Assembly (NCBI RefSeq): GCF_000279145.1
Contig: NC_018178.1
Coordinates: 1,488,001 to 1,552,000, forward strand
Direction of reading: 5' to 3'
DNA: 64,000 bases
From: Melioribacter roseus P3M-2
Lineage (GTDB): Bacteria; Bacteroidota; Ignavibacteria; Ignavibacteriales; Melioribacteraceae
Shown here: positions 1 through 64,000 of the stretch, one piece after another
Layout: each line of letters begins with the position of its first letter
Position numbering within the stretch: position 1 is the first letter of the stretch
Translations under genes and position numbers: made by a program
The notes under the pieces: generated by a model
Told to the model about the DNA's origin: nothing
Seen by the model: the letters and a program-made list of their open reading frames with translations, nothing else
Databases searched by the model: none

Positions 1-1050
1 TCGCTCGGCAATTCGCCCGACCCTCTCGATTTGATCGAAGAATACGGCGCCGACGCTCTCAGATTTACAATGACTTACATTTCCCCGCTCGGACAGGACG
101 TCCATTTCAGCAACGAAATGGTCGAAATCGGCAGAAACTTTGCTAATAAAATCTGGAACGCCGGCAGATTCCTTTTGATGAACGCTCAGAATATCGAAAT
201 TAAGCCGGATCTGGCGGATAAACATATCGACTTTACCGACAGATGGATTATTTCAAGATTCAATCGCACGTTGAAGGAATTTACCGATGCAATCGACAAT
301 TTCGAAGTAAATGCCGCCTCGAAAATTTTGTATTCATACGTATGGAATGATTTCTGTGACTGGTACGTCGAGCTTTCGAAAGAACGGCTCTACAAAGGCT
401 CCGACGAAGAAAAATCCGCCGTTCTGACCCGGGCTCTCAAACTCTACGGGGAAATGCTCAAAATGGTTCATCCTTTTATGCCGTTCATTACGGAAGAAAT
501 ATGGCAACTGCTCGATTCCAGAAAAGAAGGCGAAAGTATTTCGATCGAAGAATTTCCGAAATACGACGAACAAAAAATCGATTCGGCGGCCGAAAAAGAA
601 ACCGAATTTTTGCAGGGCATTATTACCGCAATCAGAAATATACGGGGCGAACTTAATATTCCTCCGTCAAAAAATATTAATGTTTATCTGAAGAGCGGGG
701 AAACGACTGAAGGGCAAATACGATATATCAAAGCGCTTGTTAAAGCCGATAAAATCGAAGCCGGCGCCGGACTGCTCAAACCGAAAGCCAGCGCGTCTTC
801 GGTAGTTAAAGAATGCGAGATTTTCGTTCCGCTAGAAGGCTTGATCGACCTCGATAAAGAAAGAGGTCGCATCGAAAAGGAAATCGAAAGGATTTCAAAA
901 TCGCTTGAAGGCGTTAAGAAAAAATTGTCCAACGAAAATTTCGTTTCGAAAGCGCCCGCCGATGTTGTCGAAAGGGAAAAGGCTAAACAAAAAGATTGGG
1001 AAACTGCTCTCGAAAAATTAGAATCGATTTATAACGATTTGAAGGGCTGA
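1..1050 (+). CDS. valS: Valyl-tRNA synthetase, C-terminal part (5' truncated by window edge)
   Basis: This is the C-terminal part of a class I aminoacyl-tRNA synthetase that charges tRNA-Val with valine. The frame is open from base 1 and begins with SLGNSPDP, the end of the KMSKSLGN ATP-binding signature, followed by EEYGADALRF and SPLGQDVHF, as is usual in ValS. Next come the helical anticodon-binding domain (around WIISRFNRTL and HPFMPFITEEIWQLL) and a C-terminal coiled coil rich in Lys and Glu, the tRNA-binding arm typical of bacterial ValS. The true start lies outside the window; the TTG at 31 is internal. It converges with tex across a short hairpin. Confidence 0.95.
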   Translation, partial: SLGNSPDPLDLIEEYGADALRFTMTYISPLGQDVHFSNEMVEIGRNFANKIWNAGRFLLMNAQNIEIKPDLADKHIDFTDRWIISRFNRTLKEFTDAIDNFEVNAASKILYSYVWNDFCDWYVELSKERLYKGSDEEKSAVLTRALKLYGEMLKMVHPFMPFITEEIWQLLDSRKEGESISIEEFPKYDEQKIDSAAEKETEFLQGIITAIRNIRGELNIPPSKNINVYLKSGETTEGQIRYIKALVKADKIEAGAGLLKPKASASSVVKECEIFVPLEGLIDLDKERGRIEKEIERISKSLEGVKKKLSNENFVSKAPADVVEREKAKQKDWETALEKLESIYNDLKG

Positions 1051-1067
1051 AAATAAAGGTAATTTAA

Positions 1068-1096
1068 TTAACCGTCCCTGCTGCGGGGACGGTTAA
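1068..1096. terminator. Bidirectional hairpin terminator between valS and tex
   Basis: A perfect 11-bp stem (1068-1078 with 1086-1096, arm TTAACCGTCCC) closes a 7-nt loop. It lies between two convergent genes. The A/T-rich flanks are short, so it may act on both strands with moderate strength. Confidence 0.75.
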
Positions 1097-1114
1097 AATA
1101 TTAACTCGCGGTTT

Positions 1115-3298
1115 TCAAATTTCCGCGGCTTTGCCAATCAGTTTGAGACTTATCCTTTCTTTTTCGATGTCGACATTCAGGATTTCCACTTCCACAATAT
1201 CGCTAACGTTTATAATATCGAAGGGATTTTTCACAAACCGGTTCGACATCTGTGAGATATGAATCAATCCGTCGTGCTTGACTCCGATATCGACAAACGC
1301 GCCGAAGTCGACAATATTTCGCACGGTGCCTTTCAGGCGCATACCGATTTTCAGGTCTTCCATTTTAAGCACGTCGCTTCGCAGAATCGGTTTCGGTAAA
1401 TCCTCGCGCGGGTCTCTGCCCGGTTTTTTTAGATTTTCTATTATGTCTTTTAATGTAGGCACGCCCGTTCCGACTTGTTCTGCGACTTTATCGATTCCTT
1501 TCGATTTTACATAAAGTTCGATCAAATTTCCTTTCTTGTTTATTTCGGCGGGGCTTACGCCTGCAAGATCGAGCAATTTTTGGACTGCGCCGTACGACTC
1601 GGGGTGAATGAATGTATTGTCCAAAGGATTTTCGCCGCCCGGTATTTTAAGGAATCCGGCGGATTGCTCGAATACTTTTTCGCCGATACCGCGGATTTCT
1701 TTCAATTCCTCGCGTGTATTGAATCTTCCGCGCTTCTCGCGGTAATCGACAATTCTTTTGGCTATCGGTTTGGATAAACCGGAAACGTACGAAAGCAACG
1801 AAAGGCTCGCCGTATTCAGATCGACTCCGACGTAGTTGACGCAACTTACTACAACGTCGTCGAGTTTTTTGCTCAATTTCTTCTGATCCACATCGTGCTG
1901 ATACAGACCGACTCCGATCGATTTCGGATCTATTTTAACGAGTTCAGCCAGCGGATCGAGAACCCGGCGAGCTATCGAAATATTGCCTCTTTGAGCGGCT
2001 TCAAGATCGGGAAATTCGGATTTGGCAAGAACGGACGCCGAATAGACCGAAGCTCCCGCTTCGCTTACTATCAGATATTTCGTGTCGAGATTGTTTTCTT
2101 TTATTATTTCGGCGATTAACAATTCGGTTTCCCTGCTTGCCGTTCCGTTTCCGATGGCTATTAAATCGACCGAGTATTTTTTAATCAATTCGAGCGTTGT
2201 TTTCTTTGCCGCTTCGGTTTTCTTCTGAGGCTCGTGCGGATAAATCGTCGTACCTTCAAGATATTTGCCCGTCGTGTCGATAACCGCCACTTTACAGCCG
2301 GAAACGTATCCGGGATCTATTCCCATTATAATTTTTCCGGAGATGGGCGGCTGCAGCAAAAGCTGGCGTAAGTTGGTCGCAAACACTTCGATTGCGTGAT
2401 TATCTGCTTCTTCGGTAAGATGATTTCGAATTTCTCTTTCGATTGAAGGTGAAATGAGCCTCAATAGCGAATCTCTTACCGTCTCTTTCAAAAAATCTTC
2501 GAATACCGTTCTCTCGTAGGGAAAAAATTTCTCGTAAATGATTTTTTCGACTTCTTCGCGTTCGTACGATATTGACACTTTAAGAAACTTTTCGCGCTCG
2601 CCCCGGTTAACGGCAAGCGTTTGATACGGTTTTATTTTTTTTACCGGTATCGAAAACCGATGATAAACTTCGTAGACGTCCTTTTTGTTTTTATCCCTTT
2701 CCTCGGGTTTTAATTGAGCTTTTTCGGAAACCAAAAACGAGTTTTCTAGCAGATATTCTCTTACGGCGGCGCGCACTTCGGCGGTATCCGATATCCGTTC
2801 GGCAATAATGTCGCCTGCGCCTTTAATGGCGTCTTCGGCTGTCTCGACTCCTTTTTCCGGGTCGATATACTTCGAAGCTTCTTCTTCGAGGCTGCCGTCG
2901 AAGAGAGGATTGTCGAGAATAAAATCCGCAAGCGGTTCCAATCCTTTTGCTATTGCAATGGTGGCTCGGGTTTTACGTTTGGGTTTGTACGGCAGATAAA
3001 GGTCTTCCACGGTTTGAAGTTTAGTTGCGCTCCGGATTTTCTCTTCGAGTTCGGGAGTTAATTTCCCCTGTTCTTCGATGCTTTTAAGAACTGTTTGTTT
3101 TCGTTCTTCGAGCAGATTATAATAATTATATTTTTCTTCGATTGATCGCAGCTGAGTTTCGTCCAAGCCGCCTGTTTTTTCTTTGCGGTATCTCGCTATA
3201 AAAGGCACGGTAGCGCCTTCGTTGAAAAGATTAACCGCCGACGCGACCTGCTCTTTGCCGATGCCGATTTCGCGCGCTATTAGAAGAAAATAATTCAT
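1115..3298 (-). CDS. tex: Tex family S1 RNA-binding protein
   Basis: This is a 727-residue Tex-like RNA-binding transcription accessory protein of usual family length. The order of parts fits: an N-terminal helical Tex region (about 1-190), a YqgF/RNase H-like domain with GIDPGYVSGCKVAVID near 327, helix-hairpin-helix segments around 490-560 (LSYVSGLSKPIAKRIVDYR), and a C-terminal S1 domain from about 645 (GTVRNIVDFGAFVDIGVK, then GLIHISQ). Tex binds nucleic acids and affects transcription and stress phenotypes in other bacteria; its exact biochemical role is unsettled. The ATG at 3298 has a plausible ribosome site (GGAGG-like) directly upstream on the minus strand. It lies 94 bp downstream of hsdR on the same strand but is probably transcribed separately. 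Confidence 0.93.
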   Translation of the reverse strand: MNYFLLIAREIGIGKEQVASAVNLFNEGATVPFIARYRKEKTGGLDETQLRSIEEKYNYYNLLEERKQTVLKSIEEQGKLTPELEEKIRSATKLQTVEDLYLPYKPKRKTRATIAIAKGLEPLADFILDNPLFDGSLEEEASKYIDPEKGVETAEDAIKGAGDIIAERISDTAEVRAAVREYLLENSFLVSEKAQLKPEERDKNKKDVYEVYHRFSIPVKKIKPYQTLAVNRGEREKFLKVSISYEREEVEKIIYEKFFPYERTVFEDFLKETVRDSLLRLISPSIEREIRNHLTEEADNHAIEVFATNLRQLLLQPPISGKIIMGIDPGYVSGCKVAVIDTTGKYLEGTTIYPHEPQKKTEAAKKTTLELIKKYSVDLIAIGNGTASRETELLIAEIIKENNLDTKYLIVSEAGASVYSASVLAKSEFPDLEAAQRGNISIARRVLDPLAELVKIDPKSIGVGLYQHDVDQKKLSKKLDDVVVSCVNYVGVDLNTASLSLLSYVSGLSKPIAKRIVDYREKRGRFNTREELKEIRGIGEKVFEQSAGFLKIPGGENPLDNTFIHPESYGAVQKLLDLAGVSPAEINKKGNLIELYVKSKGIDKVAEQVGTGVPTLKDIIENLKKPGRDPREDLPKPILRSDVLKMEDLKIGMRLKGTVRNIVDFGAFVDIGVKHDGLIHISQMSNRFVKNPFDIINVSDIVEVEILNVDIEKERISLKLIGKAAEI

Positions 3299-3392
3299 CA
3301 GTACCTCCGAAAATTAGAAACGTAAAACAAGAAGAATTATAATTTCTTTTCAACTTGATTTTTAAAGGGAAATATTTTTTACGAAAATGTAA

Positions 3393-6300
3393 TTAAGAAG
3401 GCGAATTAGTCTGATCAGTCAATTCATTTGCAATCAATTCGGCTTGCTTGAGGACGGTTTCGGTTGCCAGCTTTTGCATATCCGGCGGATAACCGTACTG
3501 CCGAAGCGTTCTTTTAACTATAACTTTCAGTTTGGCTTTTACACTTTCTTTCAATGTCCAATCAATCGTAGCGTTTTTTCTGACTCTGTCGTAAAGAACA
3601 ATAGCCAATTCTCTTAATTTATCTTTCTTCATTACTTCTCTTGCGCTATCATTGTTTGCTATTGCCGTATAGAAAGCGTATTCGAAATCCGAGAGACCCA
3701 TTTCTTTCGGTTCTTTGTCTAAATTTTGAATCTCTTTACCAAGCGCAATTAATTCCTCAATTACTTCGGCGGCTGTTAATATTTTGCTGTGATACTTTTT
3801 AATCGATTTTTCCAGCATCTCCATCAAGGTTTTACCCTGAACCAAGTTCGTTCTTATTCTTGATTTTATTTCATCATTCAATAATTTCCTTAAAGTTTCC
3901 AACGCTATGTTTTTATGCTGCATGTTTCTTACTTCCATCAGAAACTCTTCGGACAGAATAGAAATATCCGGTTTTTTAATTCCGGCGGCGTCGAAAATAT
4001 CAATTACTCTATCGGAAACAAGAGCTTTGTCAATAACTTGCTTAATTGTTGTTTCAATTTCTTCGCTTGACTTTCCTGGTGACGAAGAGTCAAATTTTAA
4101 TAGTCTTGCTTTTACAGCTTGAAAGAATGCGACTTCATCTTTTACATCAAGCGCCTGTTCGTGAGGGATTGCGATTGCAAATGCTTTTGACAGCGCGGTT
4201 ACCTCGTCAATGAATCTTTTCTTTCCGTTCTCGAGGCTTAAAATATGTTCTTCCGCAGCCAAAATAATATCGAGCTTGGTTTTTGCGTCGGCAGTAAAGT
4301 ATTGCTCGTACAGCAATCCTTTATCTTTACCCAAATAGGGAACTGATGGATCTTTGACTAATTCTTCGTAATCTTTTGAGTAGGGTTTAACCGGTTTTTC
4401 AAGAAACATTCTTGATACAATTTCCAGTTTTTCTAACATCAATTGAACGGCTTTTTCCTGAGCGATTGCGGGATCGCCTTTGCCTCCGCTGTCCGAATAG
4501 AATGATAATGCCTGTTTTAAGTCGGAGGCAATTCCCAGATAATCAACTATTAAACCGCCCGGTTTGTCTTTGTATACTCTGTTGACCCTTGCTATAGCTT
4601 GCATTAAAGTGTGACCTTGCATCGGTTTATCAATATAAAGCGTATGCAGACAGGGAACATCAAATCCGGTTAACCACATATCACGAACAATTACAATTTT
4701 CAACTCGTCGTCGGGATTTTTCATCCTGTCGGCTAAAACTCTGCGCTGATCTTTCGTGGTATGATGCTTTGCTAATTCGGGTCCGTCGGAAGATGCCGCC
4801 GTCATTACAACTTTAATTTTTCCTTTTTTCAAATCTTCATTGTGCCAGTCGGGTCTGAGCTTAATAATTTCATCGTAGAGTTTAACCGCAATACGGCGGG
4901 ACATAGCAACGATCATTGCTTTGCCCTCAAAAACTTTCTGTCGTTCTTCATAATGATAAATAATATCCGCCGCTATCTGTTTAAATCTGTCTTCGCTTCC
5001 CACCAATGCTTCAAGTTGAGTCCATTTTGCTTTAGCTCTTTGAGTTGAAGTTATATCTTCGCTTTCTAGTTCGGCGTCAAGTTCTTTAATTAATTTTTTG
5101 CCTTCTTCGCTCAAGTTAATTTTTGCCAATCTGCCTTCGTAGAATATTCTGACAGTAGCGCCGTCTTCAACCGCCTGAGCAATATCGTAAATATCCACAT
5201 AGTCGCCGAAAACTGCCGGTGTGTTTTTGTCCGTTTTTTCAATAGGCGTTCCCGTAAAACCGATGAATGTTGCATTAGGCAAGGCGTCTCTGAGATATTT
5301 AGCAAAACCGTAAACAGTTTTTTTGCCAATATGATTTCCATTTTCATCTCTTTCATCTATTGTTCTTGCTTTGAAACCGTATTGCGTCCGGTGAGCTTCG
5401 TCTGCGATTACAACAATATTTGTCCTTTCAGATAATTGTTCGTATTTTGAATCGGACACTGAGCCTGTCGAAGTGTCCGATTGAAATTTCTGAATGGTTG
5501 TGAAAACAATTCCGCCCGAAGAAACTTTTAACAATTCTTTCAGATGCTCTCTGTTTTCAGCTTGTACCGGTTCCTGTCTGAGCAGTTGTTTCGAATCGGC
5601 AAAAGTATCGAAGAGCTGATCGTCCAAATCGTTTCTGTCCGTAATTACAAGAATCGTTGGGTTATCCAACTGCAGAACAATTTTGCCGGCATAGAAAACC
5701 ATTGTAAGCGATTTGCCGCTGCCTTGGGTGTGCCAGATAACACCTCCTTTTCTGTTTCCGTTTCCCGAAGCGGCTTGCAAGGTTCTTTCTATTGCTTTAT
5801 TGACGGCAAAGTACTGATGGTAACCCGCTAATTTTTTAGTTGTTTGAATAAATGTAAGATTTGAATCGGGGTCTTCCTTTTTGCTTTTTTCGAATACAAT
5901 GAAATGTCGTATCAAATCGAGTAAAGTATTTTTGTTCAGCATTCCTTTAATCAAAATTTCCAGTTGGCTTACGAGATGCGACGCTTCTTTTGTTCCGTCG
6001 ACAGATTTCCACGCCATAAATCTTGAAAAGTCCGATGATATTGTTCCTGCTCTGGCTTCCAATCCGTCGGAAATTACAGCGAAGCCGTTATAAGTAAATA
6101 GCTGAGGAATTGTTTGTTTATAGGTTTGTATTTGTTTGAATGCGGATTTTATAGTCGCTTCTTCGTCCACTGCGTTTTTAAGTTCTATTACAACAAGAGG
6201 AATTCCGTTAACAAAAAGAATTACATCGGGCCTTTTAATAACTGTACCGGTGACTGAGCTTGTCGAAGTCACCGTGAATTGATTTACAACCGTAAATTCA

Positions 6301-6671
6301 TTGTTTTCGGGATTTTTAAAATCAATAAGCCAAACCAGATCGCCTCTTTGATTTCCGTCTTTGCTGTATGTTACATTTATTCCTTCGGTGAGCATTCTGT
6401 GGAATGTTTCGTTGTTTGTAATTAAATCGGGCGAGCTTATTCGCAGTATTTGTTTTATCGCGTCTTCTTTTGCTTCTGCTGGAATTGTCGGAATAATTCT
6501 GTCAACGGCGTTCTTTAATTTGTTTATGAGAAGAACGTCGTCGAATGTTTGTCTTTCGGGTTGATCGCCGTCGGGAGAAATAGATGCAGGGCTCACATAT
6601 TCGTAACCTAAATTTTCGAGAAGCTCGATAGTGAATTGTTCGATATCGGATTCTATCAATTTACTAAACAT
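3393..6671 (-). CDS. hsdR: Type I restriction enzyme HsdR subunit
   Basis: This is the 1092-residue motor and nuclease subunit of a type I restriction-modification system; it cleaves unmethylated DNA after ATP-driven translocation. The N-terminal PD-(D/E)xK nuclease is visible as RPDVILFVNG followed by VVIELKN (about 143-165). Helicase motif I is TQGSGKSLTM (near 318) and motif II is ADEAH (near 423); downstream motifs include FIGFTGTPIE and QAIARVNRVY. Two hairpin elements are embedded in frame, at about residues 133-142 and 398-407, in loops where homologues are usually shorter. The gene starts 3 bp after the stop of the NYN-domain gene, so the two are probably translationally coupled. It is separated from hsdM and hsdS by a transposase and repeat array. 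No frameshift is visible, so the protein may be active. Confidence 0.95.
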   Translation of the reverse strand: MFSKLIESDIEQFTIELLENLGYEYVSPASISPDGDQPERQTFDDVLLINKLKNAVDRIIPTIPAEAKEDAIKQILRISSPDLITNNETFHRMLTEGINVTYSKDGNQRGDLVWLIDFKNPENNEFTVVNQFTVTSTSSVTGTVIKRPDVILFVNGIPLVVIELKNAVDEEATIKSAFKQIQTYKQTIPQLFTYNGFAVISDGLEARAGTISSDFSRFMAWKSVDGTKEASHLVSQLEILIKGMLNKNTLLDLIRHFIVFEKSKKEDPDSNLTFIQTTKKLAGYHQYFAVNKAIERTLQAASGNGNRKGGVIWHTQGSGKSLTMVFYAGKIVLQLDNPTILVITDRNDLDDQLFDTFADSKQLLRQEPVQAENREHLKELLKVSSGGIVFTTIQKFQSDTSTGSVSDSKYEQLSERTNIVVIADEAHRTQYGFKARTIDERDENGNHIGKKTVYGFAKYLRDALPNATFIGFTGTPIEKTDKNTPAVFGDYVDIYDIAQAVEDGATVRIFYEGRLAKINLSEEGKKLIKELDAELESEDITSTQRAKAKWTQLEALVGSEDRFKQIAADIIYHYEERQKVFEGKAMIVAMSRRIAVKLYDEIIKLRPDWHNEDLKKGKIKVVMTAASSDGPELAKHHTTKDQRRVLADRMKNPDDELKIVIVRDMWLTGFDVPCLHTLYIDKPMQGHTLMQAIARVNRVYKDKPGGLIVDYLGIASDLKQALSFYSDSGGKGDPAIAQEKAVQLMLEKLEIVSRMFLEKPVKPYSKDYEELVKDPSVPYLGKDKGLLYEQYFTADAKTKLDIILAAEEHILSLENGKKRFIDEVTALSKAFAIAIPHEQALDVKDEVAFFQAVKARLLKFDSSSPGKSSEEIETTIKQVIDKALVSDRVIDIFDAAGIKKPDISILSEEFLMEVRNMQHKNIALETLRKLLNDEIKSRIRTNLVQGKTLMEMLEKSIKKYHSKILTAAEVIEELIALGKEIQNLDKEPKEMGLSDFEYAFYTAIANNDSAREVMKKDKLRELAIVLYDRVRKNATIDWTLKESVKAKLKVIVKRTLRQYGYPPDMQKLATETVLKQAELIANELTDQTNSPS
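5452..5480. repeat. In-frame palindromic element inside hsdR (copy 1)
   Basis: A 9-bp perfect stem (5452-5460 with 5472-5480) closes an 11-nt loop, GAGCCTGTCGA on the plus strand. Read in the hsdR frame it encodes SDTSTGSVSD, located between the TIQKF segment and the DEAH box. Bases 5454-5478 are identical to a 25-nt element in hsdS but in the opposite orientation relative to the gene. Confidence 0.85.
6248..6274. repeat. In-frame palindromic element inside hsdR (copy 2)
   Basis: An 8-bp perfect stem (6248-6255 with 6267-6274) closes the 11-nt loop GAGCTTGTCGA. It differs from the element at 5452-5480 in stem sequence but keeps the loop. It encodes TSTSSVTGT, inserted between NQFTV and the RPDVILF nuclease segment without breaking the frame. 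Confidence 0.85.
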
Positions 6672-6674
6672 ATT

Positions 6675-7286
6675 TCACCAACTTTTAGGCTTTGTTATTT
6701 GATAACCTAACGAAGTAGTAACAACTTGTGGAAATTGTGACGCAACTAATTTTTTACGACCAAGAATATAAGAACCTTTGGCAGAATTTTTTACGCTTAT
6801 ATTATGTCGATCCGGAGGAAATAATACTACAACTCTTTTTTGGGGAAAGTATTTGTGAATTGAATTTATTGCCGGGACTAAGTCACTATCGCCGGAAATT
6901 AAAATTGCAGTATCGTATTTATCTTCTATTGCATCAGTAATCATATTTACCGCAATGTTAACATCTGTCATTTTTTCTTCATTGTCATTCCACGAATGTC
7001 CACATTTTTTACAAGAAGTTGGTGTCGATTGATAATGTCCATAAATTATTTGGACAGGAGTAGTTTGAATAGCGCTTAAAAAATCACGTTGTCTTTTTTC
7101 TTTTTGAGGATTGTTAGATACTAAAGAAGTAAAGTATTTTACTCCAATTAGACTTTGATGAGGTTTCAAAATGTTTTGAGCAAGTTGCCAAATATTAAGC
7201 CATTTAGTATTCGGATATTTTGAAACAATTCCGAAATAAAGGTTAAAACCATCTACATACACCATTACTTTTTCTTGGTTACTCAT
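6675..7286 (-). CDS. NYN domain (PIN-like) putative ribonuclease
   Basis: This 203-residue protein resembles the NYN/LabA-like (DUF88) family of PIN-fold nucleases. The N-terminus has MVYVDGFNLYFGI, carrying the first acidic residue. A second cluster is MTDVNIAVNMITDAIEDKYD, and a third is AILISGDSDLVPAI (about 130-145), giving the expected acidic metal site. A CKKCGHSW motif near residue 92 could bind zinc. Family members are proposed RNases, but the substrate here is unknown. Its stop codon lies 3 bp before the hsdR start, so it probably belongs to the hsdR transcript. Whether it has a defence role is inference from that position. Confidence 0.8.
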   Translation of the reverse strand: MSNQEKVMVYVDGFNLYFGIVSKYPNTKWLNIWQLAQNILKPHQSLIGVKYFTSLVSNNPQKEKRQRDFLSAIQTTPVQIIYGHYQSTPTSCKKCGHSWNDNEEKMTDVNIAVNMITDAIEDKYDTAILISGDSDLVPAINSIHKYFPQKRVVVLFPPDRHNISVKNSAKGSYILGRKKLVASQFPQVVTTSLGYQITKPKSW

Positions 7287-7318
7287 ATTTTTTTTCTTGA
7301 TTAATTAAACAGACTTTT

Positions 7319-7507
7319 TTAATTTTGTATCACAAGAACATCTCCAAGAGTAGCTCTCTTGGATTGACCCCGCTTCGGCGGGGTTTCGCTTTTTAAATTT
7401 TTCATTTTCACTTCTCCGCACATCAACTCAGGTAACAGCGTGTCCCGCAGTTTTTTGAAAAGTTCGATGGTGAACTGTCCAATGTCGCATTCTATCATCC
7501 TTCTCAT
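7319..7507 (-). pseudogene. Mosaic relic of hsdR 5' end and hsdS 3' end
   Basis: This short open frame contains CDIGQFTIEL, which matches the HsdR N-terminus (SDIEQFTIEL in the intact gene). It runs directly into KLRDTLLPELMCGEVK, which matches the last residues of HsdS (KLRDTLLPMLMSGEVR). After a pair of hairpins comes GDVLVIQN, which is weakly like HsdR DDVLLINK. It encodes no complete domain. I read it as debris from recombination of a related type I locus. The first two matches are clear at both DNA and protein level; the third is tentative. It lies between the transposase flank and the NYN gene. Confidence 0.6.
7343..7384. repeat. Two adjacent small hairpins in the hsd relic
   Basis: The first hairpin has an 8-bp stem (TCCAAGAG at 7343-7350 with 7356-7363). 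The second has a 7-bp GC stem with a TTCG tetraloop (7367-7373 with 7378-7384). Both are read through by the relic frame. The second is followed on the plus strand by a T-run, but no plus-strand gene ends here. Confidence 0.7.
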
Positions 7508-7553
7508 TGTCTGAACCGCAGATTTTTGTTGAATAAAGAATTTTGCAAAGATA

Positions 7554-7618
7554 GCAACGAAGTTGCGTAATCTTTGTAATAGAACGTAAGAAAACATAAG
7601 TAATAACAGCGTAGCTGT
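7554..7618. repeat. Palindromes on the 3' side of the Y1 transposase
   Basis: Two short palindromes lie just beyond the transposase stop: GCAAC/GTTGC around GAA (7554-7566) and ACAGC/GCTGT around GTA (7606-7618). The second is identical to the ACAGCGTAGCTGT element of the large array on the other side of the transposase, so the gene is bracketed by related palindromes. Confidence 0.75.
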
Positions 7619-7624
7619 GAAATC

Positions 7625-8086
7625 TTAATCATTCCAATCAAATAAATATTTTGGATCGTACTCAACATTAAATTTTTCTAAAAACTCTATATACTCTTCC
7701 TTGAATGTTTTCTTTTTATGATGCACCGGTTGATTTAGAATATATTTTACAACAGCGTCTATTTGAGATTTGGCGTATGTAAACGCCCCGAAACCATCTT
7801 GCCAATTAAATTTACCCGCAATCCATTTTTTTCCGTTAATAAACTTTGACGAGTTTGCTTTTATATCTCTGGCGATATCCGAAACTGAAACTGACGGATT
7901 AATTCCAATAAGTATGTGCGTATGATCCGGGTTGCAGTAAATAGCCAATGGTTTTGAATTTTTGTTAGTTATGATACCGCAAATGTACTTTTCCAATTCT
8001 TCGCGATGCTTTTCAGAAATTAGATTTTGTCTGCCTTTTACTGCGAAGATGATATGTACGTATAGTTGTGTGTAAGTATTTGCCAT
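7625..8086 (-). CDS. Y1 (HUH) transposase, IS200/REP-associated type
   Basis: This 153-residue protein belongs to the Y1_Tnp family of single-strand DNA transposases. The N-terminus TYTQLYVHIIFAVKGR is typical. The metal-binding HUH motif is CNPDHTHILIG (HTH, near residue 55). The candidate catalytic tyrosine is in FTYAKSQIDAVVKYILNQ (about 103-120). It has the size of IS200 TnpA and REP-associated enzymes, and no accessory tnpB is present. Related palindromes occur on both sides (7554-7618 and 8101-8754), which favours a REP-associated (RAYT-like) role over a simple IS200. It sits between hsdS and hsdR, so its arrival probably separated the restriction gene from hsdMS. The frame is intact, so activity is possible. 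Confidence 0.85.
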   Translation of the reverse strand: MANTYTQLYVHIIFAVKGRQNLISEKHREELEKYICGIITNKNSKPLAIYCNPDHTHILIGINPSVSVSDIARDIKANSSKFINGKKWIAGKFNWQDGFGAFTYAKSQIDAVVKYILNQPVHHKKKTFKEEYIEFLEKFNVEYDPKYLFDWND

Positions 8087-8100
8087 TTTACATAGATATC

Positions 8101-8754
8101 GCTCCTACGGAGCTTTAAGTTATTTCTTGTTTTACTTTACAAAGATTACGCTCCTGCGGAGCTTTTAGTTATTTCTTGTTTTGCTTTACAAAGATTACGC
8201 TCCTGCGGAGCTTGTTTTATTTGTCTTGCATAATTTTCATCCTTATTGGATTTGTATCGCAATGCAGCGTAGCTGCAAAATCTTTGTAATAAACAGAAGA
8301 TGCAATAAAATAAAACAGCATAGCTGTGAAATCTTACTCATTTCAATAAACAAAAAGATATCGCTCCTGCGGAGCTTGTTTTATTTGTCTTGCAAAAATT
8401 TCATCCTTATTGGATTTGTATCGCTATGCAGCGTAGCTGCAAAATCTTTGTAACAAATAAAAGATGCAATAGAATAAAACAGCGTAGCTGTGAAATCTTA
8501 CTCATTTCAATATACCAAAAGATATCGCTCCTACGGAGCTTTTAGCTATTCCTCATTTCACTTTTACAAAGATTACGCTCCTACGGAGCTTGTTTTATTT
8601 GTTCTTGCAAAAATTTTATCCTTATTGGATTAGTATCGCTATGCAGCGTAGCTGCAAAATCTTTGTAATAAATAAAAGATGCAATAAAATAAAACAGCGT
8701 AGCCGTGAAATCTCACTCATTTCAATAAACAAAAAGATATCGCTCCTACGGAGC
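8101..8754. repeat. Modular palindrome array (REP/BIME-like)
   Basis: The array is built from three palindromes: P1 GCTCCTRCGGAGC, P2 GCAGCGTAGCTGC and P3 ACAGCRTAGCTGT. P1 occurs at 8101, 8150, 8199, 8363, 8527, 8577 and 8742; P2 at 8264, 8428 and 8643; P3 at 8315, 8479 and, imperfectly, 8694. Spacing reveals two modules: A (49-50 bp, P1 plus linker) and B (164-165 bp, P1-P2-P3). The order is A-A-B-B-A-B followed by a final P1. The last P1 ends 4 bp before the hsdS stop codon. Open frames across it on the plus strand are artefacts of the repeats. Confidence 0.9.
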
Positions 8755-8758
8755 TTGT

Positions 8759-9199
8759 TTAATATTTCACTCTCACCTCGCCGCTCATAAGCATTGGCAG
8801 CAATGTATCCCGCAGTTTTTCGAGCGTGCGGATTTGAAGTTTATTTTTACTCATTCTGTCCATATAAGGTTTTATTTTTTTGCTAAATTCTGATATATCA
8901 GAATGTTCGTGCAATTCATAATCCAATTCATATAGAAATGCTTTATAATCAAGGTTTCGTATGCCAGAACTCCCGTTTTCCAAATTATAAAATTCACCTT
9001 GTTTATAAAGCATAAAAATATAGCAAATTAAATATAATCCGAACTCTGGATTGACTGGCCTCATTACTCTACAAAAATTTGAAAAAATCAATGGATGGTC
9101 AAAAAGACTTTTTACATCTTCATCAATTAAAATTGTTCTTCCGGTAGATTGTTCATCTGATCCTCCAGATATTTCCATAATTAAATCACCATTCTGCAA
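8759..9199 (-). CDS. hsdS: HsdS specificity subunit, 3' part after frameshift
   Basis: This frame carries the second half of the type I specificity subunit: the rest of target-recognition domain 2 (GDLIMEISGGSDEQSTGR) and the C-terminal conserved helix ending KLRDTLLPMLMSGEVRVKY. It has no convincing start of its own. It continues the upstream hsdS frame if one base is added in the A7 run at 9205-9211. Without correction it is translated only by frameshifting or not at all. The stop codon (8759-8761) lies 4 bp from the palindrome array. Confidence 0.8.
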   Translation of the reverse strand: MQNGDLIMEISGGSDEQSTGRTILIDEDVKSLFDHPLIFSNFCRVMRPVNPEFGLYLICYIFMLYKQGEFYNLENGSSGIRNLDYKAFLYELDYELHEHSDISEFSKKIKPYMDRMSKNKLQIRTLEKLRDTLLPMLMSGEVRVKY

Positions 9200-9201
9200 C
9201 T

Positions 9202-10020
9202 CTATTTTTTTGTATTTTTTTCTTTTATATATCTTAAAGGTGTTCTTTTTGCTAACCCTAATTGAAGGTCAGCGATATCAGTTCCTCTTAAGCAATAAAC
9301 TGGATAATTAAAATCACCCATAGGATTCTCTTTGCCCCATTCACCTCCAAAAGTTTCACTTATAAGACTTCCTAATTTTCCTACAGTCGTTTTTTTATCT
9401 AAAAACCACTGTCTAAAAAGTGTTTCTGCCATTGCTTCGAGGGTTTTGTTTTGGCGGTGGAGGAGGTCTATTTTGTCATCTAAACTGCTGAGCACACCGG
9501 CAATTGATTTTTGCTCGGGAATATTATCTGTAATCTTTATTTCAATTGAATTCAGTAAAGTTTGAGTAACAAGTGGGTGGCTTGAGCCTTCTGCTAATTG
9601 GTTCAAATCAAGGTTTTTCAAAAAATAATATAAAAACTTTGTGATATTCTTATCCCTAGGTTTGGCTGCTAATGCATTATCCGAAACCCATATTGGTCTA
9701 TTTTCGTAGTAAGTTGCTCCACAGTAAGCGCCGACTCTTCCAATGATTATTGTTTCTCCATCATAGTTAAACTCATTGGCATATCCTAATACCCCATTAC
9801 CACCATAAACAGGAAAAGAACCTTCTTTTTCAGGTCGCGCTTTACCATTACCAAATTCAATCACATCACCAAGTTTACATTCTTTCCAGTCACGCTTCGA
9901 TGAGTTCAGCGCATCGCTATTCGACAAGTTCAAGGCGTTACGCTCGGACACTTCGACAGGCTCAGTGTCCTTCGCTTTATTCAATTTATCAAATTTCGGC
10001 TTGTTCAATTCATCGCTCAT
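9202..10020 (-). CDS. hsdS: HsdS specificity subunit, 5' part (ends at frameshift)
   Basis: HsdS reads the bipartite target sequence for the type I methylase and nuclease. This frame contains target-recognition domain 1 (from KECKLGDVIEFGNG, about 47-180), the first conserved spacer helix (SSLDDKIDLLHRQNKTLEAM) and the start of domain 2 (YPVYCLRGTDIADLQLGLAK). It then stops at TAG after KEKNTKK. I chose ATG 10020 (MSDELNKP) over the TTG at 10029. Residues of roughly 18-45 are encoded by three tandem hairpin elements and do not resemble the usual HsdS N-terminus. The truncated product has one recognition domain plus one helix, like known half-subunits, so it could still function as a dimer; that is inference. 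Confidence 0.85.
   Translation of the reverse strand: MSDELNKPKFDKLNKAKDTEPVEVSERNALNLSNSDALNSSKRDWKECKLGDVIEFGNGKARPEKEGSFPVYGGNGVLGYANEFNYDGETIIIGRVGAYCGATYYENRPIWVSDNALAAKPRDKNITKFLYYFLKNLDLNQLAEGSSHPLVTQTLLNSIEIKITDNIPEQKSIAGVLSSLDDKIDLLHRQNKTLEAMAETLFRQWFLDKKTTVGKLGSLISETFGGEWGKENPMGDFNYPVYCLRGTDIADLQLGLAKRTPLRYIKEKNTKK
9893..9970. repeat. Three tandem 11-nt-loop hairpins in the hsdS 5' end
   Basis: Three elements lie within 78 bp. 9946-9970 is perfect: a 7-bp stem with loop TCGACAGGCTC. 9916-9936 is degenerate: loop TCGACAAGTTC with an imperfect 5-bp stem. 9893-9911 has a 4-bp stem and loop TCGATGAGTTC. All keep an 11-nt loop that starts TCGA and ends TC. They encode most of residues 18-45 of HsdS without a stop. 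Confidence 0.8.
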
Positions 10021-10055
10021 CAGCCACAACCTTCAAAAGTTTACAATATTTCCAC

Positions 10056-10490
10056 TTATTCATTATTCACAACCTTTTTAATATTTTTCACTTTGCTGTT
10101 GGCTGAGGCACTCGAAGCGAAATTTGGGGTAACGGTCTCTTCGAGAACCTCAGAGACCGTTGCTGTTTCACTTTTAAGCACTGCGGATAGCATTGCCACG
10201 CCTTGTTCGGTAAAAACATAAGGTAGTTTTCTTCTTCCACCGTGTTTCGTACTTGATATCGCAATTTGCGACATCAAATTTTTATACTCTTTATTGGTTA
10301 AACGAAACATAAATTGCAAAGGAAATCTTTCAATATTCCTCTTAACCTGCTCATTTAATATTCTGGTTTCAACTCCATAAAATTCTGCTAAGTCACTATC
10401 AAGCATCACCTGAACATCACGAATAGTAAATATTCTTCTCTGAATTTCCGCAGAATTATAAACAACTATTTCTTATTTTGATTTTGCCAT
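10056..10490 (-). pseudogene. ORF6N domain protein, broken by early stop
   Basis: The frame reads MAKSK, a TAA stop (10473-10475), then EIVVYNSAEIQRRIFTIRDVQVMLDSDLAEFYGVE. That is an ORF6N-domain protein N-terminus with a nonsense codon at position 6. The domain continues through RNIERFPLQFMFRLT and LPYVFTEQGVAMLSAVL and then departs from family sequence where two hairpin elements occur. A shorter product could start at GTG 10409 or the next ATG (10406), so some expression is conceivable. ORF6N proteins are common in phages and next to type I systems; their function is not established. It lies between hsdM and hsdS. Confidence 0.7.
10102..10161. repeat. Two 11-nt-loop hairpins in the ORF6N gene
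   Basis: 10131-10161 has a perfect 10-bp stem (AACGGTCTCT) with the 11-nt loop TCGAGAACCTC. 10102-10118 has a 3-bp stem with loop GAGGCACTCGA, the opposite orientation. They encode the divergent C-terminal part (after AVLKSETA) of the ORF6N frame. Confidence 0.75.
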
Positions 10491-10550
10491 TTTAAAAATA
10501 TCAATCTTGGTTGCAGCCATTCATTCTTTTTTAGGCGACAAACGGCTGCC

Positions 10551-12098
10551 TCAATTTTTTAAAATAATCTTCTCTAAGTTTTCTTTAATAAGTTTATTCA
10601 GTCTCTCTTCTTCTTTTAATTGTTCTTCAAACTCGGCTTTCAGTTTTGTAAACCTTTCGTTAAAGTCGAAATCGTCTTCTTCGTCGGGCAAGCCCACATA
10701 TCTTCCTGGAGTCAGAACATAATCCAATGCCGCAACTTCTTCGATTGTGGCGGATTTACAGAAGCCTTTTATGTCTTCGTATTTTCCGTCGGGATTTCTC
10801 CAATTATGAAATGTGCTTGCAATTTTTTGGATATCTTCTTCGGAAAATTCTCTTGTTCTCCTGTTAATTAGGTGCCCCATATTTCTGGCATCAATAAATA
10901 ATATTTCATCTTTACGGTTTCTGAATTTACCATTGCTTTTATTTCTGTTGATAAACCAGAGACTTGCAGGAATTTGTGTGTTCAAAAACAATTTTGATGG
11001 AAGATTAACAATGCAATCAATTAATCTGGCTTCAACAAGAGCTTTTCTGATTTCACCTTCTCCGGAAGTTTTGGATGTTAGAGCGCCTTTAGCGAGCACA
11101 AAACCCGCTTGTCCGTTTGGCGCCAGATGATATATAAAGTGTTGTATCCAGGCATAGTTGGCGTTGTTAACCGGCGGAATACCGTATTGCCATCTTGCAT
11201 CTTTTCTTAAAAGTTCACCGCTCCAGTCGCTGTCGTTAAACGGCGGATTTGCTATTACAAAATCCGCTTTCAAATCTTTGTGCGCGTTGTTTAAGAATGA
11301 ACCTTCGTTATTCCATTTAACCTGCGAACTGTCAATTCCGCGGATGGCAAGATTCATTTTGCACAAACGCCAGGTTGTTAAATTGCTTTCCTGCCCGTAA
11401 ATCGAAATGTCGTTTACGTTTCCTTGATGACTTTCCACGAATTTCTCGGATTGAACGAACATACCTCCGGAACCGCAGCAGGGATCGAAAACGCGACCTT
11501 TATAAGGTTCGAGCATTTCAACCAATAATTGAACCACGCTTCGCGGAGTATAAAACTGTCCGCCTTTCTTACCCTCCGCCAGCGCAAATTGCCCGAGAAA
11601 ATATTCGAATACTTTGCCGAGAAAATCGCCGTCTTTTTGGGTAATCGAAATGTTGCTTATTAAATCAATTAAGCCGCCTAGATTTGTCGGGTCTATATTG
11701 CCGCGCGCATAAACTTTTGGAAGGACGTCTTTGAGCGAAGGGTTGTCTCTTTCTATGGCGTCCATTGCGGAATCGATGTCTTTTCCTATTTCAGGCAGCT
11801 TTGCTCTTTTTTGTAAATAAGACCATCTTGCGGACGGCGGAACGAAGAAGATATTTTCGGCTTTGTATTCGTCTCTGTCTTCAGGATCTGCGCCTTCGTA
11901 TTCCCCCTCGCCTTTCTTCAGTAATTCATAATGTCTTTCGAATGAATCCGAAATGTATTTCAGAAAGATTAAACCGAGAACAATATGTTTATATTCCGCA
12001 GCGTCGATGTTTTTGCGAAGTTTATCCGCAGCTTTCCAGAGTTGTTTTTCGATAGGTTCATTATTTTTATCGCTAACCGCTTCTTTTCTTTTAGCCAT
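10551..12098 (-). CDS. hsdM: Type I DNA methyltransferase HsdM subunit
   Basis: This 515-residue N6-adenine methylase subunit modifies the site recognised by HsdS and is part of the restriction complex. It has the N-terminal HsdM helical domain ([30 protein letters not shown]). The S-adenosylmethionine motif I is [11 protein letters not shown] (near 206), and catalytic motif IV is NPPF (near 284). The usual SLWFINRNK and [11 protein letters not shown] segments follow. Length and order are normal. It is the first gene of the locus on the minus strand. A TATAAT-like hexamer lies at 12118-12123, close to the start codon at 12098. Confidence 0.95.
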
Positions 12099-12580
12099 GA
12101 GTTAAATTGCCCTTAAAATTATACAGGATTTTTATTAACAGAATTAAAACCAGGTTATTAAAATGATTTTGAAAAAAATAAAGAACGTCTTGGTATTCTT
12201 ATGTCTGTAAATATTATGGAGAAGTAAAAACATTTCTTAAAACTTTAGTGAATTTTATTAAATGCCATTAATCAAGGCATAGTTTTTCATTTGGAAAAAC
12301 AAATTCAATGCCCTTGAAAAATAATTAAATTAAAAATAATTGATGTCAAGTGTATTGTCAATAATAATGCGCGGAAATTGCTCAAGGTATTTTTATTTAA
12401 TAATATTGCGCTTCACAGAAAATATTTTTTAAGTCTTTATTTGTTACCGATGCCGGAATTCTTATTTCAGATTTCCCATTTTCTTTTTGACGTAAGAGTT
12501 TTCTCTTCCCGCCTAATACCAAAAAATAAATAAGAGAAAAAAGACGGTAATAAAAAATTTTTTCTTGCGTAAAATTGTTC
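12099..12580. other. AT-rich intergenic region upstream of hsdM
   Basis: No convincing gene is visible in these 482 bp. The right side follows the end of the mannosidase gene and the left side should hold the hsdM promoter; TATAAT on the minus strand at 12118-12123 is a weak candidate for its -10 box. No clear terminator was found. Confidence 0.5.
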
Positions 12581-15094
12581 TCAATCGACGGATATTTTTT
12601 GATAGTGAATCAACGAAAACTTTGGAGCGCCGGCAAATTCCTTCTCCGGCTCGAATTCTATTGTTTTTTCCGTGTTCGGCAAAAGATCAAAATAATTATC
12701 CGAATATTTACCGTCTGTGTTTTCGCATTTAATGAATAAATTCTTTACAAAAACGTCAGATGCGATTTTTATAAACCGGCGCGTGCCTGCTTGTGCGGTT
12801 TCAAGTTCTATTTTCGGCGGGGGCAGCAAAAGCCGGTTGGTATATGCGAAGAAAAAATTGTTGTCTGCTATTACGGTATTGTTTTTTATAAGCATTAAAT
12901 TTAATAGCGCTTCTTCTTTCCGGATTCCATTAAGAATCCTGCTCTTGTCGAGTTTCAGCGCAACCGTGCTCGAGTCGTCGTCTATAACCACCCGTATTTC
13001 GTCTTCGTAAAATACCTTTCCGTAAAAATTCATAAGTCTTGCGCTAAGCGTTGCCTCGAGTTTCTCTGTCAAATCGTTTATGACATAAACATTTATAAAA
13101 TCATTTTCATCGGCGGCGGACGCGAGGACGGGCGTATAAGCTTTTTTAACCGCATAATGCGCAGCTTTCCATCTGCCGTAATAATCGACGGTCGACCATG
13201 AAACTACAGGCCAGACGTCGTTCAGTTGCCAATACATTGTTCCCATACAATAAGGTTTGCTTCTTCGATGAAGTTCGATTGCATATTTCAAATAATCCGC
13301 CTGTAGGAGCTGGCTTACGTAAGTAAGATGCTCGAAGTTCCCGGGTACGACGTATTCTCTTTCCAGGTATTTTAACAACATGTCGTATCCGCCCAGGAAT
13401 TGATTTTTCTTGGGATTGGGATATTGTCGTTGATGAGCTTTAAGAACATCGGAATCGAGATTCCAATCCTGCGGTTGGGAAAATTGCATGAAAGTTTTTA
13501 ATTCGGGCATCGACTGAAGACCGTACTCGCTCATAAAACGCGGCAGGAATTCATTAAATTTTTCACGCGGGTGATTAAGGAACCAAACTCCCCAGTAGTG
13601 CATATCGCCTTCGTATCTACTGCGGTCGTCAACAAAACCGTATTTGGGCGACGACTGCCAATAGGGTCTGCCTTTGTCGAGTTTATCGACCGATTCGGGA
13701 AGTATTTCATGAAAAATTTTTTTGTAATATCCCCACAGCAGATTGCATGTGTCTTCGGAATAATTATATCTTTCCTGCCATCCCCATGTATGCCAGCCTT
13801 CGTCTATTTCGTTGTTTCCGCACCATATTGCAAGAGAGGGATGATTCCTTAAACGAATTATATTGTATTCGGCTTCAGCGCGAATTCTTTTTTGCATAAC
13901 CTCGTCCGCCGGATACATTGCGCAAGCAAACATAAAATCCTGCCATACCATAACTCCCATCTCGTCGCACAAATCATAAAAGAGGTCGTCTTCGTAGATA
14001 GCGCCGCCCCATAATCTGACCATATTCATGCCGGCAGACGCAACGTCGTCGAGTAATTTTAAATAATCGTTTTTGCTTACTCTTTGAGGAAAATAGTCGG
14101 GTGGAAGTATATTTGCCCCTTTAATAAATACGGGTTTGCCGTTAATTTTGAAATAAAAGCTCTTGCCGTAATCGTCGTCTTCTTCAACAAGTTCCAATGT
14201 TCTCAAGCCGACTCTTCCCCGCCAGTTGTCTTCAACCTCTCCGTCTGAAATCAATTCAAGATTTAGTTCATAAAGATGTTGTTTTCCCAAACCCCGGCAC
14301 CACCATAATTTCGGAGCTTCGATAGTAAAATCGATTTTCACTCTGTTAATACCCGGATTTAGCTGTTTACCGACAGAAACGTCTGCAAAAGATTTTTGCG
14401 AAGAAGATAATTTTAACTCCTTTAAGAATTTGCCGGAAGATATTATCTCGGCTACAATCTGCAAATGCGCCCTTCCGCTATTTAAACTTTTTTGGACGAA
14501 TCGTACGTTGTCAATTCTGGCATTATTCCATAATTCAATATAGACAGGGCGCCATATGCCCGTTGTTAAAATTCTTGGTCCCCAATCCCATCCGAAATGA
14601 TAACCGGGTTTGCGCGAATAAACGCTCAACTTCGGCTCCGGCTGCGAATTATTGGCGCCGTATTCGAATCCGTTTTTTTCAAACAGAGGGAGAGTTTTTT
14701 TAATCGGAGAGTGAAAATAAATTCTGAGTTCGTTTTTGCCCGGTTTCAAATATTTGCCAATATTGCATCTCCATCCGCAGTAAAAATTATCCGCAGTTAA
14801 AATCAAATTTCCGTTAAGGTATACGTCTGCATAAGTGTCGAGTCCGTCAAAAACAATTTCCGCATTAGAAGCGTTTAACATTTCCGAATCGGCAACGAAC
14901 TCGGTTTTATATTCCCAATCTTCTTTTTCTATCCATTGTATTTCCCGCTCGTTAGTGCGATAGTAAGGGTCGGGAATAAATCCTCCGTTCAATAAATCGA
15001 GCTGAACGCAGCCGGGTACGATTGCGTTTTTCCAGGCGTCTTCTCCTTTTGCCTGCCTGAATTTCCAGTTGCCGTTCAATTCGATCCTTTTCAA
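12581..15094 (-). CDS. Beta-mannosidase, glycoside hydrolase family 2
   Basis: This 837-residue enzyme is predicted to remove beta-linked mannose from the non-reducing ends of mannan oligosaccharides. It has the GH2 sugar-binding N-terminus (LNGNWKFRQAKG, VPGCVQLDLL), an Ig-like middle, and the catalytic barrel. The acid/base glutamate is in WCGNNEIDEGW (near 427) and the nucleophile in FMSEYGLQSMP (near 521), both in the beta-mannosidase form. No signal peptide is visible, so it is probably cytoplasmic and acts on imported oligosaccharides. It starts with TTG inside a TTGA overlap with the symporter stop, so the two are coupled. The symporter is therefore a good candidate importer of its substrate. 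Confidence 0.92.
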   Translation of the reverse strand: MKRIELNGNWKFRQAKGEDAWKNAIVPGCVQLDLLNGGFIPDPYYRTNEREIQWIEKEDWEYKTEFVADSEMLNASNAEIVFDGLDTYADVYLNGNLILTADNFYCGWRCNIGKYLKPGKNELRIYFHSPIKKTLPLFEKNGFEYGANNSQPEPKLSVYSRKPGYHFGWDWGPRILTTGIWRPVYIELWNNARIDNVRFVQKSLNSGRAHLQIVAEIISSGKFLKELKLSSSQKSFADVSVGKQLNPGINRVKIDFTIEAPKLWWCRGLGKQHLYELNLELISDGEVEDNWRGRVGLRTLELVEEDDDYGKSFYFKINGKPVFIKGANILPPDYFPQRVSKNDYLKLLDDVASAGMNMVRLWGGAIYEDDLFYDLCDEMGVMVWQDFMFACAMYPADEVMQKRIRAEAEYNIIRLRNHPSLAIWCGNNEIDEGWHTWGWQERYNYSEDTCNLLWGYYKKIFHEILPESVDKLDKGRPYWQSSPKYGFVDDRSRYEGDMHYWGVWFLNHPREKFNEFLPRFMSEYGLQSMPELKTFMQFSQPQDWNLDSDVLKAHQRQYPNPKKNQFLGGYDMLLKYLEREYVVPGNFEHLTYVSQLLQADYLKYAIELHRRSKPYCMGTMYWQLNDVWPVVSWSTVDYYGRWKAAHYAVKKAYTPVLASAADENDFINVYVINDLTEKLEATLSARLMNFYGKVFYEDEIRVVIDDDSSTVALKLDKSRILNGIRKEEALLNLMLIKNNTVIADNNFFFAYTNRLLLPPPKIELETAQAGTRRFIKIASDVFVKNLFIKCENTDGKYSDNYFDLLPNTEKTIEFEPEKEFAGAPKFSLIHYQKISVD

Positions 15095-16887
15095 TTCAAC
15101 TCCAGTTTATCGTACCAATTTTTCTTTAGCGCTACCGTGGTTGCGATAATTATAAGGATCATCCAGAAGAGAGTGTCCCAGTTCTTAATGACAAGCGCAA
15201 GCGGCGCCGCCATAATTGCGACCTGCCAGACTGTGCCGACTGCAACGTTTAACATATCCCTTCCGAAGTTTTTGTTTTCTTCAAAGGAGGGATCGATTTC
15301 TTTAACCTTGTTTTTAATAGGTTCCCAGAATCCCCAGGGTCTAACCGACGAATAGAATTTTATAAGAAGTTTTTCGTTCTCCGGTTTAGTAAGGAGAGCG
15401 CCTGCAACGCTTCCCAATCCGGAAATAAGAAGTATATAAGGATAGGCATAAAGTCCGTTAATGTCCGGGAAGGCGACCGGCATAATAAGAGCGATCAAAA
15501 GCCCGGCGAGCATTCCGTAAAAATACCCGTACCCGTTAAAACGCCACCAGTGCCATTTAAGCACATTCGAAGCCGCCGAGCCAGCCCACAAGGCCGATAC
15601 TATCCATTGCGTAGCCGAATCGACCGATTCAATCATTAATCCGAAAAGTATGCTTGCTACTGTTACAACCGCGGAAACAATATAGCTGGCTCTGACCAGA
15701 GTTTTGTCCGACGCATTCGGGCGAAAGTATTTTTTATAAATATCGTTTACAAAATATGCCGGACCAAGATTAAGAAACGAAGAAGTAGTTGACATGTGAG
15801 CCGAAAACATTCCCGCCAGCATAATACCCATTAATCCAACAGGCACGAAGTTTTGAATAGCAAGGGGAAGTATAAGCTCGAAATCAATATCGGCGCCCAT
15901 TGCAATCAATTGCGGACGGAAAAAGACCAGAGCCAGAACGGTTAAACCGCCAACCATTAAGTATCGGGGTACGGAAACAACCAGCGCGGCAAATCCATTC
16001 ATAATTGCCGCTTCTTTGGCATTACGCGACGCAAGAATTCTCTGAAGACTCTGAGTCGCCACCGGTCCTGCCATACTTACAAATAGTCCTTTGAATAGAG
16101 CCATCATTATGAATATCGTAAAAAGTTGATATCCGTCGCTCGCAATTCGGTCGTTTACCGAATCGAGTATGCCGCTCCAATCGAGGTCGAGTTTCCAGCC
16201 GAATAATATATTATCCCAGCCCTTGGGAGTTACGGCGGCTATCATTTCCGGAGTAACCTGATTCATGGCTATTATAGCAATAATAACCGAAGCGACGGTC
16301 ATAAGAACATATTGCATGACGTCCGTAACCACAACTCCGAACATACCGCCGTTTACAACATAAATTCCGGTCAGGAGAGTTATGATTATGGCATAAACAT
16401 GCGGATGCCAATCCCACGGCAGAAATATCTTGGCGAATTTTCCTACGCCCACAAAACCGTAGCTCAGGAATCCGATTACAGAGACGATCGAAAAAATCAC
16501 AATAACCGAATGAGCCAGTTTGCCGCCTGTTGTATCCTGGTCGAAGCGAGTTGTAATCCATTCGGCTCCTGTCAGAACGTTTGACCTGCGCAGCCAAATT
16601 GCAAGATAAACCATCATAAAAATTTGATTGAACAGCGGCCAAATCCAGGGAATGAAGACGCTCTTCATACCGTAAACGAACATTATATAAACCAGCCACA
16701 TGGTGCCCGATACATCGAACATACCTCCGGCATTCGATAAACTAAGATAGTACCATGGTATTGTTTTACCTCCGAGGAAATATGCGTCGAGGTCTTTCGA
16801 GGCTCTTCGGTTCATATATGAACCGGCTATCACCATGGCGATCAGATACACAACAATTATCGATACATCCACAATGTGAAGATTCAT
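15091..16887 (-). CDS. Sodium:solute symporter (SSS family)
   Basis: This 598-residue integral membrane protein has about 13-15 hydrophobic segments. It carries SSS-family features: the N-terminal SYMNRRASKDLDAYFLGGK, then SLSNAGGMFDVSGTMW, and later GLMGIMLAGMFSAHMSTTSS, the usual sodium-site region. Such proteins move sugars, amino acids or organic acids into the cell with sodium. Because it overlaps a beta-mannosidase gene by 4 bp downstream, the likely substrate is a mannose-containing sugar or oligosaccharide; that is inference. It is the first gene of the pair, and the 205 bp upstream (16888-17092) probably hold the promoter. Confidence 0.9.
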   Translation of the reverse strand: MNLHIVDVSIIVVYLIAMVIAGSYMNRRASKDLDAYFLGGKTIPWYYLSLSNAGGMFDVSGTMWLVYIMFVYGMKSVFIPWIWPLFNQIFMMVYLAIWLRRSNVLTGAEWITTRFDQDTTGGKLAHSVIVIFSIVSVIGFLSYGFVGVGKFAKIFLPWDWHPHVYAIIITLLTGIYVVNGGMFGVVVTDVMQYVLMTVASVIIAIIAMNQVTPEMIAAVTPKGWDNILFGWKLDLDWSGILDSVNDRIASDGYQLFTIFIMMALFKGLFVSMAGPVATQSLQRILASRNAKEAAIMNGFAALVVSVPRYLMVGGLTVLALVFFRPQLIAMGADIDFELILPLAIQNFVPVGLMGIMLAGMFSAHMSTTSSFLNLGPAYFVNDIYKKYFRPNASDKTLVRASYIVSAVVTVASILFGLMIESVDSATQWIVSALWAGSAASNVLKWHWWRFNGYGYFYGMLAGLLIALIMPVAFPDINGLYAYPYILLISGLGSVAGALLTKPENEKLLIKFYSSVRPWGFWEPIKNKVKEIDPSFEENKNFGRDMLNVAVGTVWQVAIMAAPLALVIKNWDTLFWMILIIIATTVALKKNWYDKLELN

Positions 16888-17092
16888 AAAACTAACCCCA
16901 AAATTAATTTTTGCAAAATATCATTTGAGATTTTTAATTCAAAGCAGGTTTGATTTTTTATGCTTTGGAAAGAATGCAATTTGAGGCGTCGGTAATTGGT
17001 TCTTTAAATAATGTCGTCCTCCCGCTATTTATCATTGTCGATTTCATATTTACGGGTTTTATTTCGATAGCGTTTCTTTAACGCCGCGTTGT

Positions 17093-26846: not shown

Positions 26847-26960
26847 ACTAATTATTCTGCTAGGAATACCTAGTCGAATAACAACATACCTCTTGTTTAC
26901 AAGATTATTATGCGATGAGCCTGGTTTATTGGATAGATCACCTTGATAACTCTTCTCTTT

Positions 26961-27005
26961 TTATAACTTCAACGAAAATAACTTTATACTGATTTTTTGT
27001 CAATA
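26961..27005 (+). repeat. 45-bp direct repeat, right copy
   Basis: Identical to the copy at 26055-26099 and in the same orientation. It lies about 160 bp from the 3' end of tRNA-Lys but shares no obvious sequence with it. Confidence 0.95.
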
Positions 27006-27116
27006 GAAATTTGAAAAGAAGAAACGATTGATTGCACCGTAATTACGGCGTATATTAATTTACAATTTTGAAAAGGGAAGCTGCTGTAAATATTGATTCC
27101 GGAGAAAACGGCTGTC

Positions 27117-27153
27117 AATAAAAAAGCCGGAAACTGTAATTCAGATTCCGGCT
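27117..27153 (-). terminator. Rho-independent terminator after tRNA-Lys
   Basis: On the minus strand a 9-bp stem (27145-27153 with 27123-27131, arm AAGCCGGAA) with a 13-nt loop is followed by a U-run (A-run at 27119-27124 on the plus strand). It lies 14 bp downstream of the tRNA-Lys 3' end. Confidence 0.85.
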
Positions 27154-27167
27154 TAAATATTTAGCGT

Positions 27168-27241
27168 GTGCTTCCTGGGGGACTCGAACCCCCGACCAAT
27201 AGATTAAGAGTCTACTGCTCTACCAACTGAGCTAAGGAAGC
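27168..27241 (-). tRNA. tRNA-Lys (anticodon CTT)
   Basis: The acceptor arms GCTTCCT and AGGAAGC pair over 7 bp. The D arm contains AGCTCAGTTGGTAGAGC, the anticodon loop contains CTCTTAA (anticodon CTT, reading AAG), and the T arm contains GGGGGTTCGAGTCCCCC. The discriminator base is A. The CCA end is not encoded; the next bases are CAC. A terminator follows. Confidence 0.95.
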
Positions 27242-27317
27242 GTCACAAAAATAATTAATTTTTGGTTCCCACTCAAAACTTCTTTTAATTTATAGTTCAA
27301 AAAAAATCAGATTTAAT

Positions 27318-28241
27318 ATGAAAAGCCTGTTTGGGAATGCCGCTCTTGTCCTGTCGATTATTTTGATTCTTTCGTGCGCCGGGAAAGAGCATAGAAAACC
27401 TTCCGGCGGACTTGAAGTTATCGACGACCTCGGCAATCCCGTTTTGATCGATTCGATTCCGCGACGAATAATTTCGTTGGCTCCGAATCTGACGGAAATA
27501 ATTTTCGATCTGGGCGCGGGCGATAAACTGGCGGGCAATACGCTCTATTGCAATTACCCGCCCGAAGCGCGGTATGTCGAAAAAGTAGGCGACCTTCTTA
27601 CAGTCGATTTCGAAAAAGTACTGTCGCTCAAACCCGACCTTATTTTCATAACCGTCGAAGGCAACCGGAAAGAAACTTTCGACAAATTCAAAAGTCTTGG
27701 ATTGAAAGTCTTTGTGTCGAATCCGCGCAATTACGAGGGCGTCAAAAAATCGTACCTCGGTATCGCGCGGATACTCGGCAAAGAAAAATACGCTCTGGAA
27801 AAAATCGAAATGTGGGACAGACTGCTCGATTCGATTCGAAATAAATCACGCGGCGAAAAACCGAAAACCGCAATGCTGCCCGTTGAATTGAAACCGCTGA
27901 TGCTCGCCGGCAAAAATACGTTTTTGAACGAATATCTGGAGTTCTGCGGACTTGTGAATATTGCCGACGACCCGCTAATTAATTATCCCGTTTTCAACCG
28001 CGAAGAAATATTGGTGCGGAATCCCGACTATATTATAATTCTTTCCGACGGCAAATTGAAAACAGAAGATTTGCTCGATTTGTACCCGGAATGGAAAGAT
28101 TTGAAAGCCGTGCGGAACGGTAATGTAATTTTTGCGGATAGGGATTTGTACTCGCGACCGGGACCGAGATTTGCCGAAGCGGCTGCGGATTTATTTAATC
28201 TTCTTCATCCGGAAGAAAGTCTTCGATATCCTGAGCGATAA
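27318..28241 (+). CDS. BtuF-like periplasmic metal/cobalamin-binding lipoprotein
   Basis: This 307-residue protein is a helical-backbone (BtuF/FhuD type) substrate-binding protein. It has a lipoprotein signal peptide with Cys20 (LILSC). The mature part has RRIISLAPNLTEIIFDLG, then GNTLYCNYP and SLKPDLIFI, as in cobalamin- or siderophore-binding proteins. No permease or ATPase genes of an ABC importer lie next to it, so its partners are elsewhere. The substrate could be cobalamin or an iron chelate. The 3' end overlaps the convergent 76-residue gene by 47 bp. No riboswitch fits in the 76 bp between it and the tRNA. Confidence 0.88.
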   Translation: MKSLFGNAALVLSIILILSCAGKEHRKPSGGLEVIDDLGNPVLIDSIPRRIISLAPNLTEIIFDLGAGDKLAGNTLYCNYPPEARYVEKVGDLLTVDFEKVLSLKPDLIFITVEGNRKETFDKFKSLGLKVFVSNPRNYEGVKKSYLGIARILGKEKYALEKIEMWDRLLDSIRNKSRGEKPKTAMLPVELKPLMLAGKNTFLNEYLEFCGLVNIADDPLINYPVFNREEILVRNPDYIIILSDGKLKTEDLLDLYPEWKDLKAVRNGNVIFADRDLYSRPGPRFAEAAADLFNLLHPEESLRYPER

Positions 28242-28425
28242 AAATCATGGCGCATTTGTCGCCTTTGAATTTGCCCGTTGCGCGGCAGCTCGCATGACGT
28301 TCCCGCACTTTTTCGATGTCGATTTCCGAATCGATTCCGAATTGGCTCAAATCCTCGCCGCATTCCGTACAAAACAAAATATCGTATTTGAGACTTGTCG
28401 CAATATTTTTAATTGGTTTTTTCAT
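28195..28425 (-). CDS. Small Cys-containing protein of unknown function
   Basis: This 76-residue protein has ILFCTECGEDLSQFG and later CRATGKF and KGDKCAMIF, i.e. two CxxC-like and two single cysteines, consistent with a small zinc-binding fold. I do not recognise the family. It starts inside the end of the upstream gene (17-bp overlap with 28409-28741), and its 3' end overlaps the convergent BtuF-like gene by 47 bp. The coupling to the upstream gene supports it as real. Confidence 0.6.
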   Translation of the reverse strand: MKKPIKNIATSLKYDILFCTECGEDLSQFGIDSEIDIEKVRERHASCRATGKFKGDKCAMIFIAQDIEDFLPDEED

Positions 28426-28741
28426 AAGATATTTCTTTCAATTCCCAGTCGATGCCGTTGCAGGGCAGATACTCGAGCGTCGGATGTTCGTCGTATTTAG
28501 TGCACAAAACCGCCGATTCGTCGAAATACCTGCAGCTCGAGCAAAGCGTGTCTTCGATAATTTTTTGGTTCTTTTCTCTGAACATACGGTACTGAATCGT
28601 AGCGGGATAAATTATAATCCCGTAAATCGAGATAATCCCGAGCCACCACCAGTATCGGTATTCCATCATGCCGTACAAGAGCCAGAGAGCAGGAATTAAT
28701 ACCGCCGTCCTTACGATAGCCCAAAATATAATTCCGCCCAT
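28409..28741 (-). CDS. Two-helix membrane protein with C-terminal Cys cluster
   Basis: This 110-residue protein has two hydrophobic segments (about 5-24 and 29-46), followed by a Cys cluster, LCSSCRYFDESAVLC and later LPCNG. The spacing CxxC-x8-C suggests zinc or iron-sulfur binding. I do not recognise the family. It overlaps the 76-residue Cys protein downstream by 17 bp, and both carry Cys clusters, so they may act together. Confidence 0.65.
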   Translation of the reverse strand: MGGIIFWAIVRTAVLIPALWLLYGMMEYRYWWWLGIISIYGIIIYPATIQYRMFREKNQKIIEDTLCSSCRYFDESAVLCTKYDEHPTLEYLPCNGIDWELKEISYEKTN

Positions 28742-28874
28742 TTAATCGAGTTTCTTTTTGACCTAAACTTAATTATAAAACGCTCAATTTTCAATTAATC
28801 TTCTTTCGAATTGATTTTCGTATCGCTATAATTTAACTTACATACAAACAATTTTTGTTTAAAAGGGATTCAAT

Positions 28875-29918
28875 TTGAGCGAACAGAAGAAACCCGAACA
28901 ATCGGGAGAAAAGAAAAAAAGACGACATTATTACGGCAGAAAATTCCGTTACTATCAAAAGAAACTGAAAAACGGCGTAAAAAGTTTCTCGTTTAAGAAA
29001 GTGTCGATTGTGGTGCCTCTTTACAACGAAGAGGAATCGCTGAGACCTCTTTACAACGAAATTAAAAAAGCGGTCAACTCGATTTCGTGCGACTACGAAA
29101 TTATTTTTGTGGACGACGGCAGCACGGACAATTCGCTGAACGTAATAAAAGAACTGGCTCTCAAAGACAATAAGATTTTTTATTTCAGTTTCAAGAAGAA
29201 TTACGGCAAATCGGCGGCTCTTCAAATCGGATTCAAAAACACAACGGGCGACGCAGTTATTACAATGGACGCCGACCTTCAGGACGACCCGGCTGAAATT
29301 CCGAATCTGCTTGCCAAACTCGAAGAAGGATACGACCTGGTCTCCGGCTGGAAGAAAAAGCGATATGATCCGTTTATTAAAAAATATTCTTCACGGTTTT
29401 TCAATTTCGTCACGCGTCTTTTTTCGAAAGTTAAAATACACGATTTCAACTGCGGCTTGAAAGCCTATCGCAAGGAAGTTGTAAAGAACGTCAACATATA
29501 CGGCGAACTCCACCGTTATATTCCGGTGTTGGCGGGATGGAAAGGTTTTTCTGTTACTGAAATTCCCGTCAAACATCATCCGCGCAGATACGGCAGGACG
29601 AAGTTCGGCATATCGCGATTCTTCAAGGGATTTATCGATTTAATCACGGTCATCTTTACCACCCGCTACGTTACGCGTCCGATGCATCTCTTCGGATTCA
29701 TCGGTCTGCTGACGACATTATTGGGAATTCTGATAAGTCTCTGGCTTACTTACGAAAAGTTGTTTCTGGGAGTTGGAATAAACAATCGTCCGATCTTCTT
29801 TCTGGGAATTCTTTTGATTATCGTGGGAGTTCAGTTTTTTGCCATCGGATTGATCGGCGAATTGATGGTGCATAATTTTCAGAACGATAACGAATATATT
29901 ATCAAAGAGAAAAAGTAG
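28875..29918 (+). CDS. Membrane-anchored family 2 glycosyltransferase
   Basis: This 347-residue enzyme is similar to DPM1/ArnC/GtrB-type transferases, which move a sugar from a nucleotide donor to a polyprenyl phosphate. The GT-A core has VSIVVPLYNEEESL (about 35-48), YEIIFVDDGSTDNS and MDADLQDDP (around 131-139). A basic HHPRRYGRTKFGISRF follows. Two C-terminal membrane helices are at about 271-293 and 304-330. Start is TTG with a good AAAAGGG ribosome site 7 bp upstream. An N-terminal extension of about 30 very basic residues is unusual for the family. The donor sugar cannot be told. Confidence 0.9.
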   Translation: MSEQKKPEQSGEKKKRRHYYGRKFRYYQKKLKNGVKSFSFKKVSIVVPLYNEEESLRPLYNEIKKAVNSISCDYEIIFVDDGSTDNSLNVIKELALKDNKIFYFSFKKNYGKSAALQIGFKNTTGDAVITMDADLQDDPAEIPNLLAKLEEGYDLVSGWKKKRYDPFIKKYSSRFFNFVTRLFSKVKIHDFNCGLKAYRKEVVKNVNIYGELHRYIPVLAGWKGFSVTEIPVKHHPRRYGRTKFGISRFFKGFIDLITVIFTTRYVTRPMHLFGFIGLLTTLLGILISLWLTYEKLFLGVGINNRPIFFLGILLIIVGVQFFAIGLIGELMVHNFQNDNEYIIKEKK

Positions 29919-29919
29919 T

Positions 29920-31353
29920 TTAAAATTTCCAGCGCGAGTCGACGGCTATCGAAATCATTTTACCCGAAGAAGGCGAGGCGACGTTCTGGAAATTCGAAGC
30001 GCCGGCGTTTAATTCGAGCAATCCGAAATCGAGTCCCATTCCCAAACCCCAACGGAATTTCGCCCAGCCTCCGAATGCGACTCCGCTGCGCAAACTGAGT
30101 ACCGATTCGAACGGCTTCCACTCGACTCCAATCGAAAATCTCGGCGAGGTGGTATTGCCGGGCATTTTGTTCAAGCCCTGAACGTAACCTGCGGCAATCT
30201 GCAGTTTGTTTTTTAATTCAAGAAGGTTTGCCAGATCGATCGAAGCTCCGAATCTTAGCGTAGTCGCAAGAGGAGTCGAAAATTTATCGACGGATTTTCC
30301 GGCGCCTTCTGTTGAAAACAGATTTGTCAACGAATCCCTCTGCGCTTCTTCGGAAAGGTCGTCAATGCGGACGCTCCTGTTCACATTGAACTGCGCCGCG
30401 CGTTTGTTCCATTCGATCTTTCCGATGTCCGTTACGGCAAGCGCAAATTTGAAAACGCTGTTGTGCCTGTAACTAATTCCGATATCCGCCCCCAATCCCG
30501 CGCCTGCAGGCTCGGGAAATGCGGAGACGCTCTCTTCGGTAGCGGATTGATTTTCGAAGTCGTATTCGACGCCGAAGTTTGGCGAGAAAGCGGATTTTGC
30601 CGAATAGCTCGCTTTACCGTGAATGTTTCCCAAACTGTCTGTGAAAATCTCGGAATCGATTTCGTCCAATCCCGCATAGAACAGTCCGCTAATAATATTC
30701 AGCGATATTCCCGCGTTAATCGATTTTTCGTAGGATATTTTGAATTCCTTCGAAAAAGAAAACGAATATTTTCTAATCCACCACGATTTGAATTCCGTAT
30801 CGTTAAAATCATAACGGGAGTTCGGCGGATTCCCTTTGAAGAGGAGTTCCACTATTCCGGTCGGAATTGTGCCGTCCGCCGCAATCTGGTCGGTTACTGA
30901 AAACGCGAGCGAGCCGAATGATTCCCAAGGAGTTGCTGAAAGAGCAAAATAGCGCACGAATAAATTCATATGAATTCCGCCGCCTTTGCCGAACAGGTCA
31001 ATAAAGTTTTTTTTGTCGGCATCGTTTAAATAACGTCCTCTTTTCTTGCCGTTCTCGTCGATAGTATAAGAGCCGAAGTAGTAATTGTAATCCGAAAGCG
31101 AAAAAAAGTTCGAACCTGCAATACCGCTGAAAGAGGGCAGCGGCAACGGTATAATCAATTCGATTCCTTTTGACATCGATAAATTAGCCGGATTGACGCC
31201 GATTGAATAGAGTCCTTCCGAAACCGCCGTATATGCGCCCGCCATCGAAGACGACCTGGCGTCCGGCATTCCGATACTGCCGCCGATTTGCGCGTTTATG
31301 GAAAGAGCCGCCATTAATAATATCGGAATAATATATTTGATATTGTTTTTCAT
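29920..31353 (-). CDS. Putative outer-membrane protein (PorV-like or DUF5723 type)
   Basis: This 477-residue protein has a signal peptide (about 22 residues, ending INAQ). Its mature part has many amphipathic strands and ends in an aromatic residue (RWKF), as expected for an outer-membrane beta-barrel. The start GMPDARSSSMAGAYTAV and GVNPANLS resemble the N-terminus of FadL/PorV-like barrels in Bacteroidota. The exact family is uncertain. It follows the 680-residue lipoprotein gene after 3 bp, so the two form an operon and may work as a complex. The convergent glycosyltransferase ends 1 bp away. Confidence 0.75.
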   Translation of the reverse strand: MKNNIKYIIPILLMAALSINAQIGGSIGMPDARSSSMAGAYTAVSEGLYSIGVNPANLSMSKGIELIIPLPLPSFSGIAGSNFFSLSDYNYYFGSYTIDENGKKRGRYLNDADKKNFIDLFGKGGGIHMNLFVRYFALSATPWESFGSLAFSVTDQIAADGTIPTGIVELLFKGNPPNSRYDFNDTEFKSWWIRKYSFSFSKEFKISYEKSINAGISLNIISGLFYAGLDEIDSEIFTDSLGNIHGKASYSAKSAFSPNFGVEYDFENQSATEESVSAFPEPAGAGLGADIGISYRHNSVFKFALAVTDIGKIEWNKRAAQFNVNRSVRIDDLSEEAQRDSLTNLFSTEGAGKSVDKFSTPLATTLRFGASIDLANLLELKNKLQIAAGYVQGLNKMPGNTTSPRFSIGVEWKPFESVLSLRSGVAFGGWAKFRWGLGMGLDFGLLELNAGASNFQNVASPSSGKMISIAVDSRWKF

Positions 31354-31356
31354 AAC

Positions 31357-33399
31357 TCAGTTATTCCCGGGTTCTATCTTGTATTCCGAAACGCCGAAGG
31401 CTTTGATGCGTATCGTATCGGTCGAACGAATTTTAACGGGTTTGTCAGCCGAAGCCGTACCGAATCTCAATCGCACTTTCATATAAGCGGCGTCCGCAAT
31501 TTTAGCCGAAGCCGCGCCGTCTACAATTACTTTTACGTGTGTTTCAGCCGGCAAAACAGCGTATCCGTTCCCATCCGTTTCGGCGGGCTGTATCGTAATA
31601 ACGGTGTCCTGAAATTCAGCCGGCGGAAAATAAGTCAGAAAATTGCCCGCCGCGTCATAGAGTCTGCCGGTAAACGAAATATTAATCGGCAGTCCGTTTT
31701 CCACGTTTAAATTTGCTTCGAGATATTTTATGTCTCTCAACAAATCCCGGTCGTCGTTTGAGAGCTCGATATCGATCGAGTCCGAATATTCGGCGTACTG
31801 AATTCCGAAGTCGAGAGGAATTTCGGCTTCGAGCTCTCCATCTATATCGTCCGTCGATTTGACGGATACGTATTCGAAATCCGGATTGACCATAGTCGAT
31901 AATTCTATTGCCGCTGAGTCGGGTATATCGTCAAGATTTTTAATGAATGCAGATACGCTGTCGCCATTTAAATAAATCCGTTCGGTCGAAGGAGTAATCA
32001 AAACCGAGCTGAGGGTGGCGTCGTTGAGGTTGAAATTCTTAACCGTTCCGTCCGGCATGTACAATTTCAATTTGCCCGCTATCAAAAATTTTATATTCGC
32101 AGTGGAGTTAAGTCTGATTGAAAGCGCCGGATTCGAGAGAAGCAATTTTTCGAAATCGATTTTGTTTTTTTCGATGTCGAAAGCAAAGGAAGTTCTTTCG
32201 GGTTCGAATTCGAACGGAAGTATAAATCCTTCGAATTCTTCGAAAGTTAGTTCGGAAAATTCGAATTCGGCTTTTGCGTAGTCGCCGCTTCTAATAGTTT
32301 TGTACTGATTGTCGCTTACGATTTTGTAATCGATAGTATAATTTAATTCTTCGAGTTGAGCGTTTTCAGCTTCGACCGAAAAGCCTGCAAGCGATTTATT
32401 GTCTAACAATTTTTGGGATTGACCGCCCGCAATAACAGCCGCGCCCTCGAATACTTTGCCGTCCGCTGTTTTGATATCGGGGAATCTGTATCGAATCTCG
32501 GCGTTCAATTCGGTGATGTTTGTTAATTTTAAATCGAGCGAGCCCAATTTAATAACGGCTTTGGAAATCTTTTCGTTGTTATCGCCGATTTTAATCGAGC
32601 CGTTGAGGGAAAGGAAATCCTGTTCTGGAAATTTTGCTGTGGCTTCGGACACTTCGAGGTTTTTCGTAATAGCGGTCAGCGTCAGAAAATATTCGGGAAC
32701 GGCGACTACTTTTCCCCCGCTGCCCGATGTCGAAAGTACGGCTTCTATTTTCAAACGGTTTTTCACATAGATTTCCGTATTGATTTTTAGATCGCTCACG
32801 GATACAGATTGCGATGCGGGTATTGTTACATTGCCGTTATATGAAGCGATTACGTTTCCGTCGTCCGAATTGACAAGCGAAATATTTGAAACCGTAATGT
32901 CTACATCGTCCGTAAAATTGTTTCTTATAACGAGATCGAAGGAGCCGCTCCGGAAACGCGCCTGAAGGAAATTTCCGGGCTCGCTTAAATCGGAAGAAAC
33001 TTTTTTATCCTTCACCGGCGGAACGGCAATTCCGGCTGAGGGATTCAAACCCAGCTCGGCTGAGCCGACGTTGCCCTGAACCGTATCCGATTCGATTTTA
33101 AGACCCCCTATCCGCTCGATTATACTCTCGGAAAATCCGTCTATTTTCAGTTTATCTCCGAAGGTTATTTTATCGATTTTATATGAATCCGTATAATAGA
33201 GGACGCCTTTATTTGTTCCGTCGTTGTAATGAAACAGATTATCCGATTCGCCTTCCAGCACATCGCTTATCAGATATTCTTTGTTTGCAATCGGCGCAGT
33301 AACCGACACATCCCATACCGGAGCCGCGGGCTCGTTTATGTCGCATCCGTTTGACAAAACGGCAATCGGCAATGCGACGAGTAACAATTTGTATTTCAT
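31357..33399 (-). CDS. Large secreted protein of unknown function, probable lipoprotein
   Basis: This 680-residue protein starts with a hydrophobic leader ending LSNGC (Cys19), a weak lipobox. The rest is low in cysteine and rich in Asp, Ser and beta-strand propensity, with repeated patterns such as LPFEFEPERTSF and IELSNDDRDLL, suggesting stacked beta-sandwich modules. I do not recognise a catalytic domain. The downstream gene codes for an outer-membrane barrel 3 bp away. A surface-exposed lipoprotein partner of that barrel is a reasonable inference. Confidence 0.75.
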   Translation of the reverse strand: MKYKLLLVALPIAVLSNGCDINEPAAPVWDVSVTAPIANKEYLISDVLEGESDNLFHYNDGTNKGVLYYTDSYKIDKITFGDKLKIDGFSESIIERIGGLKIESDTVQGNVGSAELGLNPSAGIAVPPVKDKKVSSDLSEPGNFLQARFRSGSFDLVIRNNFTDDVDITVSNISLVNSDDGNVIASYNGNVTIPASQSVSVSDLKINTEIYVKNRLKIEAVLSTSGSGGKVVAVPEYFLTLTAITKNLEVSEATAKFPEQDFLSLNGSIKIGDNNEKISKAVIKLGSLDLKLTNITELNAEIRYRFPDIKTADGKVFEGAAVIAGGQSQKLLDNKSLAGFSVEAENAQLEELNYTIDYKIVSDNQYKTIRSGDYAKAEFEFSELTFEEFEGFILPFEFEPERTSFAFDIEKNKIDFEKLLLSNPALSIRLNSTANIKFLIAGKLKLYMPDGTVKNFNLNDATLSSVLITPSTERIYLNGDSVSAFIKNLDDIPDSAAIELSTMVNPDFEYVSVKSTDDIDGELEAEIPLDFGIQYAEYSDSIDIELSNDDRDLLRDIKYLEANLNVENGLPINISFTGRLYDAAGNFLTYFPPAEFQDTVITIQPAETDGNGYAVLPAETHVKVIVDGAASAKIADAAYMKVRLRFGTASADKPVKIRSTDTIRIKAFGVSEYKIEPGNN

Positions 33400-33577
33400 G
33401 CGTATCCCTTTAGATGCCGTTAATATTTTATTATCGACAATTTATTGCGGGAATTTAAACTTTTTTGATTTTGCATAGAAGATTTATGATGACGCGCGTC
33501 ACAAGCTGCCTGCGTGTTGCATTTAAGAAATATGCGGGTTAAATTCACTTTGATATTTTTCCAAACAGGATAAACAG

Positions 33578-34546
33578 ATGAAAAGATTATTCATTTTGAC
33601 CGGCTTGATTGTCTGCCTTGCTTTTAATATCGATTATTACGGTCAGGAAAAATTCGGAATTGTAATCCACGGCGGGGCGGGAGTAATTAAGGACTTGCCC
33701 GCCGACCTCGAGAATCAATACAAAGCAAAACTTTCCGAAGCGCTGGAAGCGGGATATAAAATTCTGGAATCGGGCGGCTCTTCGCTCGACGCAGTTACAA
33801 AGGCAATTAATATAATGGAAGATTCGCCTCTTTTCAATGCTGGCAAAGGAGCGGTATTGAACGACCTCGGTTTTGCCGAACTCGACGCTTCGATAATGGA
33901 CGGGGGCAACTTGAACGCAGGAGCGGTTGCCGGAATAAGGCATATAAAAAATCCGATTAATCTTGCACGTCTGGTTATGGAAAAGTCGCCGCATGTGATG
34001 TTAATCGGTCGGGGAGCCGAGGAGTTTGCATTTCAAAACGGTTTTCAATTCGTCGATTCGACTTACTTTATTACCGAACTACGGTTCCGGCAATACTTTA
34101 GAATGAAAAAACAGCGGGATTCGGCGGAGGCGCTAAAAGGCACTGTAGGAGCGGTTGCGCTCGATAAAAACGGAAATCTGGCGGCGGGCACTTCGACGGG
34201 CGGAATGATGCTAAAGAAATTAGGAAGAGTTGGCGATTCGCCGATTATCGGGGCCGGCACTTATGCAAATAACAATACCTGCGCGGTTTCGGCTACCGGA
34301 CACGGCGAATTCTTTATTAGGCTCGGCGTTGCCAAAGATATCTCCGATTTAATGGAATACAAAAAAATGAGTCTAAATGAAGCGGCGGATATTGTGATTA
34401 ACAAAAAACTTGTCGAGTTTAATGCCGACGGCGGAGTTATAGCCATGGACCGATTCGGAAATTATGCCACGCCGTTCAATACGCCGGGCATGTTCAGAGG
34501 AGTTAAAATTAGCGACGGCGTACACGAGGTTAAAATCTATAAATAG
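33578..34546 (+). CDS. Isoaspartyl peptidase/L-asparaginase (Ntn hydrolase)
   Basis: This 322-residue enzyme of the plant-type asparaginase family (peptidase T2) cleaves beta-aspartyl dipeptides and often L-asparagine. It has a signal peptide (to about residue 21), so it acts in the periplasm or outside. Family motifs are IVIHGGAGV, then SPLFNAGKGAVL. The self-cleavage site is in KGTVGAVALD; Thr189 would become the N-terminal nucleophile. GTSTGGM and GAGTYANN line the substrate site. Length and motifs are complete. It is followed 8 bp later by a DUF1761 gene. Confidence 0.92.
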   Translation: MKRLFILTGLIVCLAFNIDYYGQEKFGIVIHGGAGVIKDLPADLENQYKAKLSEALEAGYKILESGGSSLDAVTKAINIMEDSPLFNAGKGAVLNDLGFAELDASIMDGGNLNAGAVAGIRHIKNPINLARLVMEKSPHVMLIGRGAEEFAFQNGFQFVDSTYFITELRFRQYFRMKKQRDSAEALKGTVGAVALDKNGNLAAGTSTGGMMLKKLGRVGDSPIIGAGTYANNNTCAVSATGHGEFFIRLGVAKDISDLMEYKKMSLNEAADIVINKKLVEFNADGGVIAMDRFGNYATPFNTPGMFRGVKISDGVHEVKIYK

Positions 34547-34554
34547 GAGGCTGT

Positions 34555-34971
34555 ATGGAGTTGTTACATCCGATTAATTATCTGGCCGTATTAATTTGCG
34601 GAATAATAGCAATGGGAATGGGCGCCCTTTATTACAGCCCTTTGCTGCTGGGCAAAATTTGGCTTGCAACAATTGATACCCCGGAAGAGGAATTAAAAAA
34701 AGGTTTCAGTCCCGTAAAAGTTTTTGGAATTGCATTTCTGTCGCATCTGGTTATGGCATACATGCTTGCCAGGTTGCTCGGTTATACAGGCGCAGCCACT
34801 CCCGAAGAGGGTATCCGTATTGCGTTCATGATCTGGCTCGGATTTATTGCCACCACAATGATTATCAATCTTCAGTTCCAGAGGAAATCGATGACTCAAT
34901 TTTTTATCGACAGCGGATACCATTTTCTAGTCTTAATTATAAACGGATTCATACTCGGATTATGGCTCTGA
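34555..34971 (+). CDS. DUF1761 family membrane protein
   Basis: This 138-residue protein has four hydrophobic segments and the DUF1761 pattern: N-terminal IMAMGMGALYYSPL-like stretch (GIIAMGMGALYYSPLLLGK), followed by an internal AFLSHLVMAYMLA and a final helix pair. The function of the family is unknown. A strong AGGAGG ribosome site sits in the 8 bp after the asparaginase stop, so both are probably one transcript, ended by the hairpin at 35039. Confidence 0.85.
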   Translation: MELLHPINYLAVLICGIIAMGMGALYYSPLLLGKIWLATIDTPEEELKKGFSPVKVFGIAFLSHLVMAYMLARLLGYTGAATPEEGIRIAFMIWLGFIATTMIINLQFQRKSMTQFFIDSGYHFLVLIINGFILGLWL

Positions 34972-35038
34972 TCAAATGAATCAATTTTTTCCCGCCGTTT
35001 CATTTTGATACACTCTTACCTTCGAATATCATTTAAAG

Positions 35039-35071
35039 CCTTCGATTTCAGCTCGTAATCGAAGGTTTTTT
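35039..35071 (+). terminator. Rho-independent terminator after DUF1761 gene
   Basis: A 9-bp perfect stem (CCTTCGATT at 35039-35047 with 35057-35065) with a 9-nt loop is followed by a T-run (35066-35071). Confidence 0.88.
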
Positions 35072-35129
35072 ATGGCATTATAGTTGACTCTTACCCGACA
35101 ATTGAAATAGTTAACTTATGGAGGTAGGA

Positions 35130-38100
35130 GTGAAAAACTCTTTAATATTAAGTCTGATCTTATTGCTGAGTATAACTTTGATTGATAATTCGCTTAGCGA
35201 GGCTCAATCAAAAGGAATCAAAAAGACGACCAATTATACAAGTATAGCTAAGATTACCGGCACAGCCGAGGGAAAGTCGATATCATATACAAACCCTTAC
35301 ACGAACCAGCAGGCAAAGCATTTTGCGGGAACTTTTAAGGGTACTCTTAATTCTCAAAACGAGAAATTTTATTGCGTCGATTTACAACACAGTCTGGTTT
35401 ATAATCAGGATTATTGGGACGAAAATTACACTCCTTCCGAAATTACTTATATTCTCAACAATTATTATCCTTACAAAACAAATTACCCCGGAAAATTGTC
35501 CGACAACAGCAAGGAAGCAGCCGCCGTTCAGTTTGCCATCTGGCATTTCAGCGACGGCGTGAATGCAAGCACAATATCGAACAATAATACGGTAAAAACG
35601 CGCGCCCTTGCGATTATTGCCGACGCCCAGGCAAATCATAACAACACGGCGCCTTTGCAGACGCTGGTTATTTTACCCGCATCTCAATCGCTTGCGGTTA
35701 ATACGCCCGCGCAATTCGCTGTTTATGCTTACGATTTGAACGGTAATCCGGCGGCTAATGTGGACATTCAAATCAGCGCATCACTCGGAACTTTGAACGC
35801 TACAACGGGCACAACCGACAATAACGGCCATGCCGGTCCTTTTACTCTTACTTATAACGGAGTCGGCGTCGCAAATTTAAGCGTTAGAGCCGAAGTCGAT
35901 ATTCCTCAGGGCACTCGCTATGTCCACTCGGCAAATCCGGGCGGAAAACAAAAACTCGTACTTGCTACTCCGACCGTCGATACAAAAGAAGAATACGCTA
36001 CCGTTGAATGGTATCAGGCAAGCGGATGCGATTTGAACGGTTATGTAACTTATACGCAAGGCGGATGGGGCAGTCCTTCAAACAGCGCTCCGGGCACTTT
36101 GAGAGACGCCCATTTCAGTTCGGTGTTCCCGAACGGAATGACAATCGGCGGAAATTATAAAATTACGCTTACGTCGTCATCGGCTGTTAGAAATTATTTG
36201 CCCGACGGCGGAACCGCAGAAGCGTTGAATCAAAACTATACCAATCCTACATCAAAAATTAATGTTCTTGCAGGACAATTAACCGCTTTGAAATTAAATG
36301 TATATTACAGCGCTGCAGGCTATCTGGGAACGAATTCCACTCCTCTCGGCGATTTGGTGATTACAAGCGGACCTTTTGCAGGCTACTCGGTTAACCAGTT
36401 TCTGGCATTTGCAGAATCGGCATTGGGCGGCGGCGATTTGAACGGATTTACTTATTCGGAAATTAACGAAGCCGCAACGGCTATAAACGAAAATTTCGAC
36501 AACGGCACAGTCGATAACGGATTTTTAACATGTCAATTGCCTGCCTCGTTGGGCAACAAAGTATGGGAAGATGCAAACAAAAACGGTTTGCAGGATAACG
36601 GCGAAAACGGCGTGCCAAATGTAACGGTTGAACTTTATTCCTGCGACAACAATCTGATTGCCGCTACAACCACAAACGCCCAGGGCGAATATCTCTTCGA
36701 CAATCTTACACCCGGCGATTATTACGTGAAATTCGTCCTTCCACAGGGCTACGTTTTTACAAATCAGGACGGCGGAAACGACGACGAGATCGATTCGGAC
36801 GCAAATATCAACACCGGCAAAACAGTTTGCACTACTTTGACATCGGGCGAAAACGATTTGTCGTGGGACGCCGGAATTTATGCGGAAACGGTATGTATGA
36901 ATAAAATCGGCAATTACGTATGGCACGATAAAAATGTCGACGGCATTCAAAATCAAAACGAAGAGGGAATCGAAGGCGTTGTTGTCGAATTGATGCAAAA
37001 CGGTCAGCTCGTTGCGGTCGATACTACGGATTCAAACGGCTATTACCTCTTCGAAAATTTACTCAACGGTTCGTATACCGTAAGACTTGCCGCTTCCAAT
37101 TTTACCGGCGGCGGAGTCCTGGTAAGCGACGCGCAGGTTAAATGGTATTCGACAAAATTAAACGAAGGCGGCAGCGACGAATTGGACAGCGACGGCGGAA
37201 TGAATCAACCGGTTAACGTAACTCTCGATTGCAACGACGATTTATCCGTCGATTTCGGATTCTATAAAACATGCGTCAGCGTAACGAAAACGGCGGACAA
37301 ACAGACTGCAAAGCCGGGCGACGTTATTACTTATACGTTTACAGTTGAAAATTGCGGCGACGTTACTCTCAGCGGCGGAGTCGATTTTTATGACGAATTA
37401 ATCAATCCGAACGGCGATCATAAAATCAAAAACATCTCGCCTGTTCATCCTGGCGAAGTCAAAACATTCACAAAGACATATACTGTTACGGAAGACGATT
37501 GCGGAATGCTCGTCAATGTGGTCAAAGCAGTAGGACATCCTGTTGACGGCTCGGCTTCGGCCGAAGACGAAGACGACGCTACGGTGGAAATCGACTGCGA
37601 ACTCTCGTGCGTAACCGACTGGAGCGTTCAATTGGGTCCCGACTCCGCAATATGCGAACTCGACCCGATGCCGATTACAATAAACGGTTCGGTTTCGCTT
37701 ACGCCGAATCCTTCCAAAGCTTATTTACAGTTATCGTGGCGGATTGTCGAGCCGAATGACGGCAGCGTCGACAATTCGACTCATTACGAAACTATTTTAA
37801 TTACTCAGGACACTACATTCTCGATTACGGCGCAGTGGCCCGGAGTTCGTCCTGAGGATCAGGTGGTCGAAATTCATTACGGCGTAAACGTTCTCGATTG
37901 CGACGGCAATCCGATCAAAAACGGCGCGGGCAGAGATTTGTACTGGTATCCCTGGGTATGCCCTCCGCCTCAGGAAAAACCCGCCGACGTTAGAATTGAA
38001 AAAACAGTCGACAATCCGGAGCCGGAATGCAACGAAACAATTAATTATACAATAAAAGTAACAAACGACGGTCCGAACAGAGCCACCGGAATACAGGTAA

Positions 38101-40286
38101 CCGACATACTTCCGCAGGGCTTGATATACAATTACAGTTCCGCTTCTCAAGGTGCATACGATACTACTACAGGGCTTTGGAACGTAGGCGACCTCGACTC
38201 TGCAAGCATTGCAACGCTTACAATAAATGTAACGGCAAGCTGCGAGCAGATTAATAATTCGATATTCGACCTCGGAGCGGCTAAAGATTATAATCTGTTC
38301 GTTATATACGACGTCGAACAGCCTTCTTCGGATACTCAGGGTAAAGTTGCCGTAGGACGCGACGCTTACTTTGCAAATTACAGCATCGGCGACCAATTGC
38401 CGGCAGGCATCGGCGACGTGCTGATTGTGGGTAGAGACCTGAATTTCATCAGCGGAGCCGTATACGGCGGCGTAGCATACGGTAATACGACAAACCTGCC
38501 TCAGAATTCGGTGAGCGTCAGCGGCGTTCTTCGTCAGGATAATCCGATTAACTTTGCCGCCGCTAAGACGTACCTCGAAAACCTGTCGACAACGCTTTCC
38601 GGTTATACGGTAACGGGAACCGTCGATTTTCAATACGGCGGCTTAACATTAACGGGCAACGACCCTTATCTGAATGTATTCAAAGTAAACGGAGCCGATT
38701 TATCGTCCGCAAACAACGTTACAATTAACGCTCCCAACGGTTCGGTAGTCCTTGTTAATATCGACGGAGCTAATGTTTCATGGACGGGCGGTCTTACGGT
38801 CAACGGCACAAGTATGACCAACGTACTTTATAATTTCTACGAAGCTACGGAATTGACAATACAGGGAATCGATGTGCGCGGTTCGATTCTCGCTCCTTTT
38901 GCCCATGTAGAATTTGTTACCGGAGTAATCAACGGTCAAATGATTTGTAAATCGTTCTCCGGCGCCGGTCAGATGAATTACGCTCCGTTTATAGGAAACA
39001 TCCCGTTCGAAAAAGAAATAACAAACATAGCTACGATTACGTCGACAATTTCCACCGATCCAAACGCAGATAATAATTCCGCAAGCGCGGTAATAAGAGT
39101 ATCGAATGCGGAAGACAATAATTCGTCGCAAGGCAGCGAGAATAATAATCAGAACTGGCAGTATGTAAACGGATTTTCGAACGGCGAGATTGTATATGCG
39201 ATGGCTTATGATAATTCCGGCGCAATATATGCCGGAACATGGGGCGGGAACGTATACCGCTCCGACGACGGCGGAAGCAACTGGACGAACATTAAAGCCA
39301 ATTTGCAGGCTGGATATATCTGGGCGCTCATTTTGAACGACGGCGTCTTATTCGCAGCTACGGAACAGGGCATATTCAAATACGACGGCGCTTCCTGGAA
39401 CGAAGCAGGACTCAACGGTATCGACGTTCACGATCTGGCCGCAAACAACGGACAGTTGATTGCAGGCACATGGGGATACGGCGTTTATGTATCGAACGAC
39501 AACGGTTTGACCTGGAATGAAATGAATACGGGTCTCGGATATAATTTGGTTATTCAATCGGTAACTGTTCATAACAACAAACTTTATGCAGCAAGCTACG
39601 GCGGCGGAGTATTTAAGTACGAAAATAATGCCTGGATAAAACTCAACGTCGGTTACGATTTCGTATGGTCGCTCTCGTCGAACTCGAACGCTCTCTTTGC
39701 GGGAACTTACGGAAGCGGTTTATATAAATCTGCGGACGACGGAGCTACCTGGGAAAAAGTTAACAATCTGCCAGCATTGTTTGTCTATTCGGTTGTTTCC
39801 GATTTGAGCGGCAAAGTATATGTAGCTTCGTGGACAAGCGGCGTATACAGCTCGGAAGATAACGGCGCCACATGGACTTCGCAGGGTCTCGGCGGCTTGG
39901 GAGTAAGTTCTCTTATCGTGACTCGGAATTCAGACGATGTTTTCGTAGGCACCAAAGAAGGTAAGATTCTTTTGAGCAGAAGAGAAAACAGCGTTACTTC
40001 AGTCGAATCGAACGACATACCTACGGATTTCGAGCTCAACCAGAATTATCCTAATCCGTTTAATCCCGTTACTACTATCAGATTCGGAGTTCCCGAAAGC
40101 GGAAATTATACGCTCAAAGTCTATAACATTCTCGGTCAGGAAGTAGCCACGCTGTTCGACGACTTTATGAGCGCCGGTTATCAGAAGATTACATTCAACG
40201 CAAGCTCGTTAGCTTCGGGAATGTATATCTACAGACTGACGGGTAAAAATGTAAACATTACGAAGAAAATGGTGCTTGTCAAGTAA
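35130..40286 (+). CDS. Giant thioester-domain surface protein with type IX sorting signal
   Basis: I chose GTG 35130 because GGAGGTAGGA lies just before it; ATG 35118 has no ribosome site. About 1718 residues in order: signal peptide (1-25); Cys-Gln thioester (TQXA-like) domain with Cys82 in FYCVDLQH and Gln134 in VQFAIWHFSDG; Ig-like Big domain (about 177-257); a beta-rich domain with YTQGGWG (about 290-465); two SdrD B-like domains (starts LGNKVWEDANKNG near 472 and IGNYVWHDKNVDG near 592); DUF11 (714-820); a beta domain (826-950); DUF11 (952-1040) interrupted by a choice-of-anchor A domain (1047-1290), then resuming; a BNR/Asp-box propeller (about 1340-1620); type IX sorting domain (NYPNPFNPVTTIRFG to the end). 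It is probably a surface adhesin that can bind a target covalently through the Cys-Gln thioester. That role is known for Gram-positive relatives and inferred here. Confidence 0.88.
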   Translation: MKNSLILSLILLLSITLIDNSLSEAQSKGIKKTTNYTSIAKITGTAEGKSISYTNPYTNQQAKHFAGTFKGTLNSQNEKFYCVDLQHSLVYNQDYWDENYTPSEITYILNNYYPYKTNYPGKLSDNSKEAAAVQFAIWHFSDGVNASTISNNNTVKTRALAIIADAQANHNNTAPLQTLVILPASQSLAVNTPAQFAVYAYDLNGNPAANVDIQISASLGTLNATTGTTDNNGHAGPFTLTYNGVGVANLSVRAEVDIPQGTRYVHSANPGGKQKLVLATPTVDTKEEYATVEWYQASGCDLNGYVTYTQGGWGSPSNSAPGTLRDAHFSSVFPNGMTIGGNYKITLTSSSAVRNYLPDGGTAEALNQNYTNPTSKINVLAGQLTALKLNVYYSAAGYLGTNSTPLGDLVITSGPFAGYSVNQFLAFAESALGGGDLNGFTYSEINEAATAINENFDNGTVDNGFLTCQLPASLGNKVWEDANKNGLQDNGENGVPNVTVELYSCDNNLIAATTTNAQGEYLFDNLTPGDYYVKFVLPQGYVFTNQDGGNDDEIDSDANINTGKTVCTTLTSGENDLSWDAGIYAETVCMNKIGNYVWHDKNVDGIQNQNEEGIEGVVVELMQNGQLVAVDTTDSNGYYLFENLLNGSYTVRLAASNFTGGGVLVSDAQVKWYSTKLNEGGSDELDSDGGMNQPVNVTLDCNDDLSVDFGFYKTCVSVTKTADKQTAKPGDVITYTFTVENCGDVTLSGGVDFYDELINPNGDHKIKNISPVHPGEVKTFTKTYTVTEDDCGMLVNVVKAVGHPVDGSASAEDEDDATVEIDCELSCVTDWSVQLGPDSAICELDPMPITINGSVSLTPNPSKAYLQLSWRIVEPNDGSVDNSTHYETILITQDTTFSITAQWPGVRPEDQVVEIHYGVNVLDCDGNPIKNGAGRDLYWYPWVCPPPQEKPADVRIEKTVDNPEPECNETINYTIKVTNDGPNRATGIQVTDILPQGLIYNYSSASQGAYDTTTGLWNVGDLDSASIATLTINVTASCEQINNSIFDLGAAKDYNLFVIYDVEQPSSDTQGKVAVGRDAYFANYSIGDQLPAGIGDVLIVGRDLNFISGAVYGGVAYGNTTNLPQNSVSVSGVLRQDNPINFAAAKTYLENLSTTLSGYTVTGTVDFQYGGLTLTGNDPYLNVFKVNGADLSSANNVTINAPNGSVVLVNIDGANVSWTGGLTVNGTSMTNVLYNFYEATELTIQGIDVRGSILAPFAHVEFVTGVINGQMICKSFSGAGQMNYAPFIGNIPFEKEITNIATITSTISTDPNADNNSASAVIRVSNAEDNNSSQGSENNNQNWQYVNGFSNGEIVYAMAYDNSGAIYAGTWGGNVYRSDDGGSNWTNIKANLQAGYIWALILNDGVLFAATEQGIFKYDGASWNEAGLNGIDVHDLAANNGQLIAGTWGYGVYVSNDNGLTWNEMNTGLGYNLVIQSVTVHNNKLYAASYGGGVFKYENNAWIKLNVGYDFVWSLSSNSNALFAGTYGSGLYKSADDGATWEKVNNLPALFVYSVVSDLSGKVYVASWTSGVYSSEDNGATWTSQGLGGLGVSSLIVTRNSDDVFVGTKEGKILLSRRENSVTSVESNDIPTDFELNQNYPNPFNPVTTIRFGVPESGNYTLKVYNILGQEVATLFDDFMSAGYQKITFNASSLASGMYIYRLTGKNVNITKKMVLVK

Positions 40287-40300
40287 TTCAAAGAGAGTTC

Positions 40301-40340
40301 AAAAAAACCCGGTAAGTGAATTTTCACTGCCGGGTTTTTT
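40301..40340. terminator. Bidirectional terminator after the giant gene
   Basis: An A-run (40301-40307), CCCGG...CCGGG stem with an inner AGTGA/TCACT helix and one bulge, and a T-run (40334-40340). It lies between the convergent giant gene and the M28 peptidase gene. Confidence 0.85.
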
Positions 40341-40368
40341 ATTTTAAAAAGTAATGACCGAAGTAATT

Positions 40369-41958
40369 CTACCTGCGTAAAATTTTTGGATAGTTCCCGT
40401 CGTTCGAAAGCGTGTAACCGATTTCGAATAATATTTTGATATCTTCGATAGCGCCCGAAAGGTTCCAATCGTCGTTGTACTCGTCGCTTACTTTATGATA
40501 ATGTTCTTTTGTCCATCTGCGGGAAAGTTCGGATATGTTTGTTTGCCCGTCTTCGGCTAGAATGCCATGTCTCAAATAGAGAGAAGGAATTCCGGCTTTG
40601 ACAAAATTATAATGGTCGGAACGGTAAAAACCGCCCGCTTCGGGCGAGGGGTCGGGCACAATCATTTTTCCGTATTTTCCCCCAGTTTTTTTAATGTAAG
40701 CGTCCAGCTCGGAATTACCCAGTCCCAAAACTGCGACGTCTTTGGTCTTACCGAATATATTGCCGCCGTCGATATTGAACGCCGCAATTGTCTTTTCGAG
40801 CGGGAGGACGGGATTTTTTACATAATATTCCGAACCCAGCAAACCCTGTTCTTCCGCTGCCAGTGCAACAAAAGCTATTGAACGTTTATGATCGACTTTC
40901 GAAAACGCTTCGGCAATTTCGAGTATCGAAGCCACACCGAGCGCGTTGTCTCTAGCGCCGTTATAAATATTGTCCCCTTTTAAGTCCGGATCGTATCCGA
41001 GATGGTCCCAATGAGCCATATAAAGAAGGTATTCGTCTGGCTTTTGGCTGCCCGGCAGAATGCCGATTAAATTACGCGTTTTAATACGGCTGATTTTATT
41101 CTTTATTTTCAGCGAAGTTTTTAAACCGAGGCTTTTGGAACGGAATCCGGGCTTTGCGGCATTCTCAAGTTCATTTTGCAGGTCTAAACCTGCCAGCTCA
41201 AAAATTTCTTTTGCTTTGTCGTATGTTATCCAGCCTTCGAATTTTGCTCTGGAAGAATTCTTGTCGCCGTCTTCGATAAAAAACTGCGGTCCGACTCTGC
41301 CGTTGCGAACAACTTCCCACGGATAGCTTGCAGCTTCGGTTTCGTGAATTATAAAAATACCGGCGGCGCCTTGTCTGGCTGCTTCTTCGTATTTATATGT
41401 CCATCTTCCGTAATAAGTCATCGCTCTGCCGGTAAATAAAGACGTATCATTTGCGGCAAAGCCCGGGTCGTTGACCATTACTATGATAATTTTATTCTTT
41501 ACGTCGACGCCTTCGAAATCGTTCCATCCGTATTCGGGCGCATTGATACCGTAACCGGCAAATATGACTTCGGTAGGCGGAACCTCGATTTCCTCGCGCG
41601 CCTGACGCGTTACGGCTACAAAATCGTCGGCGTGTTTAAGACTTACTTTTTTGCCGTCTTTAATAAAATCAATAACGGGAGTGACTTCCGGCGTAAGTTC
41701 CGTCAGTTCGAACGGCTGTTCGTAATTTCCCGAAGGGGATTTCAAACCGAGCTTTACAAATTCCTTTTTAAGGTAATCTATGGTCTTTTCTTCGCCTTCG
41801 TGACCGGGAGCTCTTCCCAGGAATTCGTCGGAAGAAATTATTTTAACTCTTTCAATAAGCGAGGTTTCGTCGATCTGCTTTAAAGCCTCGTCCAAGGTTT
41901 GAGACTTTAATGCGGCAAGCGCGGCTATAAACAACGCCGCAGTTATTAATTTTTTCAT
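40369..41958 (-). CDS. Secreted M28 family metallopeptidase
   Basis: This 529-residue zinc aminopeptidase-like protein has a signal peptide (to about residue 19). A protease-associated (PA) domain is inserted in the N-terminal half (around GIFIIHETEAASYPW). The M28 metal ligands are visible: His in MAHWDHLGYD (near 316), Asp in GARDNALGVAS (near 343), catalytic Glu-Glu in LAAEEQGLLGSEYY (near 367), and a final His in YRSDHYNFVKAGIPSLYL. Members cut N-terminal residues from peptides; this one probably acts in the periplasm or outside the cell. It converges with the giant protein gene. Confidence 0.92.
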   Translation of the reverse strand: MKKLITAALFIAALAALKSQTLDEALKQIDETSLIERVKIISSDEFLGRAPGHEGEEKTIDYLKKEFVKLGLKSPSGNYEQPFELTELTPEVTPVIDFIKDGKKVSLKHADDFVAVTRQAREEIEVPPTEVIFAGYGINAPEYGWNDFEGVDVKNKIIIVMVNDPGFAANDTSLFTGRAMTYYGRWTYKYEEAARQGAAGIFIIHETEAASYPWEVVRNGRVGPQFFIEDGDKNSSRAKFEGWITYDKAKEIFELAGLDLQNELENAAKPGFRSKSLGLKTSLKIKNKISRIKTRNLIGILPGSQKPDEYLLYMAHWDHLGYDPDLKGDNIYNGARDNALGVASILEIAEAFSKVDHKRSIAFVALAAEEQGLLGSEYYVKNPVLPLEKTIAAFNIDGGNIFGKTKDVAVLGLGNSELDAYIKKTGGKYGKMIVPDPSPEAGGFYRSDHYNFVKAGIPSLYLRHGILAEDGQTNISELSRRWTKEHYHKVSDEYNDDWNLSGAIEDIKILFEIGYTLSNDGNYPKILRR

Positions 41959-42070
41959 TTTATTTTTATATTTTGTTTGGGAATCGGCTCAATATACGAT
42001 TTGAACAAGTAGTATTCAACGACTAAATTTTATGACGGATAATATCGATAATAAAACAAAAAGGGGAATT

Positions 42071-42472
42071 ATGAAGCATTTGGTCTATTTGGCGGCGTTC
42101 GTATTGGCTGCAGGATTAAATTCGTGCGCTACGTTTATCAATTCCACAACTCAGGAAATTGAAATTAAATCGACGCCGGAAAATGCAAGCATAACAATAG
42201 ACGGTAAAAAATTCGGATTAACTCCCCAAATTGTAAATATCGACAGAGGGAGAAATCACGTTTTAAAAATCGAACTCGACGGATACGAACCGTACGAAAC
42301 ACAGCTTACGAGAAAGATTTCCTTCTGGTTTTGGGGCAATGCGCTCAACGGTTTTATTCCCGGCATGACCATCGACATGTTTACAGGCTCGATGTATAAC
42401 CTTTTCCCCGAGAATATATCGGTCGAATTGCAAAAAACAAAAGAAGACGATAGCAACAGAAGACGCAGATAA
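42071..42472 (+). CDS. PEGA domain lipoprotein
   Basis: With start ATG 42071 (preceded by AAAGGGG), this is a 133-residue protein with a lipobox LNSC (Cys19). It has a PEGA domain: EIEIKSTPENASITIDGKK, then LKIELDGYEPYE. A short hydrophobic segment with GNALNGFIPGMTID follows. PEGA modules occur in surface and cell-envelope proteins; the function is unknown. A longer frame from 42032 lacks a ribosome site. It converges with the sucrose synthase gene 5 bp away. Confidence 0.82.
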   Translation: MKHLVYLAAFVLAAGLNSCATFINSTTQEIEIKSTPENASITIDGKKFGLTPQIVNIDRGRNHVLKIELDGYEPYETQLTRKISFWFWGNALNGFIPGMTIDMFTGSMYNLFPENISVELQKTKEDDSNRRRR

Positions 42473-42477
42473 TCCGT

Positions 42478-44859
42478 TTATCTTTTCATATGCTCTTCGA
42501 GTAAAATTTTCGCCCTCGATTTGTAGATTGTATGGTAAATCAAATCGAGATACGCGTTTATATCCTCGTGTTCCAGATTTGTTGCGTACTTCCAGAATCC
42601 GTATAGCTTGGCAAGCGACAAAAGTCGTTTTGAGTAGAGCTTCCAGCTGTATTTTTCGGTTACCCTTTTAATCGCCGCTTTTGAAAGTTTGTCCCAAACA
42701 GATGAATCGATATAAGAGTCGCTGAGGAATCGAACGATTTTTTCGGTAGTTTCTTCCTGGTTGACGGGATCGATGTGAAAACCATTAACTCCGTTCTGAA
42801 TTATTTCGAGGGGGCCTCCGTATTTGGTGGCAAATACGGGCAAACCCGAAGTCATCGCTTCCAGAACTGTTAATCCGAAACCTTCGAATAATGCCGGTTG
42901 AACAAAAATACCTCTTCGTTCTGCAATAATTCTGTAGGCTTCTCCCGATTCGTCTTTCGGAAGAAGCTTGCCAATCCATCTTATTTTATTGTGAAGTTTA
43001 TATTTTGTAATCAACTCGTGCATTAATCGGATTTGCTCTTTTTCTTCATAATCATCCGTCATGGTTTCGTCTATTTTGCCTGCAACGACAATCAAATTCG
43101 AAGTTTGTTGAAGTTCCTCGCTTTCGCCGAAGCAACGCACGAGGAAACTGATATTTTTAATTCTGTCGAGACGGGACATAGTGAAAATAGGGGTTTTCTC
43201 CGGATTGTCGAGCCACCCGATTACATCCGGGTCTTCTGAATTTGAAAAGAATAAATTTTCGATGCGTCTCTTGGTTTCTTTGAGTCGCCATTTCGTTTTG
43301 GGATAAGGGAAATAAATTTTTTCGTTGACGCCCGGAGACACTATGTTGAATTTAACATGAAAAGGATTAACTCCGTTCTCGACGCGGTATAGTCCCGGCA
43401 TTGTAAAATGCATATACGATTCGTATTGCCCGATCGATTTTTCCGTGCCGGCTATTTCCTGGAACGACGAAGTGATTAAAAAATCGGCCGAGTTTATTGC
43501 CAATAAATCGGCGGTAAACTGCATGGAGAAATGGTAATATTTTTCGAGGTCGTACCAATAGAGAGCGCTGTAGAGATATTTACTCTTTTCGAGCGCATGA
43601 GCAATTCCGCATTGAGTAACTTTGAATTTCTTTGCCAACAAATAGGCAACAAGATTTCCGTCCGAGTAATTACCGATTATCAAGTCGGGTCTTTTTTTGA
43701 ATTCGGCCAGAAGGGCTGTATAAGAATCTTCCGCGAAGTCTTCGAGATAAGGCCATATTTCAAATCTAGAAATCCATTCGTCGGTCACCCGTTTGTTGTA
43801 TTCCCTGAAGGGGACTCGCAGTATCCACGAGTTTTTAGCGCCGTAAATTTTTTCCAATCTTTGGTTGCAGGTTGTTCCTCTTGCATTTGGAATTAATCGC
43901 GTAAGAACTATAATCTTGGGCAAAAGATTAAGCCCCGACTTTTTCAAAGAATCAATCAATTGTTTTTCGAGCGCTTTTACCTGGTCGAGTATATAAACGA
44001 CCTGCCCGCCCGTATCCGGCAAGCCCAGCACTCCCTCCTGACCGAAAAATCCGTGCGGGGAAATTATCGCTATATTTAAAATCATCGGAATCGAAGAAAT
44101 AAATTCCGCCAGCGCATTGTGGTCGGGCGAGTTTAGCAGCTGGTCGAGTAAATTGAGATTATGTGTGATTGTGCCTGCGTCTTTGCCCAGACCTTTTTCA
44201 AAACCCAATTCCTGAAGAATATGCTTAATGTTTTCGTAAGGGGTATTTGCCGGATGGTTGCCGAGTTTGGCGAGAGCGGCGTTAATTTGGTTGTTGAGAT
44301 GTTTTGTGTCTTTTATCCGATCGTTCAGTATAAGCTGTTCGCCGTTAAAATTATGCAGACGTATAAAATCGAAAAGATTTTTTTTCCATCTTTCTTCGTT
44401 CGTAAACATTTGGCTGGAAAGGAAACGATTTAAATATTCGACCCCCGACCCGATGTATTTTATGTCTCGTACTGCCGGCGATTTGTCGTAGAAAGGTTTG
44501 AAGTTCAGATTTAAAGTCGTGTTGAGAGTGTCGGGTTTCGCTACGGTTTCTTTGTAAATAAGAAATTCCTTTGACGATATTTCTTCTATAAGGAATTCCT
44601 CAAGACTGATGCGATAAAATTTGATCGAAGCTATTTTAATTCTTACGTCCAGAATAACCGAATGGTCGAGCGATATCGTTTCCTGAATCTTTTCGATAAA
44701 TTCATATAGCCCTGAATTCTTGTCATATCCCGAGGCGACGTAGAGATTTATCAGTTCGCCCGTAATCATTAATTTCTTCGGTTGCGTGGAAACGGCTTTT
44801 AGAAAGTCGTAAAAATCGTTATGAAAAGTTTCCGCCGTTTTATAAATGTCTTTGATCAT
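42478..44859 (-). CDS. Sucrose synthase
   Basis: This 793-residue GT4 enzyme reversibly converts sucrose plus NDP to fructose plus NDP-glucose. It has the N-terminal sucrose synthase regulatory region (1-260). The GT-B domain starts with AIISPHGFFGQEGVLGLPDTGGQVVYILDQ-like features: the sequence GLPDTGGQVVYILDQ and LTRLIPNARGTTCNQRLE are characteristic. The C-terminal half has MSRLDRIKNI and the E-x7-E motif in PALFEGFGLTVLEAM. Length is that of plant and bacterial enzymes. It is the last gene of the operon with sucrose-phosphate synthase 4 bp upstream. It is probably used for sucrose turnover or NDP-glucose supply. Confidence 0.92.
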   Translation of the reverse strand: MIKDIYKTAETFHNDFYDFLKAVSTQPKKLMITGELINLYVASGYDKNSGLYEFIEKIQETISLDHSVILDVRIKIASIKFYRISLEEFLIEEISSKEFLIYKETVAKPDTLNTTLNLNFKPFYDKSPAVRDIKYIGSGVEYLNRFLSSQMFTNEERWKKNLFDFIRLHNFNGEQLILNDRIKDTKHLNNQINAALAKLGNHPANTPYENIKHILQELGFEKGLGKDAGTITHNLNLLDQLLNSPDHNALAEFISSIPMILNIAIISPHGFFGQEGVLGLPDTGGQVVYILDQVKALEKQLIDSLKKSGLNLLPKIIVLTRLIPNARGTTCNQRLEKIYGAKNSWILRVPFREYNKRVTDEWISRFEIWPYLEDFAEDSYTALLAEFKKRPDLIIGNYSDGNLVAYLLAKKFKVTQCGIAHALEKSKYLYSALYWYDLEKYYHFSMQFTADLLAINSADFLITSSFQEIAGTEKSIGQYESYMHFTMPGLYRVENGVNPFHVKFNIVSPGVNEKIYFPYPKTKWRLKETKRRIENLFFSNSEDPDVIGWLDNPEKTPIFTMSRLDRIKNISFLVRCFGESEELQQTSNLIVVAGKIDETMTDDYEEKEQIRLMHELITKYKLHNKIRWIGKLLPKDESGEAYRIIAERRGIFVQPALFEGFGLTVLEAMTSGLPVFATKYGGPLEIIQNGVNGFHIDPVNQEETTEKIVRFLSDSYIDSSVWDKLSKAAIKRVTEKYSWKLYSKRLLSLAKLYGFWKYATNLEHEDINAYLDLIYHTIYKSRAKILLEEHMKR

Positions 44860-44863
44860 TTTA

Positions 44864-47017
44864 TTACCTTATAAAATTATAATATTGTATTCCTTCAATT
44901 ACGCCGGCGGCATACGGTTTGCTTGCAAAGTAAATGCGCCTTCTGCCTATGAGTTTTTCGAGTTCTTTCGAATAATTTGCCACAACCACGCCGAGTAGTT
45001 CGCCTCGCAGCATATCCTCGTCGTTGCCAGAATCTCCCGCTACAAGAATCGAGTCGTAGGGAATATTCCATCTGTATCCGATGTATCTTACCGCTCTTCC
45101 TTTGCTCGCCCTGACGGGAAGGATATCGAGAAATTGTTCGTGGCTTACAATTATATTGGCTTTCAGTTTATTGCTCGTCAACGCTTCCATGATTTCATCA
45201 GGATTAAATTTAGTCGTGTCGATATAATAACTGATTTTATATTTCCTTTGATTTTCTTCTTCCTGATATGTCAGATAATCGAAATCTTTCAACGTTTCTA
45301 CTATTTTATCTCTTTTCCACTGGTAATCGATATGAGCCGCCCAACCGGTTCCGAACGTATAACCTTCGTCGCTTTTGTAGTGAATTTCGGAGCCGACCGA
45401 CGAAATAATAAAGTCGGGCATAACAATATCGTTTTCTTTCAGAATCGAGACTGCCGAATCGACGCTTCGACCGGTAGCGACGCCGAAACCGATATAAGAA
45501 TGAACGGATTTGAGCAGGTCGTTCAATTCGCGCGTCGATTTTTCGTCTCCCAATAATGTATCGTCGATATCGAGAATAATTAATTTGTCGAAATTAAAGA
45601 GACGTTTTCCGGTTTCCGACATAACTTTGTTGAAATTATTGCCGTTGTGAACCAGTTCATTGATAATGTTCAAATACTTTTCGGTATGAGCGTCCCAGGA
45701 GTAAAAATGTTTGACTCGGTTTATTCCGTTGTTGGAGAATGTTTCCCATTTCGATTCGTCGTTAAGGATTGTCAGAAGGGCGTTTGAAATGTTGTCCGGA
45801 TTATGGACGTCAACCAGCAAGCCGTTTTGAAGATTATGGATTATATCGCGAGGTCCGCCGTCGTCTGTGGCTACTACGGGCAAACCGCTTGCGGCGGCTT
45901 CGATTAGCGTAAGTCCGAAAGGCTCGTTGAATGCAGAATTGACAAAGACGCCTCTGCTTTCGGCTGCTATTCTGTATAGTTCCGGCACCTCATGCTCAAA
46001 GTCGTGCTTTTTGGGAATCGCCATTTTGCCGTAAAGATTGTATTTATCCATCAGGAGGAGCATATCGGTCAATACTTCCCGTTCGATGTCGGGCATTTGA
46101 GTAATGTCCTTTCTGATGCCCGCAAAGACGGCAAGATTGGCTTTATGCTGAAGTTCTTCGGAACGACCGTAAGCTTCGATTAACCCTGTTATGTTTTTCC
46201 TTTTTTCCGGTCGGCAAAGAGAAAGTATAATCGGTTTGTTCATATTCGTAAAAAATTTCCATAACTCGTTTCTTATACCGTCCCGGATTTTTTGGGATTC
46301 TTCGTCCCACTCGCGCTTTTCGTTGTAAGGATGAAATTTTGACAAATCGACGCTGGGCGGAATTACAACAAACTTCTCTCTGTTGAAATTATGGTAGAGT
46401 TTATATTGTTCTTCGATTTCCTGATTGGTGCTCGTAATAATTTTATCGGCATAGAGAATAATCTGTTCTTCGGCTTCTATTCTTCTTTGAATTTTATATC
46501 TTCTGTTAATTTCTTCGTAAGTCATACCTTCCTGCAGAAGATTGTTCAATTTGTTTATGCCGAGGGAGTGACCGGTGTGAATAAACGGAATTCCGAAAAA
46601 TTTGGTCAATTCTGCGCATGCGTAACCCGCGTCGGCATAATGGCTGTGTATTATATCGGGTAAAACGCCTCTTGATTTTATATATTTAATCGACTTGTCG
46701 ACGAATTCTTCGAGGTGCTCCCACAATTGTTCTTTCCGAAGGTATTTCTGACCGCCGCACCGGATACGGATTATACTGAGTTTATCGTTTATAATTTCTT
46801 CTGTTTCTGCGTAGTCCTGAGATAATTCTTTGTCGTTAATAAAGCGTGTAACAATTTCGACTCTTTCGATTTCATCGCGTCGACTGATCGATTTTGCCAA
46901 TTCGAGTACATATTTGGTTTGACCGCCGGTGTCGGCGTCGCGGCCCAATTCGAGGTCGTGCCCTCTTATTAATCCGTGAATATTGTATAGTTGTACGTAA
47001 AGCTTTTTTTTAGCCAT
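44864..47017 (-). CDS. Sucrose-phosphate synthase fused to sucrose-phosphatase
   Basis: With start ATG 47017 (MAKKKLYVQLYNIHGL), this 717-residue protein joins a GT4 sucrose-phosphate synthase (about 1-470) to a HAD-type sucrose-6-phosphatase (about 480-717). The first part has GRDADTGGQTKYVLELA and SLCRPEKRKNITGLIEAYG, plus NEPFGLTLIEAAASGLP. The second part starts with LIILDIDDTLLGDEKS (nucleophile Asp near 484) and ends with ILVAGDSGNDEDML. It makes sucrose from NDP-glucose and fructose-6-phosphate, removing the phosphate in the same protein. The upstream 41 codons of the longer frame overlap the fructokinase gene and lack a good start. Confidence 0.92.
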   Translation of the reverse strand: MAKKKLYVQLYNIHGLIRGHDLELGRDADTGGQTKYVLELAKSISRRDEIERVEIVTRFINDKELSQDYAETEEIINDKLSIIRIRCGGQKYLRKEQLWEHLEEFVDKSIKYIKSRGVLPDIIHSHYADAGYACAELTKFFGIPFIHTGHSLGINKLNNLLQEGMTYEEINRRYKIQRRIEAEEQIILYADKIITSTNQEIEEQYKLYHNFNREKFVVIPPSVDLSKFHPYNEKREWDEESQKIRDGIRNELWKFFTNMNKPIILSLCRPEKRKNITGLIEAYGRSEELQHKANLAVFAGIRKDITQMPDIEREVLTDMLLLMDKYNLYGKMAIPKKHDFEHEVPELYRIAAESRGVFVNSAFNEPFGLTLIEAAASGLPVVATDDGGPRDIIHNLQNGLLVDVHNPDNISNALLTILNDESKWETFSNNGINRVKHFYSWDAHTEKYLNIINELVHNGNNFNKVMSETGKRLFNFDKLIILDIDDTLLGDEKSTRELNDLLKSVHSYIGFGVATGRSVDSAVSILKENDIVMPDFIISSVGSEIHYKSDEGYTFGTGWAAHIDYQWKRDKIVETLKDFDYLTYQEEENQRKYKISYYIDTTKFNPDEIMEALTSNKLKANIIVSHEQFLDILPVRASKGRAVRYIGYRWNIPYDSILVAGDSGNDEDMLRGELLGVVVANYSKELEKLIGRRRIYFASKPYAAGVIEGIQYYNFIR

Positions 47018-47021
47018 TTTT

Positions 47022-47912
47022 CTATAATTTGTTTTTGTATTTGTCGTAGAGATTATCGTCTGTCGGAATGGCGCCTTCGATTCCGCAAATATTAGCCGCA
47101 AATTCGTTTGCAATCCGGTTGATTTTTCCGATATCGACACCTTTTAGATAACCGATACAAAGAATAGCCGAAAATGCGTCGCCGGCTCCGACGGTATCGA
47201 CAACTTTTCGCGGCGGGCTTTTATAAAAGTCGAAATTTTCCCCGTCGAATATCAGAGCCCCTTCGGCGCCTTTTGTTACGCAAATCAAATCGATGTCGAA
47301 TTCACGACTCAATAATTCGATAACTTCTTTTTCGCTTCCTTTATATCCGAACATACTTTTTACTTTCAATAGTTCCTCTTCGTTTAATTTGATTGCGTTC
47401 GATACCGTCAGCGATTTTTCTACGAGAGGTTTGGAAAAGAAGTCGTGGCGCAGATTCAAATCGCAAAAGAATTTCAGCGAGTCGATTTTGAAAATTTCTT
47501 CGAGAGTGTTTCGCGATGCGGTGCTGCGTTGAGCCAATGTTCCGAAATACAATAATTCCGTTTCTTCTTCGAGCATTTTTTTTGATTTCTCCGTAAGCTT
47601 CAAAAAATCGTAACTGCATTCAGGTGAAATTGTAAATCGGGGGATTCCGTTTTCGTCGAGTTTAACGTTAACCGTTCCCGTAGGATGCTCTTTGTCGATA
47701 TAAATATAATCGGTATTGAACCCGATGGAATTAAGATAACTTAATATTTCTCTACCGTTTTCGTCATTGCCGAGGCTCGAAATCAAATTTCCTTTGCCCG
47801 AAAGTTTCCACACATGAAATATAAAATTGAAAGGCGCGCCGCCGAGCCGTTTCCTGTCGGGATAGATATCGTATAAGATTTCGCCGAATGCCGTAATCGC
47901 CGGTCTGTTCAT
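47022..47912 (-). CDS. PfkB family fructokinase
   Basis: This 296-residue PfkB sugar kinase begins FGEILYDIYPDRKRLGGAPFN, which has the conserved GGAPFN substrate motif of fructokinases. The C-terminal signature is VDTVGAGDAFSAIL, with the catalytic Asp near 247. It phosphorylates fructose to fructose-6-phosphate, the substrate of the next enzyme. It is the first of three genes on the minus strand, separated by 4 bp each, so its promoter in 47913-48017 probably drives the sucrose operon. Confidence 0.9.
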   Translation of the reverse strand: MNRPAITAFGEILYDIYPDRKRLGGAPFNFIFHVWKLSGKGNLISSLGNDENGREILSYLNSIGFNTDYIYIDKEHPTGTVNVKLDENGIPRFTISPECSYDFLKLTEKSKKMLEEETELLYFGTLAQRSTASRNTLEEIFKIDSLKFFCDLNLRHDFFSKPLVEKSLTVSNAIKLNEEELLKVKSMFGYKGSEKEVIELLSREFDIDLICVTKGAEGALIFDGENFDFYKSPPRKVVDTVGAGDAFSAILCIGYLKGVDIGKINRIANEFAANICGIEGAIPTDDNLYDKYKNKL

Positions 47913-48017
47913 TGTGCGCCCTGTTTTGAAAAAAGTTAATATAAAATAAAAAATTATCGTTTATATACAAATTGAGGGAAAGAGGTTTGACCATTAATTA
48001 GGATATTTTGTAAGTTA

Positions 48018-48620
48018 TTGATCAAAAAAAGGGAAATAGATGAGCAAGAAAAAACAGTTGCGGAAACAGTTGCAAAGATTCCTAAATATTTCAATCCGTG
48101 GCATCATGTGGAATACGGACAAAACGCCCCTGCAGTTGTAAACGCAATAATTGAAATTCCGCAGGGTTCCAAGGCAAAATACGAACTCGACAAAAATAGC
48201 GGTCTTCTTAAACTCGACCGAGTCCTTTTCTCGGCGGTCTACTATCCTGCAAATTACGGTTTTTTGCCTCAGACACTGAGCGACGACGGCGACCCGCTCG
48301 ATATTTTGGTGCTCTCTTCGATCGACGTCGACCCGATGTGTATAATCGAATCGAAAGTTATCGGCATGATGCGAATGGTCGACGAGGATGAAATCGACGA
48401 TAAGATTATTGCCGTTGCCAATAACGATATTTCATTCAATCATATTACCGACATTAAACACCTGCCTCCCCATACTACTATTCAATTGAGGAGGTTTTTC
48501 GAAGATTACAAAAAGCTGGAACACAAACACGTAGTAGTCGAAAGATTTTACGGAAAATCGGAAGCCTATAAGATTATCAGACAGTCGATTAAAAAATACA
48601 AGAAAGAATTCGAATTATAA
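48018..48620 (+). CDS. ppa: Inorganic pyrophosphatase
   Basis: This 200-residue family I soluble pyrophosphatase hydrolyses PPi to phosphate. It has the signature DDGDPLDILV (about 88-97), AKYELDKNSGLL and YPANYGFLPQTL. The start is odd. The frame opens with TTG 48018 and a weak ribosome site. The well-placed ATG at 48040, with AAAAGGG upstream, lies one frame off; one extra A in the A6 run at 48049-48054 would join it to the enzyme frame (MSKKKTVAETVAK...). It converges with the permease gene, overlapping it by 6 bp. Confidence 0.93.
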   Translation: MIKKREIDEQEKTVAETVAKIPKYFNPWHHVEYGQNAPAVVNAIIEIPQGSKAKYELDKNSGLLKLDRVLFSAVYYPANYGFLPQTLSDDGDPLDILVLSSIDVDPMCIIESKVIGMMRMVDEDEIDDKIIAVANNDISFNHITDIKHLPPHTTIQLRRFFEDYKKLEHKHVVVERFYGKSEAYKIIRQSIKKYKKEFEL

Positions 48621-50018
48621 TTTTTTGCTTCTGTATTTCGAATAGAAGTAAAAGGGGAGCCCGCTGAACACTAGAATTAGTCCGAGCATTGCATTCTCGG
48701 TGTCGGAAGTCAGCGTTGCAATAAGATAATACGAGGCAAAAAGTAGAAAGATTATCGGCGTATACGGATATCCCCACACTTTATAAGGTCTTTTGACGTC
48801 GGGAAATTTTTTCCTCATTACGAAGACGCCGTAGGCGCCCAGCAGATAGAAAAGCCAGGAGGCAAACATAACATAGTCGGTAATCGTATCGAAAGTTCCG
48901 GATAAAACAAGAACGCACGACCAGATTCCCTGAACAATCAGAGATACGTGAGGCGTGCCGAATCTGGGATGAACTTTACCGAGCGAGTCGAAAAAAAGTT
49001 TCGATTTCGACATTGCAAACGGCACGCGCGCTGTTGCGAGGATGCTGCCGTTCAGAGCGCCGAAAGTGGATATGATTACGATAAGAGAAATCAAATTGCC
49101 TCCGAAATTACCGAACACTTTTTCCGCTGCGGACGCGGCTACAAGAGGCGAATTTGCCATCTCCGATATCGGCATCACATAGAGGTATGCTATGTTGATC
49201 AATACGTAAACTCCTATTACAATCAACACTCCGAACAACAAACCGAGCGGCACATTACGGTTTGCATTTTTTACTTCGCCGGAAACAAATGTAATGTTGT
49301 TCCATGCGTCGTATGCCCAGAAAGCGCCGGCAAAAGACAAACCGATCAAGCTGAATAAATTGCGCGATGTGGATTCCGGCAACTGAAATCCCGAATAAAC
49401 ATTCGATATGCTTCCGTTTCCGAGTAAAATTAAAAGGAGCGAGAATATGACGATTATGCCGATTTTAATGTAGGTAACGACCGTTTGCAACGAGCCGCCG
49501 GTTATAACTCCGATGTAGTTGATTCCGGTTAAAAATATAATTGCCGCAATGGCGACCGATTTTGTGCCGAAGTCGAAAAAAGGATAAATTTTTCCGGCAA
49601 GCGGAATCGTAAAATAAAATTGCTGCCATGCCGCCGGCAGTTCGAAATAGTTTACGAAATATCCGACATACTCGGCAAACACGTAAGCAATTGCAGCCTG
49701 GCTGCCGGTTTGAATTACGGAAAGAATCGACCAGCCGTAGAGATACGACGTAAAATCGCCGTACATCTTTTTAAAATAAATATACTGACCGCCGGTGTCG
49801 TCGAACATTCCCGCCATCTCGGCATTGATAAAAGCTCCGATCAGAGTTATCAATCCGGCAGCTATCCAGACCAGAATCAGGAGTTCGGGCGAGCCTAATT
49901 GCTGAGCCATTGTGGAGGGTTTTCGGAAAATTCCCGAACCGATCATCGAGCCTGCTACAATCATAACGGCGGCAGTTAGAGAAAGTCCGCGTATCAGCTC
50001 GGTTCGGGTCTGTTTCAT
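48615..50018 (-). CDS. APC family amino acid permease
   Basis: This 467-residue protein has about 12 membrane helices and the APC signature: AAVMIVAGSMIGSGIFRKPS in the first helix and GLSFAGAFWAYDAWNNITFV around helix 6, like L-type amino acid transporters. It imports or exchanges amino acids; the substrate is not predictable. The stop codon overlaps the pyrophosphatase stop by 6 bp. Confidence 0.9.
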   Translation of the reverse strand: MKQTRTELIRGLSLTAAVMIVAGSMIGSGIFRKPSTMAQQLGSPELLILVWIAAGLITLIGAFINAEMAGMFDDTGGQYIYFKKMYGDFTSYLYGWSILSVIQTGSQAAIAYVFAEYVGYFVNYFELPAAWQQFYFTIPLAGKIYPFFDFGTKSVAIAAIIFLTGINYIGVITGGSLQTVVTYIKIGIIVIFSLLLILLGNGSISNVYSGFQLPESTSRNLFSLIGLSFAGAFWAYDAWNNITFVSGEVKNANRNVPLGLLFGVLIVIGVYVLINIAYLYVMPISEMANSPLVAASAAEKVFGNFGGNLISLIVIISTFGALNGSILATARVPFAMSKSKLFFDSLGKVHPRFGTPHVSLIVQGIWSCVLVLSGTFDTITDYVMFASWLFYLLGAYGVFVMRKKFPDVKRPYKVWGYPYTPIIFLLFASYYLIATLTSDTENAMLGLILVFSGLPFYFYSKYRSKKL

Positions 50019-50192
50019 TCTATGCTATTTTTCCCAATTTTGATTACTCAAAAAAATAAAATAAGAGTTCAAATCCAAAAGGAAAAACTTTTCGATTAAT
50101 CGATATAATTTATTAGATTACTCTCCAAAATTTTCAAAATCCGATATTATCCTCGAAATATTTGAGAAAACAGACCAAAACGGAGATTTACT

Positions 50193-52394
50193 GTGGAAAC
50201 ATACCTGATATTTATAATAATACTTTTTGTGCTGGCAATATCCGATTTAATCGTCGGCGTAGCAAACGACGCCGTTAATTTTCTTAATTCGGCCATCGGT
50301 TCCAAAGTCGCTCCCAGGCATATTATATTGATCGTGGCGGGTTTCGGCGTCGTAGTGGGAACTTTGTTTTCCAGCGGCATGATGGAAGTAGCCCGTAAGG
50401 CTATCTTTCACCCCGAAATGTTCTACTTCAGCGACGTTATGACTATCTTCGTAGCCGTTATGTTTACCGACGTCATTTTGCTCGATATGTACAATACTTT
50501 CGGAATACCGACTTCCACAACCGTATCTCTCATATCGGGTCTCTTGGGCGGAAGTCTTGCCGTCTCGTTTATAAAAATTTCGGAGGCGGGACAGAGCATA
50601 AATGAAATCGGAAATTATATAAATACAGCGCGCGTGTCGGGTATCTTTTCGGCAATATTTTTATCGGTGCTAATTTCGTTTATCGCCGGCTCCGTAATAC
50701 AATTTATATCGCGTTTGATTTTCACTTTCGACTATAAAGAAAGATTCAGAAAATACGGCGCCATCTGGGGCGCTCTGGCTTTGACCGCAATTACTTATTT
50801 TATCTTTATCAAAGGAGCCAAAGGCACAGCGTTTCTCTCAAAAGAAGACGTCGATTGGATTTTATCCCACACCAAAACCGTATTGCTGACAAGCGTAATA
50901 TTCTGGACGGTCGTTTTTCAATTGCTTCTCTGGTTTACGAAGATTAACATTCTCAAACCGATTGTGTTAATCGGAACATTTTCGCTGGCGTTGGCGTTTG
51001 CGGCAAACGATCTTGTTAATTTTATCGGCGTGCCGCTGGCGGGTTTGAATTCGTATCAGATAGCTTCGATGAGCGAAAACCCTTTGAGTATGACGATGGA
51101 AGCTTTGAAAGAGCCGGTCAAAGCAAATACGGTCATTCTTATTCTTTCCGGTTTTATTATGATTGGAACGTTGTGGCTCAATAAAAAAGCCCGCTCTGTT
51201 ACGAAAACGGAGATTAACCTGGGCAGACAGTTCGAAGGATACGAAAAATTCGAATCGTCGGCTCTCGCCAGAAACATTGTGAGGATCGGTTTGAATGCGA
51301 GTTATACAATTAAAAAAATAATACCGAAGAAATACCTTAAAAAACTGGATAAACGGTTCGACGTCAACAAAGCCGAATACATGAAGTTGAAGAAGAAGGA
51401 GCGACCCGCATTCGATTATATCCGCGCTACCGTAAATCTGATGGTCGCTAGCAGTCTTATTTCCGTGGCCACTTCTTATAAACTTCCCCTTTCGACCACT
51501 TATGTAACTTTTATGGTTGCAATGGCTACTTCCTTTGCCGATAAAGCTTGGGGACGCGACAGCGCCGTCTATCGCGTTAACGGCGTTTTAACCGTTATTG
51601 CAGGCTGGATTTTTACGGCATTTATTGCGGTTGCAATAAGCGCCACTCTTGCGACATTGATTTATTACGGCGGAGTTGCGGCGGTAATTATAATCTTTGC
51701 GCTTGTAGCCGTTTCGATTGTGCGCACAAATCTGCTCCATCGCAAGAGAGAAAAGAAAGTCAAAAAAGTTGAAGAATCGCTGCTCGAAGAAGAGAAGGCT
51801 TTCCTGTCGAATTCCTTCAAAGAAGATCTCGGCAACTATCTGAAAAATGTCGATAAAATATACTCCAACATCTGCTCAGGTCTCTCGGCTGAAAAAAGGA
51901 ATAAATTGAAAAAATCGAAAAAGCAGACCAAGGAGCTGGAAGAAGAAAGCGCGGTTTTGATTAATAAACTGTTATACAGCGCTCAGTTTGTCGACGGGCT
52001 GGAAGATAATGTCGAGTTCGGAAAAACAGTAACTGCAATTGGCGACGCAGCCCAGAATTTGCGGGATATCGCCAAGGAAGCTTTCGAGCATATCGATAAC
52101 AATCACTCGGGTCTTATTAAAGAACAAATAGACGATTTGAAAGAGTTAAAGGACGCGCTCGAATCGGTTGTCAAAGCATTCGACCTGGAAAAGAAGAAGA
52201 ATTTTAACGACAGATATGAAAAAGCGAAGGATTTGATACGCAAACTCGACAAAAATCAGATTAAATACATCAAGCAGGGAAAATTGAAAGCAAGAACAAA
52301 CCTTCTGTTCCTTAATATTATTTTTAAGACGGAAGACATTCTCGACAATCTGAAAGCAATTAACGAATTTCTGAAAAACGGCGAGAAAAAATAA
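50193..52394 (+). CDS. PiT family inorganic phosphate transporter with PhoU-like tail
   Basis: This 733-residue protein has an N-terminal PiT transporter. The duplicated signature appears as GVANDAVNFLNSAIGS (about 20-35) and AANDLVNFIGVPLAG (near 270). The C-terminal 200 residues (about 530-733) are cytoplasmic, highly charged and helical, like a PhoU-related domain (LRDIAKEAFEHIDNNH). It is likely a sodium- or proton-driven phosphate importer, with the tail as a regulatory module, a combination found in other bacteria. Start is GTG with GGAG upstream. The pyrophosphatase gene two genes away may share a phosphate theme, but no operon links them. Confidence 0.9.
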   Translation: METYLIFIIILFVLAISDLIVGVANDAVNFLNSAIGSKVAPRHIILIVAGFGVVVGTLFSSGMMEVARKAIFHPEMFYFSDVMTIFVAVMFTDVILLDMYNTFGIPTSTTVSLISGLLGGSLAVSFIKISEAGQSINEIGNYINTARVSGIFSAIFLSVLISFIAGSVIQFISRLIFTFDYKERFRKYGAIWGALALTAITYFIFIKGAKGTAFLSKEDVDWILSHTKTVLLTSVIFWTVVFQLLLWFTKINILKPIVLIGTFSLALAFAANDLVNFIGVPLAGLNSYQIASMSENPLSMTMEALKEPVKANTVILILSGFIMIGTLWLNKKARSVTKTEINLGRQFEGYEKFESSALARNIVRIGLNASYTIKKIIPKKYLKKLDKRFDVNKAEYMKLKKKERPAFDYIRATVNLMVASSLISVATSYKLPLSTTYVTFMVAMATSFADKAWGRDSAVYRVNGVLTVIAGWIFTAFIAVAISATLATLIYYGGVAAVIIIFALVAVSIVRTNLLHRKREKKVKKVEESLLEEEKAFLSNSFKEDLGNYLKNVDKIYSNICSGLSAEKRNKLKKSKKQTKELEEESAVLINKLLYSAQFVDGLEDNVEFGKTVTAIGDAAQNLRDIAKEAFEHIDNNHSGLIKEQIDDLKELKDALESVVKAFDLEKKKNFNDRYEKAKDLIRKLDKNQIKYIKQGKLKARTNLLFLNIIFKTEDILDNLKAINEFLKNGEKK

Positions 52395-52521
52395 ATCGAA
52401 CTAACGGCGTTGAATAAAAAGTAATAATATAGATATAAATATAAAACGATAATATGTCCTGAATAACTTCGGAGAAATTATTGTTAGGTTTGAATTTTTA
52501 AGAAAAAAATCGTAATTAGTA

Positions 52522-52665
52522 ATGGCAAATAAAATTGATAAAGGGCAAATGGAAGCAAATAATCAGAAACTAAACGACGTAGCATTCTATTTCCTGATGG
52601 GAATTCTGAGCGTAAGCGTAGTTTATATTATCGGTTATTTATTATACGATATATTAGTGGCGTAA
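52522..52665 (+). CDS. Small single-pass membrane protein
   Basis: This 47-residue frame starts ATG 52522 (MANKIDKGQMEANNQKLNDV), with a charged N-terminus and one C-terminal membrane helix (FYFLMGILSVSVVYIIGYLLY). The ribosome site is weak. The composition is protein-like, with a hydrophilic head and hydrophobic tail. It lies between the PiT transporter and a secreted protein on the same strand, so it could be a small partner of the transporter. The function is unknown. Confidence 0.5.
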   Translation: MANKIDKGQMEANNQKLNDVAFYFLMGILSVSVVYIIGYLLYDILVA

Positions 52666-52723
52666 ATACCTCTTTCTGAAAATCGAAAATTAATTTCGAT
52701 ATATAAATAAGAAAGGGGTGGAT

Positions 52724-53176
52724 ATGAGGAAGTCAATCGGGTTTCTGTTGATTTTCCTTCTTCCGCTCGGGGCAAATTTCTATTCTCAGGATCTCTCGCT
52801 CTGCGAATTTATCGGTAAGAGCAGCGGCGAAGTCATTAAAAAATTCGGCAAACCAAAATTCCACGACAAAAGCAATCCGGCAATGGAGTGCATTTTCTAC
52901 CAGAACAATAAAGCGCGGATGGCGTTTATTTCCGATAAGGATGGAGTATTTCAAATCCAGGTCGATTTTATGTACAACAACAAAGCCCAGGCAGATAAGG
53001 CTCTCGGCGAATTCCTCGACATGTGCGCTACGAAAAGCCTGGAGGTCGACACTTTGAGCGCTGCGGATTATAAAATTACGGGCAAAGGTATCCGGATGGA
53101 ACTGAGCATGTTTAATAATACATATACGAAAAAGTACGAAATCAAATTCAAAGCCGAGAAAACAGCCTGGAATTAA
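52724..53176 (+). CDS. Secreted protein of unknown function
   Basis: Starting at ATG 52724 with GAAAGGGG upstream, this 150-residue protein has a signal peptide (to about residue 21, ending NFYSQ). The mature part is small, alpha/beta-like and has two or three cysteines (SLCEFIGK, MECIFYQ, DMCATK). I do not recognise the family. It overlaps the 3' end of the convergent dehydrogenase gene by 4 bp. Confidence 0.7.
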   Translation: MRKSIGFLLIFLLPLGANFYSQDLSLCEFIGKSSGEVIKKFGKPKFHDKSNPAMECIFYQNNKARMAFISDKDGVFQIQVDFMYNNKAQADKALGEFLDMCATKSLEVDTLSAADYKITGKGIRMELSMFNNTYTKKYEIKFKAEKTAWN

Positions 53177-54000
53177 ACGACTATTTTAATGCCCGTAGCC
53201 TTTTCAATCATCTCGCAGCTGACGTCCCATAATTTTTTTCTCAAGCTTTCGTCGTAGCAGACCGACGAGGGACGCGCTTGTTTTTTATCGATAAAATAAG
53301 CGCCGGATATATTTGCTACTTCTTCAGAATCTGCAAGATAAACCGAAGTTTCAGCTCCTTTTTCGAGAGTATCTCCTTTAATACTGAAACCAGCGCGCAA
53401 CAGTTTGGTGTCGATTACGCCGGGGTGCAGCGCGTTTACCGTAATTTGTTTCTTGTTCTTTAAGCGATTGGCAAGTTCGATTGTAAAAATGATATTCGCC
53501 AGCTTCGACAGGGCGTAAGCGCCGTACGGATCGTAAAGGATTTCCGCATTGAGATTGTTCCAATCGAGCTTTCCGTTTTGATGAGCGATTGAACTGACGT
53601 TGATTATTCTGCCCGGTTCCGCGATGGCGTCCAATAGCAGCCAGGTCAATAACATATGAGCCAGATGATTCACCGCAAAAGTTAATTCGTAGCCGTCCTC
53701 TGTCAATGTTTTTTTCTGAGAATAAACCCCTGCATTATTGATCAATACGTTTATATGCGGATAGTTTTGTTTGATTTCGTCGCTCAGTTTTACAACGTTA
53801 CGGAGGGAAGAGAAATCCGCTCCAATACCGTCGATATTAACTTTTGAATATTTCCTCGTAAGTTCTCCGACAGTCGCGTCGATACGGTTCCGGTTGCGAC
53901 CGTGAATAATTATATGATGACCTCTTTTTGCCAACTCGTCGGCGGTTTGTTTTCCGATTCCGTCGGTTGAACCCGTAATAAGTATTGTCTTTCCGCTCAT
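53173..54000 (-). CDS. Short-chain dehydrogenase/reductase
   Basis: This 275-residue enzyme has the classical SDR cofactor motif TGSTDGIGKQTADELAKRG (Gly-rich loop at about 7-14), the structural NNAGVYS motif (near 88-94) and the catalytic Ser and Tyr-x3-Lys in INVSSIAHQNG and YGAYALSKLAN. It resembles retinol-dehydrogenase-like SDRs and uses NAD(P)H; the substrate is unknown. It is a single gene. Confidence 0.9.
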   Translation of the reverse strand: MSGKTILITGSTDGIGKQTADELAKRGHHIIIHGRNRNRIDATVGELTRKYSKVNIDGIGADFSSLRNVVKLSDEIKQNYPHINVLINNAGVYSQKKTLTEDGYELTFAVNHLAHMLLTWLLLDAIAEPGRIINVSSIAHQNGKLDWNNLNAEILYDPYGAYALSKLANIIFTIELANRLKNKKQITVNALHPGVIDTKLLRAGFSIKGDTLEKGAETSVYLADSEEVANISGAYFIDKKQARPSSVCYDESLRKKLWDVSCEMIEKATGIKIVV

Positions 54001-54159
54001 ATTTTGCCGCTGTTTATTTTAAATGCAAATATAATAAGTTATCAGGACAATATATCTTCATGGAGAAAAAATTTTTATTAAATTCGGTAAGCGAAATAAA
54101 GAGATAATTTTGTATTTTTAATAAGACAATAATATTCTTTTCTCTAAGATGGTGAAGTT

Positions 54160-55386
54160 ATGAGAAATACGACCGAGGACGTGCTGATAAAAAAAGATAT
54201 CGAACCGAAGACTCTGGAATCGTTGAAAAAAGCGAAACAAAAGTTTGAAGAAATATTCGGCGATTCCCGGAATGCAATCGGAATAACCGCTCCTACGGGA
54301 TTGATGATCCTCGGCGACCATACTCATTATAACGACGGTATATTATTGTCGGCGACTTTGAATTCTTATACGACGGTAATTTTACGAAAAAGAAAAGATT
54401 ACGAGATCAAAATTTACAATGCGATTAACGAGACGTCGAGAGAATTTAATTTTTTTGATATGCCCTCGGAGACCGACGTCTATTTCAAATACGTGATTGG
54501 CATTACGCGGCTTCTGAAGGCAGACAATCTGATCAACAGAGGTTTCGAGGCGCTTTTTGTAAACGACGCGCCCGATTGTATCGGTCTGGGCAAATTTTCT
54601 TCTATACAAATAGCGTTCCTCTGCGCGTTCAGGAAGGCGTTTCGCCTTAATACCGACGGATTATTGAATTACGTCCATAAAAACGAACTCGAATTGCTGG
54701 GCAAAATTTCCAATGTAGCTCAACACTATACCATCCGTAATTCTAAAAAGAATAAATTCTATTTTATCGATTTGAGAACGCTGCAGGAGAAACAATACAA
54801 CTACAATTCCGAGTACGACGTGGTTATACTCGATACGCGGAATAAAATTATCGATTCTCTCTCGATTTGCAACGAAAGAATTGAAGAATGCGAAATCGGC
54901 GTTAAAGGATTGAGACTTTATATCTGGGGCATTAAAAATTTACGGGACGTAAATTTGGAATTCTTACTGAGACATATTCATATGCTCCCGCGCAGAATAT
55001 TCAACAGAATTCTCTACAACGTCAGGGAAAGAATAAGAGTCGAGGAAGCGATTGACGCTCTGAAAAAGAAAGATTACAGAGCATTCGGCAAAATCGTATC
55101 GCAATCGCACTGGAGTTTGTCGGCTGATTACGAGCTGAGCGACGACACATGCGATTTTATAGTGCGCAATTCCGAAAATATCGATTGCGTTTACGGCTCC
55201 AAAATGATTAGCTGTTCTCAATACAGAAGTACATTCCAACTTGTTAGAAAGGAATGCGCCGCCGATTATATCGACCATATTACAAAACTATATTATGAAA
55301 AATTCAAAAAAGAGTTGATTGCTTATCGGTTTCAACCGGCCGAAGGCATGAGGGAATACACTTCGAAAGATCTGGAAAAAATCTGA
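54160..55386 (+). CDS. Galactokinase-like GHMP protein with degenerate active site
   Basis: This 408-residue protein aligns with galactokinase from end to end: APTGLMILGDHTHYNDG (residues 44-60) replaces the galactokinase signature GEHTDYN. The other motifs are changed. The ATP loop, normally PxGxGLSSSAA, reads DCIGLGKFSSIQIA. The position of the catalytic Asp (usual GIMDQ) reads NVAQH, with Ala187. The third motif, normally GARMTGGGFGG, reads GSKMISCSQYRST. I infer that it is a non-catalytic relative or has changed function, such as binding a sugar or nucleotide. It is followed by the TPR gene on the same strand after about 100 bp. Confidence 0.8.
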   Translation: MRNTTEDVLIKKDIEPKTLESLKKAKQKFEEIFGDSRNAIGITAPTGLMILGDHTHYNDGILLSATLNSYTTVILRKRKDYEIKIYNAINETSREFNFFDMPSETDVYFKYVIGITRLLKADNLINRGFEALFVNDAPDCIGLGKFSSIQIAFLCAFRKAFRLNTDGLLNYVHKNELELLGKISNVAQHYTIRNSKKNKFYFIDLRTLQEKQYNYNSEYDVVILDTRNKIIDSLSICNERIEECEIGVKGLRLYIWGIKNLRDVNLEFLLRHIHMLPRRIFNRILYNVRERIRVEEAIDALKKKDYRAFGKIVSQSHWSLSADYELSDDTCDFIVRNSENIDCVYGSKMISCSQYRSTFQLVRKECAADYIDHITKLYYEKFKKELIAYRFQPAEGMREYTSKDLEKI

Positions 55387-55484
55387 AGTGTGACGCTCGC
55401 CGGTAACAAAATTTCGGCGACAAATTCAACTTGATTTTAATAAACCTTAATTATACATTTTCCCGTGAATTTTATGGAGAGTAA

Positions 55485-56897
55485 ATGGATTATAACTTCT
55501 TTGACGGTTTCGGATCCGAATACAGCGACGAAGAATTGAAAGAAAAGATTGAAGCCTGCAAAAACATTATTAACGAAGGTCGAATTCTAACCAGTATCGA
55601 TTTGATAGAAGATACGATTCAACTGTGCATCGATTACGATCTCGTGGAAGACGGATTATATCTCACAAATGCATTGCTGCAGATAACGCCTTATAATTAT
55701 GAAATCTGGCATTTTAAGGGCATTTTTCTGAATAATATGTTCAGATTTGCCGAAGCCTATAATTGTTTCCGTAAAGCGCTGTCGCTCAATCCCAACGACG
55801 TGGATACTCATATCAATATTGCCATTGCGGAAGATAATCTCGGCATGTTCGAAGAAGCGGTGGAGTCGCTCGAAAAGGCTCTCGCCATAGAACCTCATAA
55901 CGAGGAAATTCTCTATAATCTCGGCGCGCTTTACGAAAAGAAAGAAAAATATAACGAAGCCGTCGAGTATTTCCGAATGGCGGTTGAAAAAGCGCCCGAC
56001 TATCTGGAAGCCTGGTACGAATTGGGATATTGTTATGAATCGATGGGCGAACTCAAAGATGCCCTTGCCGCTTATGAAATGTATCTAAACGGCGATCCCG
56101 AAAATTACGCCGGCTGGTATAATAAAGGAATTGTTCATCTCCGTCTGGAAGAATTCGAAAAAGCAATCAATGCATTCGAACTTTCGATCGCTCTTAAAGA
56201 CGATTTTTCGAGTTCGTGGTTCAATTGCGGCTACGCTTACTATAAAACCGGCAAATACAAACAGGCGATGACGGCTTACAAAAAAGCCCTTAAAATCGAT
56301 CCCGACGACGAAACCATTTATTACAATCTCGGGCAGACTTACGAGGAGATGGGCTCGATTGCAAACGCAATTAAATGTTATACGGAAGCCATCAATCTCG
56401 ATCCCGATTATTACGAGGCATATCTTGCCAGAGGAAATTGTTACGACGCCTCCGGAAAATTCCAGCTGGCGCTGAGAGATTTCAATAAGGCAATTACAAT
56501 TGCCTCGGAGCCGGTCGACGCCTGGTATGCAAAAGCAGACCTCGAGTATTCGCTCGGCAAATTGAACGAATCGATCGAAAGTTACAAAAATGCGGTCGAA
56601 ATCGACCCGGATAATTTTAACGGCTGGTTGAAACTTGCAGAGGCTTTTTTCGAAGTGGGAAACTGGCTCGAGTCGCTCAAAGCTTATAAAGAGTGCATTA
56701 GAATCGACAAAAATTATGCGCGCGCGTATTATTCGATCGCCAAAATAAATTTTCTGCTCAGCCATACTCAGGAGGGAATCGAATACCTCAAAAAAGCTTT
56801 TGAGCTCGATCCGAATATCAAAACCGAATTTACGAACGATTATCCCGAAATCAAATCTTCCAAATTGTTCAATAAACTGATCGACGACAATAAATAG
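55485..56897 (+). CDS. TPR repeat protein
   Basis: This 470-residue protein is nearly all tetratricopeptide repeats, about 11-12 units of 34 residues. Examples are FAEAYNCFRKALSLNPND, YNEAVEYFRMAVEKAPDY and YKQAMTAYKKALKIDPDD. TPR arrays bind proteins as scaffolds. There is no signal peptide, so it is probably cytoplasmic. It is followed by aroE after 11 bp, so both are probably cotranscribed; no functional link is evident. Confidence 0.92.
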   Translation: MDYNFFDGFGSEYSDEELKEKIEACKNIINEGRILTSIDLIEDTIQLCIDYDLVEDGLYLTNALLQITPYNYEIWHFKGIFLNNMFRFAEAYNCFRKALSLNPNDVDTHINIAIAEDNLGMFEEAVESLEKALAIEPHNEEILYNLGALYEKKEKYNEAVEYFRMAVEKAPDYLEAWYELGYCYESMGELKDALAAYEMYLNGDPENYAGWYNKGIVHLRLEEFEKAINAFELSIALKDDFSSSWFNCGYAYYKTGKYKQAMTAYKKALKIDPDDETIYYNLGQTYEEMGSIANAIKCYTEAINLDPDYYEAYLARGNCYDASGKFQLALRDFNKAITIASEPVDAWYAKADLEYSLGKLNESIESYKNAVEIDPDNFNGWLKLAEAFFEVGNWLESLKAYKECIRIDKNYARAYYSIAKINFLLSHTQEGIEYLKKAFELDPNIKTEFTNDYPEIKSSKLFNKLIDDNK

Positions 56898-56908
56898 TTT
56901 CTTCCGAC

Positions 56909-57790
56909 ATGCAAACTCAAAATAAGTTCAATCATAATACAAAGATTATCGGAATTATCGGACACCCGATTAAACATTCGTTTTCGCCTTTGATGCACAA
57001 TCTCGCATTCGAATTGACAAAACTTAATTATATATATCTGCCTTTCGACGTGCCGCCCACTCTTCTGAAAGATTCGCTCAAAGGCATGATTGCTCTCGGC
57101 ATAAAAGGTTTTAACGTTACAATTCCGCTCAAAGAAAAAGTTATTCCTCTGCTGAAGGATATTTCGGAAGAGGCTAATATTATCGGAGCCGTTAATACGA
57201 TAGTGAACGACGAAGGCGTTCTCAGGGGATACAATACGGATGTTCTTGGCGTAATTGAATCTTTGAATCCTTATAAAGAAGAATTGCAAAATTCCGCGGT
57301 TACTGTCATTGGCGCCGGCGGAGCGGCGCGCAGCGTTATTTACGCTTTGATTAGACATTTCAAAGTGGAGCGGATTAATATAGTTAACCGGACTGAACAA
57401 ATAGCCGAGTCGTTGAAAGAATATTTCTCGACTAAAATGCTCTTCAATAATATCAAAGCTTATCCGCTTATGCCGCCGGATTTGGTCAATACTTTCAATT
57501 CTTCCAAGCTGATTGTTAATACCACATCGATGGGAATGTTTCCCGATATCGACGACGCGGCGACTACGATTCCTGAATCTTTTAATAAAGAACAAATTGT
57601 ATTCGACGTTGTCTATACGCCGATTAAAACAAAGTTGTTAAAATTAGCCGAATCGAGGGGAGCCCGTATAATTACCGGATTGAGGATGTTTGTGGAGCAG
57701 GGAGCTAAATCTTTTGAACTATGGACGGGCGAAGAAATGCCAAAGGACGAAATCTACAAAGCCATCGAATCGTATTTGATAAATAATTAA
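56909..57790 (+). CDS. aroE: Shikimate dehydrogenase
   Basis: This 293-residue enzyme reduces 3-dehydroshikimate to shikimate with NADPH in aromatic amino acid synthesis. It has the substrate motif GHPIKHSFSPLMHN, catalytic Lys in FNVTIPLKEKV, Asp in GYNTDVLGV, and the nucleotide-binding GAGGAARSVIYALI. Length is normal. It ends before a hairpin at 57798. Confidence 0.95.
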   Translation: MQTQNKFNHNTKIIGIIGHPIKHSFSPLMHNLAFELTKLNYIYLPFDVPPTLLKDSLKGMIALGIKGFNVTIPLKEKVIPLLKDISEEANIIGAVNTIVNDEGVLRGYNTDVLGVIESLNPYKEELQNSAVTVIGAGGAARSVIYALIRHFKVERINIVNRTEQIAESLKEYFSTKMLFNNIKAYPLMPPDLVNTFNSSKLIVNTTSMGMFPDIDDAATTIPESFNKEQIVFDVVYTPIKTKLLKLAESRGARIITGLRMFVEQGAKSFELWTGEEMPKDEIYKAIESYLINN

Positions 57791-57797
57791 GAAGAGA

Positions 57798-57818
57798 CCC
57801 CGCCGTTAAAAGGCGGGG
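57798..57818. terminator. GC-rich hairpin between aroE and the Zn-ribbon gene
   Basis: A perfect 7-bp stem (CCCCGCC at 57798-57804 with 57812-57818) with a 7-nt loop. A T-run follows 8 bp later on the plus strand. It lies between convergent genes and may serve both. Confidence 0.65.
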
Positions 57819-57829
57819 CGTTAAGCTTT

Positions 57830-58567
57830 TTATATTTTTACTCTCTTCAGCGCTTCTTCAGCCACTTCAGCCGAAACAATAATCCTGCCGCACGATTCGC
57901 AAGAATAGAGTCGTTTGTTCTGTTTTATTTCCAATTGCCTTTGGGGAGGAACAATATTATGGCACCCCGAGCAAGCCGCTCTGTTGATCGTCGCGATCGC
58001 TTTTCCGCCGAGAGCTTTTCGGATTCTCATGTACGTGTTGTAGTCGGGTTTTCTGACTTTGGCGGCTGTCTTTTCCCGAATTTCCTTTAATTTAACTTCT
58101 TCCCTTTCGTTGGCTTTTATGATTTGTTTTAATTCGGCTTCTTTAACTTTGAGTTCCTCGTTTAGAGTGTCGAGCTGAGGTCTAATTTCTTCTATTTCTC
58201 CCTTCAGTTTTTCGATCAGATTTTCAAGCTCGGTATTTTCTTCTTCGAGCTTTTTAATCAATTCCTCCGCGTGATCGATCTCTTTTGTTAGCGCGTCGTA
58301 TTCTTTGTTGTTGCGCACCTGATAAAGCTGGCTTTTGAATTTTTTCAGATTTGTCTGGAGACGCTCTATCTCCTCGTCGTTGTCCCTTCTTTTTTTGAGG
58401 GAATCCTCTTTTTCGGTCTCCTTAGTACGAATTTGTTCCTGGATTGCATCGATTTGGGAAGTAAGTTCGTTGACGGCTGCGGGCAAATCCCCCCTCAACT
58501 CTTCGAGTTGGTCGAGTTGGTCGTCAATTAACTGTAATTCGTAGAGTACTGTTAATCGTTCTAACAA
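57830..58567 (-). CDS. Coiled-coil zinc ribbon protein (C4-type, DUF164-like)
   Basis: This 245-residue protein has a long antiparallel coiled coil (about 15-170) and a C-terminal zinc ribbon (CSGCHN at about 200 and CESCGR near 225). This is the C4-type zinc-ribbon family, for which a nucleic-acid or protein-binding role is suspected but not established. The gene lies directly downstream of nif3 (1 bp apart), a pairing seen in many genomes. Confidence 0.9.
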   Translation of the reverse strand: MLERLTVLYELQLIDDQLDQLEELRGDLPAAVNELTSQIDAIQEQIRTKETEKEDSLKKRRDNDEEIERLQTNLKKFKSQLYQVRNNKEYDALTKEIDHAEELIKKLEEENTELENLIEKLKGEIEEIRPQLDTLNEELKVKEAELKQIIKANEREEVKLKEIREKTAAKVRKPDYNTYMRIRKALGGKAIATINRAACSGCHNIVPPQRQLEIKQNKRLYSCESCGRIIVSAEVAEEALKRVKI

Positions 58568-58568
58568 T

Positions 58569-59681
58569 TTATTTATCTCCTTTATGTTTATAAAACTTTA
58601 CCGGGTTTGTACTGCGCGAGTATTTATAGACTTTAATTTTTTTGTCGTTAATAAATTTTTCGATTCTCTTTTTAACTTCGTCGAGAACGACAACCTCGGT
58701 TTCGTAGTGTCCTGCGTCGATAAGATGGATTTTGTCGAGAGCGTCGTGAAAAGTATGATATTTTATATCGGCCGTTACAAACGCATCGGCGCCGGAAGCG
58801 ACGGCTCTGCCGAGCAGTTCCGAGCCGGAACCGCCGCATACGGCAACTTTGCGAATTTTTTTCTGATTCCCTTTCGTATATCTGAACGATTCGAGACGGA
58901 GAGATTTTTTTACGTAGTCGTAAAAATCAGAAGGCGACATTTCCGTCGGCAATATACCGATACAGCCGGCGCCGAAATTTTCGTTCTCGTTTTTCAAAGG
59001 ATAAATATCGTAAGCCGGCGTTTCGTACGGATGGTAAGTGCGTATGGCGTCGATTATTTTCGGTAAAAGCCATTTGTCGGCAATCATTTCCATACGTATT
59101 TCGGCCGCTTTTTCGAATGCTCCCTTTTTGCCGATTACCGGATTCGTATTCTCGCCGCCTTGAAACGTACCTTCGCCTTTAAGTCTGAAACTGCATCTCG
59201 AATATTCTTCGATGATTCCCGCCCCGGTCTCGAACAGTTTTTCCGAAAGCAAATCGACCGATTCCTCGGGCGCAAAAACTACTATTTTAACGCGATTGGA
59301 ATCCGCATTCTGAAGGAATTTGATTTCCTGAAGATTTAATTTCTTTGCAAGGGCAAACGAAACTCCGTCTTTAGTAAAATCGAGATTCGTATGAGCCGAA
59401 TAGACCGTTAGACCGTGGATAATAATTTTTTCTATCAGATTGTCTTTGTCGAATTCAAGTTTTTTTAGCGGATTGAAAATAAACGGGTGGTGCGTAAAAA
59501 TAAAGTTGCATTTCTTTTTGATGGCTTCCGAAACAACGTTGTGATTTAGTTCGAGGCATATCAGAATGTTTTTCAATTCTTTGTTTCGGGAGCCAATTTG
59601 AATGCCGACGTTGTCTCTTTCCCATGCGGCTTCTTTTGGCACCCAGTCTTCAAGATATTTTATCAGTTCACCTATTTTCAT
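58569..59681 (-). CDS. Nif3-like dinuclear metal centre protein
   Basis: This 370-residue Nif3 (DUF34) family protein has metal-site motifs FTHHPFIF (near 62), YSAHTNLD (near 95) and DAGHYETE (near 325). A central insert domain (about 125-230) is found in longer bacterial members. The biochemical role is uncertain; some members are labelled GTP cyclohydrolase-like. It is directly coupled to the Zn-ribbon gene and separated from ispG by a terminator. Confidence 0.92.
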   Translation of the reverse strand: MKIGELIKYLEDWVPKEAAWERDNVGIQIGSRNKELKNILICLELNHNVVSEAIKKKCNFIFTHHPFIFNPLKKLEFDKDNLIEKIIIHGLTVYSAHTNLDFTKDGVSFALAKKLNLQEIKFLQNADSNRVKIVVFAPEESVDLLSEKLFETGAGIIEEYSRCSFRLKGEGTFQGGENTNPVIGKKGAFEKAAEIRMEMIADKWLLPKIIDAIRTYHPYETPAYDIYPLKNENENFGAGCIGILPTEMSPSDFYDYVKKSLRLESFRYTKGNQKKIRKVAVCGGSGSELLGRAVASGADAFVTADIKYHTFHDALDKIHLIDAGHYETEVVVLDEVKKRIEKFINDKKIKVYKYSRSTNPVKFYKHKGDK

Positions 59682-59690
59682 ATATATACA

Positions 59691-59728
59691 AAAAAAAATG
59701 CACCCCGATTTAATTGGAGTGCATTTTT
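59691..59728 (-). terminator. Terminator after ispG
   Basis: A 13-bp stem with one mismatch (59694-59706 with 59716-59728, arm AAAAATGCAC) and a 9-nt loop; on the minus strand it ends in a U-run. It lies between the ispG stop and the nif3 start, so it separates the two. Confidence 0.8.
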
Positions 59729-59843
59729 ACCTTTAAGAATTATTACTGTACGACTCTGGTATTTTCGTTTTGTAACTAAATGTGTCCATAATTATATACA
59801 AAAATATGATTTCCGGTCTTTAATTTCAATACCGGCATTAAAA

Positions 59844-61793
59844 TTAATCTTTTTCGATCCAATTTCCGTCTTCTTTAATTAATTCGATTAGTTCGTCGAG
59901 AGCGTATTCTGACTTGATATTTCTTTTGACAATATCTTTTCCCCGGTAAAGTGTGATTTTGCCCGGACCCGAACCGACATAACCGTAATCTGCGTCGGCC
60001 ATTTCGCCCGGTCCGTTTACGATGCATCCCATTATTGCAATTTTAACCCCTTTCAGATGCTCCGTCCTTTTGCGGATTTTGTTTGTAACTTCGACCAGGT
60101 CGAATAAAGTTCTGCCGCACGAAGGGCATGCGATATATTCGGTTTTGGATATTCTGGTGCGCGTGGCTTGTAAAATTCCGAACGACAACCTGTTGATTAA
60201 TTCGGTTGCCCCGGCGTCGCTTTTCGCCGCCGGCGTAATCCAAACGCCGTCTCCCAATCCGTCTATAAGCAAAGCTCCTAAATCGGTCGACGAATAGAGC
60301 GTCAACTTTTCGGAGTCGTCCGTCGAATAAGCGCGCCGGATGACCACGGGGTTTTTAATATCGTTTTCGATTAAATGAAAAAACACCCTCCTCTGCTCTG
60401 CCATTCCGTGCAAATTACCTGTTGTAAGAACGAATACAATCCGGGGGTCGTTCTTGATAATTTCCAGCGATTTGTTTTTTATGTCGTTAATGCTGATCTC
60501 TACAAAATTCATCACAAACGATTTTGAAATCGACTGAGCGAAGTCTTTCGTCGAGCCGAAATAAGGAAAATATTCGGTCTTTTTTTCCGATTTTATCCAT
60601 TCGTCGTAATCCAGAATCGGTTTGAGATTTGTCGGCAGATTAAATGCTGGAATTTTTTTGCCAAGATAAATGTAATCCGCGGATTGGTCGGAGTAGTTCC
60701 ATTTGTCCGTTCCGCCGTCGTATGTATATCCGATCGGCTCGAGTTGACTTTCTTTATTTAAATCGACCAACGCAAAATCGGCAATCACTTTCGGAACGTT
60801 GGCGCCGCCGAAATCAGACACTTCAAAAGTTTCACGTCGTTTGTAATTGAACGGATCGATAACGACTTTTTTGATTGAAGGAATCGATTCGTGTCCGCCT
60901 CTGTTGGCGTATCTTTCTGCAAGGGTTATTGCGACGGGTATTTCGTTTTCGGGTTCCTCTGTCAGCGAAACGCGAATCGTGTCGCCGAGACCGTCTTCGA
61001 GCAGCGCTCCGATTCCCACTGCAGATTTAATTCGTCCGTCTTCGCCGTCGCCTGCTTCGGTTACTCCCAGATGCAGGGGGTAATTGTATCCCTCTTCTTC
61101 CATTTTATTGACGAGCAGTCGATAAGCCTGTACCATCACTTGCGGGTTGCTGGCTTTCATCGAGAGGACGATGTCGTGAAAATTTTCGTCGCGGCAGATG
61201 CGTACGAATTCCAACGCCGATTCGACCATTCCCAGCGGAGTGTCGCCGTAACGGCTCATTATTCTGTCCGACAGCGAACCGTGATTGGTTCCGATTCGAA
61301 TCGCCGTGCCGTATTCCTTGCAAATTTTAAGCAGAGGCACAAAGCGTTCGCGTATTCTTTCAATCTCTTCCTCGTATTGCTTGTCGGTATATTCGATTGT
61401 CTGGAATTTCTTTTTATCGACGTAATTGCCGGGATTTATTCTCACTTTTTCGACAATGCGAGCCGCCACTTCAGCCGCGTTGGGAGTAAAATGAATATCG
61501 GCAATGAGCGGAGTTTTATAGCCTCTCTTGCGCAGTTCGTTTTTGATATTTTCAAGATTGCGCGCTTCGTTTATGCTCGGAGCGGTTATTCGAACGTATT
61601 CGCAGCCCGCTTCGATCATTCTAATCGATTGCTCGACCGTAGCGATTGTATCCATTGTATCTGTAGTAGTCATCGACTGAACTCTGATCGGATTGTCGCC
61701 GCCGAGCGGAACGCCGCCAATATTAACTTCTCTCGTTTTATATCGTTTATATCTCGTTGCGCTTAGGCAATATTTGAATTTTTCCATATCCAT
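59844..61793 (-). CDS. ispG: 4-hydroxy-3-methylbut-2-enyl diphosphate synthase, long form
   Basis: This 649-residue iron-sulfur enzyme makes HMBDP in the non-mevalonate isoprenoid pathway. The TIM-barrel part has GGDNPIRVQSMTTTDTMD, ADIHFTPNAAEVA and LGVTEAGDGEDGRIKSAVG. The 4Fe-4S domain has IACPSCGRTLFDL and MGCIVNGPGEMADADYGY. The middle insert of about 230 residues makes it the long form found in Bacteroidota, Chlamydiae and plants. The next gene upstream (DJ-1/PfpI) ends 5 bp before the start and is probably cotranscribed. Confidence 0.95.
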   Translation of the reverse strand: MDMEKFKYCLSATRYKRYKTREVNIGGVPLGGDNPIRVQSMTTTDTMDTIATVEQSIRMIEAGCEYVRITAPSINEARNLENIKNELRKRGYKTPLIADIHFTPNAAEVAARIVEKVRINPGNYVDKKKFQTIEYTDKQYEEEIERIRERFVPLLKICKEYGTAIRIGTNHGSLSDRIMSRYGDTPLGMVESALEFVRICRDENFHDIVLSMKASNPQVMVQAYRLLVNKMEEEGYNYPLHLGVTEAGDGEDGRIKSAVGIGALLEDGLGDTIRVSLTEEPENEIPVAITLAERYANRGGHESIPSIKKVVIDPFNYKRRETFEVSDFGGANVPKVIADFALVDLNKESQLEPIGYTYDGGTDKWNYSDQSADYIYLGKKIPAFNLPTNLKPILDYDEWIKSEKKTEYFPYFGSTKDFAQSISKSFVMNFVEISINDIKNKSLEIIKNDPRIVFVLTTGNLHGMAEQRRVFFHLIENDIKNPVVIRRAYSTDDSEKLTLYSSTDLGALLIDGLGDGVWITPAAKSDAGATELINRLSFGILQATRTRISKTEYIACPSCGRTLFDLVEVTNKIRKRTEHLKGVKIAIMGCIVNGPGEMADADYGYVGSGPGKITLYRGKDIVKRNIKSEYALDELIELIKEDGNWIEKD

Positions 61794-61798
61794 TGATT

Positions 61799-62329
61799 TT
61801 ATCGTTTTTTAATTAACCCGGCAAAAGATTCCGCGAATTCAACTGCTGCGTTCGGGTCGCGAGCCGTAATAATTCGCCCGTCTTCTACCACCGGCGCGTC
61901 TTTGTATTTAACGCCAAAGGATGCGAGTTCGGGCTTGTCCGACGGATAGCAAACGGCAAACTCGCCTAAAACGCCGGCTTTAGCCAGAATCAACGGCGCG
62001 CTGCATATTGCTCCGATCGGTTTTTTCAATCGATCAAATTCCTGAACAATTTTTATCAGTTTTTGATTCCCTTTATAGTTCCGGGCTCCTGAGCCGCCGA
62101 CGAGTATTAATCCTTCGAAATTTGCCGGATGAATGTTGTATAATTGTATGTCGTTTTTTACTTTTAGTCCCGAAGAGCCGACGCAAATTCCCGTAGCATC
62201 CGAAGCAATAAAATAGTTGATCCGCTCTCGTTTGAGCGCGGACGTTACGGCGAGATATTCCTCTTCACTGAAATCGGTTTGAGGGATAAATAATAACAGA
62301 CTTTTCGGAATCAAAAAATTTCTTTCCAT
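61799..62329 (-). CDS. DJ-1/PfpI family protein
   Basis: With ATG 62329 (MERNFLIPKSLL), this is a 176-residue class I glutamine amidotransferase-like protein. The nucleophile-elbow cysteine is in GAICSAPLILAKAG (near 105), and LILVGGSGARNY precedes it. Members are deglycases, chaperones or proteases, and the activity cannot be assigned. A longer frame to 62371 would need a TTG start. It is upstream of ispG by 5 bp. Confidence 0.85.
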   Translation of the reverse strand: MERNFLIPKSLLLFIPQTDFSEEEYLAVTSALKRERINYFIASDATGICVGSSGLKVKNDIQLYNIHPANFEGLILVGGSGARNYKGNQKLIKIVQEFDRLKKPIGAICSAPLILAKAGVLGEFAVCYPSDKPELASFGVKYKDAPVVEDGRIITARDPNAAVEFAESFAGLIKKR

Positions 62330-62433
62330 GATGATTATCGCTAAAATAACAATATTAAAATTGACGGGCAATGTTGATTCGGTACGGATTAATGAATTAA
62401 GTTTACGGAAGCGATAAGAAACGGTTTGAGGAA

Positions 62434-64000
62434 ATGAGAATACCCGACGAAAAGATAGACGAAATACGAAACGCTGCGGATATAGTAGACGTGATAAGTC
62501 GGGAAGTGTCCTTGAAGAAGAGGGGCAAGAATTTCGTCGGGTTATGTCCTTTCCATTCCGAAGACACGCCTTCTTTTACGGTCAGCAGGGAAAAACAGAT
62601 TTATCACTGTTTCGGCTGCGGAGCCGGCGGCGACCTGTTCCGGTTTATGATGGAATTCAAAAAAATTTCGTTTGTGGAAGCCGTTCAGGAAATAGCCGAC
62701 TTTGTGGGAATTCCGATCGAACCGGAGAGCGGTTATTCCGAAAAATATAAAGCCCAGGAAGAACTTTACGACATTATGTCGGCCGCTGTCAGATATTTTA
62801 CCGAAATTCTGCATAAAAGCAAGGAAGCCGAGGAAGCCAGAAATTATCTTATCAAAAGGAACATCAAGCCGTCGACGCAAAAACTATTCAATATCGGTTT
62901 TGCGCCTTACGGATGGGACAACTTTTTGACATTTGCAAAACAAAACGGCATTGACCTTCAAAAAGCAAGGTTGCTCGGACTTATCGATACGAAACAAAAC
63001 GGCGATTATTACGATAAACTGCGCGGCAGAGTAATATTTCCGATTCATTCCACAAACGGGAGAATTATAGCATACGGCGCGCGAATTCTCGACGATTCCG
63101 AAAAGACCGCCAAATATATCAACTCGCCCGAGACACCGATCTATTCCAAAAGGGAAGTCCTCTACGGACTCTTTCACTCTAAAGAAGAAATACGCAAACT
63201 CGACAGGGCTATTCTTGTGGAAGGTTATATGGATTTGATATCGCTTTTTCAGGAAGGAGTCCAGAACGTAGTTGCGTCGTCGGGAACTTCGTTGACCGAG
63301 GAGCAGGTAACGTTGCTGTCGAGATTCACCAGGAATATTTACGTTTTGTTCGACGCCGACGCCGCCGGTCAGAATGCGGCTCTGCGAAGCATCGAAATTC
63401 TTTTGAAGCATGATTTCGACATTAAAGTGGTTTCGCTGCCAGAAGGAGAAGACCCCGATTCCTTCATCAAGAAACACGGGCGGGAGAAATTTCAGGAGCA
63501 GCTTCAGAAAGCCCAGAATTTCTTTGAATTTACCGCTTCCAAATACGCCTCCGAAGGAAGATTCGACGACCCTTCGACATCGGCGGCTGCTTTGAGGGAA
63601 ATTATTAAAAGCCTGGCTCTTGTTAAAGACGAATTGAAGCTGAATTTCTATATAAAATCGATAGCCAGGAAATTCAACCTTCGCGAAAAACTGATCGAAA
63701 AAGAATTGGACGAATTTCGCAAGAGCTCTTCAGGAAGAAACGAAACTAGAAAAGTCGCCGCGGCAAGTTATGCCAGGCCGCAAGTTGCCGCCGCTCAAAA
63801 AGCAAATCCTTACGAGCGTGAATTGGCGCGTCTTTTATTGAGCGGCAAGGAAGAGATTGTGGATTATATACTCGAAAAAGTAGGGTCGGAATCGTTCCGC
63901 CATCCCAATCTGAAAAAGATTGCCGAAATAGTGGCAGAATGCCACAAACAGAATAACGTTTCTACGGCTAATATTCTCGACCATATTACCGAAGAGGGTT
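62434..64000 (+). CDS. dnaG: DNA primase, N-terminal part (3' truncated by window edge)
   Basis: The frame is open from ATG 62434 to the end of the window (522 codons). DnaG makes RNA primers for replication. It starts with the CHC2 zinc domain (LCPFHSEDTPSF and HCFGCGAGGD). The TOPRIM catalytic core has AILVEGYMDLISL and VLFDADAAGQNA (near 270 and 310). The C-terminal helicase-binding domain begins near 440 and is cut by the window edge. A ribosome site TTGAGG lies a few bases upstream. It is divergent from the DJ-1/PfpI gene. Confidence 0.95.
   Translation, partial: MRIPDEKIDEIRNAADIVDVISREVSLKKRGKNFVGLCPFHSEDTPSFTVSREKQIYHCFGCGAGGDLFRFMMEFKKISFVEAVQEIADFVGIPIEPESGYSEKYKAQEELYDIMSAAVRYFTEILHKSKEAEEARNYLIKRNIKPSTQKLFNIGFAPYGWDNFLTFAKQNGIDLQKARLLGLIDTKQNGDYYDKLRGRVIFPIHSTNGRIIAYGARILDDSEKTAKYINSPETPIYSKREVLYGLFHSKEEIRKLDRAILVEGYMDLISLFQEGVQNVVASSGTSLTEEQVTLLSRFTRNIYVLFDADAAGQNAALRSIEILLKHDFDIKVVSLPEGEDPDSFIKKHGREKFQEQLQKAQNFFEFTASKYASEGRFDDPSTSAAALREIIKSLALVKDELKLNFYIKSIARKFNLREKLIEKELDEFRKSSSGRNETRKVAAASYARPQVAAAQKANPYERELARLLLSGKEEIVDYILEKVGSESFRHPNLKKIAEIVAECHKQNNVSTANILDHITEEG

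Follow-up and report, generated by a model that had tools for sequence, protein, structure and literature searches.

A probable type IX-sorted fibrillar adhesin with a Class II-type thioester domain in Melioribacter roseus

Thioester adhesins have been reported from Gram-positive bacteria "exclusively" (PMC4450167), and interest in them has centered on how pathogens attach to their hosts. The Class I thioester domains (TEDs) SfbI, Cpa, and CpTIE belong to cell wall–anchored proteins and lack an inserted sandwich; SfbI binds a lysine of fibrinogen. Class II TEDs, represented by BaTIE (6fwv), EfmTIE86 (6fwy), SaTIE (6fx6), and the pLS20 TIE, have an N-terminal head with the cysteine on a barrel strand, a TQXA-type helix, an inserted β-sandwich, and a late-strand bond glutamine. 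In the thioester-isopeptide-ester (TIE) adhesins, a thioester tip is combined with an isopeptide-type stalk. Across the characterized TEDs, only the cysteine of a [YFL]C motif and the glutamine of a weak late-strand motif are fully conserved, while there is a third motif, the TQXX(hydrophobic)W helix, whose glutamine the bond does not require (PMC4450167, PMC6194298). Structures and mutants place the bond glutamine on strand Q (PMC4450167, PMC6194298), as with CpTIE Gln267 and SfbI Gln261 (PMC4450167). In Gram-negative bacteria, fibrillar adhesins with CLIPPER domains have been described (9ifr); DUF11 is such an isopeptide domain, and DUF7507 and SdrD_B are listed as predicted ones (PMC12617251).

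Here, we analyzed a gene from the genome of Melioribacter roseus P3M-2, a member of the Ignavibacteriota, within a window of 64,000 nucleotides (contig NC_018178.1, positions 1,488,001 to 1,552,000), to which all positions below refer. The gene lies at 35118-40286 on the forward strand, as do all of its features, and encodes 1722 amino acids from ATG 35118 or 1718 from the likely GTG at 35130. The GTG, which is preceded by GGAGG (35120-35124) at a distance of five bases, is the probable start. Residues are numbered from the ATG; a preliminary description counted from the GTG, and its numbers are four lower. We propose, with a probability of roughly 0.78, that the gene encodes a TIE-like fibrillar adhesin displayed by the type IX secretion system (T9SS), whose tip would carry a Cys86-Gln278 thioester that captures an amine on a partner. 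The TED family itself is already known, and automatic annotation would name the domain; what appears to be new is its occurrence in a Gram-negative lineage, on a protein sorted by the type IX route. Our search of the open-access literature found no work joining TEDs with type IX secretion or with Ignavibacteria; a single paper also mentioned Bacteroidetes, a review devoted to monoderm surface proteins.

The Pfam TED profile (PF08341) matched residues 84 to 171 at 51.4 bits (E value 1.5e-13), more than double its cut-off of 22. The narrower TQXA model TIGR03934 requires 30.4 bits, and the protein fell short of this at 26.2. No match to the TED profile was obtained in 14 control genomes, and this gene is the single copy in the M. 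roseus genome (one contig, 3.30 Mb). The two motifs that first drew attention to the domain, FYCVDLQH (residues 84-91) and VQFAIWHFSDG (137-147), are present where the preliminary description had placed them, and its reading of this Gram-negative protein as one that is sorted by type IX and bears a thioester-type domain is borne out by the TED and Por_Secre_tail profile matches. The domain was, however, assigned too short an extent. Rather than ending at 35650, it runs from residue 30 to about residue 300 (35205-36017), as judged from profile, alignment, and fold model; the fold comprises a head of β-barrel and three helices, an inserted β-sandwich, and strands P/Q, and needs both the sandwich and strand Q. 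The Big_1/invasin-like sandwich occupies 35652-35912, between helix 3 and strands P/Q; it was recognized by structure match and by a Pfam Big_1 match at residues 197 to 258 that lies below its cut-off.

An AlphaFold2 model of residues 30 to 305, built from 69 aligned sequences, reached a mean pLDDT of 90.1. In the PDB, the best four Foldseek matches all came from Class II TEDs, namely 6fwy and 6fwv, with E values between 1e-10 and 6e-9. VIA-align superimposed 244 residues of the Bacillus anthracis domain (6fwv, Z 16.5) and 239 residues of the Enterococcus faecium domain (6fwy, Z 15.2), followed by the Class I TEDs 5a0g, 5dcq, 2xic, and 5a0l (Z 11-12, rmsd 3-4 Å), whose head fold and bond residues align with those of the M. 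roseus protein. As modeled, the domain is of Class II, having the inserted sandwich and Class II structures as its top matches, with which it shares only 12-15% sequence identity. The global rmsd to the Class II TEDs is high, at 6-7 Å, and probably reflects a different orientation of head and sandwich or another, Big_1-like, origin of the sandwich. The sandwich resembles the immunoglobulin domains of invasin and intimin in both structure and sequence (invasin 1cwv, Z 13.0, rmsd 2.0 over 91 residues). A plain phmmer comparison of the domain with PDB sequences gave no match; in a profile search, intimin/invasin immunoglobulin domains came out best and the TED chains were weak (4c0z, 0.046; 5a0l, 0.21).

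The residues of the predicted bond were examined in alignments, first of 38 whole-genome sequences and then of 80, that is, the window protein and 79 of 231 relatives, most of them 38-86% identical to it. Cys86 (35373-35375), Gln138 (35529-35531), and Gln278 (35949-35951; Gln274 when counted from the GTG) were the only invariant cysteine and glutamines (80/80); the next-best glutamine of the domain was found in 62 of the 80. Cys86 lies within FYCVD, which fits the [YFL]C-hydrophobic-polar motif of thioester domains, Gln138 within the TQXA-type helix VQFAIW, and Gln278 within KQKLVLATP, on the strand Q that follows the sandwich, beyond the end formerly assigned to the domain. The spacing between Cys86 and Gln278, 192 residues, compares with 171 in SaTIE and 204 in EfmTIE86 (PMC6194298).

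To place Gln278 relative to the known bond residues, we counted back from the last aligned residue of 5a0g, 5a0l, and 2xic, assuming no gap after the glutamine. In this ungapped count, CpTIE Gln267 (275 on model residue 257), SfbI Gln261 (270 on 258), and Cpa Gln575, which we take to be its bond residue (585 on 259), coincide at position 249 of the model, the position of Gln278. Further chains of those proteins, 4bug and 5a0d, had end-points one or two residues off; the count is accurate to about two residues, and Gln278 is the sole glutamine in that range. It is thus a late-strand glutamine in register with SfbI Gln261 and CpTIE Gln267. Our predicted bond partner of Cys86, based on alignment, model, and analogy, is therefore Gln278 and not Gln138. 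The preliminary description had named the right cysteine (its Cys82) but the wrong glutamine (its Gln134), because in characterized TEDs the bond glutamine sits on the late strand, where Gln278 is invariant. Its pairing of Cys86 with Gln138 can draw on the equal invariance of Gln138 (80/80), but we regard it as scarcely credible: characterized TEDs use the strand-Q glutamine and can dispense with that of the TQXA helix (PMC4450167, PMC6194298), and three TED structures agree in register with Gln278. The experiment suggested with that pairing, a construct of its residues 26 to 175, lacks Gln278, and thus a missing −17 Da shift there would be a false negative and would refute nothing.

The same alignment bears on whether Cys86 might instead be a structural or disulfide-forming cysteine of an ordinary immunoglobulin-rich adhesin, with the TED score reflecting fold resemblance only. 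A second cysteine, Cys304, does lie just past the domain in 48 of the 80 sequences, but it is replaced by leucine in 24, whereas Cys86 never varies, and it is specifically to Class II TEDs that the head fold and the strand of Gln278 correspond. We therefore consider this explanation very improbable.

The predicted export route differs from that of the Gram-positive proteins. A signal peptide was read from the sequence at residues 5 to 29 (35130-35204), probably cleaved after SEA, and a hydrophobic N terminus is also present in relatives. At the other end, in place of the LPXTG motif and sortase anchoring of TIE proteins and Class II TEDs, we found a T9SS type A C-terminal sorting domain at residues 1644 to 1719 (40047-40274), matched by both Pfam (Por_Secre_tail, E=3.8e-11) and NCBIfam (TIGR04183, 4e-12, 45.9 bits); this agrees with the type IX assignment of the preliminary description. 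The genome encodes 90 T9SS sorting domains and the translocon component SprA (matched in two parts of a single frame, at 628 and 410 bits), so that sorting domain and translocon occur in one genome, as in T9SS type A cargo. Taken together, the signal peptide for Sec export, the sorting domain, and SprA make display on the outer surface likely. Another T9SS sorting-domain protein, with propeller-like repeats, is encoded in the window at 18475-19764 (+).

Between the tip and the sorting domain lies a multidomain stalk. Residues 306 to 470 (36033-36527), between the TED and the stalk, form a conserved region that had no Pfam match even at an E value of 1; it contains TYTQGGWGSPSNS.PG.IRD..F and is present in most long relatives. 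It is followed by two SdrD_B domains (residues 476-587 and about 595-717; 36543-37268; the second boundary was read from the sequence). Their number differs between relatives, from five in locus L096 to none in L134 and L144, and stalk length is thus variable. Next come a DUF7507 domain (37275-37556) with the Lys724-Asp759-Asn800 triad of an isopeptide domain, the first part of a DUF11/CLIPPER domain carrying Lys962 and Asp996 (37986-38264), a choice-of-anchor A/pAdhesive_15 ice-binding-like domain (38283-38996), recognized by Pfam, NCBIfam, and its match to 7bwx, the closing strands of the CLIPPER domain with Asn1303 (39009-39107), and a probable β-propeller formed by BNR/Vps10-like repeats with weak Pfam matches (39165-40037). 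Among 39 long sequences, the Lys962-Asp996-Asn1303 triad was kept in 37, and Lys724-Asp759-Asn800 in nearly all of those with a DUF7507 domain.

Because Asn1303 follows the choice-of-anchor A domain, the latter lies inside the CLIPPER domain. In a second model (residues 952-1338, pLDDT 91.3), 118 of the 123 residues of the CLIPPER structure 9ifr aligned between model positions 2 and 378 (Z 14.0, rmsd 2.1), and an ice-binding β-helix occupied positions 97 to 341 within that span (7bwx, Z 19.4). This insertion between Asp996 and Asn1303 (37986-39107) was conserved in 37 of the 39 sequences. The protein thus shares the Lys-Asp-Asn triad and the fold of Gram-negative CLIPPER fibrillar adhesins (PMC12617251), from which it differs in the interruption by the choice-of-anchor A domain and in the thioester domain at its tip. 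Isopeptide bonds are predicted in both the DUF7507 and the DUF11 domain, which would correspond to the isopeptide-type stalk of TIE proteins, although the composition of SdrD_B, DUF7507, DUF11/CLIPPER with the ice-binding-like domain, and propeller is a different one, and no ester domain was found in the protein.

Our computations cover the predicted fold and domain make-up, the sorting domain and the SprA of the genome, the lack of any variation at Cys86 and Gln278, and conservation throughout the lineage; thioester formation, amine capture, and the target we infer as follows. After Sec export, the Class II thioester domain would fold, and Cys86 would join Gln278, releasing ammonia. The protein would then reach the outer surface by means of SprA-type translocation and its sorting domain, with the tip thioester buried and shielded in a cleft. 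There, it may react with a primary amine, probably a lysine, of a specific protein partner that fits the surrounding loops. The outcome would be a durable amide bond; the remaining domains may meanwhile bear load and bind a surface. Alternatively, the fold could have been kept and the thioester not used for capture, the tip binding noncovalently or the bond hydrolyzing without a target. The owners are environmental bacteria, and target and chemistry are putative, which leaves some room for this explanation. Yet Cys86 and Gln278 are kept in 80 of 80 sequences while the loops around them vary freely, and a noncovalent domain would be expected to have lost one or the other in some lineages; we thus judge it unlikely and favor capture by the Cys86-Gln278 thioester.

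To assess the distribution of the domain, we sampled 395 genomes from the phylum, 33 of which contained a TED. Most belonged to the same family (23 of 26 genomes) or to other members of the same order (8 of 14); of the remaining two, one came from elsewhere in the class and the other, a weak match, from outside these groups. A scan of GTDB species genomes yielded the 231 relatives, and the 79 loci examined from these were nearly all titled Ignavibacteria, Melioribacteraceae, or similar, the nearest being 85% identical over the thioester domain. A T9SS-type tail was recognized by motif in 65 of the 66 relatives with a complete 3' end and was confirmed by Pfam in all six of those that were scanned. 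The exception is locus L123, from a record titled Anaerolineae, whose protein terminates in a membrane segment; TEDs are rare in its phylum (2 of 301 genomes).

Judging from their record titles, the relatives are Ignavibacteria mostly from groundwater, hot-spring, sediment, and other environmental samples, with Stygiobacter electus 09-Me as a named strain. Host adhesion is therefore unlikely as the main role, and the target is probably other cells, biofilm matrix, or a colonized substrate rather than an animal host. Somewhat less firmly than the adhesin itself, we favor the broader view that a whole free-living lineage, the Ignavibacteriales, practices TIE-like covalent thioester adhesion via type IX secretion across a two-membrane envelope and toward non-host targets, with both kinds of bond, thioester and isopeptide, forming before the protein crosses the outer membrane or while it does so. 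Covalent adhesion may thus extend further than the published studies we found indicate. If so, thioester chemistry would also operate with a different mode of export and anchoring. It would then have to be explained how so reactive a bond withstands the periplasm and the crossing of the outer membrane, and a nonpathogen such as Stygiobacter electus 09-Me could serve as a model for finding natural non-host targets.

Some TED proteins had other C termini. Locus L123 (4042-5793) and L159 (1117-2997), from the same phylum as each other, both encode TED proteins with C-terminal membrane segments, and the L123 domain is 45% identical to that of the window and shares KQKLVLATP. A 221-residue protein at L067 (9300-9965), from another order of the M. 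roseus phylum, bears a PEP-CTERM sorting signal together with a short TED-like domain; its TED match is near the cut-off and occurs in 1 of 98 genomes of that order. By its sequence, it would represent a second Gram-negative sorting route for TEDs.

Compared with the closest relative (89% amino acid identity over the whole protein), omega was about 0.06, and all parts of the gene are under purifying selection. A search for tandem repeats found none. Gene neighborhood was conserved almost only in the closest relative, L068, and no partner gene could be identified from this context. A terminator-like hairpin upstream of the gene (35039-35071), with arms CCTTCGATT and AATCGAAGG, a 9-base loop, and a subsequent TTTTTT, suggests that the gene forms a single-gene unit; because of this hairpin and its T run, we judged it unlikely that the gene shares an operon with the DUF1761 gene upstream. 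Farther downstream, at 42478-44859 on the reverse strand, the window encodes a full-length sucrose synthase (TIGR02470, 1066 bits), an enzyme that is less common outside plants and cyanobacteria.
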